Part shown: piece by piece, positions 1-64,000 of the stretch
How positions within the stretch are numbered: position 1 is the first letter of the stretch
Layout of the letters: every line of letters begins with the position of its first letter
Assembly (NCBI GenBank): GCA_003597935.1
Contig: QZJT01000039.1
Span: 16,953-80,952, forward strand
DNA from: Phycisphaerales bacterium
GTDB taxonomy: Bacteria; Planctomycetota; Phycisphaerae; UBA1845
Reading direction: 5' to 3'
Length of the DNA stretch: 64,000 nucleotides
Notes under the pieces: generated by a model
Told to the model about the DNA's origin: nothing
Seen by the model: only the letters and a program-made list of their open reading frames with translations
Database searches by the model: none
Position numbers and translations under genes: made by a program

Positions 1-1
1 G

Positions 2-1942
2 GCGCTGTCGACGGTGCGCGTCGTCTCGCTTTCCGGCGGCGAGGGGCGCGTGGTCACGCCCGATCCGGGCCACTACGTCGAGCCGGTCATCTCCCCGGAC
101 GGCCGGTGGATCGTCTATCGTCGCATCGGCGGCGGGTACCTGACCAGCGAACTGTGGTCACGCGACCCGGGCGTCTACCGGGTGCCCTTCGACGGCGGCA
201 CGCCGGAGCGCATCACCAGGAACGGCGCGAATCCCCGCTTCGGCGCCGACGGCTCGCGCGTTTTTCTCATAGAATCCGAGCGCGACGACGAGAACGACAA
301 GGTCGCCCTGACCAGCATCGAGCTGGACGGCAGCGACCACCGCCGCCACCTGGTCAGCGACAACGCCTATGACATCGTGCTCTCCCATGATGAGCAATGG
401 GTGGCGTTCGCCGAGAGGTACAACGTCTACATCTGCCCGTTCACGCGCGCTGGAAGGGAAATCAAGATCGGGCCGAAGTCGAAGGCGCTGCCCACCCGCC
501 AGGTCTCCCGCGACGCCGGCTTCTGGCTGCACTGGTCCGGCGACGGGCGGCGCCTGCACTGGGCGCTGGGGCCGGAGCTGTTCACCTGCGAGTTGACCGA
601 CGCCTTTGCGTTCCTGGAGGGAGCGCCTGCGGAAAAAGAACTCCCCCCACCGGCCGCCGCCGGGCGGAATATCTCGTTCAAGACCGCTTACGACAAGCCG
701 CCGACGCGGACGGCCCTCACGGGGGCGCGCCTCATCACCCTGCGCGGCGACGAGGTGATCGAGCGCGGCACGCTCCTGGTCAAAGACAACCGCATCGAGG
801 CCGTCGGGGGGGGCGATCTTGAAATCCCCGCCGGTTACGAGCGCATCGACTGCGCCGGTCGCACCATCATCCCGGGACTTGTCGACGTTCACGCCCATGG
901 CGGCCAGGGGCGATCCGGCTTCATCCCGCAGCAGAACTGGATCAGCTACGCCAATCTGGCCTTCGGGGTCACCACGATCCACGATCCATCGCATGATTCG
1001 TTCACGATCTTCGCCGCGGCCGAGCTGGCCCGCACCGGCGCGATCCTCGCGCCGCGCACCTACTCCACCGGGACGATCCTGTACGGCGCATCCGGCGGGT
1101 TCCGGTCCATCGTCAACTCGCTCGACGACGCCCGCTCGCACGTCCGCCGTATGAAGGCGATGGGCGCCATCAGCGTCAAGAGTTACAACCAGCCGCGCCG
1201 CGACCAGCGGCAGCAGGTCATCGCAGCGGCGCGCGAATATGAACTCATGGTAGTGCCGGAGGGGGGATCGCTCTTCCAGCACAACATGTCGATGATCCTA
1301 GACGGGCACACCGGCATCGAGCACGCCATCCCGGTGGCGGCGGCCTATCAGGATGTCATGGGACTCTGGTCCGCCAGCGGCACCGGCTACACGCCGACGA
1401 TGGTGGTGGGCTACGGCGGCATCTGGGGCGAGAACTACTGGTATCAGCATTCCAACGTGTGGGAGAACGAGCGCCTGCTGGACTTCGTTCCGCGTTTCGT
1501 CGTGAACCCGCGTTCCCGCCGCCGGATGCTGATTCCGGAGGACGATTTCAACCACTTCGACGTGGCCCGAACCTGCAAGAAGCTCATCGACGCCGGCGGC
1601 CGCGTTCAGGTCGGCGCGCATGGGCAGATGGCCGGCCTGGCGGCCCACTGGGAGACCTGGATGCTGGTTCAGGGCGGGTTCACTCCTCTGCAGGCGCTGC
1701 GGGCGGCGACGCTGCACGGCGCGGCCTACGTCGGCCTCGACGCCGACCTGGGTTCCCTCGAGCCCGGCAAGCTGGCCGACCTCGTCATCCTTGGCGCCAA
1801 CCCCCTGGAGAACATCCGAAATACTGAATCGGTCCAGCGCGTCATGTTGAACGGCCGGCTGTACGACGCCGCCACCATGAACGAGATCGGCGGCGGGCAG
1901 CGGACCCGAAAGCCCTTCTTCTGGGAAGAAAGCGAGAGCTGA
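2..1942 (+). CDS. Amidohydrolase family protein with N-terminal TolB/PD40-like propeller (5' end truncated by window)
   Basis: Frame is open from base 2 through the ORF track start at 14; motifs IIPGLVDVHAHGGQG and LGSLEPGKLADLVILGANPLENI are typical of amidohydrolases; PDGRWIVYRR/GDGRRLHWA propeller-like repeats. Confidence 0.9.
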   Translation, partial: ALSTVRVVSLSGGEGRVVTPDPGHYVEPVISPDGRWIVYRRIGGGYLTSELWSRDPGVYRVPFDGGTPERITRNGANPRFGADGSRVFLIESERDDENDKVALTSIELDGSDHRRHLVSDNAYDIVLSHDEQWVAFAERYNVYICPFTRAGREIKIGPKSKALPTRQVSRDAGFWLHWSGDGRRLHWALGPELFTCELTDAFAFLEGAPAEKELPPPAAAGRNISFKTAYDKPPTRTALTGARLITLRGDEVIERGTLLVKDNRIEAVGGGDLEIPAGYERIDCAGRTIIPGLVDVHAHGGQGRSGFIPQQNWISYANLAFGVTTIHDPSHDSFTIFAAAELARTGAILAPRTYSTGTILYGASGGFRSIVNSLDDARSHVRRMKAMGAISVKSYNQPRRDQRQQVIAAAREYELMVVPEGGSLFQHNMSMILDGHTGIEHAIPVAAAYQDVMGLWSASGTGYTPTMVVGYGGIWGENYWYQHSNVWENERLLDFVPRFVVNPRSRRRMLIPEDDFNHFDVARTCKKLIDAGGRVQVGAHGQMAGLAAHWETWMLVQGGFTPLQALRAATLHGAAYVGLDADLGSLEPGKLADLVILGANPLENIRNTESVQRVMLNGRLYDAATMNEIGGGQRTRKPFFWEESES

Positions 1943-1968
1943 TTGCTGCTCGGGGCACGCGACTTCGC

Positions 1969-2883
1969 TCAATCCTCGCCCGCCCTTTCCGCCAGCCGCT
2001 GGCGGGCGCGAGCGATCGTGTACACCCCCAGCAGGATGAGGCACCCGCCCAAGATCGTCCGCACGCTGACCGTCTCCTGGAGCGCGCGGCGGGCGACCGC
2101 CCAAGTCACGAACGGCTCCAGGTACAGATACGAACCCGTGCGGGCCGCCCCGTGTTCCGTCAGCGCCGCGTACCAGCAGTAATAGGCCACACCGCCGCAG
2201 ATCACGCCCAGAAACAGCAGCGCCCCCACCGCCCGCGGCGTGACCGCGCCCGCCAGCAGAGGTCCGCCGAAGATCGCCATCGGCGCCATCAGCACCGCCG
2301 ACAGCGCCGTAACGAAGGCCGTCACCGTGAGCGGTCCGTTGCGCCGTACCGGCCCGGCGCTGATGAGCGTGTGGGCCGTCCACGTCAGGCAGGAGGACAG
2401 TTGCAGCATGTCGCCGAAGGAGGCGTTTACGAACTCCCGCACCTGTTGCAGCATGATCAGCGTGATCCCGCCCGTGGCGATCGCCACCCCCAGCCACGCC
2501 GCCGACGACAGCCGCTGCTTCAGGAAGACGCGGGCACCCAGGGCGATCGTGACGGGGATGAATCCGATGATCCAGCCGGTCCGCACGGCCGACGTGTGCA
2601 TCAGACCGTGCGCCTGGATGAAGAGGTGTACCGCGCCGATCGCGCCCAGGACGACGCACACGCGACGGTCGCCACGAGGGACAATCGCGCGGCCGCTAAA
2701 CCGAGCCAGCGCCAGCATCGCCGCGCCGCTGACGACCAGCCGCGTGGCAGTCAGCCCGTAGGGAGTGAAGGTCTCCAGCGCCATCCGCGTCGCGACGAAC
2801 GACGCGCCCCACACGACAACGGCAAACAACGCCTTGCCGGACCAGCGCGCCGCGGATGAATCGTCAGCCGAATGCGTCGTCAT
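1969..2883 (-). CDS. DMT/EamA family transporter
   Basis: 304 aa, ten hydrophobic segments, VVVWGASFVATRMALETFTPYGLTATRLVVSGAAML motif typical of EamA. Confidence 0.9.
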   Translation of the reverse strand: MTTHSADDSSAARWSGKALFAVVVWGASFVATRMALETFTPYGLTATRLVVSGAAMLALARFSGRAIVPRGDRRVCVVLGAIGAVHLFIQAHGLMHTSAVRTGWIIGFIPVTIALGARVFLKQRLSSAAWLGVAIATGGITLIMLQQVREFVNASFGDMLQLSSCLTWTAHTLISAGPVRRNGPLTVTAFVTALSAVLMAPMAIFGGPLLAGAVTPRAVGALLFLGVICGGVAYYCWYAALTEHGAARTGSYLYLEPFVTWAVARRALQETVSVRTILGGCLILLGVYTIARARQRLAERAGED

Positions 2884-3041
2884 GGCGCCATCGTAACGTG
2901 CCTCAATGACGCGGGCGAAAGAGGCCGCCCTGTCGTCATGCGGGAGTCCGGAACGGATACGAGAAGCTGCGGCGTCCCCGGCTGCCCGCTTCTTCCTTCC
3001 CCCGCGTTGCTCGACCCTGCACAGCCGCTACGATTCCGCCC

Positions 3042-4325
3042 ATGTTCGAGACGCTGGCGCAGGCGGACGCGGCAACGCGGGAGATTCTCGTCGAAGACCC
3101 GGTCGGGGTGCTCGTCATCCTGCTGGTGGTGCTGGCCGTGGTCCTGTCGGCGGAAGCGCATCCGTACTGGGGGCGTGTGCTGCGGATCGTGCCGGCGCTG
3201 GCGCTGTGTTACATCATTCCGTCGATCCTCTCCAGCACTGGCGTCATCCCCAGCAGCGGCGGCTTCCCGCTCTACGTCTGGATCAAGAACTACGTGCTGC
3301 CGGCGAGCCTCCTGCTGCTGACGCTCTCGCTGGACCTGCCCGCCATCGCCCGGCTGGGACCGAAAGCGGTCATCATGATGCTGGTCGGCACGGCCGGCGT
3401 GGTGGTCGGCGGACCGATCGCACTGGCGGTGACCGACCCGATCGCGTCGCTGTTCACGGAGAACGGGCTGCCGGACGACGCCTGGCGCGGGATGGCGGCA
3501 CTGTCGGGCAGTTGGATCGGCGGCGGCGCGAACATGACGGCCATACAGCACGCCGGCTTCGTCCAGACGCCGGACTCGATGATGGGGCCGATCATCGTGG
3601 TGGACACCGTAGTGGCGGCGGTGTGGATGGCGTGCCTGTTCTTCCTGGCCGGGCGGCGCGAGGCCATCGATCGCTGGACCGGCGCCGACGTGCGCGCCAT
3701 CGACGCCCTGCAGCAGAAGATGAGCGACTATCAGGCGTCGGTGATGCACGCCCCGCGGACGTGGGAACTGATGGTGCTGGTGGCGCTGGGCTTCGGCTTC
3801 AGTTGGCTGGCCACGCTCCTGCCGGCCCGGGGGATCGTGCCGAAACTATTCGAGATCCGCGGGAGCGGGGAGTACATCCTGGAGGGGTTCACCTGGACCG
3901 TGGTGCTGATCACCTCGTTCGGCGTCTTGCTCTCGATGACGCCGCTGCGGAAGCTGGAGGGCGCGGGAGCGTCACGGCTGGGCTCGGTGTTCCTCTATGT
4001 CCTGGTCGCCTCGATCGGGGCGAAGGCGGACCTGCACGAGATCCTCAAGACCCCGGCCTACGTGGTGATGGGGTTCATCTGGCTGTCGATTCACGCGGCC
4101 GCCATGCTGATCGCAGGATACCTGATCAAGGCGCCGGTTTTCTTCCTGGCGGTGGGTTCGCAGGCCAATATCGGAGGGGCGGCGTCGGCGCCGGTGGTGG
4201 CCTCCGCGTTCCATTCGTCGCTGGCGCCGGTCGGCGTGCTCCTGGCGATCCTCGGCTACGTGCTGGGCACCTACGCCGCTCTCGTCTGTGCCTATCTGCT
4301 GAAAGCGGTCGCAGGTGCGTCGTAG
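3042..4325 (+). CDS. DUF819 family membrane protein
   Basis: 427 aa polytopic; ALSGSWIGGGANMTAIQ and GSQANIGGAASAPVVASAF motifs typical of DUF819. Confidence 0.88.
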   Translation: MFETLAQADAATREILVEDPVGVLVILLVVLAVVLSAEAHPYWGRVLRIVPALALCYIIPSILSSTGVIPSSGGFPLYVWIKNYVLPASLLLLTLSLDLPAIARLGPKAVIMMLVGTAGVVVGGPIALAVTDPIASLFTENGLPDDAWRGMAALSGSWIGGGANMTAIQHAGFVQTPDSMMGPIIVVDTVVAAVWMACLFFLAGRREAIDRWTGADVRAIDALQQKMSDYQASVMHAPRTWELMVLVALGFGFSWLATLLPARGIVPKLFEIRGSGEYILEGFTWTVVLITSFGVLLSMTPLRKLEGAGASRLGSVFLYVLVASIGAKADLHEILKTPAYVVMGFIWLSIHAAAMLIAGYLIKAPVFFLAVGSQANIGGAASAPVVASAFHSSLAPVGVLLAILGYVLGTYAALVCAYLLKAVAGAS

Positions 4326-4330
4326 CCCGG

Positions 4331-4792
4331 TCAGGTCAGCATCCGCTCGAAGATCACCACGTTGTCGCCGCTTTCGGTGTCCCAGCGCAGCCCCACCAGG
4401 TCGTAGCCCTGTGTGATGGCGGCGTGCAGCATGGGACGATGCTGATTCGCGCACTCGAAGCGGATGGAAACGTAACCGTGGTCGGCTGCCCAGGCCCGCT
4501 GGCCCTCCAGCAACTGGCTGGCGATCCCGGCCCGGCGGTAGTCCGGCAGCACGCCGCACAGCCAACTGAAGTAGGTGCTGGGTGTCAGCTCGAAGCCCAA
4601 GTTGAAGCCCACGGCCGCGTCTTCGACGCTGGCGACCATCATGCAGACGTTATGGCGGCCCTTGAAGCGGCGTTCGAAGTGCGACGCATCGTGCTTCGGT
4701 GTGAAGACCCGGTTGTAGAGATCGACGATCACCTCGATCTCGTACGGTCCGACCACGTCGATTCTCGCGTTCGCCATGCGACCTCGCTCCAC
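4331..4792 (-). CDS. GNAT family N-acetyltransferase
   Basis: 153 aa; WLCGVLPDYRRAGIASQLLEGQRAWAADHGY acetyl-CoA binding motif. Confidence 0.85.
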   Translation of the reverse strand: MERGRMANARIDVVGPYEIEVIVDLYNRVFTPKHDASHFERRFKGRHNVCMMVASVEDAAVGFNLGFELTPSTYFSWLCGVLPDYRRAGIASQLLEGQRAWAADHGYVSIRFECANQHRPMLHAAITQGYDLVGLRWDTESGDNVVIFERMLT

Positions 4793-5024
4793 CGGAGACT
4801 ACGTTCCATCAGCCGCCGATTCTAGAGCACCCGCCGACCTTCCGCACCACGACCGGCGGGCCGGGAGCACGCGCGGGCGTTTGGATCGCTCCCCGCATCC
4901 CATATCGGCAGCGCTATGCCCTCCCCTCGTCCGGCCCCGAGCCGAACCCTCCGCGTATGAGTGTCAGGAGTTTCGCCCGGGGCCGACCAATACCGGACGA
5001 ACCCGATCGAAAGGACGGTGCGGA

Positions 5025-6221
5025 ATGGCGAGCGGCAGGCTGTGGGCGGCGAGGCCGGTGTTGTGGGCGGTGGCGGTGGCCCTGCTGGCGGGCCGGGCGG
5101 CGTACGGCGAAGTGACTCTGCTGTGGCCGAACGGCGCAGAGGTGCTCCAGGCCGGGTCGGAAGTCGAAATCCGCTGGGTGCTCGATGTCCCGCGTCCCCA
5201 GCACGACTGGGACCTGTGGTATTCACTTACCGGGCCGGCCGGGCCGTGGATCGAGGTCGTCATGGACCTCCCGAGCGGCAGTCCCGAGCCGGGCAGCGTC
5301 CACACCTTCCGTTGGACCGTTCCTGACACGGCTTCGAGCCACGTCCGAGTGCGGGTGCGGCAGGACCTGACCGCTTATGGTGACCTCTACGACATCAGCG
5401 ACGCCGACCTGCGCCTCCGACCCGCCCCGGTCGTCGGCGACGTGGACGACGATTATGACGTGGACCTGGACGACTATCGCCTGGCCGCAGCCTGTATGGC
5501 CGGCCCGGGAGTCAAGGCCCCTCCGCAGGGCTGTACGCCGACCGAGTTCGAAGCTGCGGACGGCGACGGCGACCGCGACGTGGACCTGGCCGATCTGTCG
5601 CGCCTGTTCGCAGGATTCACCGGCCCGCCGGCCGACGTGGCGGTCTACTTGCTGACCTTCGACTCCACCTGGAGCCGGGAGACGCACCCGATCGACTTCC
5701 CGGCCAATCCGCATTTTTCCGGCTTGATCGGCGGGACGCATCACGATGCGGCCGTGTTCTGGCGGGAGGGCGAACGGGCCAGCCTGGGCATCAAAAACAT
5801 GGCGGAACTGGGATCGAAGACCGCTCTGACGCGGGAGGTGGAGGCTCAAATCGTCCTGGGGCGCGCCTTGGAGGTCGTCTCCGGCCCGGGCATCAGCCGT
5901 TCGCCCGGACGGGCGTCGGTGGCGCTGAACGTCACGCAGGAGTTTCCGCTGGCCACGGTCGTCTCGATGATCGCACCCAGTCCGGACTGGTTCGTGGGCG
6001 TTGCGGGTTTTCCGCTGTTCCAGGACAACCGCTGGCTGGAAGAGATCGCCATTCCCCTTCAGCCCTACGACGCCGGCACCGACAGCGGCGTCACGTACTC
6101 GTCGCCCAACCAGGTGACCGATCCGCCCGAGCCGATCTACGAGATCTTCACCGTCCCCTTCGCCGACGACGGCACCGTCCCGCCGCTGGGGACGTTCCGC
6201 TTCACGCGGCAGCCGGAGTGA
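5025..6221 (+). CDS. Secreted protein with dockerin-like EF-hand repeats
   Basis: Internal ATG at 5025 gives a signal peptide (MASGRLWAARPVLWAVAVALLAGRAAYG); GDVDDDYDVDLDDYRLAAACM and GDGDRDVDLADLSRLFAGF are a dockerin type I-like pair. Confidence 0.75.
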   Translation: MASGRLWAARPVLWAVAVALLAGRAAYGEVTLLWPNGAEVLQAGSEVEIRWVLDVPRPQHDWDLWYSLTGPAGPWIEVVMDLPSGSPEPGSVHTFRWTVPDTASSHVRVRVRQDLTAYGDLYDISDADLRLRPAPVVGDVDDDYDVDLDDYRLAAACMAGPGVKAPPQGCTPTEFEAADGDGDRDVDLADLSRLFAGFTGPPADVAVYLLTFDSTWSRETHPIDFPANPHFSGLIGGTHHDAAVFWREGERASLGIKNMAELGSKTALTREVEAQIVLGRALEVVSGPGISRSPGRASVALNVTQEFPLATVVSMIAPSPDWFVGVAGFPLFQDNRWLEEIAIPLQPYDAGTDSGVTYSSPNQVTDPPEPIYEIFTVPFADDGTVPPLGTFRFTRQPE

Positions 6222-6351
6222 GTGAGGCCGCGTTCGAACCGCACCCGCCCGCGAGGGGAGGGCCGGGAACCGCCGCCGCGGTCACTGAACCGTACCTCGC
6301 CCACTGCACCGGACGCGGCCAAATCCGTCCGCGAGTCCCGCAATGCCCGCG

Positions 6352-7917
6352 CTATTCGCACTTCGAGCGCCGGCAGGTCTCGGGGCAGCCGGAGGCGCAG
6401 ATCTCGCTGCCGTCCGGCGGGCGGTCCCATTTGGCTTTGGCCTTCCCTCGCCTGACGGGGGCGGACTTGGGGCGGTCGGCGTCGCTGGAGAAGATCACCG
6501 TTCCGCCGTCGGGCAGGCGGGTGGGCAGCGTCGCTTTCAGCTTGCTCTGGCCAGGGCACTTGAGCCTGACCGGCTCGACGTCGGAGCAGATCGACTCGTA
6601 TGCCCCCATGTCCACCACGTCGTTGAGGATCCGCGGGTTGCCATCCAGGTCGTGGGGCGAGGTCACGGCCGCGTTGTCGCCGGCGTCGATGCAGGGCGAG
6701 CCGGCCTCCATGCGGAAGTCGCCCTTGTCGAAGTCGATGAAGCGCGGGTCGAGGCCGTGGTTGCCGACCCCGCCATAGCTGCCCGTCCAGCCCTGGACGC
6801 ACGAATGGTTGATCACGGCGCTCGTGGTCGATCGCTGCTGCCGTTGCACGTCGCCCCGCGGACTGCGATTACCCCAGAAGACGCAATTGACGATGGTTGG
6901 CTTTGGGATGCTTGATACGCCGCCGCCGAAGAAGTTCCTCACCCAATTGTCGGCGAATGTACAATTGGTAAGCGTCAACGATCCGGCCCACTGAAAAAAC
7001 GCGCCGCCGTAGTCGCCACAGCGGTTCCCGCGAAAGACACAATTCACGTATACCGATGTGCCCAACGAGAATACAGCGCCACCTTCGGACTGGCTGTGAT
7101 TGCTGACGAACACGCAGTCGACCGCCGTGGTGGCGCTTCCGTGGCTGTCAAATATCGCGCCGCCCTCGTGTCCAGTGTTTCTATTGGACTCGATAATTGT
7201 CTCACGGATTGTCAGCTTGCTATTGTTATTGTGAACGGCGCGGTTTTCGTTGTCTGAAAGGGTGGAATAAGATATGTCAATCATGCTCTCTTCGTTCCAC
7301 AAGCCACCGCCGCCAAGCGCCATATTGCGCGTGACCGTGCATTGTCTAATTCGAAGCACGCTGCGTACCGCATAGATGCCGCCGCCACGACCTAGTTCCT
7401 CTGGGCGATCGTTCTGGGCATCGGTGATCCACAAGCCGTCGACGGACACACCATCGGTTGCGTCAATCAACGTCACAACGTGGTACACGTTGTCATCAAT
7501 CTGCTTCGACACTCCGATGTCCCCACTCAGGATCGTCGGGAATCGCACAGGATCTCGGTCGCTCCTCTGCATCTCATCGCCTGAGAATCCGCCGAAGATC
7601 TCCAAGCCGTCTGGTAAGGTGAACGTCGCCTTCCGATCGAGTGAATCGGTCGGCAAGTAAATGCCGCGTGAGATCCAAACCTCGTCCGACGGGCTAACCC
7701 GTGCCAGTGCCGTCTGTAGCTTCCGGTAGGCGTCAGCCCAGGAAGTTCCGGTGTCACGACCTGTCGCATCCCACTTAACATACACGACATCTGCGCGAAC
7801 AGATGAGGTCATGCTTGAGCAGACAAGCAGTGCAATCGTGACCTGCATAGCGGTTGCTCGTGACAGTGCCCGCCTAGGCACTCCGGGCAGCCAACTCTGT
7901 GAAGTCCTATCCCTCAT
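6352..7917 (-). CDS. Right-handed parallel beta-helix repeat protein with C-terminal KGKAKAKW domain (family B)
   Basis: ATG at 7917 (MRDRTSQSW...); VYVKWDATGRDTGTSWADAYRKLQ module, beta-helix repeats, choice-of-anchor style architecture; ends VRLKCPGQSKLKATLPTRLPDGGTVIF...RRGKAKAKW... Confidence 0.85.
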   Translation of the reverse strand: MRDRTSQSWLPGVPRRALSRATAMQVTIALLVCSSMTSSVRADVVYVKWDATGRDTGTSWADAYRKLQTALARVSPSDEVWISRGIYLPTDSLDRKATFTLPDGLEIFGGFSGDEMQRSDRDPVRFPTILSGDIGVSKQIDDNVYHVVTLIDATDGVSVDGLWITDAQNDRPEELGRGGGIYAVRSVLRIRQCTVTRNMALGGGGLWNEESMIDISYSTLSDNENRAVHNNNSKLTIRETIIESNRNTGHEGGAIFDSHGSATTAVDCVFVSNHSQSEGGAVFSLGTSVYVNCVFRGNRCGDYGGAFFQWAGSLTLTNCTFADNWVRNFFGGGVSSIPKPTIVNCVFWGNRSPRGDVQRQQRSTTSAVINHSCVQGWTGSYGGVGNHGLDPRFIDFDKGDFRMEAGSPCIDAGDNAAVTSPHDLDGNPRILNDVVDMGAYESICSDVEPVRLKCPGQSKLKATLPTRLPDGGTVIFSSDADRPKSAPVRRGKAKAKWDRPPDGSEICASGCPETCRRSKCE

Positions 7918-10729
7918 CTGGCGTCTCCTCGGCTCCCATGTCGATATCCTCGTCGAGGTCGTCCAGGTCGACACAACGCGTGTCGCCGTCCACGTCAGTC
8001 TGATTGAGACAGATGGGTTCACCGATTTCGCCTTCGCCCCTGTCAATCGACCGAGATACGCAGTTGCCCCCGCCGCAGCTCGTCGGCAGCAACCAGTATT
8101 CATCGCCATCAGCGTCAGCATACAACGGATCGTTGCCCGTATTTCCCTCGCCCGCCAAGCCGTCCAAGTGGTGAACACAGCAGTACGTCGCCGTCACCGT
8201 AATGCCGCTGCCCGTGTAGTAGATCTGGTCTTCCTCGACATCGTGATTGCCGTCCGACTTGTTTTTCCACAGGATCGTGTTGTAGAGGGTCGTCGAGCTG
8301 GAGTAGGGCTTGAGGTAGATGCCGCCGCCGCTGTCGGCGGCGCCGCTGCGGTTGAGCCCGAAGGTGCAGTTCTCGACGTACAGCGGCCGCTCCGACCAGA
8401 TCGCCCCGCCTTCGCCGCCGCTGCTGTCGTCGTCGGCCTCGTTGCGGTAGAACAAACAGTTGTAGAACTGCGGCGGCTGAAACGTGTTGGTGTGGACGCT
8501 GACAGCCCCGCCGCGCTTCTGAACCGTGTTGGAAGCGAAGGTGCAGCGGCGGAAAGTCGCGTCGTCGGCGTCGGGGTTGTTGTAGCCGGGCGAGAGCGAC
8601 ACCGCCCCGCCGCCGCAGTCGTCGCAGGTGCCCGTCACCTCGTTGCTGGTGAAGCGGCAGGCGAGCAGCTGCGCCCGAGCCCGGGCCAGCAGCAGCGCCC
8701 CGCCGTTGTGTACCGCCGTGTTGTCCTCGAATACGCAGTTCGAGAACCGGGTAGCGTCGCCGTCCCCGTAGAGGTCGGCCAGAATGTAGGCGGCACCGCC
8801 GCGCCAGGAGGCGGAGTTGTCGGTAAAGCGGCAACTCTCGATCTGCAACTCGCCTTCCGTCGAGTACAGCCCCCCGCCGAGGGCGAGGGGGTGTTCGACC
8901 TGGCTGTTGTAGTCGGCCCGGCCGAGCGTGATCGTAAACCCGTCAAGGGCGGTGGCGGTCGTGACGTCGTCGCCGGCCGTCACGACGTGATAGCTGTTGT
9001 CGCTGGGGCCGGCGCCGCCGATGTTCCCGCTGAAGACGGTCTCGTAGAGCGCAACGTCGCGTGCATCGGGGACGGTGCCCTGCACACCCGCGTAGCCGCC
9101 GTAGACGGACGCGCCGTCGACCATCGCAAACGAGATCTGCCGGTCCTGATCCGAGCAGGAGGTGCATGGGGACGGCTTGTAGGTCCCCTGGCCGACGCGG
9201 ATCTCACAGATCGAGCCGGTGTTGCGGGCGTCTTCGAGGGCTTCCTGCAAGTCATCGTAGGCGTCTTCCCAGCTTGAGCCGTCGTCGTCACCGGTGGCCG
9301 CGGCGTCTACATAGACGATGCTGCCCCCCTGGAACTCATAGGAACCCAGGTCGATGACGGGCGAGCTTCCCGCGCCGGTATCGGGGATGCAGTGTACGTC
9401 GCGCTTGCGCGAGTTGCCGTCCAGGTCGTAGCTCTCATTGTTCGCCGCGTTGTTGCCGGCGTCGATGCAGAAGGAGCTGCGCAGCAAATGGTAATCGTCG
9501 CTGCCGGGATCCGCGAACATCGGATCGACGCCGAGGTTGTGGTCGCCGGCGCTTTCGCAGTAACCGCCGCCGGCCGACAGACACCCTTCGATGTCGGAAT
9601 ACTGCATCGAGAGCGTTCCGTAACCGTTGACGCGGATCACCTGCCGAAGTTCCCTGGCGTTTGTGGTGCCGTCGGCGTTGCCCCAGAAGATGCAGTTGTC
9701 GATGTCCACGTCCGGGCCATCGTATTCGAGGATGTAAACGTTGTCGATCAGGATCCCGCCACCGACGCCGTCCTCGTCATCCTCGGTCCGATTACTGGCG
9801 AACGTGCAGTTGATGATGGAAACGTCCTCGCCGTTGCGGGCGGCCAGAAGCATCGCGCCGCCGCCCCCCGGGTAGTTGACGTTGTCGGTCGTCTGGTTGT
9901 CGTAGAAGAGGCAGTTGATGAAGGTCGCATAAGAATCGCCCACAGTCACGGCCCCGCCCCAGCGCGATGCGGTATTATCGTGAAAAACGCAGTTCTTGAT
10001 GGTCGGTCCGCTCTGGTCCGAATCGCAGCAGGCGTAAAGCGCGCCGCCATGTGCTTCATTCGTGCCCTGCACGGCGTTGTCATGAAACGTGCAGCGTTCG
10101 ATCAGGGACGGCGCTCGAACGTGAACGCCAGCCGACGACCCACCCGCCCGGTTATAACGAAACGTGCAGTTGCGGATGGTCGGCGCGTCGTCAGCCGGCG
10201 TCCCGCTGCATGCTTGCTCCCCTGCGCCGCCGCAGGACACGTACCCCGCGCCGGCGCCGTTGTAGCCGAAATCGGTCGCGGAGGCATTTCCATCTTGGAT
10301 GACAAACCCGTCCAGCGCGCCCGTGGCTCCGTCGTTGGCGCCTGCGCCGAGGACGACGTGGTAGCTGTTGTCGTCCGGATCCTGCGCCGTGCCGACGTCG
10401 CCGCTGAGGATGGTCACGTACGTGTCGATGTCGCGAAGGTCCGGGTTCTGCGCCCCATAGCCGGCGTAGCCGCCCTCCAGCGTGACGCCGGCCTTCAGGT
10501 GGAACGTCTCGCTGCGGTCATCCGGCGTGTGGCCAGCGCCGTCATCGGGATAGTAGGCGCCCTGCCCCACCTTGATCGTGTCGCCCGAGCCGGCCGCGCC
10601 GAGCGCATCCTGTAGATACCGATACGGTTGCTGCCAACTGCCCCCGCAGCCCTGCGTACACCCGGAGCCGTCATCCACGTAGATGGTGTCCGCCAAGGCG
10701 GGCGCCGTCACACACACACACACACACAC
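7907..10729 (-). CDS. Large secreted beta-helix protein, two tandem copies of IYVDDGS...YRYLQDAL module
   Basis: 940 aa; signal-peptide core VTAPALA|D; ORF opens only at GTG codons within a (TG)11 tract; 11 bp overlap with the downstream gene. Confidence 0.85.
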   Translation of the reverse strand: MCVCVCVTAPALADTIYVDDGSGCTQGCGGSWQQPYRYLQDALGAAGSGDTIKVGQGAYYPDDGAGHTPDDRSETFHLKAGVTLEGGYAGYGAQNPDLRDIDTYVTILSGDVGTAQDPDDNSYHVVLGAGANDGATGALDGFVIQDGNASATDFGYNGAGAGYVSCGGAGEQACSGTPADDAPTIRNCTFRYNRAGGSSAGVHVRAPSLIERCTFHDNAVQGTNEAHGGALYACCDSDQSGPTIKNCVFHDNTASRWGGAVTVGDSYATFINCLFYDNQTTDNVNYPGGGGAMLLAARNGEDVSIINCTFASNRTEDDEDGVGGGILIDNVYILEYDGPDVDIDNCIFWGNADGTTNARELRQVIRVNGYGTLSMQYSDIEGCLSAGGGYCESAGDHNLGVDPMFADPGSDDYHLLRSSFCIDAGNNAANNESYDLDGNSRKRDVHCIPDTGAGSSPVIDLGSYEFQGGSIVYVDAAATGDDDGSSWEDAYDDLQEALEDARNTGSICEIRVGQGTYKPSPCTSCSDQDRQISFAMVDGASVYGGYAGVQGTVPDARDVALYETVFSGNIGGAGPSDNSYHVVTAGDDVTTATALDGFTITLGRADYNSQVEHPLALGGGLYSTEGELQIESCRFTDNSASWRGGAAYILADLYGDGDATRFSNCVFEDNTAVHNGGALLLARARAQLLACRFTSNEVTGTCDDCGGGAVSLSPGYNNPDADDATFRRCTFASNTVQKRGGAVSVHTNTFQPPQFYNCLFYRNEADDDSSGGEGGAIWSERPLYVENCTFGLNRSGAADSGGGIYLKPYSSSTTLYNTILWKNKSDGNHDVEEDQIYYTGSGITVTATYCCVHHLDGLAGEGNTGNDPLYADADGDEYWLLPTSCGGGNCVSRSIDRGEGEIGEPICLNQTDVDGDTRCVDLDDLDEDIDMGAEETPDEG

Positions 10730-10730
10730 A
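10709..10730 (-). repeat. (TG)11 dinucleotide microsatellite within signal-peptide coding region
   Basis: Plus strand reads (CA)11 at 10709-10730. Confidence 0.97.
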
Positions 10731-11153
10731 GATTTGCAGCGTTTTCGCGATCGCGTGCCTCATACCCGATCCCCCGAAAGAAGGCGCCCCGGCCGCCGGG
10801 CGGGCGCCAACCTGCCCCTTCGCGGTCGAGCGGTCGGATTGTACGGCAGTGACGCGTTCGGTCAAGGAGAATCTCGCGGCGCGCGACAAGCTGGGGTCGT
10901 GACAGAATCGGCGGGCCTGCGAAACCGGTCCGCGGTGAGTGTGGCACCTGTGGCACCGGCATGTTGCCCGTGGCCGCCGCGTGAGCCGCGGCTTCCATGG
11001 CCTGCAAGGCCGTGCTCTCCGGCAGGAAGTGGCGTTTGATCGCGGACGCCGCATCAGGCCACGTCCGCCGCACCCGTTTTCCCGTATAGCCTCAAGCGCT
11101 CGCGCCCGCGCCCATTCCCTCAGTGTCCGGCACGCTCGGTTCCTTCTTCCATC

Positions 11154-11531
11154 TCATTTATCCTGCCGGAACTCCACGCCGATGATGAAGCCGCCTACCG
11201 TTTCCGTACACTGCCGGACGCGCCCCTCGACGTGCTCCTCACCGTCGTCGACGAAGAGGCGGATCATGGTGCCCGGCTCGACGGGCTGGTTGCACCACAC
11301 GCCGATGCCGCCCTCGCTGATGTCGCGCGAAGTCACGAAGAGGCTCGTCTGGCGCTGGCCGGTGGTAAGCGTCTCGATCATCACCGGCACCTGCCATTTG
11401 ATGCGTGGCCAGCGACGCTTCCCCGAATAGACGTCGGACGCGCCGTCCAGTTCGGCGTCGGCGACCCAGCCGCGGATAATGGCGGCAGCGTCAGTTTCGC
11501 GGGTTGGCACAGGTGTCTTGTTCACGAGCAT
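11154..11531 (-). CDS. PilZ domain protein
   Basis: KRRWPRIKWQVPVMIE...SRDISEGGIGVWCNQPVEPGTMIRLFV...GVEF matches the PilZ signature; internal ATG at 11531. Confidence 0.8.
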   Translation of the reverse strand: MLVNKTPVPTRETDAAAIIRGWVADAELDGASDVYSGKRRWPRIKWQVPVMIETLTTGQRQTSLFVTSRDISEGGIGVWCNQPVEPGTMIRLFVDDGEEHVEGRVRQCTETVGGFIIGVEFRQDK

Positions 11532-11778
11532 ACTCCGTGATTCCTGACGGACGCGGGCCTGGCGCCGGCCGAGCGGGCCGAGCCACGGCAAGCCTCCACG
11601 ACGGCGTCATCACCGTCTTGGAGAGGCTGCGGATGAGTTCGGCGGCCGGACGGGCGACCGATCCGTCTACGGTCGGCCCAGGCGCCATCCGCCTCCGACA
11701 CGTTCACCTTTCTGTCGGAAGCATACGGAAGCACCGTAATGACACGCGGGCTATCGGAACCAGGAGCGAGGGGTAGGT

Positions 11779-11859
11779 CGTCCATGCAGTCCATTAAGTC
11801 CATCCAGTCCGTCCAGTCCATTACGTCCATTCAGTCCATTAAGTCCATCCAGTCCATCA
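11779..11859. repeat. GTCCATYMA short tandem array
   Basis: gtccatgcagtccattaagtccatccagtccgtccagtccattacgtccattcag... repeated 9-10 nt units. Confidence 0.9.
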
Positions 11860-12115
11860 TCGGGACCAAGAGCGCGAAGCAGGTCGGCGGGCGCACCTGT
11901 TGGATCGGCTCCGCCGGACATGAGCCCCCGAGCGATACCAGTTATCGGGCGATTCAACGCCGCCGCCCGTGACTCGCCGAGTACGTGTCGGCGCGGGTCG
12001 GGCACCGACAGCGTCTGCGATCGAGCAGCTCGGTGATCGGCAACCGGTGGTGGCCTGTGCCAAGCCAGTGGCGCGAATCCCTACCAGTCTTTCCGCCGCA
12101 TCCCCGCTGACAGCG

Positions 12116-12955
12116 CTATGGTGGAAACGCTCCGATCCAGACGGCGTTCGCTATGGCCTCAGCGGCGGGGCGCAGCCAGAGCGCCATCGCGCCCAGAAAG
12201 ACCAGCCCCAAGACGCGCAAGCCGACGCCCGGGGCAGCACCCACGACCCGCAGCGCCGTCCATCCTGCCGGAAGGACGACCAGCCCACCGACGCTCGCCG
12301 AGAGCGGGAATGACACCACCACCGCTGGTGAGAGCAGCGCCGCAACGAAGGGAACCAGGCACCACCACCCGGCGATGCGGGCGCCCGGCAGCAAGTCGCA
12401 ACGCCGCGCCAGCGCAAGCCCCGCCAGAAGCGCGGCCGGCAGCACAATGGCGATGACGTCCTGAGCTTGTCGCCAGAGGGTGGGATACGACGGGCGTTCG
12501 TTCTCGGTCCCACTCCAGGGCGACGCGGTCCAGCCCCACGCGAGCAACACGGGCAACGCGAGCGCCGCGGCGACCGCGGGCACGCGCTTCGTTTCCGCCC
12601 TTCGGAAGGCAAGGTAGATCAGGATACTCCCGCACGCGGCCGTCAGCGCATCGGCGAAGCCCGCACCGGTCAGCGCCGCCAGCCCGCCCAGCACCAGGCC
12701 GACGGTCAGAGCGCACAACACACGTTGCCGCGACGCACATGCAAGCGCGTGCGTCAAGACGATCGCGCCTGCGGCCAGAGCAGCGCCGACCGACGCCACG
12801 ATCAGCCATCCCGCACCCCCGGGCGTCCGCGGGTCAGTGGCAAGATCGAAGCGATGACGCCCCCAGCACGCCACGAGCACGCAGCCCGATGCCCCGGCCG
12901 CGGCGAGCCAGTCGCCCAATCGAAGTGCGGCGGTGGTTTTCGGCAAATGGGTCAT
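12116..12955 (-). CDS. Hypothetical polytopic membrane protein
   Basis: Starts MTHLPKTTAALRLGDW; multiple hydrophobic segments; ATGA overlap with the upstream gene stop at 12952. Confidence 0.7.
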   Translation of the reverse strand: MTHLPKTTAALRLGDWLAAAGASGCVLVACWGRHRFDLATDPRTPGGAGWLIVASVGAALAAGAIVLTHALACASRQRVLCALTVGLVLGGLAALTGAGFADALTAACGSILIYLAFRRAETKRVPAVAAALALPVLLAWGWTASPWSGTENERPSYPTLWRQAQDVIAIVLPAALLAGLALARRCDLLPGARIAGWWCLVPFVAALLSPAVVVSFPLSASVGGLVVLPAGWTALRVVGAAPGVGLRVLGLVFLGAMALWLRPAAEAIANAVWIGAFPP

Positions 12956-14442
12956 TCCCCGGGCCACCTTCCGTCGTTGCGTCCCAGGCTGCCGTTCTCC
13001 CAGCGTACTACTTGCTCGAAATGGCGCTGATCGGCGGCGGGGTCGAACTGCCGCAGCCGCGTCCAGGCGACCGGGTACAGCTCGTTGAACGCCGGACGCA
13101 TGACGGCCAGTGACCACAGCACGGCCGCGGCCAGGATCGTCATTCGCACGCACCCGGCGGCGCTATCGGCGTGCAGCTCGGCCGGCAAGTCCGCGCGGGC
13201 TGAAGCCCGCGGCTCGCCGCTGGCGCCTGATCGCGCGCTGGGATCACGCAAGCCAGCCGGCGTCGCGAGCGTGTCGATCAACGCTCTCCAGAAATACCCC
13301 GACGCCATCACGATCGGCAGGAACGAGAGGACGTAATAGTGATACGAACGGCGCGGGAGTTGAACGAGCAGAATGCACTCGATGATCTGCCAGAGGAGCA
13401 GGAACGACATCGCGGCCGGAAGAATGCCGTGCCGGAGCGTGTGATCCGCCGCCCCGTCGACGTCGAGGCCGGTCGGGCTTGCTGCGGCAGACGGGCTGAC
13501 GCGCGCGGTTCGCCACGGGAGCACCAGCGGCGTCAGCGCCAGCCACATGAGCGGCGCCCACAGCGGCTTGACGTCGCGCCAGGTGTCGGGCCATCCGGTC
13601 TCGCGCTCCAGCATCATCGCCGCCTGCACCGTCATGTCGTGCCACGCCTGTCGCCACGTACCCTGAATCGTCAGCATCAGCGCGAATGGCAACAGGGCCA
13701 GCGCCACGCCGAACGACACGCTCACGCCATCCACGATGGCCAGGCGGAACTGGCGCCGCAACGAGCGGCGGAGCACGACGTGACCCAGCACGGCCGCGGC
13801 GATCGGGATCGCCGTCTGCTTGGCCGCCAGATTGATGCCGATGCAGGCGCCGCAACCGATGAGGGTCCATCGCGAGCGACGTTCGGCGTCCCGCACACCT
13901 GACGACTCTGCTGCCGGCGCGACCTGCCGCGTGCCGCCCAGCGAATGGACGTAGAGCAGCGCCGCCCCCGCCTGCGGCAGCACCAGATAGCTCTCCGCCA
14001 GTGCGAACCCCTCGCCGGTGAAGTCGAGGGCGGAGAAGTAGTTGATGGCCAGCACCGCGGCGGACGCCGTCATCAGCGCCGGCCACGGCCCGTACAGCGT
14101 CCGTGCGAACCGGTAGATGACCACGTACCCTAACACCATCAGCAGCGATTCCATCGGGATCAGCGACGTCCGCGCCGCGGGCAGCACGAGGTAGGGCAAT
14201 GTGTTGACCACCATGATGGCGGGCGGCTTGTCGATGCTCATGTCGCGATAGAGGACGTCACCGTGGACCATGCGGTAGGAGAAGGCCGCGGACGTGTAGC
14301 TGTCGGTGCGGATGTCGCTGCAATAACAGGCGATCCGCCCCACCACGTGGGTCAGCACTATCGCCGCCAGGGCCGACGCGACAACCCAGGACGGCGGCCT
14401 GGTCCAGTCGGCGTGCGTGGGGCCATTCACGTGCGTGACCAT
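12952..14442 (-). CDS. GT39/ArnT-like membrane glycosyltransferase family protein
   Basis: Polytopic; TDSYTSAAFSYRMVHGDVLYRDMSIDKPPAIMVVNTLPYLVLP resembles GT39-type (DxxxKPP) mannosyltransferase region. Confidence 0.7.
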   Translation of the reverse strand: MVTHVNGPTHADWTRPPSWVVASALAAIVLTHVVGRIACYCSDIRTDSYTSAAFSYRMVHGDVLYRDMSIDKPPAIMVVNTLPYLVLPAARTSLIPMESLLMVLGYVVIYRFARTLYGPWPALMTASAAVLAINYFSALDFTGEGFALAESYLVLPQAGAALLYVHSLGGTRQVAPAAESSGVRDAERRSRWTLIGCGACIGINLAAKQTAIPIAAAVLGHVVLRRSLRRQFRLAIVDGVSVSFGVALALLPFALMLTIQGTWRQAWHDMTVQAAMMLERETGWPDTWRDVKPLWAPLMWLALTPLVLPWRTARVSPSAAASPTGLDVDGAADHTLRHGILPAAMSFLLLWQIIECILLVQLPRRSYHYYVLSFLPIVMASGYFWRALIDTLATPAGLRDPSARSGASGEPRASARADLPAELHADSAAGCVRMTILAAAVLWSLAVMRPAFNELYPVAWTRLRQFDPAADQRHFEQVVRWENGSLGRNDGRWPGE

Positions 14443-14626
14443 CTTTCCCGATCCGAACCCCGACCGTATCCGAACCCCGACCGTAAGGGAGGGGCCGCCG
14501 CGCCCATCCGAACCCCGCCGTAAGGGAGGGACCGCCGCGCCCATCCGAACCCCGCCGTAAGGGAGGGACCGCCGCGCCCATCCGAACCCCGACCGTAAGG
14601 GAGGGGCCGACCGCCCGGAACGCATA
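14443..14626. repeat. ~37-bp tandem repeat, about four units, upstream of the membrane glycosyltransferase
   Basis: catccgaaccccgccgtaagggagggaccgccgcgcc repeated with variants. Confidence 0.9.
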
Positions 14627-14908
14627 CCATGACGGAACTGCAACCGAAAGCCGGGAGCCGCGCCATTACGGGCGCCGTTCGGATGGCGTCACGCAGGCAA
14701 CAGCCGCGGCCGGGACGAGTTCCCGGCCGCGGCCTCGGACCCACCCACGTCAGGGTTGACGCGGTGTCGCAGGAGTTCACCGTCGGTCGCGCTGCCCACG
14801 CCGCATCCTCACTCCGAACACACCCAGTCGGGCTTCACGCCGGCTCGGACCGACCGATGCGACGCGGACGCCCCCCTCGCCGCCGAGGGAAGCAGTTCGT
14901 GTCATGGC

Positions 14909-16798
14909 CTACGGCTCGAGGATGCACTGGCATCCATTGCCGGTGGCCTGCACCGTGCAGTAGGCGTCCTTGTTCGGATCGGCCTTGGTCTGACACGTCG
15001 TCTTGACGGTCTTATTCGCACCGGTCGGGCAGGAGCTGCCACCGCTCTTGCACGCCCCGCGGCAGATCACGGAACCCACCGGCAACGGCACGCACGCGGT
15101 GCAGTTGTCGCCGACCAGCGGGGCGGCCGTGGTCGTGTATTTGCACTCCCGATCGGGATCGCCGCCGCACAAGACCTCCCTGGGCTCGAAGCAATCGAAC
15201 GGCCGGAGCAGTTCCAGCGTGACGTTGCCGACGCTGCCGGGCTGGGCGAACGACGCCTTCTTGCCGCGGATCGCCACCTCGTGGACGATGTCGTTGACCG
15301 CCAGCAGGATGGTCTCGCCGGCATGGCGGGCGTCCGTGAAGATCGTAATGGCCTTCAGCTTCCCTTTGCGGCTGCACTTGGTCTTGAACTTGCTGACATC
15401 CTCGCAGGGGATTCCCTCCGGCCCACCCGGCCGAACGGCCTCGAAGCAGAGGATCTGGTGGACGTTCGGGAAACCGATCTGGGCCAGATCGACCCACTGG
15501 TTAGTGCGGTTGCACTCGATCGCCCGCAGGAAACTCGGGCTTTCCTGTCCGAACGGGTTGGATCCCGGCCAGAAGCCGAAGTAGTCGGTGGCCTTGTGGT
15601 TGTACACCTCGATGACCATAGGGCCGGGCGGTGCGATCGGGCCGCGCATCTCGACAGTGCGCCGCTGGAACTGCGTGCCGTCCGGCACCAGGTCCTGCTG
15701 GCTGTCGAGCAGCTCGGATCCCTCGAACTGCGGGAAGTTCGGCGCGTGCCAGACGTTGATGTAGACTTGGCACGGCCGGCCCTCGCCGGTGGCGTCGCGG
15801 CAGGCCTCGACGGCGTACTCGACGTTGCCGATCCGGGTCGGCTGCTCCAGCTTGAACACGCGGGCGTGACCGTTCTCCGTCACCGTCCGGCCGCCGTCGG
15901 CGGAGCACGCCACGCTCCCGCGCGTCGGCTCCTGGCGGATGGAGCCGCATTTCTTGTCGGTGTCGACGCAGTCGCACAGGCCCGCGTCGCGGTCATAGCG
16001 GCACACCTTGGGATCGAAGCAGGAGTTGTTGACGCACTTGATCTTTACGCGAATGACGCACGAGCCGAACCCGACGCAGCCGCAGTCGATGATGCCCTGG
16101 CAGACGCCCCAGTCGCACGGCTCGTCCGGGTCGCTGACGCACTCGTTGACGTTCTGCACGTCGCAGTCGCGCATCGACACGCCCGGCCCCGGTCCCTCGT
16201 ACTCGATCTCCTCACCATCCTCGAGCACGCCACGAAGATGGGCGAGCCGCAGTTCGCCGTTTTCATCAATGCGATAGCCCACGTCGCGCACCAGCAGTTC
16301 CCGGTCGGTATCGCCGCAACCCCACAGGATCTGCCGCCCGACAAAATCGGCCGGTCCGTCGATCAGCTCGACGTCCGGCCACAGAGTGTTGTCGACGTCC
16401 ACGGCGCGGCCGTCGTCCATCAGACCGCTGAGCCGGACCAGCACGATCCGGCCGTTGCGCACGCCGTAGGCGATTTCGCTGACGTAGACGCGCTGCACGC
16501 CTTCACCCCCGTCGTCGCGGGGCGTGGCCAGCAGGCTCCCGGCGGCGTCCGCGAAGGAGACGATCTCCCGCGGGCCGGCGATGGGAAGTCCGGCCCGCAC
16601 GTAGGCGGGCGCCGGTTCGACACCGAAGGCCGAGTCGTCCGCAGCCGGGCTGAGCACGAACTCCGCCGGGCCGATGGCGTGCGTCCAGTCCGCATCGAGA
16701 GACGCGGCCGCAAGGGCCCACGACTGCGCGGACGCGACGGCGACGCACAGCGCGCCGACCACGGGTCCGCACAACCTACACCACGTTCCGGTTTTCAT
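14909..16798 (-). CDS. Secreted cysteine-rich protein with divergent family-B-like region and Cys-rich tail
   Basis: Signal peptide MKTGTWCRLCGPVVGALCVAVASA; VSKFKTKCSRKGKLKAITIFTDARHAGETILL similar to family B start; many Cys. Confidence 0.75.
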   Translation of the reverse strand: MKTGTWCRLCGPVVGALCVAVASAQSWALAAASLDADWTHAIGPAEFVLSPAADDSAFGVEPAPAYVRAGLPIAGPREIVSFADAAGSLLATPRDDGGEGVQRVYVSEIAYGVRNGRIVLVRLSGLMDDGRAVDVDNTLWPDVELIDGPADFVGRQILWGCGDTDRELLVRDVGYRIDENGELRLAHLRGVLEDGEEIEYEGPGPGVSMRDCDVQNVNECVSDPDEPCDWGVCQGIIDCGCVGFGSCVIRVKIKCVNNSCFDPKVCRYDRDAGLCDCVDTDKKCGSIRQEPTRGSVACSADGGRTVTENGHARVFKLEQPTRIGNVEYAVEACRDATGEGRPCQVYINVWHAPNFPQFEGSELLDSQQDLVPDGTQFQRRTVEMRGPIAPPGPMVIEVYNHKATDYFGFWPGSNPFGQESPSFLRAIECNRTNQWVDLAQIGFPNVHQILCFEAVRPGGPEGIPCEDVSKFKTKCSRKGKLKAITIFTDARHAGETILLAVNDIVHEVAIRGKKASFAQPGSVGNVTLELLRPFDCFEPREVLCGGDPDRECKYTTTAAPLVGDNCTACVPLPVGSVICRGACKSGGSSCPTGANKTVKTTCQTKADPNKDAYCTVQATGNGCQCILEP

Positions 16799-16965
16799 GG
16801 CATGTCCTCCAGAAATGAACCGCGGATACGGGTCGGAGCGGCTACGCCGCCGACCCCGTCCCCGCTCCAGTCCGTATCCGTGCGTGGGAGGACGGTTCTT
16901 ACAGTTGTGCAGGTGGATTCTGCGAACGTGGCGCCTGGATGAGCATGCGCGATCATGCGCCCCCA

Positions 16966-16995
16966 GCGAGCCGCGGGCTTGAAGTCCGCGCGGAC
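16966..16995. repeat. Dispersed palindromic repeat (GAGCCGCGGGCTTSAAGYCCGCGCGGAC)
   Basis: Same core at 13189, 21633, 31300 and 47237. Confidence 0.85.
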
Positions 16996-17125
16996 TTCCC
17001 GGCAGTGATTCGGCTGCGTTTCACGCACGGCGGTGCCGTTTCTGACGGTCGTGATGGAGTCTCCAGGCTCCGTTCCACAGCCGCGTATACAACACGGAGG
17101 TTAGTCGTGAAGGAGTTTGAACGCT

Positions 17126-17225
17126 CCAGTCTTCAGCCGCGAGTGCGGCTCCAGTCTTCAGCCGCGAGTGCGGCTCAAGTCTTCAGCCGCGAGTGCGGCT
17201 CAAGTCTTCAGCCGCGAATGCGGCT
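17126..17225. repeat. 25-bp tandem repeat, four units (CMAGTCTTCAGCCGCGARTGCGGCT), each a small palindrome
   Basis: Four consecutive 25-bp units read directly. Confidence 0.95.
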
Positions 17226-17524
17226 CAGGGCTGTAGCCGCGGGTGAAGCCCGTCTGCGGGCGAACCCGCGGACGGACGGACGGACCTCGGGAAACCGCGG
17301 GGAGCCGCGAAGCGGCGAAGGAACTCGCGCGATGTGCGTTTCCCAACGATGAAACGGGCGTCGGTTCGCACTGCGGCCTAGCGCGGATTCGCTCCACGTG
17401 GACTGCCCTGTTCGTCGTTGCGGATCCAACTCGCGCGGCGACGCGTCCCTCGCCGCTTCGCGGCTCAAGGGATGGGGGGCCGGCCCGATCCGCGGGTTCG
17501 CCCGCAGACGGGCTTCACCCGCGG

Positions 17525-17634
17525 CTACAACCCTTCCGCCGCTGCGCGGCTACCTCCGAGGACGTCGGCTCAGCGCCGGCGGCCGGCGCCTACAGCCCTT
17601 CCGCCGCTGCGCGGCTACCTCCGAGGACGTCGCC
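17525..17634. repeat. ~43-bp direct repeat pair overlapping the 3' end of the beta-propeller gene
   Basis: ctacaRcccttccgccgctgcgcggctacctccgaggacgtcg occurs twice. Confidence 0.9.
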
Positions 17635-19579
17635 CGAGCGCCGAACGATGCCGCACGACGCGCATCGTCCCCAGGCCGAACACCAGGCTCAGCAGGAACA
17701 ACGGGCCCAGCGCCCCGCACGGATCGAAGAACGAACCATCGAAGAAGAAGAAGTCGTCAAAGGCCGTGCCGCGGAAGCGGGCGGAATCGACGCAGTCGCT
17801 GAGGCCCGCGTCCAGCAGTTCCTGCTCGCCGACGATGTCGATCGTCGCCTGCGACACCGGCGCGTCGAGATCGGCGATCGCCACCGTCTGGAACGCCACG
17901 TCGGAGAGCACCCAGGCGTGCTGATCGAGCAGGTCCGCCCGGCGGACCAGGCCGCGGTGGTCGATCACGCCGCGCTGGCGCAGGTTCGTGGCTCCCAGTT
18001 CGATCAGCGCCAGCGAATCGACGTAGTCGCCCAGTTCCTCGTCGAAGGTGCTGAAGGGCAGCAGGATCAGCCCGGCCTCTTCGATAATCTTGAGGGCCTT
18101 CTCGTCCACCGTCGCTTCGGAGGAGGTGTCGTACCGGCCGCGGTCGCCAAGGATGATGCGGTCTCGCTGCGACGGATCCGACGGGTCGGACACGTCATAG
18201 AGCGCGATGGCGGGCCGGAAGCCGTTGGTATCGTCGAAACCAACGCCGATCAACCGGTCTCCCAACGGCTCCAGGTGGGTGCTGAAACCGGGCACTTCCA
18301 GTTCTCCCGCCACCTTGGGCGCGGACGGGTCGGACAGGTCGAGCACGAACAGCGGGTCGATCTGCACGAAGGTCACCGCGTATCCGCGCGTGCCGTCGAA
18401 GCGCACCGCCCGCAGCGACTCGTCCGCGACGATCGGCAGGCGGGCCAGGCGGGTGATCGCGTCCGGATCAGTCACGTCGTAGGTATAAAGCGCCACCACG
18501 GTGCGGAAGCCGGATTCGATGAACTCCTCCGTGACGATGCGGAAGGCGCCCTCGAACTCGTCGACGAAGAACCGGTCTTCCACCAGGCCGGGCACGCGGA
18601 ACTGATCGCGGCGGACGATGTCGCCGGCCGGGTCGCGGATGTCGACATAGGAGACCAGCGTCGTGTCCTGCAGGTCGACGTCCGGGCCGAAGACGTAGAG
18701 CGCCGTATTCGAAACGTGGATGTCGAGGGCGTCGCCGGCGAAGGTCTCGGTCTCGACTTCGGTCACGTTCTGCGGGTCTAAGATGCTGATGGAGGTGACG
18801 AAGACGCCGGAAGTCCGTGGCTCCTCCTCAATGACATCGCCATTGACGTTGTCATTCTGATTGTCGTCGCCGTTCGGACTTTCATTGTCGTTCTGGTTCT
18901 CATTGTCGTTCTGGTTCTCGTTCTGGTTCTCGTTACCGTTCTGATTCTCGTTGTCGTTCTGGTTGTCGTTGTCGCCGCCGTTTTCGTCGTCGCCGTCGCC
19001 GCCCGAGCCGGGCACGACGTTCCCGGCGACGTAGATCACGCCGCCGACGCGGCGGGTGGCGGTGACGAAACCGGCGAAATCGAAGGTGTGGATCACCTGG
19101 GGCGCGTCCTTGTCGGCGATGTCAACCACCCACAGGCGGCTGCCCTGGAAATCGGGTTGGAGCAGCTCGGCGAATTCGCCTTCCGCGAACCCGACCACCT
19201 CGCCGGCGCAGCGGAAGAAGTCCGCAGCGGTGAAGACGAACGCCAGGTCGTCGCGGACGAACAGCTCGACCCCCCGGCCGCCCAGACTGGCGCCGCCGCG
19301 CATCACCGGGTCGGTCACGCTGGTGGCGTCGATGATGCGCAGCCCCTTGAACGGGTTGGCCAGGTAGAGGAAGCCGTCCACCACTTTGACGATGTCGGCC
19401 TCTTCGATCTCGCGGGCGATCACCTCGCGGTCGGTCGCGTGGTCGTCAAAGCCGGGACCGGCCTGCGGCGCGAGGGAGGCGCACGAAAGCGGCTGCGCGG
19501 CCAGGGTCAGCGTGAGAATGACCAGCGCACCTGCGGAACTGAGCAGACGCGCCCGTGGGAGCCATCGTCGGGTGGACAT
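17615..19579 (-). CDS. Beta-propeller domain-containing secreted/anchored protein with Asn/Asp/Glu/Gln linker
   Basis: 654 aa; LDLSDPSAPKVAGELEVPGFSTHLEPLGDRLIGVGFD motif typical of the Beta_propel family; C-terminal TM plus RR-rich tail. Confidence 0.85.
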   Translation of the reverse strand: MSTRRWLPRARLLSSAGALVILTLTLAAQPLSCASLAPQAGPGFDDHATDREVIAREIEEADIVKVVDGFLYLANPFKGLRIIDATSVTDPVMRGGASLGGRGVELFVRDDLAFVFTAADFFRCAGEVVGFAEGEFAELLQPDFQGSRLWVVDIADKDAPQVIHTFDFAGFVTATRRVGGVIYVAGNVVPGSGGDGDDENGGDNDNQNDNENQNGNENQNENQNDNENQNDNESPNGDDNQNDNVNGDVIEEEPRTSGVFVTSISILDPQNVTEVETETFAGDALDIHVSNTALYVFGPDVDLQDTTLVSYVDIRDPAGDIVRRDQFRVPGLVEDRFFVDEFEGAFRIVTEEFIESGFRTVVALYTYDVTDPDAITRLARLPIVADESLRAVRFDGTRGYAVTFVQIDPLFVLDLSDPSAPKVAGELEVPGFSTHLEPLGDRLIGVGFDDTNGFRPAIALYDVSDPSDPSQRDRIILGDRGRYDTSSEATVDEKALKIIEEAGLILLPFSTFDEELGDYVDSLALIELGATNLRQRGVIDHRGLVRRADLLDQHAWVLSDVAFQTVAIADLDAPVSQATIDIVGEQELLDAGLSDCVDSARFRGTAFDDFFFFDGSFFDPCGALGPLFLLSLVFGLGTMRVVRHRSALGRRPRR

Positions 19580-19731
19580 GGGTGGACCTTTCTTCCTGGA
19601 GACGCGGGCAGGGAGGGGGGCGGTGCGTCCGCCTCCCCTGGACGGCGGCTCGCTTCCGGTGGACGCATGGAAGGAACCGCGCGGGCGATTCTACGTCCCC
19701 ACCAGGTGTCCACGGAAGCCGGCCGAGCGCG

Positions 19732-21591
19732 TCACCCCGCCGCCGCCGGGCGGTTCAGGGTGCGGAGCAGGTCACGCTGCTCGACCAGACCGACGACCCT
19801 GCCGCCGCCGGCGGCGTCGACCACCGCCAGCGAGCCGAAATCGGTGCGGCCGAAGACCTCCAGCAGTCCGGCCAGCGACGTGTCGGCCGGCACGCTGGGC
19901 GAGTCGGCGTCGGCGATGTCGGCGGCCGTGACCAGATCGCGCAGGGCCGGGTCGTAGATCAGGTCGCGCAGATCGGAGAAGTGGATCATGCCGACGTAGG
20001 CGCCGTCGTCGTCCACCACCGGAAAGTGGTTGAACGCGCTCGATTCCACGAACTGGAGCACCTCGTCGATGGTCGCGCCGGCCCGCAACAGCCTGGCGTT
20101 GGTGCGCATGATGTGGCGGGTCTGAAGCGACTGCGGATCGGCCGCTTTCCTCGCCTCGCCGAAGCCCAGCAACCGCAGGAGCGCCTCCCACTTCAACTGC
20201 AGAACCGAGTCGCCTTCGGCCGTCGAGGGCCGCCGTCGCCGCATCAGGCTGATCGCCTTCACCTCGCCGCTGGCCACCACCACGTGCTTGAGCGCCACCG
20301 GGCCGAGCAGCTCGAACACGACCACGGCCCCCAGGACGATCGACTTGAAGGTGGTCGCCATCGGATCACTGACAAACCCCTCGGCGGTGCGGGTCCCCCA
20401 ATGGGTAGCGGCGAAGTCCGCCAGACCGATCGCCACCCCCGCCTGGCACAGCAGCCCCAGGCCCAGCCGCCGCCGCGATTCCGCCCGCGGGCCGTTCGCC
20501 CATCGCACACCCAGCCACGGCCCGGCGACCTTGCCGACCAGACGCCCGGCGACGTACGCGGCCCCGACCCATCCCATGGCCGCCAGATCGCCCACGTGAA
20601 GCTCGTATCCGGCCAGCACGAAGAACGCCGCGAACACCGGGCTGCCGAAGATACGAACCGCCTGCTGGAACGGCTCCTGGTCCATGGTGATGTTGGAGAA
20701 CACCGCGCCAGCGCATAGGCAGGTCAGCAGGTAGTTCAACGACAGGTTGAAGTGGGCGGCCAGGTAGCTCCCCCCTCCGCTCAGGCCCAGCAGCACCGTC
20801 AGGAAAACCAGGATGAACTCCGCCTGAGACAGCTTGGCGTATGCCACGCTGAGCGCAAACCCGGTGACCAGTCCCACCGCGGCGCTGCCCAGCGTGGTGG
20901 AGAGCAGATCCAGCCACAGCATGCCCCGGGCGCCGGCGCCCGAGTCGATCAGCCCGGCCGCGCCAAAGACGACAAAGAGCACGTGGAACGATATGATGGC
21001 CATGGCGCCGTTGACGGCGGTCATGGTCAGGATCGTGTCGCCCATCGGTCCCTTGGCGTCGTATTCCCGCAGGACGATCGTCGTCGCGGTCGGCGCCGTC
21101 TCCAGCGCAACGCACGCCAGCAGAAGCGCCATGACGATGGCCGCCGCCCCGCCTCCCGCGCCGAACGCCAGTGACGCACAGAGGCACAGGATCGCCACCA
21201 GCAGGCCCACCGCGACGTGCTCACACAGGCACAGCTTCCACAGCCGCGCGCCGACCCGTCGCAGGTGGCTGGCCTCGAACACAGCGCCCATCGAAAAGAG
21301 AACCAGCCCCAGTGCCAGCGTCTTGACGGCCCGAACGGCCAGCGCCGCTTCGTCCGCCAGCGCCGCGGCGGCATCTTCCTCGTGCCGCTGCTCCAGCAGG
21401 GTCAGTACGCCCCAGCGCAGGACCACGCCGCCGACGAGATACCCCACCACCCGCGGCACGCGCACGATGCTGGCCGCCGCCCCTCCGCAGATCGCGGCCA
21501 GCAGCAGCAGCGCTAGAAACACGCCGGAGGGGATCGCGGCCGCGGACGACGCCCCGGCGGACGCCGCGAGGATGGTGGGATCCACGCTCAC
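19732..21591 (-). CDS. Kef-type cation:proton antiporter family protein with C-terminal CBS domain pair
   Basis: Polytopic N-terminus; C-terminal ATIDEVLQFVESSAFNHFPVVDDDGAYVGMIHFSDLRDL and LLEVFGRTDFGSLAVVDAAGGGRVVGLVEQRDLL are CBS motifs. Confidence 0.85.
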   Translation of the reverse strand: MSVDPTILAASAGASSAAAIPSGVFLALLLLAAICGGAAASIVRVPRVVGYLVGGVVLRWGVLTLLEQRHEEDAAAALADEAALAVRAVKTLALGLVLFSMGAVFEASHLRRVGARLWKLCLCEHVAVGLLVAILCLCASLAFGAGGGAAAIVMALLLACVALETAPTATTIVLREYDAKGPMGDTILTMTAVNGAMAIISFHVLFVVFGAAGLIDSGAGARGMLWLDLLSTTLGSAAVGLVTGFALSVAYAKLSQAEFILVFLTVLLGLSGGGSYLAAHFNLSLNYLLTCLCAGAVFSNITMDQEPFQQAVRIFGSPVFAAFFVLAGYELHVGDLAAMGWVGAAYVAGRLVGKVAGPWLGVRWANGPRAESRRRLGLGLLCQAGVAIGLADFAATHWGTRTAEGFVSDPMATTFKSIVLGAVVVFELLGPVALKHVVVASGEVKAISLMRRRRPSTAEGDSVLQLKWEALLRLLGFGEARKAADPQSLQTRHIMRTNARLLRAGATIDEVLQFVESSAFNHFPVVDDDGAYVGMIHFSDLRDLIYDPALRDLVTAADIADADSPSVPADTSLAGLLEVFGRTDFGSLAVVDAAGGGRVVGLVEQRDLLRTLNRPAAAG

Positions 21592-21884
21592 GCGGCAACC
21601 TCGGTGGCACGGCGCGCGACCATCTGCCGCCAGCGAGCCGCGGGCTTCAGCCCGCGCGGGGTCTCCTCCCGCGACACGGTTTCGATTTGCGCACGCCGAT
21701 ACACGTCGCGCCGCGCATCGCCGACGGGTGACAATGCCGCTTCAGACCTCGGTAAAATGATGAGGTCAGATGAGCGCGACGCGCTGCGCGGCAGGTGTCG
21801 GTGGTTGCGGGGACGCCTCATGCGTCGCGATTATGGATGAGATCGCGCCCGCCCGCCATCGCGGGGGATCGTACGGGTGCGCGA

Positions 21885-22130
21885 CGGGATTGCTCTGCTC
21901 TGACGCTGCGCAGCGGTGGTGTGACGAGAATGCTCTGCTCTCGCGCCGCGCAGCGGGCGAGGGGTTGTAGCCGCGGCTACAGCCCTGGGCCGCATTCGCG
22001 GCCGCAAACCAGAGGGTGTACCGGTCACCACCGATCCCTGAGCCGCATTCGCGGCTGCAGACCGGAACGTGCCAGCGCCATCACAACTGACGCCTGAGGC
22101 GCATTCGCGGCTGCAGACCGGGGCACGCAC
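21885..22130. repeat. Composite intergenic repeat (TGCTCTGCTC.../GCGCAGCGG units followed by CATTCGCGGCYGCAGACCGG units)
   Basis: Same ordered composite recurs at 26850-27110. Confidence 0.85.
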
Positions 22131-22197
22131 ATTCCATCAGGACTCACGCCAGGGCCAGACACGACCCGCTCGACGCCGGCGTCCGTCGTCCCGGCTG

Positions 22198-22848
22198 TCA
22201 CGACGGCGCCGGGTGGGCGTCCACCGCGGCGGGCGACTGGTAGAGCCGCTGCTCGGCGATGTACTGGCGGACGGCCTCCGGCACCAGGTACTGGATCGAC
22301 TTGCCCTCGCGCACCCGGCGGCGGATGTCGGTGGCGGAGATCTCGATTTGCGGGGTATCGAGCACGCCGGCGCGCAGGATCGCGATCTGGTCCTCGCTAA
22401 GGCGGGAGCGAAGACGGTCCCAGTCCACCTCGCGGAATCCCGGCCGGCGGGCCGTGATGATCCGGCAGCAGTCCACCAGGGCGCCCACCCGGTACCAGGT
22501 GGTCAGATCGGCCAGTGAATCGGTCCCGATGATCCAGTAGAGAATGATCTCCAGGCCCAGGGTCTGGCGGAAATGGGAGACGGTATCGATGGTGTAGCTG
22601 GGTCCCGGCCGGTTCTGGTCGTAGTCGCTCAGCTCGAACAGCGGCTCTCCGGCGATCGCCAGCCGGACCATCTGGCCGCGGTGGTCGCCCTCCGCCAGGG
22701 CGGCGCCGTTCTTGTGCGGTGGCCGCGAGGAGGGCAGGAAGATAACGCGGTCCAGGCCGAGCTGCTCCGCGATGTTCCGCGCGACGATCAGATGCCCCAG
22801 GTGAATGGGATTGAAACTGCCGCCGAAGAGTGCGATCCGTGTGGCCAT
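22198..22848 (-). CDS. nadD: Nicotinate-nucleotide adenylyltransferase
   Basis: IALFGGSFNPIHLGHLIVARNIAEQLGLDRVIFLPSSRPPHK and SATDIRRRVREGKSIQYLVPEAVRQYI motifs. Confidence 0.95.
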   Translation of the reverse strand: MATRIALFGGSFNPIHLGHLIVARNIAEQLGLDRVIFLPSSRPPHKNGAALAEGDHRGQMVRLAIAGEPLFELSDYDQNRPGPSYTIDTVSHFRQTLGLEIILYWIIGTDSLADLTTWYRVGALVDCCRIITARRPGFREVDWDRLRSRLSEDQIAILRAGVLDTPQIEISATDIRRRVREGKSIQYLVPEAVRQYIAEQRLYQSPAAVDAHPAPS

Positions 22849-23099
22849 AGGGTTTAAGCGGGTGCAGCGAGCCAGATGGCGACGGTCCGTGGCCGCGGCC
22901 GGACATGGCGCCCGGCCTCCGCTGCGGCGCTGCTGTGTGCTCTGGCGGACCGGTCGTCCGGCACGGCCCCACGCGGCCGGCTGAGGGGAACGGTACGAAC
23001 CGGTCGATACTATGCCCGCTACCAGACCGGGTCAATTCGAGGTCCGATACCCGTCGGCGGAAGTGTGTGGCAGCCTGGGCTGAACCGCCGCGGCCCCGG

Positions 23100-23147
23100 A
23101 AAAAAAAGGCCGACCGGAAGCGCCCTCCAAGGGCGCTGTCCGGTCGT
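23100..23147 (-). terminator. Rho-independent terminator downstream of the 23183 gene
   Basis: Minus strand GACCGGACAGCGCCC-TTGGA-GGGCGCTTCCGGTC then T-run. Confidence 0.85.
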
Positions 23148-23182
23148 GCTGTGCTGACCCTGTCCGTGCCGTCGCAGGCGGA

Positions 23183-23866
23183 CTAGGCGCAATCGCTGCG
23201 CTTGCCCTTCAGCTTGCACTTGCCGTCACCACCGCCCGGGCAGGCAATGGTCGTCCTGATCTTCTTGGCGCAATCCCCGACGTCCTCGCACTCCGCCTCG
23301 GTCCCGTAGTCGGACCCTTCCGCCGGGCAGTCGTCGCACTTCTTGGCTTTGCTCTTCTTGAGCGTGTAGACGCACGTCGGACCGCCCAGACCCTGAGAAG
23401 CCGGCGTGAAGTCCGCCGCAGTAGCGCCGCCGACGGTGCCGGCCAGCGTGCTGTAAAGCAGCGCCGGCTCATCGAGCGCGGCGGTAGACGTGCCGCTCCA
23501 GTTGAGCTTCTCGTCCTGGCTCTGCGGGATCCAGTACGCGAGCACGAAGCCGAGGGTCGGTCCGTTGTGACCGCCGCCGGACGAGGTGTAGGCGGTCCAG
23601 GGACCGATGGGCAGGTCGTTGGGGTCGCCGACGAAGTTCGTCAGCGGGCTGGGCTGGTTGTTGGCGATATCGCCGAAGATGAACCATCGCCAACCCATGC
23701 CCTGAGTCCAACGATCGTCGACGGAGAGTTCGAACTCGTACTCGAACCGCCCTCCGCCGATGTCGACGTAGTCATACGCCAGGTGAATCTGCGGCTGGGC
23801 CATCGCCGACGGCACGATGAGCGCACCCAGTGCCAACACCACCGTCGCGATACTGATCTTCTTCAT
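23183..23866 (-). CDS. Secreted protein with C-terminal 8-Cys Lys-rich domain (family A)
   Basis: Signal peptide MKKISIATVVLALGALIVPSAMAQ; ends CVYTLKKSKAKKCDDCPAEGSDYGTEAECEDVGDCAKKIRTTIACPGGGDGKCKLKGKRSDCA. Confidence 0.88.
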   Translation of the reverse strand: MKKISIATVVLALGALIVPSAMAQPQIHLAYDYVDIGGGRFEYEFELSVDDRWTQGMGWRWFIFGDIANNQPSPLTNFVGDPNDLPIGPWTAYTSSGGGHNGPTLGFVLAYWIPQSQDEKLNWSGTSTAALDEPALLYSTLAGTVGGATAADFTPASQGLGGPTCVYTLKKSKAKKCDDCPAEGSDYGTEAECEDVGDCAKKIRTTIACPGGGDGKCKLKGKRSDCA

Positions 23867-24556
23867 TTCGATTTGCTCCCCTCAAAAAAAGGAACAATAA
23901 GCCGACGGACCGCGCGCTTACGCGACGCGCTCGACCGCCGAACCTGATTCCCAAGGACACCCCCGCTGCGCTCGCCTGTGCCGCCCGCGGGGGCACGTGT
24001 GAATGCTCTGCCGAGCGTCTGGTAAGTCTCCCACCCGAGTCGGGCAGAGCGATCCGGTAGCGGCCCGCTCCGCGTCTTGAACCCGGAGTGTAACGAATTC
24101 CACCGGCAGGTGCAACCCCTACGAAGTGTAACGAATCGTGAGGTTGCGAGACGTCGCCGGCGTGGCGTCGATCCGGGCGGACAATCTTCGCCATCGCCTC
24201 CCCTGCGCGAAAGGCCCGCTCGGGCGCAGCGGGCGATACTCGGACCACCCTTGCGACATCCGCGGCACCCGTCGCGCTCCCCCTGCGGGGCATACGCCGA
24301 AGTGTCAGCGGGGCGGCGAAACCGGCGGCCGGCGCGCAATGGCACGGGCATCCTGCCGTGATCGCACCTGGCGCGGTGCAACCAACGGCCTGGAAGACCG
24401 TGCCACGCGCCCGGCTCGCCTCATGTGTCCCGAACCCAGCCACGCGCTGCCACGTCGCCGCGCTACCTCCGGCGTCGCCGGCAAACTCGACGCGCTTGGG
24501 CGCCGGCGGCCGGCAGAAGCCGCGGTTCACTGGCCGCACGCGGTGCAGGAGGCGAT

Positions 24557-25234
24557 TCAAGCACAGTCGCTGCGCTTGCCCTTCAGTTTGCAGGTGCCGT
24601 TGCCGCCGGGGCAGGCGATGATCGTCTTGATCTTCTTGGCGCAATCTCCGACGTCTTCACATTCCGTCTCGGTCTCGTAGTCGGACCCTTTCGCTGGGCA
24701 ATCGTCGCACTTCTTGGGCTTGCTCTTCTTGATCGTGTAGACGCACGTCGGCCCGCCCAGGTCCTGAGTAGCCACGGCGAAGTCCGCCGGGGTGGCGCCG
24801 CCGACTGTGCCGGCGATGGTGCTGTAGAGCAGCGCCGGCTCATCCAGTGCGGCCGTGGAAGTTCCGCTCCAGTTGAGCTTTTCGTCCTGGCTCTGTGGGA
24901 TCCAGTAGTCGAGGACGTAGTGCAGCGTGGGGCCGTTGTGACCGCCGCCGGACGAGCCGTAGGCCGTCCACGGTCCGATGGGCAGGTCGTTGGGGTCGCC
25001 GACGAAGCTCGTCAACGGGGACGGACAACTCCGGCAGTCGCCGAAGATGAACCAGCGCCAACCCATGCCCGGACTCCAACGGTCGTCCAGAGAGAGTTCG
25101 AACTCGTACTCGAATCGCCCTCCGCCGATGTCGACGTAGTCGTACGCCAGCAGAATCTGCGGCTGGGCCACCGCGGCCGGCACGATGAGCGCACCCAGTG
25201 CCAGCACCACCATCGCGACACTGATCTTTCTCAT
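24557..25234 (-). CDS. Secreted protein, tandem paralog of 23183..23866, family A C-terminus
   Basis: MRKISVAMVVLALGALIVPAAVAQ; near-identical body; ends CVYTIKKSKPKKCDDCPAKG...CKLKGKRSDCA. Confidence 0.88.
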   Translation of the reverse strand: MRKISVAMVVLALGALIVPAAVAQPQILLAYDYVDIGGGRFEYEFELSLDDRWSPGMGWRWFIFGDCRSCPSPLTSFVGDPNDLPIGPWTAYGSSGGGHNGPTLHYVLDYWIPQSQDEKLNWSGTSTAALDEPALLYSTIAGTVGGATPADFAVATQDLGGPTCVYTIKKSKPKKCDDCPAKGSDYETETECEDVGDCAKKIKTIIACPGGNGTCKLKGKRSDCA

Positions 25235-25519
25235 TTCGTTACACTCCCCTGAACAGATGAGGAACGGCTCTGCGCAATCACGCGACGCGCTGGACCGTCG
25301 AGCTTGATTCCAAAGCAACGCTCCGGCGAGGCTCGCGCGCGCCACCTGCGGGGCACGTGTCGATGTACCGCCGTGCGTCTGACAGGTCTCCCACTCCCCT
25401 GCGCCAAAGAGGCTAGCGGCGAGCCACTCCAGCGCTCGAACCAGTAGCATAACCGGATCGGCGGGCGAGTGCAAGCCCGCGCGTCAGCGGTCAGGGCGGC
25501 TGGGTGCGTGACGAGATCG

Positions 25520-25640
25520 GCGGGGCTGCGAGTATGCTCCGTCAGGCGTGTGGCACCGGCATCTTGCCGGTGGTTGCGGCGAAGCCGCGACTGGCATGGC
25601 CTGGAAGGCCATGCCCACCGGCTGGAAGCCGGTGCCACAC
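25520..25640 (+). repeat. Modular multi-hairpin dispersed repeat (~120 bp)
   Basis: Hairpins CACCGGCATCTTGCCGGTG, GCGGCGAAGCCGC, GGCATGGCCTGGAAGGCCATGCC, CACCGGCTGGAAGCCGGTG; inverted homologous copy at 43378-43497. Confidence 0.92.
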
Positions 25641-25657
25641 TGGGGGGGGCAGGAAAG

Positions 25658-25691
25658 AAAAAAGCGGACCACCCCGCTGGGGCGGTCCGCC
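25658..25691 (-). terminator. Rho-independent terminator downstream of the 25769 gene
   Basis: Minus strand GCGGACCGCCCC-AGC-GGGGTGGTCCGC then TTTTTT. Confidence 0.85.
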
Positions 25692-25768
25692 CTCGGACAC
25701 TCTGCCGTTCGCGCGTTCAGTGCCGGGGATCACCCCGCCGGATCACGAGCGAAAGACCACTCCCGCGA

Positions 25769-26527
25769 TCAGGCGCAGTCGCTGACCTTGCCCTTGATCT
25801 TGCAGGTGCCGTTGCCGCCGTCGGGGCACGGGATGATCGTCTTGATCTTCTTCTTGCAGTCCTTCACCGTCTCGCACTCCGCCTCGGAGGTGAATGCATC
25901 GCCGACGTTCGGACAGACGTCGCAGCGCTTGGCCTTGCTCTTCTTGATCTTGTAGATGCAGTTGTTGCCGCCGCGCTCGATGATCTGCATGTCGTCCATG
26001 TCGATGAACGCGCCGCCGAAGAGCTTGCCGATCACGTCGATCTCGTGGAACGCAGCGCCGTCCGTCTGCCAGCCGTTCCAGTGCCACAGGCAGTCGCCCT
26101 CGCCGGTGGCGGCGATGGCGCGGCCGATCTCATTGCCGCCATCGTCGCGGAAGATCATCGTCGCGTCGTTGTTCTCGCCCAGGTTCGGCGCGTTGGAGCC
26201 GAAGAACCCGCCGAAGAGATCCTGCGGCGGATTCAGCGTATAGCGGTAAAAGCCGCCGGCGCTGCCCGTGAAGCGCACGCCGCCGTGGGGACGGATCACG
26301 CAGCGGAACGACCAGCCGCCGGTGATGTGGGCGCCGCTGTTACCCGGCGTACACAGGGTGCTGGCGCCGCCGAACACGCCGCCGATGATGCACGGATTGA
26401 ATCCCGGAGAGTTTTGCGTCTCGAATCCTTCGGACACGTCGCCGGTGAACTCCGGCACCGGCGTCTGCGCGGAAGCGACCCCGGCCATGACCGCCATCAG
26501 AGCGATCGCCCACAGACCCTTTCTCAT
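25769..26527 (-). CDS. Secreted protein with family A 8-Cys C-terminus
   Basis: MRKGLWAIALMAVMAGVASAQ signal; ends CIYKIKKSKAKRCDVCPNVG...CKIKGKVSDCA. Confidence 0.87.
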   Translation of the reverse strand: MRKGLWAIALMAVMAGVASAQTPVPEFTGDVSEGFETQNSPGFNPCIIGGVFGGASTLCTPGNSGAHITGGWSFRCVIRPHGGVRFTGSAGGFYRYTLNPPQDLFGGFFGSNAPNLGENNDATMIFRDDGGNEIGRAIAATGEGDCLWHWNGWQTDGAAFHEIDVIGKLFGGAFIDMDDMQIIERGGNNCIYKIKKSKAKRCDVCPNVGDAFTSEAECETVKDCKKKIKTIIPCPDGGNGTCKIKGKVSDCA

Positions 26528-26849
26528 GACATTCCTCCCAAAAAAAGAACGGACGTTCGTCGCGCGACGTTCCCCAACGCCGCCGCGACAAAGTCGATTT
26601 CACTCGACTCATCCGGCGCCGGCCGCGGGCCGGAAGCCTGCGGGCGCACGCCTGGCAGAGATGAACTCGTACCCGGAGGCAGAACCGCAACCACTACGGC
26701 GACCCCCTCGACGTGACGAGCCTCACTCGTGCGGGAGCGATTGTAGCAGAAACGACACGTCAGATAAAGCCCCCGCCGGCGGTTTTCTGCAGGAGAATCG
26801 GAATTCACCGACCATGCGGCGGAATCCCCAACGATAGCTCCGCGCCGCG

Positions 26850-27110
26850 GCGCGGTGTGACGCCGGTGCTCTGCACTGGGGCCGGGCGGCGGTGTGGTCT
26901 AGCAAGATGCTCTGCTGTGGGGCCGCACGGCGGTGAGATGTGACGAGGGCACTCCGCTCTGGAGCCCCGCCGCGGTGAGATGTGAGGAACGTGCTCTGCT
27001 CTGGAGCCGCGCAGCGGGCGATGGGCTGTAGCCGCGGGTGACGCCCGCAGACGGGCTTCACCCGCGGCTACGGCCCTGGGCCTCATTCGCGGCCGCAGAC
27101 CGGAGCGCGC
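26850..27110. repeat. Composite intergenic repeat, second locus
   Basis: About four ~48-bp TGCTCTGC.../GGAGCCGCGC units followed by GTAGCCGCGGGTG...CATTCGCGGCCGCAGACCGG. Confidence 0.85.
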
Positions 27111-27326
27111 CCCGAGCGTCGCTGTGGGGGAGTTCTCACGCGATACGCAAGTGCTCCTCCACACGGGGTTCGATCGGGTCTCGGCCGGCGCCTGATCCTG
27201 CCGCATAAAGCAAGGCCGCCCCGACAGGAGGCCGCCCTGGCAGGACGCGGCCCTGGCAGGAGGCGGCCGGCACTCAACGCGTGGGTGTTCGCACCCCGGC
27301 GAGGTGTACGCCTTCCCGCGGCTCCG

Positions 27327-28004
27327 CTACCCGCAGGCCGCCCGTTTGCCCTTCAGCTTGCAACTGCCGGGGCCGTCGGGACACGCCGTCTGGGTCCTGA
27401 TCTTCTTGCGACAATCCTCCACGTCTTCACACTCGGCGAAGGTGGGCAGGTTGTCGCCGGGCGCCGGGCAGCTTTCGCAGCCGCCCTTGGCCTTGCTCTT
27501 CCTGACGGTGTACTGGCATTTGCCGCCCGTGAAGAACTCGACAATGATCGTCTGGCTTGCACCGTTGCAGGTGGCGGTGTTGACGCCGCCCCAGTTGGCG
27601 TTGCCGATACAGGGCCGCACGATGTACTGCGGATTGGGGCAAGCACAGATGCTGCCGGCGGCGCTGAGTTCGACGCCCCCGCCGCAGCCTCCGGTCATCC
27701 AGGTGCGCCCGTCGCACGGATAGCTGAGCCGCGCCTGGTTGTTGGTATTGATGTTGGCGGCGATCTGAGCGATGACGTCCGGGTCACCGCACGAGACGCC
27801 TTCCGGATCGTTGGATCCACGCAGCACGAGCAGGCGATAATCCTGTTCCACCAGCTCCGCCGCGAAAGCCCGCCATGCCGTACACTGGGCCGGCGAGGGC
27901 TGCCCCTGAACGAAGTCCTGTTCGAATACGATCTGTCCGTCGGCGGACGCGACCCACGTGGCGAGCACGGCCACTCCCACTCCACACGCCTTTCTCGTCC
28001 TCAC
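27327..28004 (-). CDS. Secreted protein with family A 8-Cys C-terminus (GTG start)
   Basis: (V)RTRKACGVGVAVLATWVASADGQ; ends CQYTVRKSKAKGGCESCPAPG...CKLKGKRAACG. Confidence 0.83.
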   Translation of the reverse strand: MRTRKACGVGVAVLATWVASADGQIVFEQDFVQGQPSPAQCTAWRAFAAELVEQDYRLLVLRGSNDPEGVSCGDPDVIAQIAANINTNNQARLSYPCDGRTWMTGGCGGGVELSAAGSICACPNPQYIVRPCIGNANWGGVNTATCNGASQTIIVEFFTGGKCQYTVRKSKAKGGCESCPAPGDNLPTFAECEDVEDCRKKIRTQTACPDGPGSCKLKGKRAACG

Positions 28005-28339
28005 TTTGATCTCCCTTCGCCAGGATAGCACGGCGGTGCCCGGAGGCCGCTCTCCGAACCGGCGCGGCGCCGCGACAGGGGCGAAGTCTCTTCGCCGCGG
28101 TGGCCGCGCAGATGACCCCGTGGGCGATCGGCCCCGCTGAGCACGCTGCTCGCCGTGAACGACCCCTCCAAGCCCCGATGCGACGCCGGGTAGAATAGCA
28201 GTTTTAACCCGCAAGTGCAACGGAATGGCGACGGCGCGGGCCGCCCGACTCGCCGGCTCGCGGCTGGCACGAAACGTGTAACACTCATGCTGCAAGGAAA
28301 GCACGACCGCCGTCGGCGGCCTGCAGCAGGAGTCCGTCC

Positions 28340-29758
28340 ATGTTTCACGACGCTCGCGAGGCCCTTCGGTACATCGCCGGCCATGACATCGCCATGGTGG
28401 ACCTGAAGGTAGTCAGCATCGCCGGCCAGTGGCTGCACCTGACCATCCCCGCCGCCCAGTTCACCGAGAAGCACTTCGAGGAGGGCATCGGCTATGACGG
28501 TTCGGCGGGGTCCGGTTTCGCCAGCGTCGAAAGCGGCGACGTGGTGGCGCGGCCGGAGCCGGGCACTGCGTTCGTCGATCCCTTCTGGCGCGAGCCGACG
28601 CTGAGCTTCATCTGCGAGACCGTCGCGGCCGACAACCGCGCCCCGTTCGCCCACGACCCGCGGACGATCGCCCGGCGGGCGGTCGAGTGCCTGAAGCAGG
28701 CGCGCGTCGCCGACGCGGCGATGATGGCGCCGGAGTTCGAGTTCCACGTCTTCGACCGCCTCAGCGTGCGTAACGGGCCGTATCAGACCCTGGTGGAGAT
28801 CGAATCGCACGAAACGGCACCGGACGGGACGGTGGCGCGGATCGGGCCGCGGAAAGGCTACCTGCGCCTGCCGCCGTCCGATCAACTGCACAACCTGCGC
28901 TCCGAAATGGCCATCCTGCTTTCCGCGATGCACGTGCCGGTGACGTATCACCATCACGAGGTCGGCGCGCCCGGTCAGTGCGAGATCGAGACGGAGCTGG
29001 CCCCGCTGGTGACCGCCGCCGACCGGGCGATGCTCATCAAGTACGTAGTCAAGAACGTCGCCCGCAAACATGGCAAGATCGCCACCTTCATGCCCAAGCC
29101 GATCTACAGCGAAGCGGGCAACGGGATGCACGTACACCAGAAGCTCGACCAGCAGGGCACGCCGCTGTTCTTCGACAAGACCGGCCGCAACTACGCCTCG
29201 CTGAGCGACCTGGCGCTGCAGTACGTCGGCGGGCTGCTCTCGCACGGGCGGGCGGTCACGGCGCTGACCAATCCCTCGACGAACTCGTTCAAACGGCTGG
29301 TGGCGGGCTTCGAGGCGCCGGTCAACCTGTTCTTCTCCCTGGCGAACCGCTCGGCCGCCATCCGCGTGCCCAAGTACGCGGTGTCGCCGCATGCGAAGCG
29401 CATCGAGTACCGTCCCCCCGATTTTTCCGGCAACGTGTACCTCTCGCTGGCGGCGCTGCTCATGGCGGGCCTGGACGGGATCCTCCAACGCACCGACGTC
29501 AAGGAGCACGCTTTCGGCCCCTACGACGTGGACGTGGCCGCGCAGCCCAGCGAGTTCCGCGCCCGCGTCACGCCGCTGCCGCGAACGCTCTATGACGCGA
29601 CGCTGGCGCTGGAGGCGGATCACGCCTTCCTGACCCGCGGCGAGGTCTTTCCCGAATCGTTCATTCACAACTGGATCGCCGCCCGGCGACGTGAGGAGTC
29701 CGCCGAAATCGCCTGCCGCCCGCACCCCTATGAGTATGAGTTGTACCTGGACGTGTGA
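28340..29758 (+). CDS. glnA: Type I glutamine synthetase
   Basis: GYDGSAGSGFASVESGD, MAPEFEFHVFD, GNGMHVHQKL, NPSTNSFKRLVAGFEAPVNLFFSLANRSAAIRVP motifs. Confidence 0.95.
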   Translation: MFHDAREALRYIAGHDIAMVDLKVVSIAGQWLHLTIPAAQFTEKHFEEGIGYDGSAGSGFASVESGDVVARPEPGTAFVDPFWREPTLSFICETVAADNRAPFAHDPRTIARRAVECLKQARVADAAMMAPEFEFHVFDRLSVRNGPYQTLVEIESHETAPDGTVARIGPRKGYLRLPPSDQLHNLRSEMAILLSAMHVPVTYHHHEVGAPGQCEIETELAPLVTAADRAMLIKYVVKNVARKHGKIATFMPKPIYSEAGNGMHVHQKLDQQGTPLFFDKTGRNYASLSDLALQYVGGLLSHGRAVTALTNPSTNSFKRLVAGFEAPVNLFFSLANRSAAIRVPKYAVSPHAKRIEYRPPDFSGNVYLSLAALLMAGLDGILQRTDVKEHAFGPYDVDVAAQPSEFRARVTPLPRTLYDATLALEADHAFLTRGEVFPESFIHNWIAARRREESAEIACRPHPYEYELYLDV

Positions 29759-29941
29759 GGAAGAAGGGGACGAGGGAATCGCGGAGTCAGGGAGTGAGGC
29801 AGCGAGGCAGTGAAGGAGTGAGGGCGATGCGTAGGTCGCCGCGGCGCGGCGCCGGAGCGGCGCACCCAGGTCGCGTCGCGCCGCAGCGCGGCGTCGTTCG
29901 CGTGGCTGGCGGCACGTGGTCGAGGGACTGAAGCGCCGAAA

Positions 29942-29977
29942 CAAAAGCACGCCGCGGGGAAACCCCCGCGGCGCACG
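29942..29977 (-). terminator. Rho-independent terminator downstream of the 30013 gene
   Basis: Minus strand GTGCGCCGCGGGG-GTTT-CCCCGCGGCGTGC then TTTTG. Confidence 0.8.
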
Positions 29978-30012
29978 TGGTCATCATCCCGCCGATGGGT
30001 GTCAGCCGATCA

Positions 30013-30927
30013 TCAGCCGCACGAACGGCGCTTGCCCTTGATCTTGCACGTGCCGTTGCCGCCGCGCGGGCAGGCGATCGTCCCCTTCAGCTTCTTCTCG
30101 CACTCTTTCACATCCTCGCAGGCCGCATCGGAGCGGAATTCCGCTCCCTTCGGCGGACAGGTCTCGCACCCGCCCTTGGCCTTGGACTTCTTGATCAGGT
30201 AGTTGCAGCGGGCGCCGCCGCCGGCGAACGCCAGGCCGTCGTGCGAGCCCAGGCCGGTCTTGACGGTGGTGCGGGCGTACCCGTTGGCGATGTCGTACTT
30301 GAATAACCTGCCCTGCCAGTCGATCTGCCAGAGCACGTGCTGTTCCGGGTCGTACGCCAGGCCGCTGTTGTCCGTGAACTCGCCGTTGAACACCAGCGTC
30401 GCTTCGCCGGTGTTGCGGTCGATGCGGTAGAGGTCTCCGGCGCCGTCGGAGACGCCCAGCAGTTCGTCGTCGCGGGAGTTGTAGGCCAGGTTGCCCAGCC
30501 GCGGCACGATCGTGCCCCGCGGAGTGACGGCGCCCGTGCTTCGATTCACCGTGTACAACGGCTGGTTCGGGACGAATGCGCACGCAAAGAGCACGTCGTT
30601 TTGCGAGTCGTAGCCCAGCCCGAACAGGTCGGTCACGCCGTGTGCGCCGACGGTGCCGGACTGGCCGGTGTTCGGATCGATCTTGTGCAGCGATCTGGTT
30701 CCACGGCCGTCAACCGCGTAAAGCGTATCCGTGCTGCTGTCCCACTCCAGACCGCCAAACTGAAATACCTCGTTGAGCGGGCCGACGTCGGTGAACTCCA
30801 GCGTGTTGGTGTCGATAGCCACGAGGATGTCGCCGGTCTCCCTCACGGTGTACAGGGTTCCGGCTTCGACGATGCCGGCGGATGCCAGGACGCCGGCAAT
30901 CAATCCGAGTACGATGGACTTTCTCAC
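30013..30927 (-). CDS. Secreted beta-propeller-like protein with family A 8-Cys C-terminus (GTG start)
   Basis: (V)RKSIVLGLIAGVLASAGIVEAG signal; NTGQSGTVGAHGVTDLFGLGYDS repeats; ends CNYLIKKSKAKGGCETCPPKG...CKIKGKRRSCG. Confidence 0.86.
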   Translation of the reverse strand: MRKSIVLGLIAGVLASAGIVEAGTLYTVRETGDILVAIDTNTLEFTDVGPLNEVFQFGGLEWDSSTDTLYAVDGRGTRSLHKIDPNTGQSGTVGAHGVTDLFGLGYDSQNDVLFACAFVPNQPLYTVNRSTGAVTPRGTIVPRLGNLAYNSRDDELLGVSDGAGDLYRIDRNTGEATLVFNGEFTDNSGLAYDPEQHVLWQIDWQGRLFKYDIANGYARTTVKTGLGSHDGLAFAGGGARCNYLIKKSKAKGGCETCPPKGAEFRSDAACEDVKECEKKLKGTIACPRGGNGTCKIKGKRRSCG

Positions 30928-31361
30928 GGTTTCCTCTCCTGCAAAAAAGGACTTGTCGGTTCGCAACGACCGCCCTCGACTCACTCCGATGTAATCGCAA
31001 CGGCCGAGGGACCAGACTCACCCCGGATTGTACCAAGGGAAGCGAGCCGACCCAAGCCGGTTGACGCGTCGACCCGTCGAGGTTGCGTCGATGGCCGCGT
31101 GACATCAGGATATGCCCATCCGTCAGGTTGGAGTCATCAGCTATGCCGATCGCTGGATTCGTGCGTCGCAGGCAGTCCGGTGGGCGTGGAAATACCGGAC
31201 CGGTCAGGAGGGGGCGTGTTGTCGGCGGACTCGGTCTGGCCGGGAGGAGCGCTACGCTACGTCACCGTGCGCGATCCGCGGCCACGTCGAAGCCGGAGAG
31301 TCCGCGCGGGCTGAAGCCCGCGGCTCGCGCGCAGCGCATCATCGCGCACGGTCATGTAGTG

Positions 31362-32855
31362 ATGCTGGCCGTTCTGGCGGTCCTTTCGGCGTCCCGTGTC
31401 GCGGCGCAGAGTCCGGAGCCCGCCGCGCCGCCAGCGGCCGCGGTCGGGGCCGCGGACCGGCAGAGCGAAGACGCCGCCGATCGGGCCACGTTGACCGATC
31501 GGTATCGCCAGACGGCCGAGCGCATCATCGACGCGGCCTTGGCCGGCAACGATGCGTGGCGGAAGATGGAGGAACTGTGCGACGGCATCGGCCATCGCCT
31601 CAGCGGATCGCCCGAGCTGGAGCGGGCGGTGGAATGGGCGGCGGCCGCGATGACGCGCGACGGGCAGCAGAATGTCCGCAAGGAGTTGGTCTCAGTGCCG
31701 CGCTGGATCCGCGGGCGCGAATCGCTGGTGATGACCCAGCCGCGGCGGATGGAATTGACCCTGCTGGGTCTGGGAGGCTCCATCGCCACGCCGCCGGACG
31801 GCATCACGGCGCCGGTGCTGGTCGTGTCGGACAAGGATGAACTCGACAAGCTCGGTGAGGACGCCCGCGGGCGGATCGTGCTCTTCAACCACGCCATGCC
31901 GCCCTACGACGTGGAAACCGGCACGCACTACGGCCGCACCGTGGCATACCGCGGCAACGGGGCGGTGTGGGCGGCGGAAAAGGGGGCAGCCGCGGCCTTG
32001 GTGCGCAGCGTCACGGCCCGCAGCCTGAACTCGCCCCACACCGGGGCGATGCGCTATCGCGAGGGCGTGCGCAAGATTCCCACGGCGGCGATCTCGATCG
32101 AGCACGCCGAGATGCTCGCCCGCCTGACCCGCAGCGGTACGTCCGTCACCGTCACGCTCAAGATGGAAGCGCAGACGCTGCCGGACGCCCCGTCGGCCAA
32201 CGTCATCGGCGAGCTGCGCGGCCGGACCCGCCCGGAAGAAGTGGTGGTGATCGGCGGCCATCTGGACTCCTGGGACGTGGGCCAAGGCGCCCACGACGAC
32301 GGCGGAGGCTGCGTCATCTCGATGGAGGCGATCAACGTGCTGCGCAAGCTCGACCTGCGTCCTGCCCGCACCATCCGCGTGGTGCTGTTCACCAATGAGG
32401 AGAACGGTCTGGCGGGCGGAAGGGCTTACGCCGAGCAGCACCTCGACGAAATGCCGAACCACGTGGCCGCCATCGAGTCGGACGGCGGCGTGTTCGCGCC
32501 GCTGGGCTTCTCGGTCACCACCGCCAGCGAAGCCCGTCAGGACCGGGCGGTGGAGCAACTGGGGCAGATCACGGCGCTACTTGCGCGAATCGGCGCGACG
32601 CGGGCGAAGGGCGGCGGCGGCGGCGCGGACATCGGCCCGATGCGCCAGCACGGCGTCACGCTCCTGGCCCACGACGCGGACATGTCTACCTACTTCGATT
32701 ACCACCACTCGCACGCGGACACCCTGGACAAGGTGGATCCGCTGGAACTGAGCCGCAACGTGGCCGCCATGGCGGTGATGGCCTATGTGCTGGCGGACAT
32801 GCCGGGCCGGTTGGGCGACGCCGCGGCGTCTCCGCCTCCTGCGACCGAACCGTAA
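31362..32855 (+). CDS. M28 family metallopeptidase (aminopeptidase-like)
   Basis: VVVIGGHLDSWDVGQGAHDDGGGC, LFTNEENGLAGGRAYAEQH, HADTLDKVDP zinc-ligand motifs; start inferred from signal peptide. Confidence 0.88.
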   Translation: MLAVLAVLSASRVAAQSPEPAAPPAAAVGAADRQSEDAADRATLTDRYRQTAERIIDAALAGNDAWRKMEELCDGIGHRLSGSPELERAVEWAAAAMTRDGQQNVRKELVSVPRWIRGRESLVMTQPRRMELTLLGLGGSIATPPDGITAPVLVVSDKDELDKLGEDARGRIVLFNHAMPPYDVETGTHYGRTVAYRGNGAVWAAEKGAAAALVRSVTARSLNSPHTGAMRYREGVRKIPTAAISIEHAEMLARLTRSGTSVTVTLKMEAQTLPDAPSANVIGELRGRTRPEEVVVIGGHLDSWDVGQGAHDDGGGCVISMEAINVLRKLDLRPARTIRVVLFTNEENGLAGGRAYAEQHLDEMPNHVAAIESDGGVFAPLGFSVTTASEARQDRAVEQLGQITALLARIGATRAKGGGGGADIGPMRQHGVTLLAHDADMSTYFDYHHSHADTLDKVDPLELSRNVAAMAVMAYVLADMPGRLGDAAASPPPATEP

Positions 32856-33116
32856 TTACGTCGCGGCGAGCCTCCCGCCCCAAACGACCGTGATCGCCGA
32901 CTGAGGACCAGCGAGCGAATCCGTGTGTTACCTGTCGCGGTCGCCAACGATCCGCGCCAGGTTCGGGTTTCGCCGGAGTTCTCAGGCCGCACGGCCGTCT
33001 ACTTTCTTTTTTGCGATAGTTGCGATAGACTGAAATCCCGTTCAGGCCGCTGCGGTCGAAAACGGTTTCGACCACGCATCCGCGGTCTGGTCTTGCACTT
33101 GAAAGGAGGAAGAGGG

Positions 33117-35597
33117 ATGAGTATGCGCCTTGCGTTTGTGGGCACGTGTCTTTGGGCCGGTTTGAGCGCCGTCACGGCGGCGCAGGACATCGACCTGACG
33201 GATCCCGTCTACGAGGACATCGCGCCGATCCTCAACGATCTTCCGCAGGAAGACTGGACGGCGCCGGGGGGAGCCGATCAACACTGGGAAGGCGGTTCCG
33301 TGCTGTCGTTCGCGCAGACCGTTCAGGCGGACGTCCGTTCCAACGGCGCTGCGCTGCAGTTCGCGGCGCTGACGCTCGATGACGACGGGGCCGACAACCT
33401 GTTCATCAAGGTGCAGCAGCAGGACAGCTCCGGGAAGTTCTCCCACGTCGGGTTCTACCACGGCAACGGCGCCGGCGGGTGGCCTAACATGACCGGAGGG
33501 GCAGCGTTCGTAGCCCTCAGCGCCCAGTTCACTTTCGCCAAGATGACCGTCACGCACAACGGCGCCGGCACGGTCACGCTGACCTTCTCCGAGATCGACG
33601 GCGGAAACGGCGTGCAGGTGTACGCCCGTGGCGGCTGGGTCAACCGTAACGGCCTGGGCATGGGATACGGCGGCTTCGCCGGGCACTCGAGCATCGACAA
33701 CTGGGGCAACGCCGGCGGCCAGGTGTGCGACAACTTCGAGCGCCCCAACGGCGGCCTGGGCGGCAACTGGGTCACGGTGAACGGGACGACGTCCATTGTC
33801 GACAAGACCGCGCGCGGAACCAACACCGGGCGGGCCCGCTTCGCGGGCGCATGCGCCGGCCAGTCGACCACCATCGAGGCGGACGTACGCGTCAACGGCA
33901 CCGGCCTCCAGTACGCGGCCATGCTGCTGGACGGCGACAACAACAACAACCTGTTCGTCAAGGTGCAGCAACAGGGCGGCGGCGGCAAGTTCAACTACAT
34001 CGGCTTCTATCAGGGCAACAACGACACCGACGGCTGGGGCGGCATGACCGGCGGCGTGCCCTTCCAGCTTCTCAACCAGCCGTTCAACTCGGCCCACATG
34101 GCGGTCATCCACAACGGCTTCGGCGACGTCACCATCGTCTTCTCGAAGATCGACGGCGGTCCGGGGCAGCAGATCTACTCGCGCGGCGGCTGGGCGCCGC
34201 TGGACGGCGACCGGATCGGGTTCGGCGGGTTCGCCGGGCTGACCATCATCGACAACTGGGGCAGTTCCTTCGTCTGCGACGATTTCAACCGCCGCAACGG
34301 TCCGCTGGGCGCCAATTGGAACACCACCGACGGGTCGGCGTCGATCGTCAGCCTCGCGGCCCGCGGCGACAACCTCTCGCGTTCGTGGTTCATCGGCAAC
34401 TGCGGCGCCTGCAACGACGACACCCCGCCGCTGGTCAGCATGACCGCGCCGGCGCCGGAATCCTGCGCCTGCAACGTTGTGCCCATCAACGGCAGCGTCA
34501 GCGACCCGGAGGGCTACGGGGGAGACGTGCTGGAATACCGCCGTACCGACCAGAACAACTGGACCCAGGCGGGCAGCAACAACAACGAGCGTAACGGATT
34601 GCTCTACAACTGGAACACGGCCGGGCTGCCCACCGGGCTGTATTTCGTGCGCGTGGTGGCGGAAAACACCTGCGGACTCTCTTCGTCGGCGGTGTCGATC
34701 GTGTACGTCGATCATGATTCATTCTCCGGGCTGGAGATGCGGGCGCCGGGCGAGGGGCAGATCCTGGCGGGTACAGCCTGCTTCGACGGCACCGCCTGGG
34801 ACCGCTGCTTCGACGAATACCAGGTGGAATACCAGCCCGGCGGCGGCGGCCAGTTCAACCCGGTCGATCCGAACAACCCGGTCTACAACACCACGGTCAT
34901 CAACGATCCGCTGGCCCAGTGGAACACGGGAACGGTCGGCGACGGCAACTACCGCGTGCGGCTGACCGGCCTGGACATCTGCGGCAACACGGGCGCAATT
35001 CAGAAGAACGTGGTTGTGGACAATACCGCGCCGGTCTCCGTGATCTCCGCCCCCCAGGAGTGCGTGTGCCTGACCGGCCAGGTAACCGTCACCGGCACCG
35101 CCGACGACGCGAATCTCGCCGCCTGGTCGCTGCAGTACACCGGCGGCGACGCCCATGGCTGGGTCACCATCGCGTCCGGCAATGCGCCTGTCATCAATGA
35201 CACGCTCGGCGTCTGGAACACCGATGGCCTGCGGCCCTGTGCCTACACGCTGCGGCTGATCGTCACCGACAAAGCCAACGTGAACTGCACCGGCAATACC
35301 CACCGCACGGATGATTACGTCTCGCTCAACGTCGGCGACTGCGGCAGCGGCTGCACGGGTAATGAGACCCTGACAGCCAAGTGCAAGAACAGCCGCAAGA
35401 TCACGGCGACCGTTAAGAAGGGCTCGCCGGGAGCGGTGGTGACCTTCGAGGTCGACGGCGGACAAACGAAGCAGGAGACGATCAACAACAAGGGCAAGGC
35501 CAAGGCCAGTTGGCCCGGCAACGCGCCCGGCCAGCACGGCGTCAGCGCGGAACTCGCCTGCGGAGACGTGCTGAACAAGAACGTGACCTGCCCGTAG
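33117..35597 (+). CDS. Large secreted protein: two internal repeats, Ig-like modules, family B C-terminus
   Basis: SD GGAGG before ATG 33117; repeated LFIKVQQQ...GKFxxxGFY module; ends LTAKCKNSRKITATVKKGSPGAVVTFEVDGG...NNKGKAKASW... Confidence 0.85.
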   Translation: MSMRLAFVGTCLWAGLSAVTAAQDIDLTDPVYEDIAPILNDLPQEDWTAPGGADQHWEGGSVLSFAQTVQADVRSNGAALQFAALTLDDDGADNLFIKVQQQDSSGKFSHVGFYHGNGAGGWPNMTGGAAFVALSAQFTFAKMTVTHNGAGTVTLTFSEIDGGNGVQVYARGGWVNRNGLGMGYGGFAGHSSIDNWGNAGGQVCDNFERPNGGLGGNWVTVNGTTSIVDKTARGTNTGRARFAGACAGQSTTIEADVRVNGTGLQYAAMLLDGDNNNNLFVKVQQQGGGGKFNYIGFYQGNNDTDGWGGMTGGVPFQLLNQPFNSAHMAVIHNGFGDVTIVFSKIDGGPGQQIYSRGGWAPLDGDRIGFGGFAGLTIIDNWGSSFVCDDFNRRNGPLGANWNTTDGSASIVSLAARGDNLSRSWFIGNCGACNDDTPPLVSMTAPAPESCACNVVPINGSVSDPEGYGGDVLEYRRTDQNNWTQAGSNNNERNGLLYNWNTAGLPTGLYFVRVVAENTCGLSSSAVSIVYVDHDSFSGLEMRAPGEGQILAGTACFDGTAWDRCFDEYQVEYQPGGGGQFNPVDPNNPVYNTTVINDPLAQWNTGTVGDGNYRVRLTGLDICGNTGAIQKNVVVDNTAPVSVISAPQECVCLTGQVTVTGTADDANLAAWSLQYTGGDAHGWVTIASGNAPVINDTLGVWNTDGLRPCAYTLRLIVTDKANVNCTGNTHRTDDYVSLNVGDCGSGCTGNETLTAKCKNSRKITATVKKGSPGAVVTFEVDGGQTKQETINNKGKAKASWPGNAPGQHGVSAELACGDVLNKNVTCP

Positions 35598-35962
35598 GAC
35601 GAGCGGCCGCGCGGTCTTACTGAGTCCCCGATCAAGCCCCGAATGGCCCTGCCGCCCGGGGCTCTCTTCTAACTCCAGACGGGTGAGCAAGCATACGCAC
35701 AACGGCACCCCAGCATCGGCCGCACGTGTGGAACGGGAGGCTGTAACTCATTCTAACGACCTCACTTACATGCGTACGCGGCGGTCCGGACGGAATGAAT
35801 GTTCGGTATGTGTTCAGCCCATCGGCCGGAACCACGGAATCCACGGGATCGCGAGCTTGAAAAACACTTGCAAGCGGCTCACCTGTGCGATAACATTGGC
35901 CATGAGGCGGTGCCGGAGCCGCCGATTCGCTGCTCACGGTCTTTAGCGGAGGATACCAACTC

Positions 35963-36403
35963 ATGTTACGCTTTTTCAATTGCTCTGCGGGGTGGCGCAT
36001 CGTGCTCGCCTCACTTTGCGGCTTGGCACTTGCGTCGCCTTCGCACGCGCCCGCCCAGGAGTGCGGTACCAACGAGTACTGTGTCTGTCCGGTGATTTCG
36101 TACTGCGGCGGGTGGCACGTCTACCCGTGTAAGTGCGTCGAGACCGCAACAGGAAAGGCGTGCGATCTTTGGCAGGCTACAATCAGCGGCCCGTGGGGGG
36201 ATGAAGCGTGCGAGGTAGGGCACTGCGCCGCGTTGGATCTCTGTCCTTGCGCTGTGGAGCGAGTGTGCCTGGATCGCGATTGGGAACCATTTGGGTCCAA
36301 TTGTCTGGTGGACTCGCACTGCATTGAAGATGACATCTTTGATTATCTATATCAGACTTGCTGGGGGGACTTGGGTCCTGAGTGTATATGGGTGGAGCCG
36401 TAA
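35963..36403 (+). CDS. Small secreted cysteine-rich hypothetical protein
   Basis: GGAGG SD and signal peptide MLRFFNCSAGWRIVLASLCGLALASPSHAPA; many Cys. Confidence 0.7.
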   Translation: MLRFFNCSAGWRIVLASLCGLALASPSHAPAQECGTNEYCVCPVISYCGGWHVYPCKCVETATGKACDLWQATISGPWGDEACEVGHCAALDLCPCAVERVCLDRDWEPFGSNCLVDSHCIEDDIFDYLYQTCWGDLGPECIWVEP

Positions 36404-36654
36404 GCATGGCGCCCGGCCGTCTCAGGAGATGTTCACCAGCGGCGCGGGCGGTTTGATGCGGTGCCGTCCAGGGGCGTGACCGCTCGCTGGCTGTCGCACG
36501 CGCCTCACGATTGCGCGCGGAGATTCCTCGCCCGCACGCCTCGGCACCGTTGAAACCAAGGTGTGGCTTGGGATTGTCCATCCACGCAGGTGCGAGCACC
36601 TTTTCGCGAAGGCGTTCCTTCGCCGGAGGAGTTTCGTCCTGAAGGAGGCAGAGC

Positions 36655-38067
36655 ATGGTGGGATGTTGCATGCTAGGGATCCTCGGCGGGTACGCCTGTA
36701 CCTGGATCCCTTCGGGGACATCGCCTCAGGTCAGCCAGTTGGGGAAACCGGAGGCGCTCGTCCTAGCAGAATCGCAAAGGCTGAGTTTTCAGACTGGCGA
36801 GATTCAGTGGAAGAGTGAAAAACCCGACGGCTATCAGCGCCACTTCTCCGCGCGGTTTTGCCCGACCAGCAGGTTGCGAATTGAGTGCGGAGACTCGACG
36901 GGAGCAGTGGTTCCTCACCGCGCCGGTGAACCCTACTCGTACTCAGAGTTTCGGCAGCTCGTTGCGACGGATCGTGAATGGACGTACATTGAGGACTCGC
37001 CCTCTGCTGAGGCCACCCCAATTGAACTCGCGACCGGTGTAGCCGATGTCCTCGCTCTTGGCTTTCTGCCCTACTACACGTCGGGAACTGCCATGCGTTT
37101 CGAGAACTATTGCCTCGGGGAAGCGTTGTCATACAGTGTTGCGGACGATGCTGGCCTGAAGGTCGTCACCGCACACTTGCAGTCAGGCGGCAAACAGGTC
37201 TGGTGGTTGGACGATACTGTCGGCGGGAACCCGGTTCGGTGTGCCTTGATTTCGGAGGACAAGGTTGTCGCGGAATCGCAGACGACCTACAGAGAGTACG
37301 CAGGCGGGCGGTTCGTTGACTCGATAAGCTACTACGACTCTACGCGTAACCTCCGGCGCCGCGATATCGTGCTGGATGCATCATTTGATCAGCCTTGGCA
37401 TTCCCAGCAGCTTGGCCCGAAGGAGATCGGCGTGCTCGAAGGGATGATGGTTGGCGGCCGCGATCTTGTCGGCGTTAGGCCGGCGAGATGGGATGGCGCC
37501 AAGATCATCACCCATGAAATGTACACAGCCCGAGTCGAAGCGGGTTTGCTCGATCCATCGCCATATCTGATCATGCTCGAACGTGTGCGAGAGCAGGGCG
37601 GTCCGGGCGTACTACCCAACCAACCACTCGCTGTTGATCTCGTCATAGTAGCACGGGAACCGGGCCTGTGGGAGCGCTACACTCGGACGTTTGTTCTTAC
37701 CCACGCGCTCGATACGGAGCGTGCCAGGCAGGCTTGGTGCTTGCTGCGACAGTGCCAGGGACTGGCCTACGAGATTCTTAAGACGCAACGGCCGCGGCTG
37801 GACGAGGTCGAGAGAGTTCGTACCGACCTCCGCCGCGAGATTGAGGCCGAAGACACGGAAGTGCGACGGCGCGAGCTTAGCGAGCGCAAGCTCGAGCGTT
37901 TAAGCGAAGACGAAAAGATGTTGCTGGCGCCGGTCAGACGGTTGTTCGAAGAATGTCTGCAGCGGAAGCTCTTCGCCCTCCTGACGCCCGAGGAGCGCGC
38001 CCGCAGTCCCATGGTGACGTCCGCGTCGGAGCCGCCGCCGCGACAGGAGGCGGAGCGCACTCCGTAA
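36655..38067 (+). CDS. Hypothetical protein (470 aa)
   Basis: Good SD (aaggagg) before ATG; long ORF; no recognised domain. Confidence 0.7.
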   Translation: MVGCCMLGILGGYACTWIPSGTSPQVSQLGKPEALVLAESQRLSFQTGEIQWKSEKPDGYQRHFSARFCPTSRLRIECGDSTGAVVPHRAGEPYSYSEFRQLVATDREWTYIEDSPSAEATPIELATGVADVLALGFLPYYTSGTAMRFENYCLGEALSYSVADDAGLKVVTAHLQSGGKQVWWLDDTVGGNPVRCALISEDKVVAESQTTYREYAGGRFVDSISYYDSTRNLRRRDIVLDASFDQPWHSQQLGPKEIGVLEGMMVGGRDLVGVRPARWDGAKIITHEMYTARVEAGLLDPSPYLIMLERVREQGGPGVLPNQPLAVDLVIVAREPGLWERYTRTFVLTHALDTERARQAWCLLRQCQGLAYEILKTQRPRLDEVERVRTDLRREIEAEDTEVRRRELSERKLERLSEDEKMLLAPVRRLFEECLQRKLFALLTPEERARSPMVTSASEPPPRQEAERTP

Positions 38068-38121
38068 GAAGGCCACTTTGGCCGACCCGGACTTCGGGCG
38101 GTACGAGGCCACGCGCGTGCG

Positions 38122-38586
38122 CCTTGGCCCTGCCGTGGAGGCATCTACACTATCAATCTGGGGAAGCGCGCTGCGTGGCTCGTGGCCAGCCCCGGCGGCG
38201 TCAACGACTGCGACATCGCCTACGACGACGCCCAGGTGTACTGGGCGATGGACTGGAGCGGGAACCTCTTCAGGTACGACGCCCAGTGGGGCCGCACCAC
38301 CGTCAGCACCGGCCATGGATCGGCGGGCGCTTGCGAGTACGTCGGGCTGGGCGGCGCCTGCGGCGAGAAGGCGGAGCTGATGGTCAAGTGCAAGTCGAAC
38401 GGCGCCACGGTCGTCGCCAAGCTCAAGAAGGCCAATCCCAACGTGCCGGTCGTCTTCGTCCTCGACAACGAGCTGCGCCGGCCCGGCCAGACCAACAACA
38501 AGGGCAAGGCCAAGGTGAAGTTCACCGGCCTGGACGAGGGCCGCCACGAAGTGCGCGTGTGCAACCTGGTTGAAGAGTGCGGGTGA
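38122..38586 (+). pseudogene. 3' remnant of a secreted protein carrying family B C-terminal domain
   Basis: Frame reads GGIYTINLGKRAAWLVASPGGVNDCDIAYDDAQVYWAMDWSGNLFRYD... then LMVKCKSNGATVVAKLKKANPNVPVVFVLDN...NNKGKAKVKF; no signal peptide or full propeller upstream. Confidence 0.6.
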
Positions 38587-38947
38587 TTGTGGGAGGATCA
38601 AGGGAAACGGTGACGGGCGGTCGGAAGTACACGGACGCGGTTCACCCTCCGAGCCGGAACTCCCCTTTCCCATCTAGGGTGGCTGCCGTCCGACGACGCG
38701 CCGTCCGCGCGTCGTAGCCTCTTCGAGGGTGCGGAACAACCCGAACCCGGTCGCCAGAGTCAGGCCACGCGAAGAAGGTGGCCGTGCACTCCTGCGCCGT
38801 CAACAGCAGTCGGACCGCCGCCCGGCCGGGTCCTCGTTCGCTCCGGCACGCCACCGAGCATCGACCCCGGCCCAACCCGGTCCCTTGCTCGCGCGGCTCA
38901 AGCGACGTATGTTGCCAAGCCTGAATCGGAGTTGCTGAGCTAAGGCC

Positions 38948-40042
38948 GTGCAGAAGACGATGCTCGAGTCACACGTGGACGACGCTACCGCGGTCGATTC
39001 CGGAGTCGCGTTCCAGGACTACGCCGCCCGTTCGCGCCTCTGCCCGCTGTTTCTCCTTGGCGACGCCGCCACGTTACTCCGTGAGTTTCCGCCGCGCGCG
39101 GTGGACTGTGCCATGACCAGCCCCCCCTATTGGGGGAAGCGGGAATACGCGGGAGGCGGTATTGGCATGGAGGCGGATTGGCGCGACTACGTGCAGGCCC
39201 TGCTCCGCGTTTTCGGTGAACTCAAGCGCGTTCTCAAGCCGACCGGATCGTTCTGGCTGAACATCGGGGACAGCTACGTAAACAAGAATCTTGCGGGGCT
39301 GCCCTGGCGCGTGGCGCTTGCCATGACCGACGAACAGGGCTGGATTCTACGCAACTGCGTCATCTGGAATAAGGTCAAGGGCGGACCTGACAACGCCGTC
39401 GACAAGCTCCGCAATGTGCACGAGCCGGTTTTCCATTTCGTCAAATCGCCCAAGGGCTACTACTACGACGTGGACGCGATTCGGACAAACCCGAAGAAGG
39501 CCCAGGTAGTCAACGGCGCCGTGGTGTCCGCGACGGGCGTGAGCGGAGTTCGCTACCGGCGGCAGATCGAACTCTCAACGGCCCTTTCGGACGAGGAGAA
39601 GCAGGCTGCGTTCGAGGCATTGGAAGCCATCCTCGACCAGGTTCGTGCGGGGGAGTTGGCGGACTTCCGGATGATCATTCGCGGGCAGCAACGGACGACC
39701 CACTCGGACTCGTCAGCGGTGTCCGGACGCGCGAGAGACCTGGCTGTGAAAGGCTTCTACTTTTTGAAATACCACCCCAATGGCTCCAAGCCGAGCGACG
39801 TCTGGGACATCATTCCCGAGGACACGCAGAAGCGAAAGACGCACTTCGCGCCCTATCCGGAGGATCTGTGCAAGTTGCCCATCCTCGCCACGTGCCCGCC
39901 GGGCGGAATCGTGCTGGATCCGTTCTGCGGTACAGGGACGACGAACTACGTTGCCCATTGTCTGGGGCGGAAGTCCGTCGGCATCGACGTTTCCGCGGAG
40001 TACCTTGAGGCCGCTCGTGACAGGTGTAACTTTCTGATATGA
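38948..40042 (+). CDS. DNA methyltransferase (beta-class order, SPPY motif, probable m4C/m6A)
   Basis: AMTSPPYWGKREYAGGGIG (motif IV) before VLDPFCGTGTT (motif I). Confidence 0.92.
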   Translation: MQKTMLESHVDDATAVDSGVAFQDYAARSRLCPLFLLGDAATLLREFPPRAVDCAMTSPPYWGKREYAGGGIGMEADWRDYVQALLRVFGELKRVLKPTGSFWLNIGDSYVNKNLAGLPWRVALAMTDEQGWILRNCVIWNKVKGGPDNAVDKLRNVHEPVFHFVKSPKGYYYDVDAIRTNPKKAQVVNGAVVSATGVSGVRYRRQIELSTALSDEEKQAAFEALEAILDQVRAGELADFRMIIRGQQRTTHSDSSAVSGRARDLAVKGFYFLKYHPNGSKPSDVWDIIPEDTQKRKTHFAPYPEDLCKLPILATCPPGGIVLDPFCGTGTTNYVAHCLGRKSVGIDVSAEYLEAARDRCNFLI

Positions 40043-40887
40043 GCGAAGTCCTCGAACTTTTCGGCCATTCTACCGACCGCATGGGCGCACGCTACTGGAC
40101 TCGCATCGTCGCCGATCAGCACTGCCCATACTTGAACCGGCGATGTATCAAGGTCCGAAAGAGCGAGCCGGATGTTTCTATCGGTACGTGTACGGTAAAC
40201 CATGGCCAGGAACGGCGAGCCATCATGATCTGTCCGTTCCGATTCCTGGAGCGCCGTCAGATCTTCGTTGACGCGCTGCATCTGCTCACCCTGCACGAAC
40301 CTGGGAATGAGCTTCACGTCGTGCCTGAGGTTACCATTCCCGGCGGAAGTGTGGATTACTTCCTAGTATCGGCTCGAAACGGGAAACCGCTCGACTTCGT
40401 CGGGATCGAACTCCAAACGCTCGACACGACCGGGACGGTCTGGCCCGCCCGCCAGCGCTTTCTGCAATCGGTGAAAGCAAAGGCCCCGCTTTCCGCATCC
40501 GCAGCCGATAGGCCCTTCGGCATGAACTGGAAGATGACGGCCAAGACAAGCCTGCTGCAACTCCACCACGAGGTGGAGACATTCGAGCATCTGTCCAAGC
40601 GGCTGGTGTTGGTCTTGCAGGACTGCCTTCTGGAGTACATGCAGGGCGAGTTTACGCTGGGACACCTGTCCGATCCGAAGGTTGGGCACGCCATGCACGT
40701 CCACGCGTACAAGTTGGATATGACATCGGAGGGTTTACGTTTGGGGCTTGTCAAGCGCTTGAGCACAGACGCCGCCGGTGTCGCCACGGTACTCGGATTG
40801 CAAGCGCAGGCCAGGGTTGAACTCGAATCCATCCTGGCGGCCATCGAAGAACGTCTGTCGGCCCAGACGCTGTGGTCGCCGGTCTGA
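40039..40887 (+). CDS. NotI-like type II restriction endonuclease
   Basis: ATGA overlap with the MTase; CPYL..RRCIK..GTCTVNH..MICP four-Cys region and FVGIELQTLDTTG resemble NotI-family features recalled from memory. Confidence 0.78.
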   Translation: MSEVLELFGHSTDRMGARYWTRIVADQHCPYLNRRCIKVRKSEPDVSIGTCTVNHGQERRAIMICPFRFLERRQIFVDALHLLTLHEPGNELHVVPEVTIPGGSVDYFLVSARNGKPLDFVGIELQTLDTTGTVWPARQRFLQSVKAKAPLSASAADRPFGMNWKMTAKTSLLQLHHEVETFEHLSKRLVLVLQDCLLEYMQGEFTLGHLSDPKVGHAMHVHAYKLDMTSEGLRLGLVKRLSTDAAGVATVLGLQAQARVELESILAAIEERLSAQTLWSPV

Positions 40888-40963
40888 GCAGTGGATCGGC
40901 GGCGGACGTACCAAGCCTGGCGGAGGCTGACCGCGGAACAGTCGGTCTGGTCCCCGCGGCAGC

Positions 40964-42166
40964 TTACAGAACCAACTTCGCGAACTTCCGCTTGCCGCGC
41001 TGGATCACGTCGCCGGGCTTGACGGCGACCGGCGTGACCGCATCGTCGATCGTCTCGCCGTTCAGTCGGACGCCTTTTTCGCTCACCAGCCGGCGGGCTT
41101 CGCTGCGGGACTGGGCGAAACCGCAGGCGACGATGAGGTCCACGGGTGAGGCGGTGCCGTTTTCGACGCAGGAGCTGACGTCGATCTCCGGGACGTCGTC
41201 GGGCAGCCCGCCCCCCCCGCCGCCGAAGACGCGGCTGAACTCTTGCGCCGCGGCTTCCGCCTCGGCCGCACCGTGGTACTGCGTCACGATCGTCCGGGCG
41301 AGCGTCTCCTTCGCCTGCCGCGGATGGGTCCGGGACGCGTCCGTCAGCTTGGCGATTCGTTCGGCCGGCAGATCCGTCAGCAGCGTGAACCAGTTGGCCA
41401 TCAGCGCGTCTGGGATGCTCATCACCTTGCCGAACATCTCGCCGGGCGGGTCGGTGACGGCCACGTAATTGCCCAGCGACTTGCTCATCTTCTGCGCGCC
41501 GTCGGTGCCGATCAGGATCGGCATGACCAGCACGATCTGCGGCAGTTGGCCGGCGCTGCGCTGCAGGTCGCGGCCGCACAGGTTGTTGAACGTCTGGTCC
41601 GTGCCGCCCAGCTCCACGTCGGACTGGATCATCACGCTGTCGTACGCCTGCATCAGCGGATAGAGCAGTTCGTGCAGGTAAATCTCCTTGCCCTCCGCCT
41701 GCCGCCTGGCGAACGTGTCGCGCTCCAACATGCGGGCGGTCGTCATCCGGCTCATCAGCTTCACCACGTCGGCGAAACTCAGCTTGCTGAGCCATTCGCT
41801 GTTGTGGCGGACCTCGACTTTGTCCGGCGACAGGTCGAGCACCATGCCGGCCTGATCGAAGTAGGTGCGGGCGTTGGTTTCGATGTCGTCGGCCGAGAGC
41901 ACCGGCCGCGTCTTCGACCGCCCCGTCGGGTCGCCGATCATGGCGGTGTAGTCGCCGATGATCAGCACCGCCTTGTGCCCGGCGTCCTGGAACTGCCGCA
42001 GCTTGCGCAGCACCACCGTGTGGCCGAGCGTCAGATCCGGCGCAGTCGGGTCCATGCCGAGCTTGACCCGCAGCGGACGCCCGAGCCTGAGCCGCTCCGT
42101 CAACTCTTCAGCAGAGTAGATCGAGTCCGCGCCGCGGAACAGTATCTCGTGGGACGTGGGCGTCAT
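40964..42166 (-). CDS. tyrS: Tyrosyl-tRNA synthetase
   Basis: KLGMDPTAPDLTLGHTVVLRKL and QKMSKSLGNYVAV (KMSKS) motifs; S4-like C-terminus. Confidence 0.96.
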   Translation of the reverse strand: MTPTSHEILFRGADSIYSAEELTERLRLGRPLRVKLGMDPTAPDLTLGHTVVLRKLRQFQDAGHKAVLIIGDYTAMIGDPTGRSKTRPVLSADDIETNARTYFDQAGMVLDLSPDKVEVRHNSEWLSKLSFADVVKLMSRMTTARMLERDTFARRQAEGKEIYLHELLYPLMQAYDSVMIQSDVELGGTDQTFNNLCGRDLQRSAGQLPQIVLVMPILIGTDGAQKMSKSLGNYVAVTDPPGEMFGKVMSIPDALMANWFTLLTDLPAERIAKLTDASRTHPRQAKETLARTIVTQYHGAAEAEAAAQEFSRVFGGGGGGLPDDVPEIDVSSCVENGTASPVDLIVACGFAQSRSEARRLVSEKGVRLNGETIDDAVTPVAVKPGDVIQRGKRKFAKLVL

Positions 42167-42318
42167 CAGCAATAGCGAACGTCGAAAAGCGAATAACGAA
42201 TTGTGGAACGCAGCGTGTACCCAGCTTCTTCGCCGGGCGTCGCGCGATTCCCATTCGACGTGGCCGCGTAGAGGTCTTCCCTTTCGCTCTTCATTCGTTA
42301 TTCGCCATTCGTTATTCG

Positions 42319-43179
42319 TTATTCACCCATACAGGCGTCCGCTTCCTCGTCACACGCCCCCTCCGGGCACGGCGGCGTGCCGGTCAGGCACGAGCATCCG
42401 TCGCAGGTCTCCTGCCCGTTGCAGAATGCGCCGTCGTCGCACTCCTCGTCGGATACGCAGGGCGCCAGGCAGCCGCCCAGTTCCTCGTCGCAGGCGTTGC
42501 AGAAGTCCCCGGTCCGCGGGTTCTCGGTCGGGCACAACGGCTCGCCAGCCAGGCAGGCGCAGGCGACGCACGTCTCAGTCCCGTTGCAGATCAGTCCGTC
42601 GTCGCAGTCCGCGTCGGAATCGCACGGGCAGGCGCTGCACTCGCCGGTGAGTTCATCGCACTCTTCCCCCTCCGGGCAGGGCGGCGCGCCCGGCCGGCAG
42701 GCGCAGTCCTCGCAGACTTCCTGGCCGTTGCAGAAGACGCCGTCCGTGCAGTCCTCGTCGCTTTCGCACAGGCATCGCTCGCACGCCCGCAATGCCTCGC
42801 TGCACGGGTCGTCGCCGCAGTCGACCGGCTCCCCCGGGACGCAGCCGCCATCGACGCATTGCTCCTGACCGTTGCAGAACAGCCCATCGTCACAGTCCGT
42901 GCTGGAAGCGCAGGGCGGGATCATGGTACACAGCCGCAACGACTCGCTGCACACGCAGTCCGGACAGATGTCCGACTCGCAGGGCGGCCCGTCGGCGCAC
43001 GTCCCGTCCGACTGGCAGACCTCCCGACCGTTACAGAACACGCCGTCGTCGCAATCGGCGTCCGACCGGCACAAGCCGTCATCGGCGGGCGGGCTGACCG
43101 TGCAGCCGGGCCCGAGCAGGGCCGCGGCGATGCACCCGATGGCGGCCGCTCCCGCCAGTATGGCATGAACAATCCTCAT
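42319..43179 (-). CDS. Cys-rich repeat (probable lipoprotein) with DCDDGxFCNGxExC repeats
   Basis: Repeated DCDDGVFCNGREVC / DCDDGLFCNGQEQC / DCTDGVFCNGQEVC / DCDDGLICNGTETC / ECDDGAFCNGQETC. Confidence 0.85.
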   Translation of the reverse strand: MRIVHAILAGAAAIGCIAAALLGPGCTVSPPADDGLCRSDADCDDGVFCNGREVCQSDGTCADGPPCESDICPDCVCSESLRLCTMIPPCASSTDCDDGLFCNGQEQCVDGGCVPGEPVDCGDDPCSEALRACERCLCESDEDCTDGVFCNGQEVCEDCACRPGAPPCPEGEECDELTGECSACPCDSDADCDDGLICNGTETCVACACLAGEPLCPTENPRTGDFCNACDEELGGCLAPCVSDEECDDGAFCNGQETCDGCSCLTGTPPCPEGACDEEADACMGE

Positions 43180-43377
43180 TCAATCTCGCTCCAAGGCACT
43201 CGCCAGGCGGTCATCCGGCCGTTTCGTCAGCCGGCTTGGGCGCCGGTCAGCGCCGGCGCCCGGTGCGGTGGATGGATAGACCATAAGAGCGTTGTCGGGC
43301 GAAGGCGGAATGTCAAGCGAGATCGCGACGGCCCGCGCCCCACGCGTGGGTGACGCTCGCGGCGGGCGTCCCTTCGG

Positions 43378-43497
43378 TGTGGCACTGGCTTCCAGCCGGT
43401 GGGCATGGCCTTAAAGGCCATCCCAATCGCAGCTTCGCTGCAACCACCGGCAAAATGCCGGTGCCACACGCATAGCGGAGCGTACTCTCAGCCCCGC
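43378..43497 (-). repeat. Inverted copy of the multi-hairpin dispersed repeat
   Basis: Reverse complement aligns with 25520-25640 along its length. Confidence 0.9.
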
Positions 43498-43500
43498 CGG

Positions 43501-44274
43501 TCAGTCGCTGTTCCAATGTACGCGCCCGCGTTCGCCGTCGCAGCGACCCGGGTCGAGACGGTCGAGCAGGCGTCGGCGGAACAGCTTGGCGGGACGGGTG
43601 ACGCCGTTGTGCAGGCAGACGTACCAGGGCCTGCGATAAGACGCCTGGCGCTGCTCGGGCGTGAGCTGGTCCGGGCGGGTGCGCCGCTGGAGCTTGACCA
43701 GATGGTACCGGTCGCCCGCCTGCAAGCGCCGCCGGATCGTCCGCAGCGGCCACCCATCCCCCCCCCAGCGCCGGGGCCAGTGCCACGATATCTGGAAGTC
43801 CACCAGGTACGGCCGGCCGTCGTCGCCGACGACGACGTTCTCGCACTTCTCGAGATCGACGTAAGCGACGCCGCGATCGTGCATGGCGTCGATCGCCGAC
43901 CGCAGGCGGGGGTGAAAATCGTCGCCGACCCGCTCGCCCCTGCGCATTGCGTGGCCGGGGATGAACTCGTGCAGGATGCCGGTGGGGCCGTAGCACCCCA
44001 GAAACCGCGGCACGCCGTCAATGCCTTGCACGTGCCGGAAGATGCGCGCTTCGCGGGCGGCCAGCCAGCGGCCGATCCACGACAACGGCAGCCCGAACAT
44101 CGGCGCCTGCCGGTTCAGCTTGAGCACCACCCGTCCGGCGTCGCCGGCATAAAGGCACGTGACGGCAAAAAAGTCGTTTTTGAACACGCGCTCCAGGACG
44201 AACTCCCAGCCCTCCACCGCGATGGACGGCGGCGGCTCGCGTCGGCCCAGGGCTTTCAGGAAAGCGGGCGGCAT
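43501..44274 (-). CDS. RIO/LPS-kinase-like protein kinase family protein
   Basis: GILHEFIPGHAM, RLRSAIDAMHDRGVAYVDLEKCENVVVGDDGRPYLVDFQIS resembles kinase catalytic loop and DFG-like region. Confidence 0.75.
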   Translation of the reverse strand: MPPAFLKALGRREPPPSIAVEGWEFVLERVFKNDFFAVTCLYAGDAGRVVLKLNRQAPMFGLPLSWIGRWLAAREARIFRHVQGIDGVPRFLGCYGPTGILHEFIPGHAMRRGERVGDDFHPRLRSAIDAMHDRGVAYVDLEKCENVVVGDDGRPYLVDFQISWHWPRRWGGDGWPLRTIRRRLQAGDRYHLVKLQRRTRPDQLTPEQRQASYRRPWYVCLHNGVTRPAKLFRRRLLDRLDPGRCDGERGRVHWNSD

Positions 44275-44483
44275 GGGACGCGGCGCTCCCGCTGGGCAGC
44301 GAACGACAGGCAGGCGCGGATGTCCTCGGACGTAAGGTCGGGGAAGTCGGCGAGGATCTGCGCCTCGGTCATTCCCGAGGCAAGGTACTCGAGCACGTCA
44401 GACACGGTGATCCGCATTCCACGGATGCAGGGCTTCCCACCGCGCTTCCCGGGCTCGATGGTGATGATCTCTGCGTAACCCAT
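44256..44483 (-). CDS. DUF433 domain protein (antitoxin-like)
   Basis: GYAEIITIEPGKRGGKPCIRGMRITVSDVLEYLASGMTEAQILADFPDLTSEDIRACLSFA. Confidence 0.9.
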   Translation of the reverse strand: MGYAEIITIEPGKRGGKPCIRGMRITVSDVLEYLASGMTEAQILADFPDLTSEDIRACLSFAAQRERRVPCRPLS

Positions 44484-44586
44484 GCACAACAGTCTAACCG
44501 CACGCGGGCGACGTGACAAACTGAAAGCGCGCGCGATGACATGACCCCGGCAGCCCCGAGAGGCAAAGCCTCGCCCCGCCACCGCT

Positions 44587-46434
44587 CTACTGCGTCATGG
44601 CGCTCAGTTTGTCCGCCAGTCCCGACAGGCGGTCGCGCGCGGCGCGAAACGGCTCGATCATCGGCGCCAGCACCTCGTGCAGGAGGACGGCGTCGATCCG
44701 ATCGGCCAGCGGCGACTCGCCGGACTGTGCCTGGCGGGCCGTGCGCACGTCACGCAAAGCACGGGTGAACATCGCGGTCAGGATCACCACGTACACGGCC
44801 GCCACTACCGCCAGCCCGGCGAGCAGTCTGGCCGCGCCCAGCGCCGCCACCACCCGGTACAGGCCGTGGAGCACGCTCAGCGTCCCCTGCAACGCCGCCA
44901 TCTCCAGCACGCCTTCCAGTACCGGCTGCACCAGGGGAAACCAGATCAGCACAACCCAGATCGCGGCGCGCTGCCAGCGCTTCGAGGGCGCTTGATCCCC
45001 GTGGATGCCTTCGAGGAAACGCTCGCGCATCTGCGCTCCAAGCTCCGCCAGCGCCGCCGCGGCCTGTGCCACGAGGTCGCTCGTCGAGGGCCGATCGTCG
45101 GCGATGCGGAGACGTTCGACCACGACGCTCTGCTCGTCGAGGAGGCGCGAGCGAAGGGCGTCGATGCGTTCCGGCAGACTCGCACCGTCGATGCGGAAGG
45201 CGTCGTCGCCGATCCTGTCCGGCGATGCTTCGGCCGTCGACGAAAAACGCCTCCCCAGCAGCCGCGGCAGCCAGCCGAACAGTCGATAGACGACGCTCAG
45301 CACCGGCCAGTCCGCCACGCGGCGTTCGAGCAACTCGTGCGCCAGCTCAGCGGTGGGCGGCAGGCGGCTGAAGAGCTTCGCCCCCACCGCGGCGCAGTAC
45401 TCCGGGCCGAACCCGGCGTTGAGCAGAGACTGCTGATAAGCGGCGTCACACGCGCCGCCGAGCAGCTCGAGGCTCTCGTCGAGGCGATAATGCGCCCGCA
45501 CCGCGTCGGCGTTGACGCGGCGCTCGACGCGCTCGTTGGCCTGTTTGATCTGTGCGGCTTCCTCTTCGCTGACCGGGCTCATCACCGCGGCGCGGAGCCG
45601 TTCGAACTCGCGGCGCGCCAGCCGCGCCACCCGCACGACGGACTCGCGGTCTTCGTCGTATTTCTCCCAGTCCAGATCGTCCCACAGCCAGGCGATGCGG
45701 GCGGCGAACTCGTCCTCGGGGACGTACTTGGCGGCGATGACGAAGCGGTGTTCGTCGCTCTGAGCGCATCCGGCGGACGCCAGGGACTCGGCCAGCCACG
45801 CGTGCTGACTGCGCCAGAAGGCATCGGCCGGGTGGCCGTTGCCGCCCTCGAAGGGGTCGGCGTCGGTGAGGAGTTCATCCAGCTTGTTGAGCACGCAGTG
45901 GACGTTGTCGGGGTCTTTGATGACCCTGCGGAACATCCCGGCCCACAAGCGGTCGCCCACCTTGCGCGGCGTCATGACCCACAGCACCCGGTCGAGCAGC
46001 GGGGCGACCGCCTTGACCTGCTTCTGGTGGTCGGTGAACTCGCTGTCGAAGTCAGGCAGGTCGATCAGCACGACGTTGCGGACGGCGTCGGCCTCGTGCT
46101 CGGTGACGTCGATGGGAGTGATCGCCTCGATGGCCGCCAGGCGCGTCGCCACGCCCGGCCGGGCGTCGCGGTGGACGTAGGCCATTGGCCGTCGCGTGCC
46201 CTCGCCCACCTCCTCGTCGTCCACGGAGACATCGCGCTGGGCCAGGGCGTTGATCAGCGTGCTCTTGCCGACGTCCTTTCCGCCCAGGATGCCGCAGACG
46301 ACCAGCGAATCACCCAGCGCCCGGGCGGCGCCGCAGGTCAGCGACAGGGGCGCGACGTGAAAGACGTCCGCCAGGGCCGCGTTGACGGCGTCCAGCGAGT
46401 CGGGGGGGGGGTGAATGTCCTGGGTCTGGGACAT
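44587..46434 (-). CDS. Dynamin-like/large membrane-associated GTPase (1)
   Basis: P-loop GILGGKDVGKSTLINAL, DLPDFDSEF, NKLD; C-terminal hydrophobic segments. Confidence 0.8.
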   Translation of the reverse strand: MSQTQDIHPPPDSLDAVNAALADVFHVAPLSLTCGAARALGDSLVVCGILGGKDVGKSTLINALAQRDVSVDDEEVGEGTRRPMAYVHRDARPGVATRLAAIEAITPIDVTEHEADAVRNVVLIDLPDFDSEFTDHQKQVKAVAPLLDRVLWVMTPRKVGDRLWAGMFRRVIKDPDNVHCVLNKLDELLTDADPFEGGNGHPADAFWRSQHAWLAESLASAGCAQSDEHRFVIAAKYVPEDEFAARIAWLWDDLDWEKYDEDRESVVRVARLARREFERLRAAVMSPVSEEEAAQIKQANERVERRVNADAVRAHYRLDESLELLGGACDAAYQQSLLNAGFGPEYCAAVGAKLFSRLPPTAELAHELLERRVADWPVLSVVYRLFGWLPRLLGRRFSSTAEASPDRIGDDAFRIDGASLPERIDALRSRLLDEQSVVVERLRIADDRPSTSDLVAQAAAALAELGAQMRERFLEGIHGDQAPSKRWQRAAIWVVLIWFPLVQPVLEGVLEMAALQGTLSVLHGLYRVVAALGAARLLAGLAVVAAVYVVILTAMFTRALRDVRTARQAQSGESPLADRIDAVLLHEVLAPMIEPFRAARDRLSGLADKLSAMTQ

Positions 46435-46464
46435 GATGTCAGTTCAGCCGAACGTTGCGACTAA

Positions 46465-46625
46465 TGGAAGCGATGAACGTCGAAGGGCGAATGGCGAATG
46501 TCGAGTGTCGAATGGCGAACCTTGCACGTCGAATGTCGAATGGCGAATGTTGCATGTCGAATGGCGAACGTCGAATGGCGAATGTTGCATGTCGGATGTC
46601 GAATGTCGAATGTTGAATGGCGATT
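46465..46625. repeat. Degenerate heptamer minisatellite (CGAATGT/CGAATGG)
   Basis: gaatggcgaatgtcgagtgtcgaatggcgaacc... about 160 bp. Confidence 0.9.
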
Positions 46626-46722
46626 AACGAGTGCAGAACCAAGCGACGTGAGTCCAGTACGGCAGGCGCCACCGCGATCCCTGACATCGAACGGCACATG
46701 GTGTCCAATGATTCCGGCGCCC

Positions 46723-46888
46723 CGGAGGGGCGAAGGCTTGTAGCCACGGGTGGAGCGCAGGCCGCGCCAGCGGCCGAAGCGGAACCCGTGGAAAGCGGCG
46801 CGTCTCCCCCCCCCGCCCTGGAGGGGCGAAGGCTTGTAGCCACGGGTGGAGCGCAGGCCGCGCCAGCGGCCGAAGCGGAACCCGTGGC
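46723..46888. repeat. ~68-bp direct repeat pair (GGAGGGGCGAAGGCTTGTAGCCACGGGTGGAGCGCAGGCCGCGCC...)
   Basis: Two near-identical copies at 46723-46791 and 46820-46887; related inverted copy near 47078-47175. Confidence 0.9.
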
Positions 46889-47274
46889 AAGCGTGCCCTT
46901 TTTTCTCTTTCCGCCCCGGAGGGGCGGAGGAGGCTGAGCGCAGCAATCGTCGGCGCGCAGTCGTGTCACGCCCAAAAGCTGCAATGACCCAACTGCGGTG
47001 GATGTATCAGATTGCGTAACCATCGCTGATGATGAGTTCATACTATCGTATCACAACTCGATCGGTGAACGCTTCCTCCGCCCCTTCGGGGCGGTGGTAT
47101 TCTTCTCTCTCGCTCCCACGGGTTGCGCTGCGCGCCACCCGTGGCTGCACGCCTCGGCCCCTCCGGGGCCAGTGGACGGTCGCGCATGGATCTCCGAACC
47201 GTCCCATTCATTGGTGCAGTCTCCCGCACTCGAGACTCCGCGCGGTCTGAAGCCCGCGGCTCGCTTCCGTTCAA

Positions 47275-49056
47275 TCATCGCTCTTTGCTCACTACCTCCA
47301 GCGCCTCCAGCAACGGATCCGCCGCCGCGATGACCAGGTCTCGGGCCTGATCGAGGTGCTGCGCCGCCAGGGCTTCTCCGAGCTGGGTAACGGTCGCGAC
47401 GAAGTCCGCCGCCGCGCGAGTCACGGCGGTGAACTCCGGCGTTCCGATCAGCTTCTCGCGCACCACCGCGGCCAGCCGCCCGGCCTGCTTGCCGACCAGG
47501 GCGCCGGTGCCGGCCAGGGCGGCCAGCTTGCCGACCGACGCCCAGACGGCGCCGGCCGCGGCCGGCACGGTGAGCGCCCCCACCGGACCCTGCACGGCGA
47601 TCAGCACCATAGCCAGCCCGATTGCCCCCGCCCCGGCCGCACCGGCGAAGTTGGGCGCCAGGCCGGCGCACTCGCGCTCGACCTTTTCATGCCAGCCCTT
47701 CAAGGCGGCGTCAACGGCCAGGGCGCGCTCACGCACGCGCCGTTCGGTGTCTTCGTTCCACGCGACGTGGACCGGCCGCGCGTCCACCTTCGTCCAGTGC
47801 TTCACTTCGTGCCAGAATCGGCTGGTCCTGGCCGCGCGGTTCAGATCGTGCGCCACCCGCACGAGGTGTTTCTCCACGTATGCCCGCGCCAGTGCGACCC
47901 GATCGTCCGAAACGAGCGACTCGACCGGTGCGTGGGCCGGCGCGCGGCCGCTCACCGCCACCCTCACCAGCGGCACCTTGTGCAGGACGGCTTCGATGCG
48001 TTGACGCTGGTCCGTCAGCCACTGCCGCGTCTGCCGCAGCCGCAGTACGCGCGACACCCAGTCGAGGTGTTCGCGCTCACGGCGGTTCATCAGCGCCGTG
48101 GCGCAGTCCCAGGGAGAAGGCGCCAGCCGCCGCAGCACGTCGCCGAGCGTCGCCTCGAGCTTGCTCATTCGCGCCGCACGCTCAGCGTTCTGGTTGAGCG
48201 CGTCCGTGCAGCCTTGGGCGACGAAGGCCGTCAGTTTTCGCGTGCGCGGCCGGGGTGGGCGGGCCAGCAGCGCCGCCACTTCGTCGAGCGTGCCCGGCGG
48301 AAACCGGCAGAACCCGCGGCCGCGGCGGAATTCCAGGATGGTGGCATGTTCCGCCCCCAGCCGCTCGGCCTGCTGCTCCAGCAGGCGGCGATCGGAATCG
48401 GCCAGGTCGCCTTCCTGCGTGCGGTTGAACAGGGCGATGCGCGTCTGACCGAAGCGCGCCGAGTGGCGCCTCAGTTGAGAGATGGTCTGACGATCGAACC
48501 ACCGCTCATGGTCGATCACCACGATGAGCCGATCGAACCACGGCAGCAACCGCAGCGTGACGTCTCCTTCCAGCCGGGCCGCTTCCGAGGTGAAGTCCGG
48601 CGTATCGAAAAGCAGCACGTCGGCCAGGGCGTCGAAGTCGTGAAACAGGACGCAAAGGCCGTCCAGGTCTCCGGGCGTGTTGTCGTCCAGGTCGATGCAG
48701 CGCCGGGCGGCGCCTGCCAGCAGCCCGTCGTCAGCCAGCAGCGCCGACACCCGCGCTCGCTTCGATTCATGCACCGCCAGGACCGGTCCGAGCGTCGCAT
48801 GCCCCCTGGCGGTGACGCGGCTGACCAGACGACCCTCGAGCAGATTGTTGAACACGGTGCTCTTGCCCGAAGACGCTCCGCCGACCACGGCGCACAAGGT
48901 CAGACCTTCCAGCACTTCGTCCGGCAGGCTGAGGCGCCGGGCCGCCTCGCGGTGCTGCTGCGACCAGTCGAAGCGCCATCGGCTCGACAAATCGGCGCCT
49001 CGCGACGCAAGCGTCTCGAGGGCCTGCCGGAACTGAGTTGGCGTCGGCTCCCTCAC
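47275..49056 (-). CDS. Dynamin-like/large membrane-associated GTPase (2), GTG start
   Basis: CAVVGGASSGKSTVFNNLL, LLFDTPDFTSEA; C-terminal hydrophobic hairpin GAIGLAMVLIAVQGPVGALTVPAAAGAVWASV. Confidence 0.8.
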   Translation of the reverse strand: MREPTPTQFRQALETLASRGADLSSRWRFDWSQQHREAARRLSLPDEVLEGLTLCAVVGGASSGKSTVFNNLLEGRLVSRVTARGHATLGPVLAVHESKRARVSALLADDGLLAGAARRCIDLDDNTPGDLDGLCVLFHDFDALADVLLFDTPDFTSEAARLEGDVTLRLLPWFDRLIVVIDHERWFDRQTISQLRRHSARFGQTRIALFNRTQEGDLADSDRRLLEQQAERLGAEHATILEFRRGRGFCRFPPGTLDEVAALLARPPRPRTRKLTAFVAQGCTDALNQNAERAARMSKLEATLGDVLRRLAPSPWDCATALMNRREREHLDWVSRVLRLRQTRQWLTDQRQRIEAVLHKVPLVRVAVSGRAPAHAPVESLVSDDRVALARAYVEKHLVRVAHDLNRAARTSRFWHEVKHWTKVDARPVHVAWNEDTERRVRERALAVDAALKGWHEKVERECAGLAPNFAGAAGAGAIGLAMVLIAVQGPVGALTVPAAAGAVWASVGKLAALAGTGALVGKQAGRLAAVVREKLIGTPEFTAVTRAAADFVATVTQLGEALAAQHLDQARDLVIAAADPLLEALEVVSKER

Positions 49057-49068
49057 TCGGTCACGCCC

Positions 49069-50253
49069 TCATCCCCTGCCGCCTGCCGCGGCCAGGCGGT
49101 TCAGGGCCGCCTCCGCCTGGTCGAACTCGCGGAAACGCCGCTCGTCGCGCTTGAAGGCGGGCGTGTGGGCGTTCGACCGGCAGGCCGACCAGACCAGCCC
49201 GTGCTTCTTGTGCAGCAGTTCATGGTACATCACGAAGTCCACCGCGTACGGCGGCGCCAGCGGATGATCGAGGGTGCAACTGATCATCACGGTGTCGCGG
49301 ACGTGGTCATAGTGGCCCAGCTTGCGATGAGTGAACGTCCGGTTCCACGTCAGCCGGGGACGGTCCATCCCCGCCTCGAAGTAGTCCCGGTTGACGCGCT
49401 CGAATGAGTGAGCCAGGTCGTGATACACGCCGCGCGTCTGTTCCACCACGCCGCCCAGCGCCTCCAGCTCGGCGTCGGCGCTCTGATACGCCTCAGACTG
49501 AGTCGCCTCGATCAGCGCCTGCCGCGCCCTGCCGCGGTCGAACATGTCGCGGACCAGCAGCGCAAACTCTTCGTCGGAGAACGTGAACATCGGCGTGGGC
49601 AGGCTGACGCGGGTGCCGTCTTCCTGGCCGCGCAGGCGGAACAGGCCGCTGATCGGCGCGAACTCGATCCGCGCCGGCGGAGCGAACCGGCCGGACAACA
49701 CCAGTGCCGGGTCGAGCATCGCACCCAGACGGCGCATCGCCTGGACGTACTGGGCGAGGTTGGGTTCATCACGAAAAAAGGCCAGCCACCCGCGGGCAGC
49801 CCGCGATCGGGATTGCATTTCCTCAGGTCGAATCCGGTCCCCTCCGATGCAGCGCTCGACCCATTGGCTGAGCTTCACGATCCGCGCGTGCAGGTTCGCG
49901 GTCGCGGCCGGATCGCCGGCGCGGGCCAGATCCTCGATGATGCCCTGCCAACGCGACCACAGACCGGGAAAGGTGAAGCTGCGCGTGCGCCGCGCGGCCG
50001 TGGACGGATCGGCCACGGTGGTGATCTTGTCGAAATCCACGCCCGCCAGATAGGCGTACGCACGGCGGGTGGGCGTCGGCAGCGCGTCGATCCGGGCGCG
50101 ATGGTGGGCCAGGATGCTGTCGACCGTGCGAATCGTGTGGCGGACGCGCCGTTGGATCTGCGCCAGCCGCGCCGCCGTGGTCGGTCCGGCGGCCAGCTCG
50201 CGGCGGATGGCGTTGGCGACGCGGACCACTCCGTTGATCCTCAGTTGGGGCAT
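49069..50253 (-). CDS. SprT/WLM-like putative zinc metalloprotease
   Basis: VDFVMYHELLHKKHG (HExxH) near the C-terminus; 12 bp upstream of GTPase 2. Confidence 0.75.
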   Translation of the reverse strand: MPQLRINGVVRVANAIRRELAAGPTTAARLAQIQRRVRHTIRTVDSILAHHRARIDALPTPTRRAYAYLAGVDFDKITTVADPSTAARRTRSFTFPGLWSRWQGIIEDLARAGDPAATANLHARIVKLSQWVERCIGGDRIRPEEMQSRSRAARGWLAFFRDEPNLAQYVQAMRRLGAMLDPALVLSGRFAPPARIEFAPISGLFRLRGQEDGTRVSLPTPMFTFSDEEFALLVRDMFDRGRARQALIEATQSEAYQSADAELEALGGVVEQTRGVYHDLAHSFERVNRDYFEAGMDRPRLTWNRTFTHRKLGHYDHVRDTVMISCTLDHPLAPPYAVDFVMYHELLHKKHGLVWSACRSNAHTPAFKRDERRFREFDQAEAALNRLAAAGGRG

Positions 50254-50417
50254 GGCGACAGTGTAGTGGACGACCAGCGTACCCCCAAGCGCCAGCGCGC
50301 CGCCCGCCGCCTCGCCAGCGCGCCGCCGCTACCACGCCCGTGTGCCACCATCACGGGCGTGCGCCGCTGCCACGCCGTCGCGTGGAGTTGCCCGGCCGCA
50401 CGCCCGGGCGTCGAGTT

Positions 50418-50462
50418 CGTCCATAAAGTCCATCCCGTCCATAGAGTCCATCCAGTCCATTT
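50418..50462. repeat. GTCCATxxA short tandem array, second locus
   Basis: gtccataaagtccatcccgtccatagagtccatccagtccat. Confidence 0.85.
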
Positions 50463-50599
50463 CTGCGCCGCCTGCAACACCCCCCTGCCATGCCGCCGCC
50501 GGAATCCTATAATGCCACTGGGCGTGCCCGGGCCCTGAAACGCCGTCGCCGCCGCGACGCGACTGCCGCGCCGCGCGATGCGCCGGGCAGGATGCAGCC

Positions 50600-51718
50600 A
50601 TGTCCGCCACCGTCCAGCTCCGCAATCTGCTTGTCGACCGTTCCATGCCCTCGGCGCCCGAACTCGAGATACGCCTGGTGGACAACTGGGTCCGCTGCGT
50701 CGCCTGTGGTCACCGCTGCCGCATCAAGCCGGACGGCGCCGGCGTCTGCCGCGTCCGCTTCAACCGCGACGGTCGCCTGCGGGCGCCCTTCGGCTACGTG
50801 GCGGGCCTGCAAGTCGACCCGATCGAGAAAAAGCCCTTCTTTCACGCCTTTCCGGGCCGCGACGCCCTGTCGTTCGGGATGCTCGGCTGTGATTATCATT
50901 GCAGCTACTGCCAGAACTGGGTCACCAGCCAGGCGCTGCGCGACGATCAGGCGGTAGCCAGACCGCGGTTCTGCCAACCCGAGACGCTCATCGACCTGGC
51001 CCGGCAGCGCGGGGCGCCGGTGATGGTGAGCACCTACAACGAACCGCTGATCACGGCGGACTGGGCGGTCGAAGTCTTCCGCGGCGCCCGCGCGGCCGGC
51101 ATCCGCTGTGGCTTCGTCAGCAACGGCAACGCTACGCCTGAAGTACTCGGATACATCCGGCCGTACGTGGACCTCTACAAAGTGGACCTCAAGGGCTTCG
51201 ACGACCGGCAATACCGCAGGCTGGGAGGCACGCTGGACAACGTGCTGGCCACCATCGCCCGGCTCATCGAGATGGATTTCTGGGTAGAGGTCGTCACGCT
51301 CATCGTGCCCGGCTTCAACGATGGCGACGAGGAATTGACGGCGATCGCCGAATTCCTGGCCGGCGTGTCGGCGAACATTCCCTGGCACGTCACCGCGTTT
51401 CACCCGGACTACAAGATGACCGACCCGCCCGCCACGCCGGTATCTACGCTGATCCGGGCCTACGACATCGGCCGCACCGCAGGGCTGCGCTTCGTCTACG
51501 CCGGGAACATCCCCGGCGCGGTCGGCGAACGGGAGGACACCTGCTGCCCGGATTGCGGCCAGACGCTCATCCGCCGCCGCGGCTTCTACGTGCTGGAAAA
51601 CCGCCTGACGGACGGACGCTGCCCGTCCTGCGCCGCCACGATCCCCGGCGTGTGGGAAGACGCCCCGCCGAAGCGCTCCACGGGTACGGGCATCCCGCTG
51701 CCGGTGGCGCTGGCGTAG
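50600..51718 (+). CDS. amrS: AmmeMemoRadiSam system radical SAM enzyme
   Basis: GMLGCDYHCSYCQNWVTSQ (CxxxCxxC), VSTYNEPLI, CGFVSNGNATPEVL, DLKGFDDRQYRRLGG. Confidence 0.9.
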   Translation: MSATVQLRNLLVDRSMPSAPELEIRLVDNWVRCVACGHRCRIKPDGAGVCRVRFNRDGRLRAPFGYVAGLQVDPIEKKPFFHAFPGRDALSFGMLGCDYHCSYCQNWVTSQALRDDQAVARPRFCQPETLIDLARQRGAPVMVSTYNEPLITADWAVEVFRGARAAGIRCGFVSNGNATPEVLGYIRPYVDLYKVDLKGFDDRQYRRLGGTLDNVLATIARLIEMDFWVEVVTLIVPGFNDGDEELTAIAEFLAGVSANIPWHVTAFHPDYKMTDPPATPVSTLIRAYDIGRTAGLRFVYAGNIPGAVGEREDTCCPDCGQTLIRRRGFYVLENRLTDGRCPSCAATIPGVWEDAPPKRSTGTGIPLPVALA

Positions 51719-51762
51719 GCTCGCGCAGCCGATTCCGCAAGGTCATTCGCTCAGCGTTGAAC

Positions 51763-51800
51763 AAAAAAAGGGCGGCCGGCTCCGAAGAGCCGGCCGCCCT
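51763..51800 (-). terminator. Rho-independent terminator downstream of the 51848 gene
   Basis: Minus strand GGGCGGCCGGCTC-TTCG-GAGCCGGCCGCCC then TTTTTTT. Confidence 0.9.
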
Positions 51801-51847
51801 CTAAAGTCGGCAGCGCCCTGCACGAGCGCGCCCGGGTTCAAGCGCTG

Positions 51848-52984
51848 CTAGCCGCAGCTATCGCGCTTGCCCTTGATCTTCTTGCAGAAGCCGTCGCCGC
51901 CGTCCGGGCAGTCGATCTTCTTGACCTTGATCTTCTTGGCGCAGTCGCCCACTTCCTCGCAGGCCTCGCCGGAGTCGTAGAGATCGCCCTTGGCCGGGCA
52001 ACTGTCGCACTTCTTCGCCTTGGAGTCCTTCTTCAGGGCGTACTGGCAGGCATCGCCGCCGCCACCGGTTCCGATCAGGACGAACGGCCGGTCGCTCGGG
52101 GCGCCGGAGCACCCGTCGACGTTCGCCGCCCAGGCGCCGCTGGACACCGTGAAGAACCGGCTGTTGTCAGTCTGCGGATTGCCCGGGGCGGAAACGGGCA
52201 GCCACGGGCCGGAAGCGCCCTGTCCGCGGGTGGCGAACTCGATCCAGTAGGTACCGGCCTCGAGCGGGTCGAGCCAGCTCATGTCGAAGGACACGGTCTT
52301 GATCACCCGGGCCTGGTCCAGCGGGGTGGCCGGGTTCACGCGGTTGGCGTGCGAGTACTCGCTGGTGCCCATCAGGCGGTTGGTGATCATATCGCCGCCG
52401 ATGATGTTGCCGCCCCCGCCGGGGACGCCATCGTAGATCTGGATGTAGATCTCGGTGATGAGCTGCTCGCGCGTCGCGCCGGTCTGGTAGATCCAGGTGA
52501 TCCCCTGCGCGATGTCCCACGTCTGGCCCTCCGGCACGACGAAGTCGTCGGCCTGGTGGAAGGCCGTCACCAGCGTGTTGTTGCCGAACGTGCAGTTGGG
52601 AGGCTCAAAGGCGGAGATGTCCTCGCCGTTGATGCCCAGGCCGCCCTGCACGAAGATGTCGTCGGCGCCGTTGTTGACGAGCACGTCATTCTCGCCCGTC
52701 CCGCCGTTGCAGTACCGCTTGTTCCCGTTCGGGTCCTCCTCGCAGGCGGCGGCCACGTGCGTGCAGCCGGCCTGCACGCAGGACACGCCGCCTTCGGCCT
52801 GCGCGAACACGCTGCACACGCAGTCGGCGGCGACGCTTGGCCCACCCGGAGTCGGCGCCGGCGAACTGAGCGTCGGCATCGCCTCGTCGTGGAGCAGGTC
52901 ATCCGCGTACCGCGGCTGATCGGCCGACACCACGCCGGCCAGCGCCAGGCACGCCGCGACCGCACAACACTTCCTTACCAACAT
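51848..52984 (-). CDS. Secreted protein with family A 8-Cys C-terminus
   Basis: MLVRKCCAVAACLALAGVVSAD signal; ends CQYALKKDSKAKKCDSCPAKG...CKKIKGKRDSCG. Confidence 0.86.
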   Translation of the reverse strand: MLVRKCCAVAACLALAGVVSADQPRYADDLLHDEAMPTLSSPAPTPGGPSVAADCVCSVFAQAEGGVSCVQAGCTHVAAACEEDPNGNKRYCNGGTGENDVLVNNGADDIFVQGGLGINGEDISAFEPPNCTFGNNTLVTAFHQADDFVVPEGQTWDIAQGITWIYQTGATREQLITEIYIQIYDGVPGGGGNIIGGDMITNRLMGTSEYSHANRVNPATPLDQARVIKTVSFDMSWLDPLEAGTYWIEFATRGQGASGPWLPVSAPGNPQTDNSRFFTVSSGAWAANVDGCSGAPSDRPFVLIGTGGGGDACQYALKKDSKAKKCDSCPAKGDLYDSGEACEEVGDCAKKIKVKKIDCPDGGDGFCKKIKGKRDSCG

Positions 52985-53745
52985 CGCATTTCCTCCCAGC
53001 AAAGTCAGAGAGAACCGTAACGACGATGCACCTCGTCACACAACGAGGCGTCGCTAAAACGCTCGTTCTCGCGCGTCCACCCAGGAAAGAGATACCCCTT
53101 CTTGAGCGACGGCGCGCTCCGGCCAAAGCCGTCGCTTCCCCCGGGGACGTCACGTGCTTTCGTATGCCTGCGTACACAACCCGCCCGACCGCAAGCCCCG
53201 CGATCATGACAAGCCGTCATTCCACAGCCCGACGCACCCGGCGTCCGACCCTGGAACACGCAACCACACGAAAGCGCACCCCGTCGACGACCGTCGGCGA
53301 AATGGAGACCGACGTGTTTGGTCAACGGGCCGACATGAACGTTGCGCCAGCCACGGCGACTAGCGCGGGTGCCATGATACCACAAGCGGGGCGTGCGATG
53401 CAAGGGCATTCCCTGGATGCGGGTCATCCGGCTCCGGGAACCGGTCCCACTGCGCCCGACTCGCGCCGCTGAGCTTCGCGGACCCTGCCCTGCCCGCAAG
53501 GTCGGCCGACTGTCCGGAAAACCAGGCCAACGCCATCGAGGAACGGGCCGCCAGCCACGTGTCCGGGCCATATCGTACAGTTCCCTCCGGTGGGGAACGA
53601 AGCAATCCCTGTGCGCGGAGTCCCGGAGCGGCGGTCGCGATGCCGCCCGGGGGTCCGCGGCAACGTCGGCCTGACCCGGCCAGCTACCGGAAGTACAACA
53701 GGTTCGCCGAACCGGACGCCCCGCGTGCCCGCGTTCCCACGTCGT

Positions 53746-55074
53746 GTGCGACTCGTACCCGCTTCCCAGCCGGTTCACCCGCGCCGGCCAAAGTCTGCGG
53801 TTCGCTGCCGGCGGTTCACCGCGCTCGCCGGTATAGTGGCGCTCCTGTCAGCGTCGCTCGTCACCGGCTGCGGCGTCGTCCCCGCCCCCGACGGCGGCAC
53901 GCCCTCCACGATCGAACCCTTTTCCGGCCTGGACCTCGACGGGGATCCGAACCACGACGAGATCGGCCGCAACGGCGCCTTCGCCATCGCCGAGCCGGTA
54001 GACCTGGTCGCCGACGAACCGTTCCGCGTCTCGGGACGCATCTCCGACGCCGCCGACGTCGACGTCTTTGACATCGGTCCCGTGCTCGAGGGCGACCGCA
54101 TCGTCGCCGAAGTGTTCGCCGCCGCCGGTCTGGAGGGCGCCATCGCCATCTTCGACGGCAACGCCGAGTCCCTCCTCGTCAACGATTCGCGCAACGTCTA
54201 TCTGGGCCGCATCGAGCCGTACGTGGACGTAGTGCTGCGGCGACCGTCCGACCATTGCTACCTGGCGGTGTCCGCCACGCCCGGAAGCGACTCTTTCGGC
54301 GACTACGAACTGGTGCTCTTCCGCGCCCCGGGACAGCAGACGCTGCCCCGCCGGCCGCAGGTGGCGCTGCTCAACTTCGACGGCGTCGATCAGTTGCGCC
54401 TCGGCACCCGCACGCCGGTTGCCGTACCGCCGTTCGACGCCGCTTCGCTTTCGTCGCGCTACGCCGGTCAGACGGAGGCGATGGAGGCCTTCATCGTCGC
54501 GGCCGTGCGCCAGGACTACCTCGGCATGAACGTCGTCATCCTCTCCACCAGCGAAGGCGAAGTCGATGACGGCACGATGACGCGGATCAACTTCGGCACC
54601 TATGATCCGGCCCTGCTGGGCGTTGCCGAGGGCGTGGACGAGTTCAACGAACGAGCGGTGCAGGACGCCATCGTTTTCACCGACACCTTCACGGTATTCG
54701 AGCGGCTGTCGCCGGGCGTCTCCGAGATGGCCCAGGCGCTGGCCAACGTCGCCAGCCACGAACTGGGCCACCTGCTCGGGCTGGTCCACACCTCCGACGT
54801 ACGCGACATCATGGACGTGACGGCCGGCCTCGGCGAACTGCTGGCGGATCAGCAGTTCGCCACCGCTCCGCTGGAACAGCAGGTCTTCCCGCTGGGCCAT
54901 CAGAACTCGCCGCAGTACCTGTACGACGTCGTAGGCGGCGACCTGGACCTCATCAACCAGGTGGCCGCCATTCACAAGGCGGCGGTGGTGCGGGCCAGGT
55001 CGATCGACGTGCTGGAAGCACGCCGCCAGCGACGCGGGCTGGTGTTCGGCTCCTGCGGCCTGCACCCGCGGTGA
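53746..55074 (+). CDS. Putative lipoprotein metzincin-like protease (1) with PPC-like domain; start uncertain
   Basis: Lipobox-like SLVTGC; NVASHELGHLLGLVH (HExxHxxGxxH). Confidence 0.8.
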   Translation: MRLVPASQPVHPRRPKSAVRCRRFTALAGIVALLSASLVTGCGVVPAPDGGTPSTIEPFSGLDLDGDPNHDEIGRNGAFAIAEPVDLVADEPFRVSGRISDAADVDVFDIGPVLEGDRIVAEVFAAAGLEGAIAIFDGNAESLLVNDSRNVYLGRIEPYVDVVLRRPSDHCYLAVSATPGSDSFGDYELVLFRAPGQQTLPRRPQVALLNFDGVDQLRLGTRTPVAVPPFDAASLSSRYAGQTEAMEAFIVAAVRQDYLGMNVVILSTSEGEVDDGTMTRINFGTYDPALLGVAEGVDEFNERAVQDAIVFTDTFTVFERLSPGVSEMAQALANVASHELGHLLGLVHTSDVRDIMDVTAGLGELLADQQFATAPLEQQVFPLGHQNSPQYLYDVVGGDLDLINQVAAIHKAAVVRARSIDVLEARRQRRGLVFGSCGLHPR

Positions 55075-55353
55075 TGCGCCACCGCAGATCGGAGGGACCG
55101 CAGAGTCCGCGGAGGCCGCAGAGAGCACAGATAAGAGATCCAACCGCAGATGCACGCAGATGACACGGATATGAAGGAGGGGCGTGCCGCGCTGCTGCCG
55201 GGGACGGCCGGAATTGACCGGACTTTCGGTCGGACCATACCATCCCGAACCGGGAACTCGGGTCTGGCGGAAGGGGCAAGCCTGGATGTCAGCAACGAGG
55301 GTTTCAAGAGAGCGATCCACCGCGATGACCGCTCAGCAAGGGAATGCGCGACG

Positions 55354-56586
55354 ATGATGAAACGTATCGTAATGCGAGTAGGGTTCGGTCGGCGGCTGCG
55401 GCAGGCGTGCGCCGCGGCGCTGATGACGCTGGGCGGGTGCGGCCTGACGGCGCCCGTCTCCGCGCCGGATCTGCTCGACGGCAACCGGGAAGACGGGACG
55501 TCGCCGCGCGGCAAGACCTCCGGCGAGCCGAACGGCTCGTTCGCCTCCGCCCTGATCGCACTCTTCGACGGCGGCGGCGAGGCGCGCCTGCAAGGGACGA
55601 TCTTCGCCGCCGGCCGCACCGCGGACGCCGACGTGTTCGACCTGGGTCCGCTGAAGGCGGGCGATCGGGTAAGGATCACGGCGGCCGCGGAGCGCTCAGA
55701 CCTCGACGTGAGCATTGCACTCTTCGACGACCAGCAGCGGCTCGTCTACATGAACGACGACATCAGTGACGTCAATCTCGACTCCGTCATCGACCACGTC
55801 GTGCGCCACGACGGCGATCCCTACTACCTGGTGGTGTCGGCGTCGGCCTTCGCCCAGGTCGACCGTGCGATTGGCGTCGATCGATCGCGAGGGGCGTATC
55901 TGGTGGACGTCTCGGCCACGGCCGGGGGCGACGTGCCGGCGCCGGTTCCGCAGACGCTGCTGCTGGACTTCGCCGGCGGCGAGATCAACTCGCCCGGGCT
56001 GGGACGGCTGAACCTCGATCCCTTCGACGCCGCCGACATCTCCGCCCGCTACGAAGGCTCCACGGCCGTGATGAAGAAGTGGATCCAGGCGACGGTCGAG
56101 CAGAACTTCGAACGTTTCAACGTGGCGGTGGTCTCGACGGATGAGCCGCTGCCGGATTCGCCCTTTACCACCATCTTTTTCGGCGGCTTCTCCGACGGGG
56201 TGCTGGGTTTCTCCGAGGCCGTGGACCTCTACAACCTGAACCGCTGTGACGACGCGATCATCTACACCGAATCGTTCGACCCGGCCGACGGGCTGTTCTT
56301 CGTCCCGCCGACGGCGATGGAACTGGCGGTGGCGATCGGCAACGTGGCCACCCATGAGGCGGGACACCTGCTGGGCCTCAACCACGTAGACGACGAGGCG
56401 GCCATCATGGATACCCAGTCGGTGGCCACGGCGTTGCTGGCGGACCAGGAGTTCGCGCTCGCGCCGCTCAGCAGCCAGATCGCCCCCATCGGCTTCCAGG
56501 ACGCCGTCCTGCTGCTGCTGGAGACGCTCGGCCCGGCCCGGGAGATCGAGCCGAACCGGTTGCTCGCGGCGGGCCGTGGTCGGTGA
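55354..56586 (+). CDS. Putative lipoprotein metzincin-like protease (2), paralog of upstream gene
   Basis: Lipobox-like TLGGC; NVATHEAGHLLGLNH. Confidence 0.82.
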   Translation: MMKRIVMRVGFGRRLRQACAAALMTLGGCGLTAPVSAPDLLDGNREDGTSPRGKTSGEPNGSFASALIALFDGGGEARLQGTIFAAGRTADADVFDLGPLKAGDRVRITAAAERSDLDVSIALFDDQQRLVYMNDDISDVNLDSVIDHVVRHDGDPYYLVVSASAFAQVDRAIGVDRSRGAYLVDVSATAGGDVPAPVPQTLLLDFAGGEINSPGLGRLNLDPFDAADISARYEGSTAVMKKWIQATVEQNFERFNVAVVSTDEPLPDSPFTTIFFGGFSDGVLGFSEAVDLYNLNRCDDAIIYTESFDPADGLFFVPPTAMELAVAIGNVATHEAGHLLGLNHVDDEAAIMDTQSVATALLADQEFALAPLSSQIAPIGFQDAVLLLLETLGPAREIEPNRLLAAGRGR

Positions 56587-56594
56587 GCCGTCGT

Positions 56595-56808
56595 ATGGCA
56601 CCGGTTTTTAACCGGTGGTCTGAGTGTGTGGCACCGGGCTCCAGCCGGTGATCTGTGTGTGGCACCGGCTTCCAGCCGGTGGTCTGAGTGTGTGGCACCG
56701 GTTTCCAACCGGTGTCTGAGTGAGTGGCACCGGTTTCCAACCGGTGTCTGAATGTGTGGCACCGGCTTCCAGCCGGTGACGATGAGCACAGGTTTTCAGA
56801 CCTGTGGC
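56595..56808. repeat. Tandem array of seven short hairpins (GTGTGGCACCGGYTTCCARCCGGTG)
   Basis: Six CACCGG...CCGGTG hairpins and a seventh CACAGGT...ACCTGTG variant. Confidence 0.95.
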
Positions 56809-56996
56809 AGCAAAGGCAAGGTGCAAGCGACCGCAACCGTCCATCCGGCGGGGGCCGCGCGACAGTCTGTTGGGGAAGTTGGGGAAGGCAAAGCTGCTCC
56901 ACCGGAAGCGGCGGCCAGAGGTCCGAACCGGGTCCCTCAGCACGTGTTCCGCGTGCGAAGGATCCGCAGGGGAATCCGCCGTTTCGGGGGGTCAGC

Positions 56997-57254
56997 ATGT
57001 CGCAGTTGCCGCGCTATCTTCACTGTCCGCACTGCGGACAGCCGGCCGTGATCCCGCCGATGTTCGGCAACGGGATCTGGCGCTGCCGCCAGTGCTACCA
57101 GACCTTCCGCCCCAGCCAAGCGCCCCTGACGCCGCCGGATGCGGATGAACGCGATCCCGTTAGTGGCCTTGTTCCCGCCAGTGTCCCCGCCGCCCTGTCG
57201 CGTCGCCGCCGCCCCCGCGTCCCCGCCCGCGCTCGCTCTCAGGCGTCGCCCTGA
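56997..57254 (+). CDS. Small zinc-ribbon protein
   Basis: CPHCGQPAVIPPMFGNGIWRCRQCYQTF (CxxC...CxxC). Confidence 0.6.
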   Translation: MSQLPRYLHCPHCGQPAVIPPMFGNGIWRCRQCYQTFRPSQAPLTPPDADERDPVSGLVPASVPAALSRRRRPRVPARARSQASP

Positions 57255-57409
57255 ACGCCACCGGCCACGGGTCCCCGAGTCGGCTCGAAGACGAGTCGCC
57301 CGCTCGGCCCGGCTCGGCGCCGCCCGGCTTGGCCTCCCGCAGAAGTCGAGCTTGACCTCCGCGGTGGATGTACGTATAGTTACCCAGGAATGTTACGTAA
57401 CGGAGTCGC

Positions 57410-57658
57410 ATGATGGCCAAGCTGACTCTCAACGCCGAGAAAGAAGTGATCGCCAAGGCGAAGCAGCTTGCCGAGGAGCGCGGAATCAGCGTGTCGGCGA
57501 TGTTCAGCCAGTTCATCGAGATGCTGGCCGCCCGGCACAGCAGGCGGCGCGGGCTTGCTCCGATCACGCGCCGGTTGCGCGGCGTGGCCCGGGTTTTGCC
57601 GGACAGGAGCGACCGCGAACTCTTCGAAGAGGCTGTTATGGCCAGGGTCCGCCGATGA
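57410..57658 (+). CDS. DUF6364-like antitoxin
   Basis: KLTLNAEKEVIAKAKQLAEERGISVSAMFSQFIEML; ATGA overlap with PIN toxin. Confidence 0.85.
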   Translation: MMAKLTLNAEKEVIAKAKQLAEERGISVSAMFSQFIEMLAARHSRRRGLAPITRRLRGVARVLPDRSDRELFEEAVMARVRR

Positions 57659-58077
57659 CGGACCGCCCCTTCTTCGACGTCAACGTGTTGCTCGACCACC
57701 TTCTCGACCGGGCGCCATTCGCCGGTGATGCGTCCGAATTGTGGTCGATGGCGGAGCGGCGTGACTTCGCCGCGTGCATTTCGGCCGTCAGCTTCAACAT
57801 CGTCTACTATGTCGTGCGACACGAGGCGGACGAGCGGGCCGCCCGACGCGCCATCAAAGGTCTTCGAGACATCTTCGACACGGTCGAAGTCGACGCCCAC
57901 ATCATCAATCAGGCGATCGATTCCGCCTTTCCGGACTTCGAAGACGCTCTCCAGCATACCTGCGCCATGCGCGCCGGGGCTACGCACCTTCTCACCCGCG
58001 ACCTCTCCAGTTTTCGCAGGTCGCAAGTGCCCGTGGTGTCGCCCGTGGACTACCTGCGCGCCTTGTCCGACGAATGA
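57655..58077 (+). CDS. PIN domain toxin (VapC-like)
   Basis: FFDVNVLLDHLLDR...DFEDALQHTCAMRAGATHLLTRDLSSF acidic PIN residues. Confidence 0.88.
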   Translation: MTDRPFFDVNVLLDHLLDRAPFAGDASELWSMAERRDFAACISAVSFNIVYYVVRHEADERAARRAIKGLRDIFDTVEVDAHIINQAIDSAFPDFEDALQHTCAMRAGATHLLTRDLSSFRRSQVPVVSPVDYLRALSDE

Positions 58078-58087
58078 TCCGTTTGGT

Positions 58088-59374
58088 TCATCCGCAGTTC
58101 ACCGCCTCCAGGAAACCCGGGCACTCGCGGATGAACAACGTGTGAATGCCGGTCTGCTCCTTCCACGCGAGCTTGCCATTGCCGTTGCCGCGGATCGTCA
58201 TCACGGCGAAGTCGCCGTTGTTGTCGATGGTCAGTTCGGTCCCGCCCGGAAGCGTTGACCTGACCTTTGCCTGGAGCGTGCCGGCGCGGCACGTGACCTT
58301 GAACTTGCGGATGGCGTCGCAGTCGACCGGCTCGCACACGGCCGGACTCAATGGCGCCTCGGATAGGATCCACCGTGGGTCGAGGTTGTCGGGCTGGGGG
58401 CTATCGCCCAGGTAGCCGTCGTTGCCATACCGTGACAAGTCGCGCACCACCTGCCCTTCGCCCTCATTGAAACGCCAGTTGGCCACCAGACCCGGCTCGG
58501 CGCCGCACAAGACGACGTTCATCGTCTCGCGGATGTCCTCCACGTCCCGGGCGATGTTCCAGATGCGGATCTCCTCGAGTTCGCCGTCCAGCTTGACCGG
58601 GTCGCCGATCTTGCCGCCGAAGACAACGTCCGTGCCGGTCTGGTTCTTCATCGGTGTCAACTCCGTGAACGCCATGGCGACAAACTCGCCGTCCACGTAA
58701 AGCCGCAGTTCTCCGGCCGGCTCGTCGAACATGCCGACAACGTGATGAAACGTGTTCCAGTTGTACGAACGGATGTCGTAGTCGACGGACGTGCCCTGGT
58801 TCTGATCGTCATTGATCCTGAAACGAAGGTTGCCGCTTTCCAGCAGCAGTTGATACGGGTCTAGCCCCGACCGCCCGTCGCCTTTGAACACCAGCGGCCC
58901 GCGCCCGGACGGGTTGTGAAACCGGACCCATGCTTCGACCGTCATGCTGCTGGAAATCGACAGGCTTGCCGAGTTGGGCACCAGCACCTGATCGCCGGCG
59001 AAATCGAGGGCGTATCCGGTCGAGTCGCGATCGATGATGACGACGTCCTGCTGCGCTTCCTTGCGGACGCCATCGTACTCAAACGCGGCCAGCAGCGTTT
59101 CCACTGTGTTGGCCTCGACGTCGAACGTCGCCAGATCGCCAAACACGCCCATCTGCGCGTAAACGCCCGGGTCGACGCCGAGTTCCGCGAAGAGCGTGAC
59201 TTCGTACTCCTGACCGTTGTCGAACGCGGCGAAGACCTTGTAATAGGTCACGGTGTTCTCCGCGACCTGCTCCGGACCGTTGATGCGGATGCCCAGCAGT
59301 TCCTGAGCGGCGGCGGGCAGGGCCACCGCCCCGGCGATGCAGGCCATCCGGCACATGCTGACAGTTTTACTCAT
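58088..59374 (-). CDS. LamG-domain secreted protein with family B C-terminus
   Basis: ALDFAGDQVLVPNSASLSISSSMTVEAWVRFHNPSGRGPLVFKG; ends FKVTCRAGTLQAKV...NGNGKLAWKEQTGIHTLFIRECPGFLEAVNCG. Confidence 0.87.
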   Translation of the reverse strand: MSKTVSMCRMACIAGAVALPAAAQELLGIRINGPEQVAENTVTYYKVFAAFDNGQEYEVTLFAELGVDPGVYAQMGVFGDLATFDVEANTVETLLAAFEYDGVRKEAQQDVVIIDRDSTGYALDFAGDQVLVPNSASLSISSSMTVEAWVRFHNPSGRGPLVFKGDGRSGLDPYQLLLESGNLRFRINDDQNQGTSVDYDIRSYNWNTFHHVVGMFDEPAGELRLYVDGEFVAMAFTELTPMKNQTGTDVVFGGKIGDPVKLDGELEEIRIWNIARDVEDIRETMNVVLCGAEPGLVANWRFNEGEGQVVRDLSRYGNDGYLGDSPQPDNLDPRWILSEAPLSPAVCEPVDCDAIRKFKVTCRAGTLQAKVRSTLPGGTELTIDNNGDFAVMTIRGNGNGKLAWKEQTGIHTLFIRECPGFLEAVNCG

Positions 59375-59411
59375 GTTTCATCTCCCTTCCCGCGTTATCA
59401 ACGGGTGCCCG

Positions 59412-61859
59412 TCACGTCCCGCAGTTCACCGCCTCCACGAACTCGGGGCACTCCATGATAAACACAGTGTGAATACCGGTCTGGTTGTCCCACTTCGCCC
59501 TGGCCTTTCCCTTCCCGTTGGTCGTGACAACCTGTTGCGCCCCGTTGTTATCGATGGTCATCTGGCTCACCTCGACCAGTCCCGACATTATGGTGATTTT
59601 CAGCGTCTTGGCGCGACACTTGGCCCTCAGTCTTGTGATCTGGTCACAGTGCGGGGGGCAGAAGGGTCGCTCCTGGCGTTTGGAAACAAATACCCGCCCA
59701 TGTAGGCCACCTCCGGATATCAGGATCAGGTACATCGTCTGGTCGTCGCCCGTTATGGACATAGAGGTTTTCCCGGTACTCGTACCGAGTTCCTCAATGC
59801 GCGTCGGCGGGTCAAACGGCGCATTGCGGCTGCGTCTGCTCATTCTCCAGTACGAAACCATACTTTCCCCGGGCGGCGTCGCCGCCACGTAAAAAGTCAA
59901 ATCGTCACGCGAGAACGCTCCTCCGAAGTTATAGAAACCGCGCCCCTGCCGAAAGTCCTTCAGTTCCTCAAAGAGCGTCGGTGCCTCCCAATCAGCGTCG
60001 GGTGAATCGCGTCGCGACGTCCACAGCTCCGGCCGTCCTCCCCGGGCGCTCATGAAGACGATGAACTTGTCGTCATGGCTGACCGCAACCATCGTTTCGT
60101 TGGCTGGACTGTTGAGGGTGGTGATGCGCTGCGGGCTGTTCCAGCGAGCGTCCTTGGACGGGCGTTCCGCTACGTAGAGGTCATACCCGCTCTGTCCGAC
60201 TCCCTGTGAGAGGTACATCCGAAGCTGGTTGGCCGATAGCACGGGCGTGATGTCGCTGTTATTATAGCCCGGCCTCGAAAGCTCCGGCACGAGCTGCGGC
60301 GTAGAGAACGGTTCGTTGAGCGAGTCGCGCTCGGAATAGTAGATGTCCACCACAGCGAAACCGGCGCGCTCACTCGACATGTACAGGGACAGGTCGTCCA
60401 TCGCAACGGTAATTTCCCAATCCTCCCCCGTGCTCAAGTATGGGATCAACGTCGGCTCTCCCCAGAGTGGGGGATCCAGAGGAGGCTCATTGATGTCGGC
60501 TTCCGAGAGCACCCACGCCGGGTCCGACGGGTCGCCTTCGGGCTCGGCGTTCAGGCCCAGCACACCATCATTGCCGTACGGCGACGAATCGCGGGCTGCT
60601 TGGCCGCGGGCGTCGTCGAAGCGCCAGTAACCGACCAGCCCTTCCTCGTCGCCGCGAAGCAAGCGGTTCATGTCGCAGCGGATGTCGGCGGGCGTGCGGG
60701 GGACGTTCCACAGCCGAACTTCGTCGATCTCCCCCTCCACGGCGGTCGAGCCATTGTCATCCAGCGCGCCGATCGTCAGCCACATGCCCTCCTGGTTCGG
60801 CACCGGCGAAAGCTGCGTCTCGGCCACAGCCTTGCGCTCGCCGTCTATATACAGGATCAACTGATCTGATTCGTCGTCGAACACGCCGGCGATATGATGA
60901 TAGAACTCCCATTCGTAGGGGCGAAGATCGGCCCGTGCTTCGGCAATCGTCTGGTTATCGTCGATCCGCAGGATGACGTTTCCGTTGGAGAGGCGAATCG
61001 AATAAGGGTCGAGAAGGGGGCGTTTGTCGCCGCGCCAGAGGACGACTCCGGTGCGAAGCGGATTCGGTAACCGCACCCACGCCTCAATGGTGAGACTCCC
61101 GGTCAGCCGGAGGCTCGGCGCATCTTCGACGAAGACGAAGTCGTTCTGTCCGTCAAAATCCAGCGCATGTCCGGCCAGCGAAACGTCAATGATGGTCACG
61201 ACCCGTTCCGCGGTCTTCTCGACCCCGCCGAACTCGAATCGAGCCTGGATTGCTTCCTTCTGATCCCCCGGCACGTCCAGGGCGTCGAAATCGCCGAACT
61301 GATTGATCGACGCGTACTCGCCCGGATCGACGCTCAAGTCGCTGAACAGCGTCACCTCGAACTCGCGCCCGTCGCTGAACTCGGCGTAGACGCGGTAGGG
61401 CGTGACGGTGCTTTCCGGAACCTCGTCCGGCCCGTCGATCCGCAGGCCCACCAGTTCCGGATCCCCAGCTATGGCGGTTTGGCCGTCCGGCGCGGGCACG
61501 AATGCCGCGGCCGGCAGATCGACCATCGTCGACGCGGTTTCGACCCTTCCCTCCCATGCAAAGGCGGCTTCAACGTGAACCCCGTTCTGCGCCCTTGCCG
61601 GCGACGCTGCCAAGCGACCGGTGGCGCCGATGCTTGCGGCGGCAGAAGGCGTTACGGTCCAGGCAGTTGCGAGTGACACCTCCATCTGACGCCCGTCGTC
61701 GAATCGAACGTACGCGCGACAATCGACCGCGCTGTCGGCGGTCGGCATCGGTGCCGTGGTGATCCAAAGCTCCACCGGGGACGTCGCCGAGGCGACCTCC
61801 AGCCCGACACACCCTGCAACGACGAACATCTGACGCCAAACGCTGCGCGAGACGTGCAT
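59412..61859 (-). CDS. LamG plus TolB/PD40-like secreted protein with family B C-terminus
   Basis: ALDFDGQNDFVFVEDAPSLRLTGSLTIEAWVRLPNP; VSHDDKFIVFMSARGGRPELWTSRR; ends LRAKCRAKTLKITI...NGKGKARAKWDNQTGIHTVFIMECPEFVEAVNCGT. Confidence 0.87.
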   Translation of the reverse strand: MHVSRSVWRQMFVVAGCVGLEVASATSPVELWITTAPMPTADSAVDCRAYVRFDDGRQMEVSLATAWTVTPSAAASIGATGRLAASPARAQNGVHVEAAFAWEGRVETASTMVDLPAAAFVPAPDGQTAIAGDPELVGLRIDGPDEVPESTVTPYRVYAEFSDGREFEVTLFSDLSVDPGEYASINQFGDFDALDVPGDQKEAIQARFEFGGVEKTAERVVTIIDVSLAGHALDFDGQNDFVFVEDAPSLRLTGSLTIEAWVRLPNPLRTGVVLWRGDKRPLLDPYSIRLSNGNVILRIDDNQTIAEARADLRPYEWEFYHHIAGVFDDESDQLILYIDGERKAVAETQLSPVPNQEGMWLTIGALDDNGSTAVEGEIDEVRLWNVPRTPADIRCDMNRLLRGDEEGLVGYWRFDDARGQAARDSSPYGNDGVLGLNAEPEGDPSDPAWVLSEADINEPPLDPPLWGEPTLIPYLSTGEDWEITVAMDDLSLYMSSERAGFAVVDIYYSERDSLNEPFSTPQLVPELSRPGYNNSDITPVLSANQLRMYLSQGVGQSGYDLYVAERPSKDARWNSPQRITTLNSPANETMVAVSHDDKFIVFMSARGGRPELWTSRRDSPDADWEAPTLFEELKDFRQGRGFYNFGGAFSRDDLTFYVAATPPGESMVSYWRMSRRSRNAPFDPPTRIEELGTSTGKTSMSITGDDQTMYLILISGGGLHGRVFVSKRQERPFCPPHCDQITRLRAKCRAKTLKITIMSGLVEVSQMTIDNNGAQQVVTTNGKGKARAKWDNQTGIHTVFIMECPEFVEAVNCGT

Positions 61860-62214
61860 GGGAACCCTCCGTTCTTTTCGAATCCGGTGCCACCGACCAC
61901 CGGTGCCGCCGACCAGGCGTGTCCCGTCGTTCTCATTCTACTACAAAGCGCCGCCCGGCCGTCAGCAAAACCGGGCGCGGAGAGTGTGCCCGGTCCCTCC
62001 GGCCCGGCCACGTCGCCGGCGGCGCGTATTGTCTCTGCCGGGCGGGGCAGGTTCCGCGTTTGGGCGCTCGCGGGACCGCCTCCGCGTGGTATAAGACGGG
62101 AAGCGTCGGCAGCGCGCATCGTTTCGTCCGATAACGCGATCGTCCTGCGTTGCGGCGAAGCGGGCCGTTTCGATCTTCCGACGCTTTGCGGCATGGGTCG
62201 TAAACGACTGGGCA

Positions 62215-62859
62215 ATGGAACGCGAGCCGACATCACGCTCGGGTGAGGATCCCGCGCCGCCGCAGGAGCGCGACGGAATCGAGTCGCGCACGCCGGCCGG
62301 TGAAACGCCGCCGGCGCCGGGCGACGCGGCGGCCGGCCGGGCGGCCGTGCCGGACGACATGGTTCGCGGCGTCTACGAGCGCATGAGGGCACACGCGCGG
62401 CAGTTCTTCAGCCGGCAAGGACCCGGGCATACGCTCCAACCCACCGCCCTGGTACACGAGGCTTTCCTGCGAGTCATGCACAGCACCGAGCCCGCCGGCC
62501 TGACCGGGCCGCGCCTCGTGCTGCTGGCGTCGCACGCGATGCGGTCCGTGCTGGTGGATCACGCCCGCGCCCGGCAGGCACGCAAGCGCACCGTGAGTGG
62601 GCATCGTGTCCCGCTCGACGACGTGGTTGAACTGTATGAAGACAATGCGATCGACCTGATCATGCTCGACGAAGCGCTGCACGAACTGGAGCGGATGGAC
62701 GGGCGCCTCTTCAAGGTGGTCGAGCTTCGCTTCTTCGGCGGACTGAGCGAAGATGACGCCGCCGAAGCCCTGGGCCTATCCCGGGCGACCGTCTCGCGTG
62801 ACTGGCGAGCCGGGAGAGCGTGGTTGAGGCAGCAGCTTTCCGGGGGATCGGCAGATTGA
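62215..62859 (+). CDS. ECF sigma factor (planctomycete-type)
   Basis: TLQPTALVHEAFLRVMH, FFGGLSEDDAAEALGLSRATVSRDWRAGRAWLRQQL. Confidence 0.9.
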   Translation: MEREPTSRSGEDPAPPQERDGIESRTPAGETPPAPGDAAAGRAAVPDDMVRGVYERMRAHARQFFSRQGPGHTLQPTALVHEAFLRVMHSTEPAGLTGPRLVLLASHAMRSVLVDHARARQARKRTVSGHRVPLDDVVELYEDNAIDLIMLDEALHELERMDGRLFKVVELRFFGGLSEDDAAEALGLSRATVSRDWRAGRAWLRQQLSGGSAD

Positions 62860-64000
62860 CCGACCAGAGGTGGCAGCGCGTGCGCGAGATCTTCGAGGCG
62901 GCACTCCAACGCGAGCCGCCCGATCGAGATCCCTTCATTCTCGCAAGCTCGCACGGCGACGCGGCGCTCGTCGCGGAGGTGCAAGCGTTGTTGCAGGCCG
63001 AATCGCACGGCACCGGCTTCCTGGAGCCGCCCGTGACCAACGCGGCGCTGAAGTTCCTGGCGGACGACCCGGATCGACGGATGATCGGGCAGCGCGTCGG
63101 GCCGTATGAGCTGGTGGAGCTGATCGCGTCGGGCGGAATGGGCTCGGTCTTTCGGGCGGTGCGGGTGGAAGCGGAGTTCGAGCAGCAGGTGGCGATCAAG
63201 CTGGTCCGCCCGGGCATGAACTCGCGCGAGGTGCTGCACCGGTTTCTGCGCGAGCGCCAGACGCTGGCCCGCCTGCACCATCCCAACATCGCCCGCCTGC
63301 TCGACGGTGGCGCCGCCGCGGACGGCAGCCCCTACCTGGTGATGGAGTACGTGGAGGGCACGCCGATCACGCGCTACTGCGACGACGGGCGTCTGACGAT
63401 CGATCAGCGGCTGGCCCTCTTCGTCAAGGTCTGCGCGGCCGTGCAGCACGCCCACCGCAACCTGATCGTGCATCGCGACCTGAAACCGAGCAACATCCTC
63501 GTCACGTCTTCCACCGACGATCGACGAGGCGAGGCAATAGACGCGGCGTCCGGCACAGGACGAATGCCGGAGGGGGAAGCACGGCGACCCGCCGGTGACG
63601 TTCAGCCCGGCGGCGGCGACGGGGCCGGCGAGCCCATGCTGCTCGACTTCGGCATCTCCAAGCTGCTGGATGACACGTCCGACGCCTCCATGACCGTGAC
63701 CGCCCTGCGGTTCCTGACGCCGCGTTATGCCAGCCCGGAGCAGGTGCTCGGCGAACCGATCACGACGTCCAGCGACGTCTACGCCCTGGGCGTCATCCTC
63801 TATGAACTGCTGTGCGGGCGCCCGCCGTATGACCTGGCGGGGCGCACGACCGAGCAGGTGCGCCGGCTCGTCTGTGAGGCGGACCCGGCGCGGCCCAGCG
63901 ACGTCGTGGCCCGCGAGCGCGTCTCGTCCATCCCCGAGGACGTCTGGTGGACCGAGGCCGTGGCCCTGGAGGTCTCGCTGGCCGCGCCCAAGCAGAGCGA
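62856..64000 (+). CDS. Serine/threonine protein kinase (TTG start, truncated by window end)
   Basis: Manual translation is open to the window end; ELVELIASGGMGSVFRAVR, VAIKLV, VHRDLKPSNILV, LLDFGISKLL, YASPEQVLGEPITTSSDVYALGVILYELL. Absent from the ORF track because no stop lies in the window. Confidence 0.93.
   Translation, partial: MTDQRWQRVREIFEAALQREPPDRDPFILASSHGDAALVAEVQALLQAESHGTGFLEPPVTNAALKFLADDPDRRMIGQRVGPYELVELIASGGMGSVFRAVRVEAEFEQQVAIKLVRPGMNSREVLHRFLRERQTLARLHHPNIARLLDGGAAADGSPYLVMEYVEGTPITRYCDDGRLTIDQRLALFVKVCAAVQHAHRNLIVHRDLKPSNILVTSSTDDRRGEAIDAASGTGRMPEGEARRPAGDVQPGGGDGAGEPMLLDFGISKLLDDTSDASMTVTALRFLTPRYASPEQVLGEPITTSSDVYALGVILYELLCGRPPYDLAGRTTEQVRRLVCEADPARPSDVVARERVSSIPEDVWWTEAVALEVSLAAPKQS

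Follow-up and report, generated by a model that had tools for sequence, protein, structure and literature searches.

The window analysed here is a stretch of 64,000 nucleotides (GC content 66.5%) from a Phycisphaerae MAG whose assembly comprises 4.30 Mb in 155 contigs, with an estimated completeness of 77% and contamination of 1.9%. It contains six ORFs, all on the minus strand and with stops at 23183, 24557, 25769, 27327, 30013 and 51848, which end in the same Cys-rich domain, referred to below as the tail. As originally predicted, a signal peptide is evident in each of the six proteins. Protein 1 (23183..23866, ATG start; tail of 63 residues plus stop, 23183..23374) and protein 2 (24557..25234; 62 residues plus stop, 24557..24745) are tandem duplicates with bodies that are 84% identical. 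Clustering of the bodies identified those of protein 3 (25769..26527; tail of 63 residues plus stop, 25769..25960) and protein 6 (51848..52984; 66 residues plus stop, 51848..52048) as unique. The body of protein 4 (27327..28004, with an inferred GTG start; tail of 63 residues plus stop, 27327..27518) is common to two proteins encoded elsewhere in the same genome (L014 and L065). Protein 5 (30013..30927, GTG start; tail of 64 residues plus stop, 30013..30207) carries a propeller-like DUF4394/DUF6923 body. Thus the N-terminal bodies, described in the original prediction as mostly unrelated, fall into five families, the exception being the duplicated pair. The range 23183-30927 given for the family was too narrow, since the sixth copy (51848-52984) lies outside it.

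Alignment of the six tails (62-66 amino acids) reveals 26 invariant columns. Eight of these are Cys and are present in every copy, as had been claimed for a shared C-terminal domain of about 63 amino acids. After the last Cys there is exactly one residue, either A or G, before the stop (6/6). Copy 5 is the sequence modelled with AlphaFold2; profile E-values for the window tails range from 1e-27 to 4e-33. No TM helix, hydrophobic stretch or terminal Arg cluster was seen in the aligned tails.

A profile built from the six window tails was used to search the host genome. It returned 68 matches at E<=10, 65 of them at E<0.01, distributed over about 50 contigs, a copy number far beyond chance. For comparison, PEP-CTERM as first described occurred in a median of eight proteins per genome and in 65 in Verrucomicrobium spinosum (PMC1569441). 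The tail lies within eight residues of the stop in 65 of the 67 matches examined, and exactly at the stop in 35. The matches are therefore mostly terminal rather than internal, but the earlier statement that the tail is always flush with the C-terminus does not hold for the genome as a whole: in two proteins (L040 and L059), which differ in their remaining sequence, it is located near the N-terminus, following the signal peptide. In addition, one protein of a sister genus (L074, also numbered L227) has two tail-like domains in tandem at its C-terminus.

The tail is rich in Lys, which accounts for 17.1% of its residues compared with 1.5% in the preceding 150 amino acids, and K/(K+R) is 0.77 compared with 0.25. 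The tail has a net charge of approximately +7 and is attached to slightly acidic bodies, frequently by way of a glycine-rich linker. We found no conserved cleavage motif before its first Cys.

A signal peptide was called in 52 of the 59 complete carriers, using a simple heuristic rather than SignalP. We clustered 64 bodies, three of them from the sister genus, and obtained 39 sequence clusters (E<1e-5), of which 30 are singletons; this rules out restriction of the tail to one protein, or N-terminal, family. Identifiable bodies include propeller-like DUF6923/DUF4394, ThuA and WD40 domains, and that of L008 scores just below threshold against choice_anch_R (29.4 bits for a cut-off of 30). CCLPDGxC...C...C-form repeats occur in three of the tailed proteins (L014, L060 and L066). 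A candidate processing enzyme did not emerge from a comparison of neighbouring genes: what recurred beside the tail genes was limited to antisense shadows and a single generic kinase/anti-sigma group. The related kinase/anti-sigma-like ORFs of this group adjoin the tail genes L037, L040 and L055 and are probably generic for planctomycetes.

The number of Cys residues is even in all 59 complete tails of the host genome (eight in 51, ten in 6 and twelve in 2). In one clade of five tails, two Cys were acquired jointly: one lies in the loop that follows the third Cys, the other two residues before the last. Sister-genus tails carry 12 Cys in 12 of 13 cases; the exception (L092) has one further Cys in its extension. 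The even counts and paired gain, together with export of the carriers, argue for disulfides, whose pairing is putative. Of the two possibilities raised initially, four disulfides or metal ligation, the same observations thus favour the first and speak against the second. For copy 5, AlphaFold2 predicts a compact beta fold (pLDDT 89), its strands lying at residues 2-11, 23-25, 39-45 and 53-62, and a sister-type tail was modelled with the same strand order (pLDDT 73). The tail is therefore likely, on the basis of these models, to adopt a small beta fold. Foldseek searches with the tail models, including those against the PDB, retrieved no relative, but such small folds are difficult for Foldseek.

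No existing Pfam or NCBIfam family covers the tail. The window tails have no match in Pfam, NCBIfam or the PDB sequences, and 40 diverse tails gave only sub-threshold matches to Pfam and NCBIfam, chiefly to Zn_ribbon_6 and WAP; we found no description of the tail in the open-licence literature. The WAP four-disulfide core (PF00095) resembles the tail in its eight Cys and its C-x5-C spacing, but the best E-value was 0.027, in 2 of 40 tails, and none of the aligned tails has the adjacent CC pair of WAP. This identity was rejected, as was that of a zinc ribbon, for which there are only sub-threshold matches and with which the Cys parity, fitting disulfides, does not agree.

Most known tags for C-terminal sorting consist either of a short motif followed by a TM helix and a basic end or of the beta-sandwich of the T9SS. 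The original prediction had noted that the tail does not resemble PEP-CTERM, GlyGly-CTERM or MYXO-CTERM, and this was borne out both by the profile searches and by the lack of a TM helix or terminal Arg cluster. PF07589 (PEP-CTERM) matches neither the tailed proteins of the window nor the 40 tails, and MYXO-CTERM, GlyGly-CTERM, LPXTG and IPTL-CTERM match neither 55 tailed proteins nor the 40 tails. As in the PEP-CTERM/exosortase system (PF07589, PF09721), a single C-terminal module is found on diverse signal-peptide proteins in tens of copies per genome, and PEP-CTERM also occurs on homologues of tail-bearing bodies; it is, however, a motif of about 24 amino acids with a TM helix and a basic end, whereas the tail is a soluble Cys-rich domain of about 63 amino acids. 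MYXO-CTERM/myxosortase shares with it a C-terminal position, dozens of copies per genome and invariant Cys, but differs in having a TM helix, an Arg cluster and a single Cys, which is lipidated, where the tail has an even number of 8-12 Cys and no TM helix. The T9SS C-terminal domain is, like the tail, globular, folded and C-terminal, and acts as a secretion signal. It is a beta-sandwich, to which the tail has no Pfam or NCBIfam match and no Foldseek fold match in the PDB. Finally, the NCBI choice-of-anchor domains (for example, choice_anch_R, NF041539) are bodies reused with alternative C-terminal anchors, as observed here, but these models describe the body and not the tail. The tail thus fails the sequence or the architecture test of each known tag tested, although it probably works in the manner of these tags.

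The distribution of the tail is narrow. In a set of 114 genomes from the order, clear examples of the tail were confined to the genus of the window and one sister genus, where four genomes have 4-9 matches each; three further single matches near E 0.01 have the appearance of chance. None was found in 391 other genomes sampled from the phylum, and the class sample added none. When sister-type tails were compared with 84,980 species genomes, only the sister genus was recovered (MAG_25, Bin_14R, BroJett003 and SJ659, labelled Phycisphaerae, Phycisphaerales or Planctomycetota). Window-type tails found no relatives in the species-genome contigs, a set from which their own genome is perhaps absent. 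The two types are homologous (hhalign probability 95.3, E 2e-8). The name BroJett003 suggests an anammox reactor (its origin is taken from the name only), a setting in which proteins of the surface and matrix have practical importance.

Tail type follows the genus and not the body. Homologous bodies from the two genera are up to 63% identical, while their tails are on average 34% identical, compared with 33% for random cross-genus pairs. When carried by unrelated bodies, tails share 50% identity within the host genome and 71% within the sister genus. On the tail tree the genus label changes 3 times compared with 17.4 for shuffled labels, the tree being based on a short alignment and its bootstrap unsettled. 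In each genus a few tails cluster with the type of the other, suggesting that lineage-specific amplification probably contributes. Recent DNA amplification is ruled out: identity at 4-fold sites in the host genome (0.533, with 0.510 expected) is close to saturation, implying that the tails are kept alike by selection on protein sequence rather than by recent copying. The sister genus is less saturated (0.624, with 0.500 expected).

In genera that lack the tail, we followed the sequences of body homologues through to the C-terminus and assigned PEP-CTERM, IPTL and dockerin labels by eye. Body A9 (L028 in the host genome) carries the tail in the host (G000) and in G094. Elsewhere it ends in PEP-CTERM (six loci: L233, L236, L238, L241, L242 and L243), in dockerin-like modules (four loci: L235, L237, L239 and L240), in a different Cys-bearing tail (three loci: L229, L230 and L231) or in a tail of about 100 amino acids (three loci: L232, L234 and L244). 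Body A6 has a PEP-CTERM end in G048 (L146). Body A7 has PEP-CTERM in L184 and IPTL-CTERM-like ends in L165, L168, L169 and L170, and many of its other homologues have longer ends with no recognisable tag. Family A10 is too narrow to show tag swaps. Interchangeable surface-anchoring modules would be expected to show such a pattern, which indicates that the tail fills an anchor or sorting slot; a function at this level is well supported. The different Cys-bearing tail of L229-L231, which belong to the sister genus, occupies the C-terminal 80 amino acids or so (CGRFKNLACKG...NARGKWKYS...HTATACGDTKTC), and a rough pattern search found none in the 64-kb window. The tail of about 100 amino acids (TGTCPG...GACGGFVQLV...) occurs in another family of the class.

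Two exosortases are also encoded in the host genome, as are about ten PEP-CTERM proteins distinct from the tailed ones. The tail is thus not a simple replacement for that system and would work in parallel with it. No paralogue with PEP-CTERM in place of the tail was found in the host genome, and G093 provided one weak match.

Many unrelated exported bodies, a near-fixed C-terminal position and the presence of other tags on homologous bodies are the generic features of a sorting tag. We therefore favour, with a probability of about 0.6 and by analogy with known systems, a lineage-specific C-terminal targeting or anchoring module that would deliver or dock secreted proteins at the cell surface or matrix. 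The carrier would first be exported by Sec, after which the tail of about 63 residues would fold as a small beta domain with a strongly basic surface and four stabilising disulfides. It would then direct its carrier to the cell surface or extracellular matrix, or dock it there, probably through one shared partner, which could be an anionic surface or matrix polymer or a receptor. In related bacteria, PEP-CTERM, IPTL-CTERM-like or dockerin-like ends take its place on the homologues. We infer a single partner, an anionic ligand and a tail that stays on the protein instead of being cleaved off. The sorting, attachment or matrix tag originally proposed is in this way supported by analogy, through a slot shared with known tags and a tail that tracks the genome rather than the body. 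Several observations fit it less well: the N-terminal copies in L040 and L059 would be easier to reconcile with a binding domain than with an export signal confined to the C-terminus, the tails of the sister genus contain less Lys, the genus clustering could also have arisen by separate amplification in each lineage, and no recurrent neighbour is a candidate receptor or enzyme.

The tail might instead be a folded export signal, recognised by secretion machinery in the outer membrane and perhaps cut off afterwards, as happens to the C-terminal domain in the T9SS. Its near-constant position and globular predicted fold would agree with this, there is a precedent for a beta-sandwich C-terminal export signal in the T9SS (PMC4804311), and a tail type that differs by genus points to co-evolution with such machinery. 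We nevertheless consider it unlikely given the lack of a match to the T9SS C-terminal domain family, of a conserved cleavage motif and of a C-terminal position in two copies. Slightly less likely is a polymer-binding or adhesive domain with no sorting role, which would bind anionic polysaccharide or mineral and have been shuffled onto many exported proteins. Although the positive charge, the N-terminal copies, the tandem domains of L074 and the absence of an enzyme among neighbouring genes all agree with such a domain, the near-fixed position and the slot of sorting tags in homologues do not. It overlaps the docking tag if binding itself provides the anchor. The preference for K over R, in a genome of high GC content whose bodies prefer R, could also reflect a covalent tag in which conserved lysines are oxidised or isopeptide-bonded into a matrix; this is improbable, as the sister genus has tails with much less Lys and more Arg, R sometimes stands at K positions, and no cross-linking enzyme was identified. 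A recently spread mobile or selfish sequence devoid of function, which the many copies and lineage restriction might bring to mind, can be virtually dismissed since saturated 4-fold sites, a conserved protein and preserved Cys parity indicate old copies under selection.

Returning to the targeting or docking module, it is conceivable, though less likely than not, that it belongs to an undescribed Phycisphaerae sorting or matrix-assembly system, parallel to exosortase, in which a folded, basic, disulfide-bonded tag is read by a dedicated genome-specific receptor or translocon. A lineage-restricted disulfide-rich tag in 65 copies, matching nothing in the family and structure libraries searched, would extend the modes of surface and matrix targeting of Gram-negative-type bacteria. 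Tag swaps on homologous bodies could be used directly in searching for the partner of the tail, and the profile itself groups dozens of exported proteins, most of which have no family match.

Two other Cys-rich proteins are encoded on the minus strand of the window. That at 14909-16798, which has no significant Pfam or NCBIfam match, has a Cys-rich C-terminal end unlike the tail. The other (42319-43179), with no Pfam match, contains repeated CDDGxFCNGxExC-type Cys-rich units.
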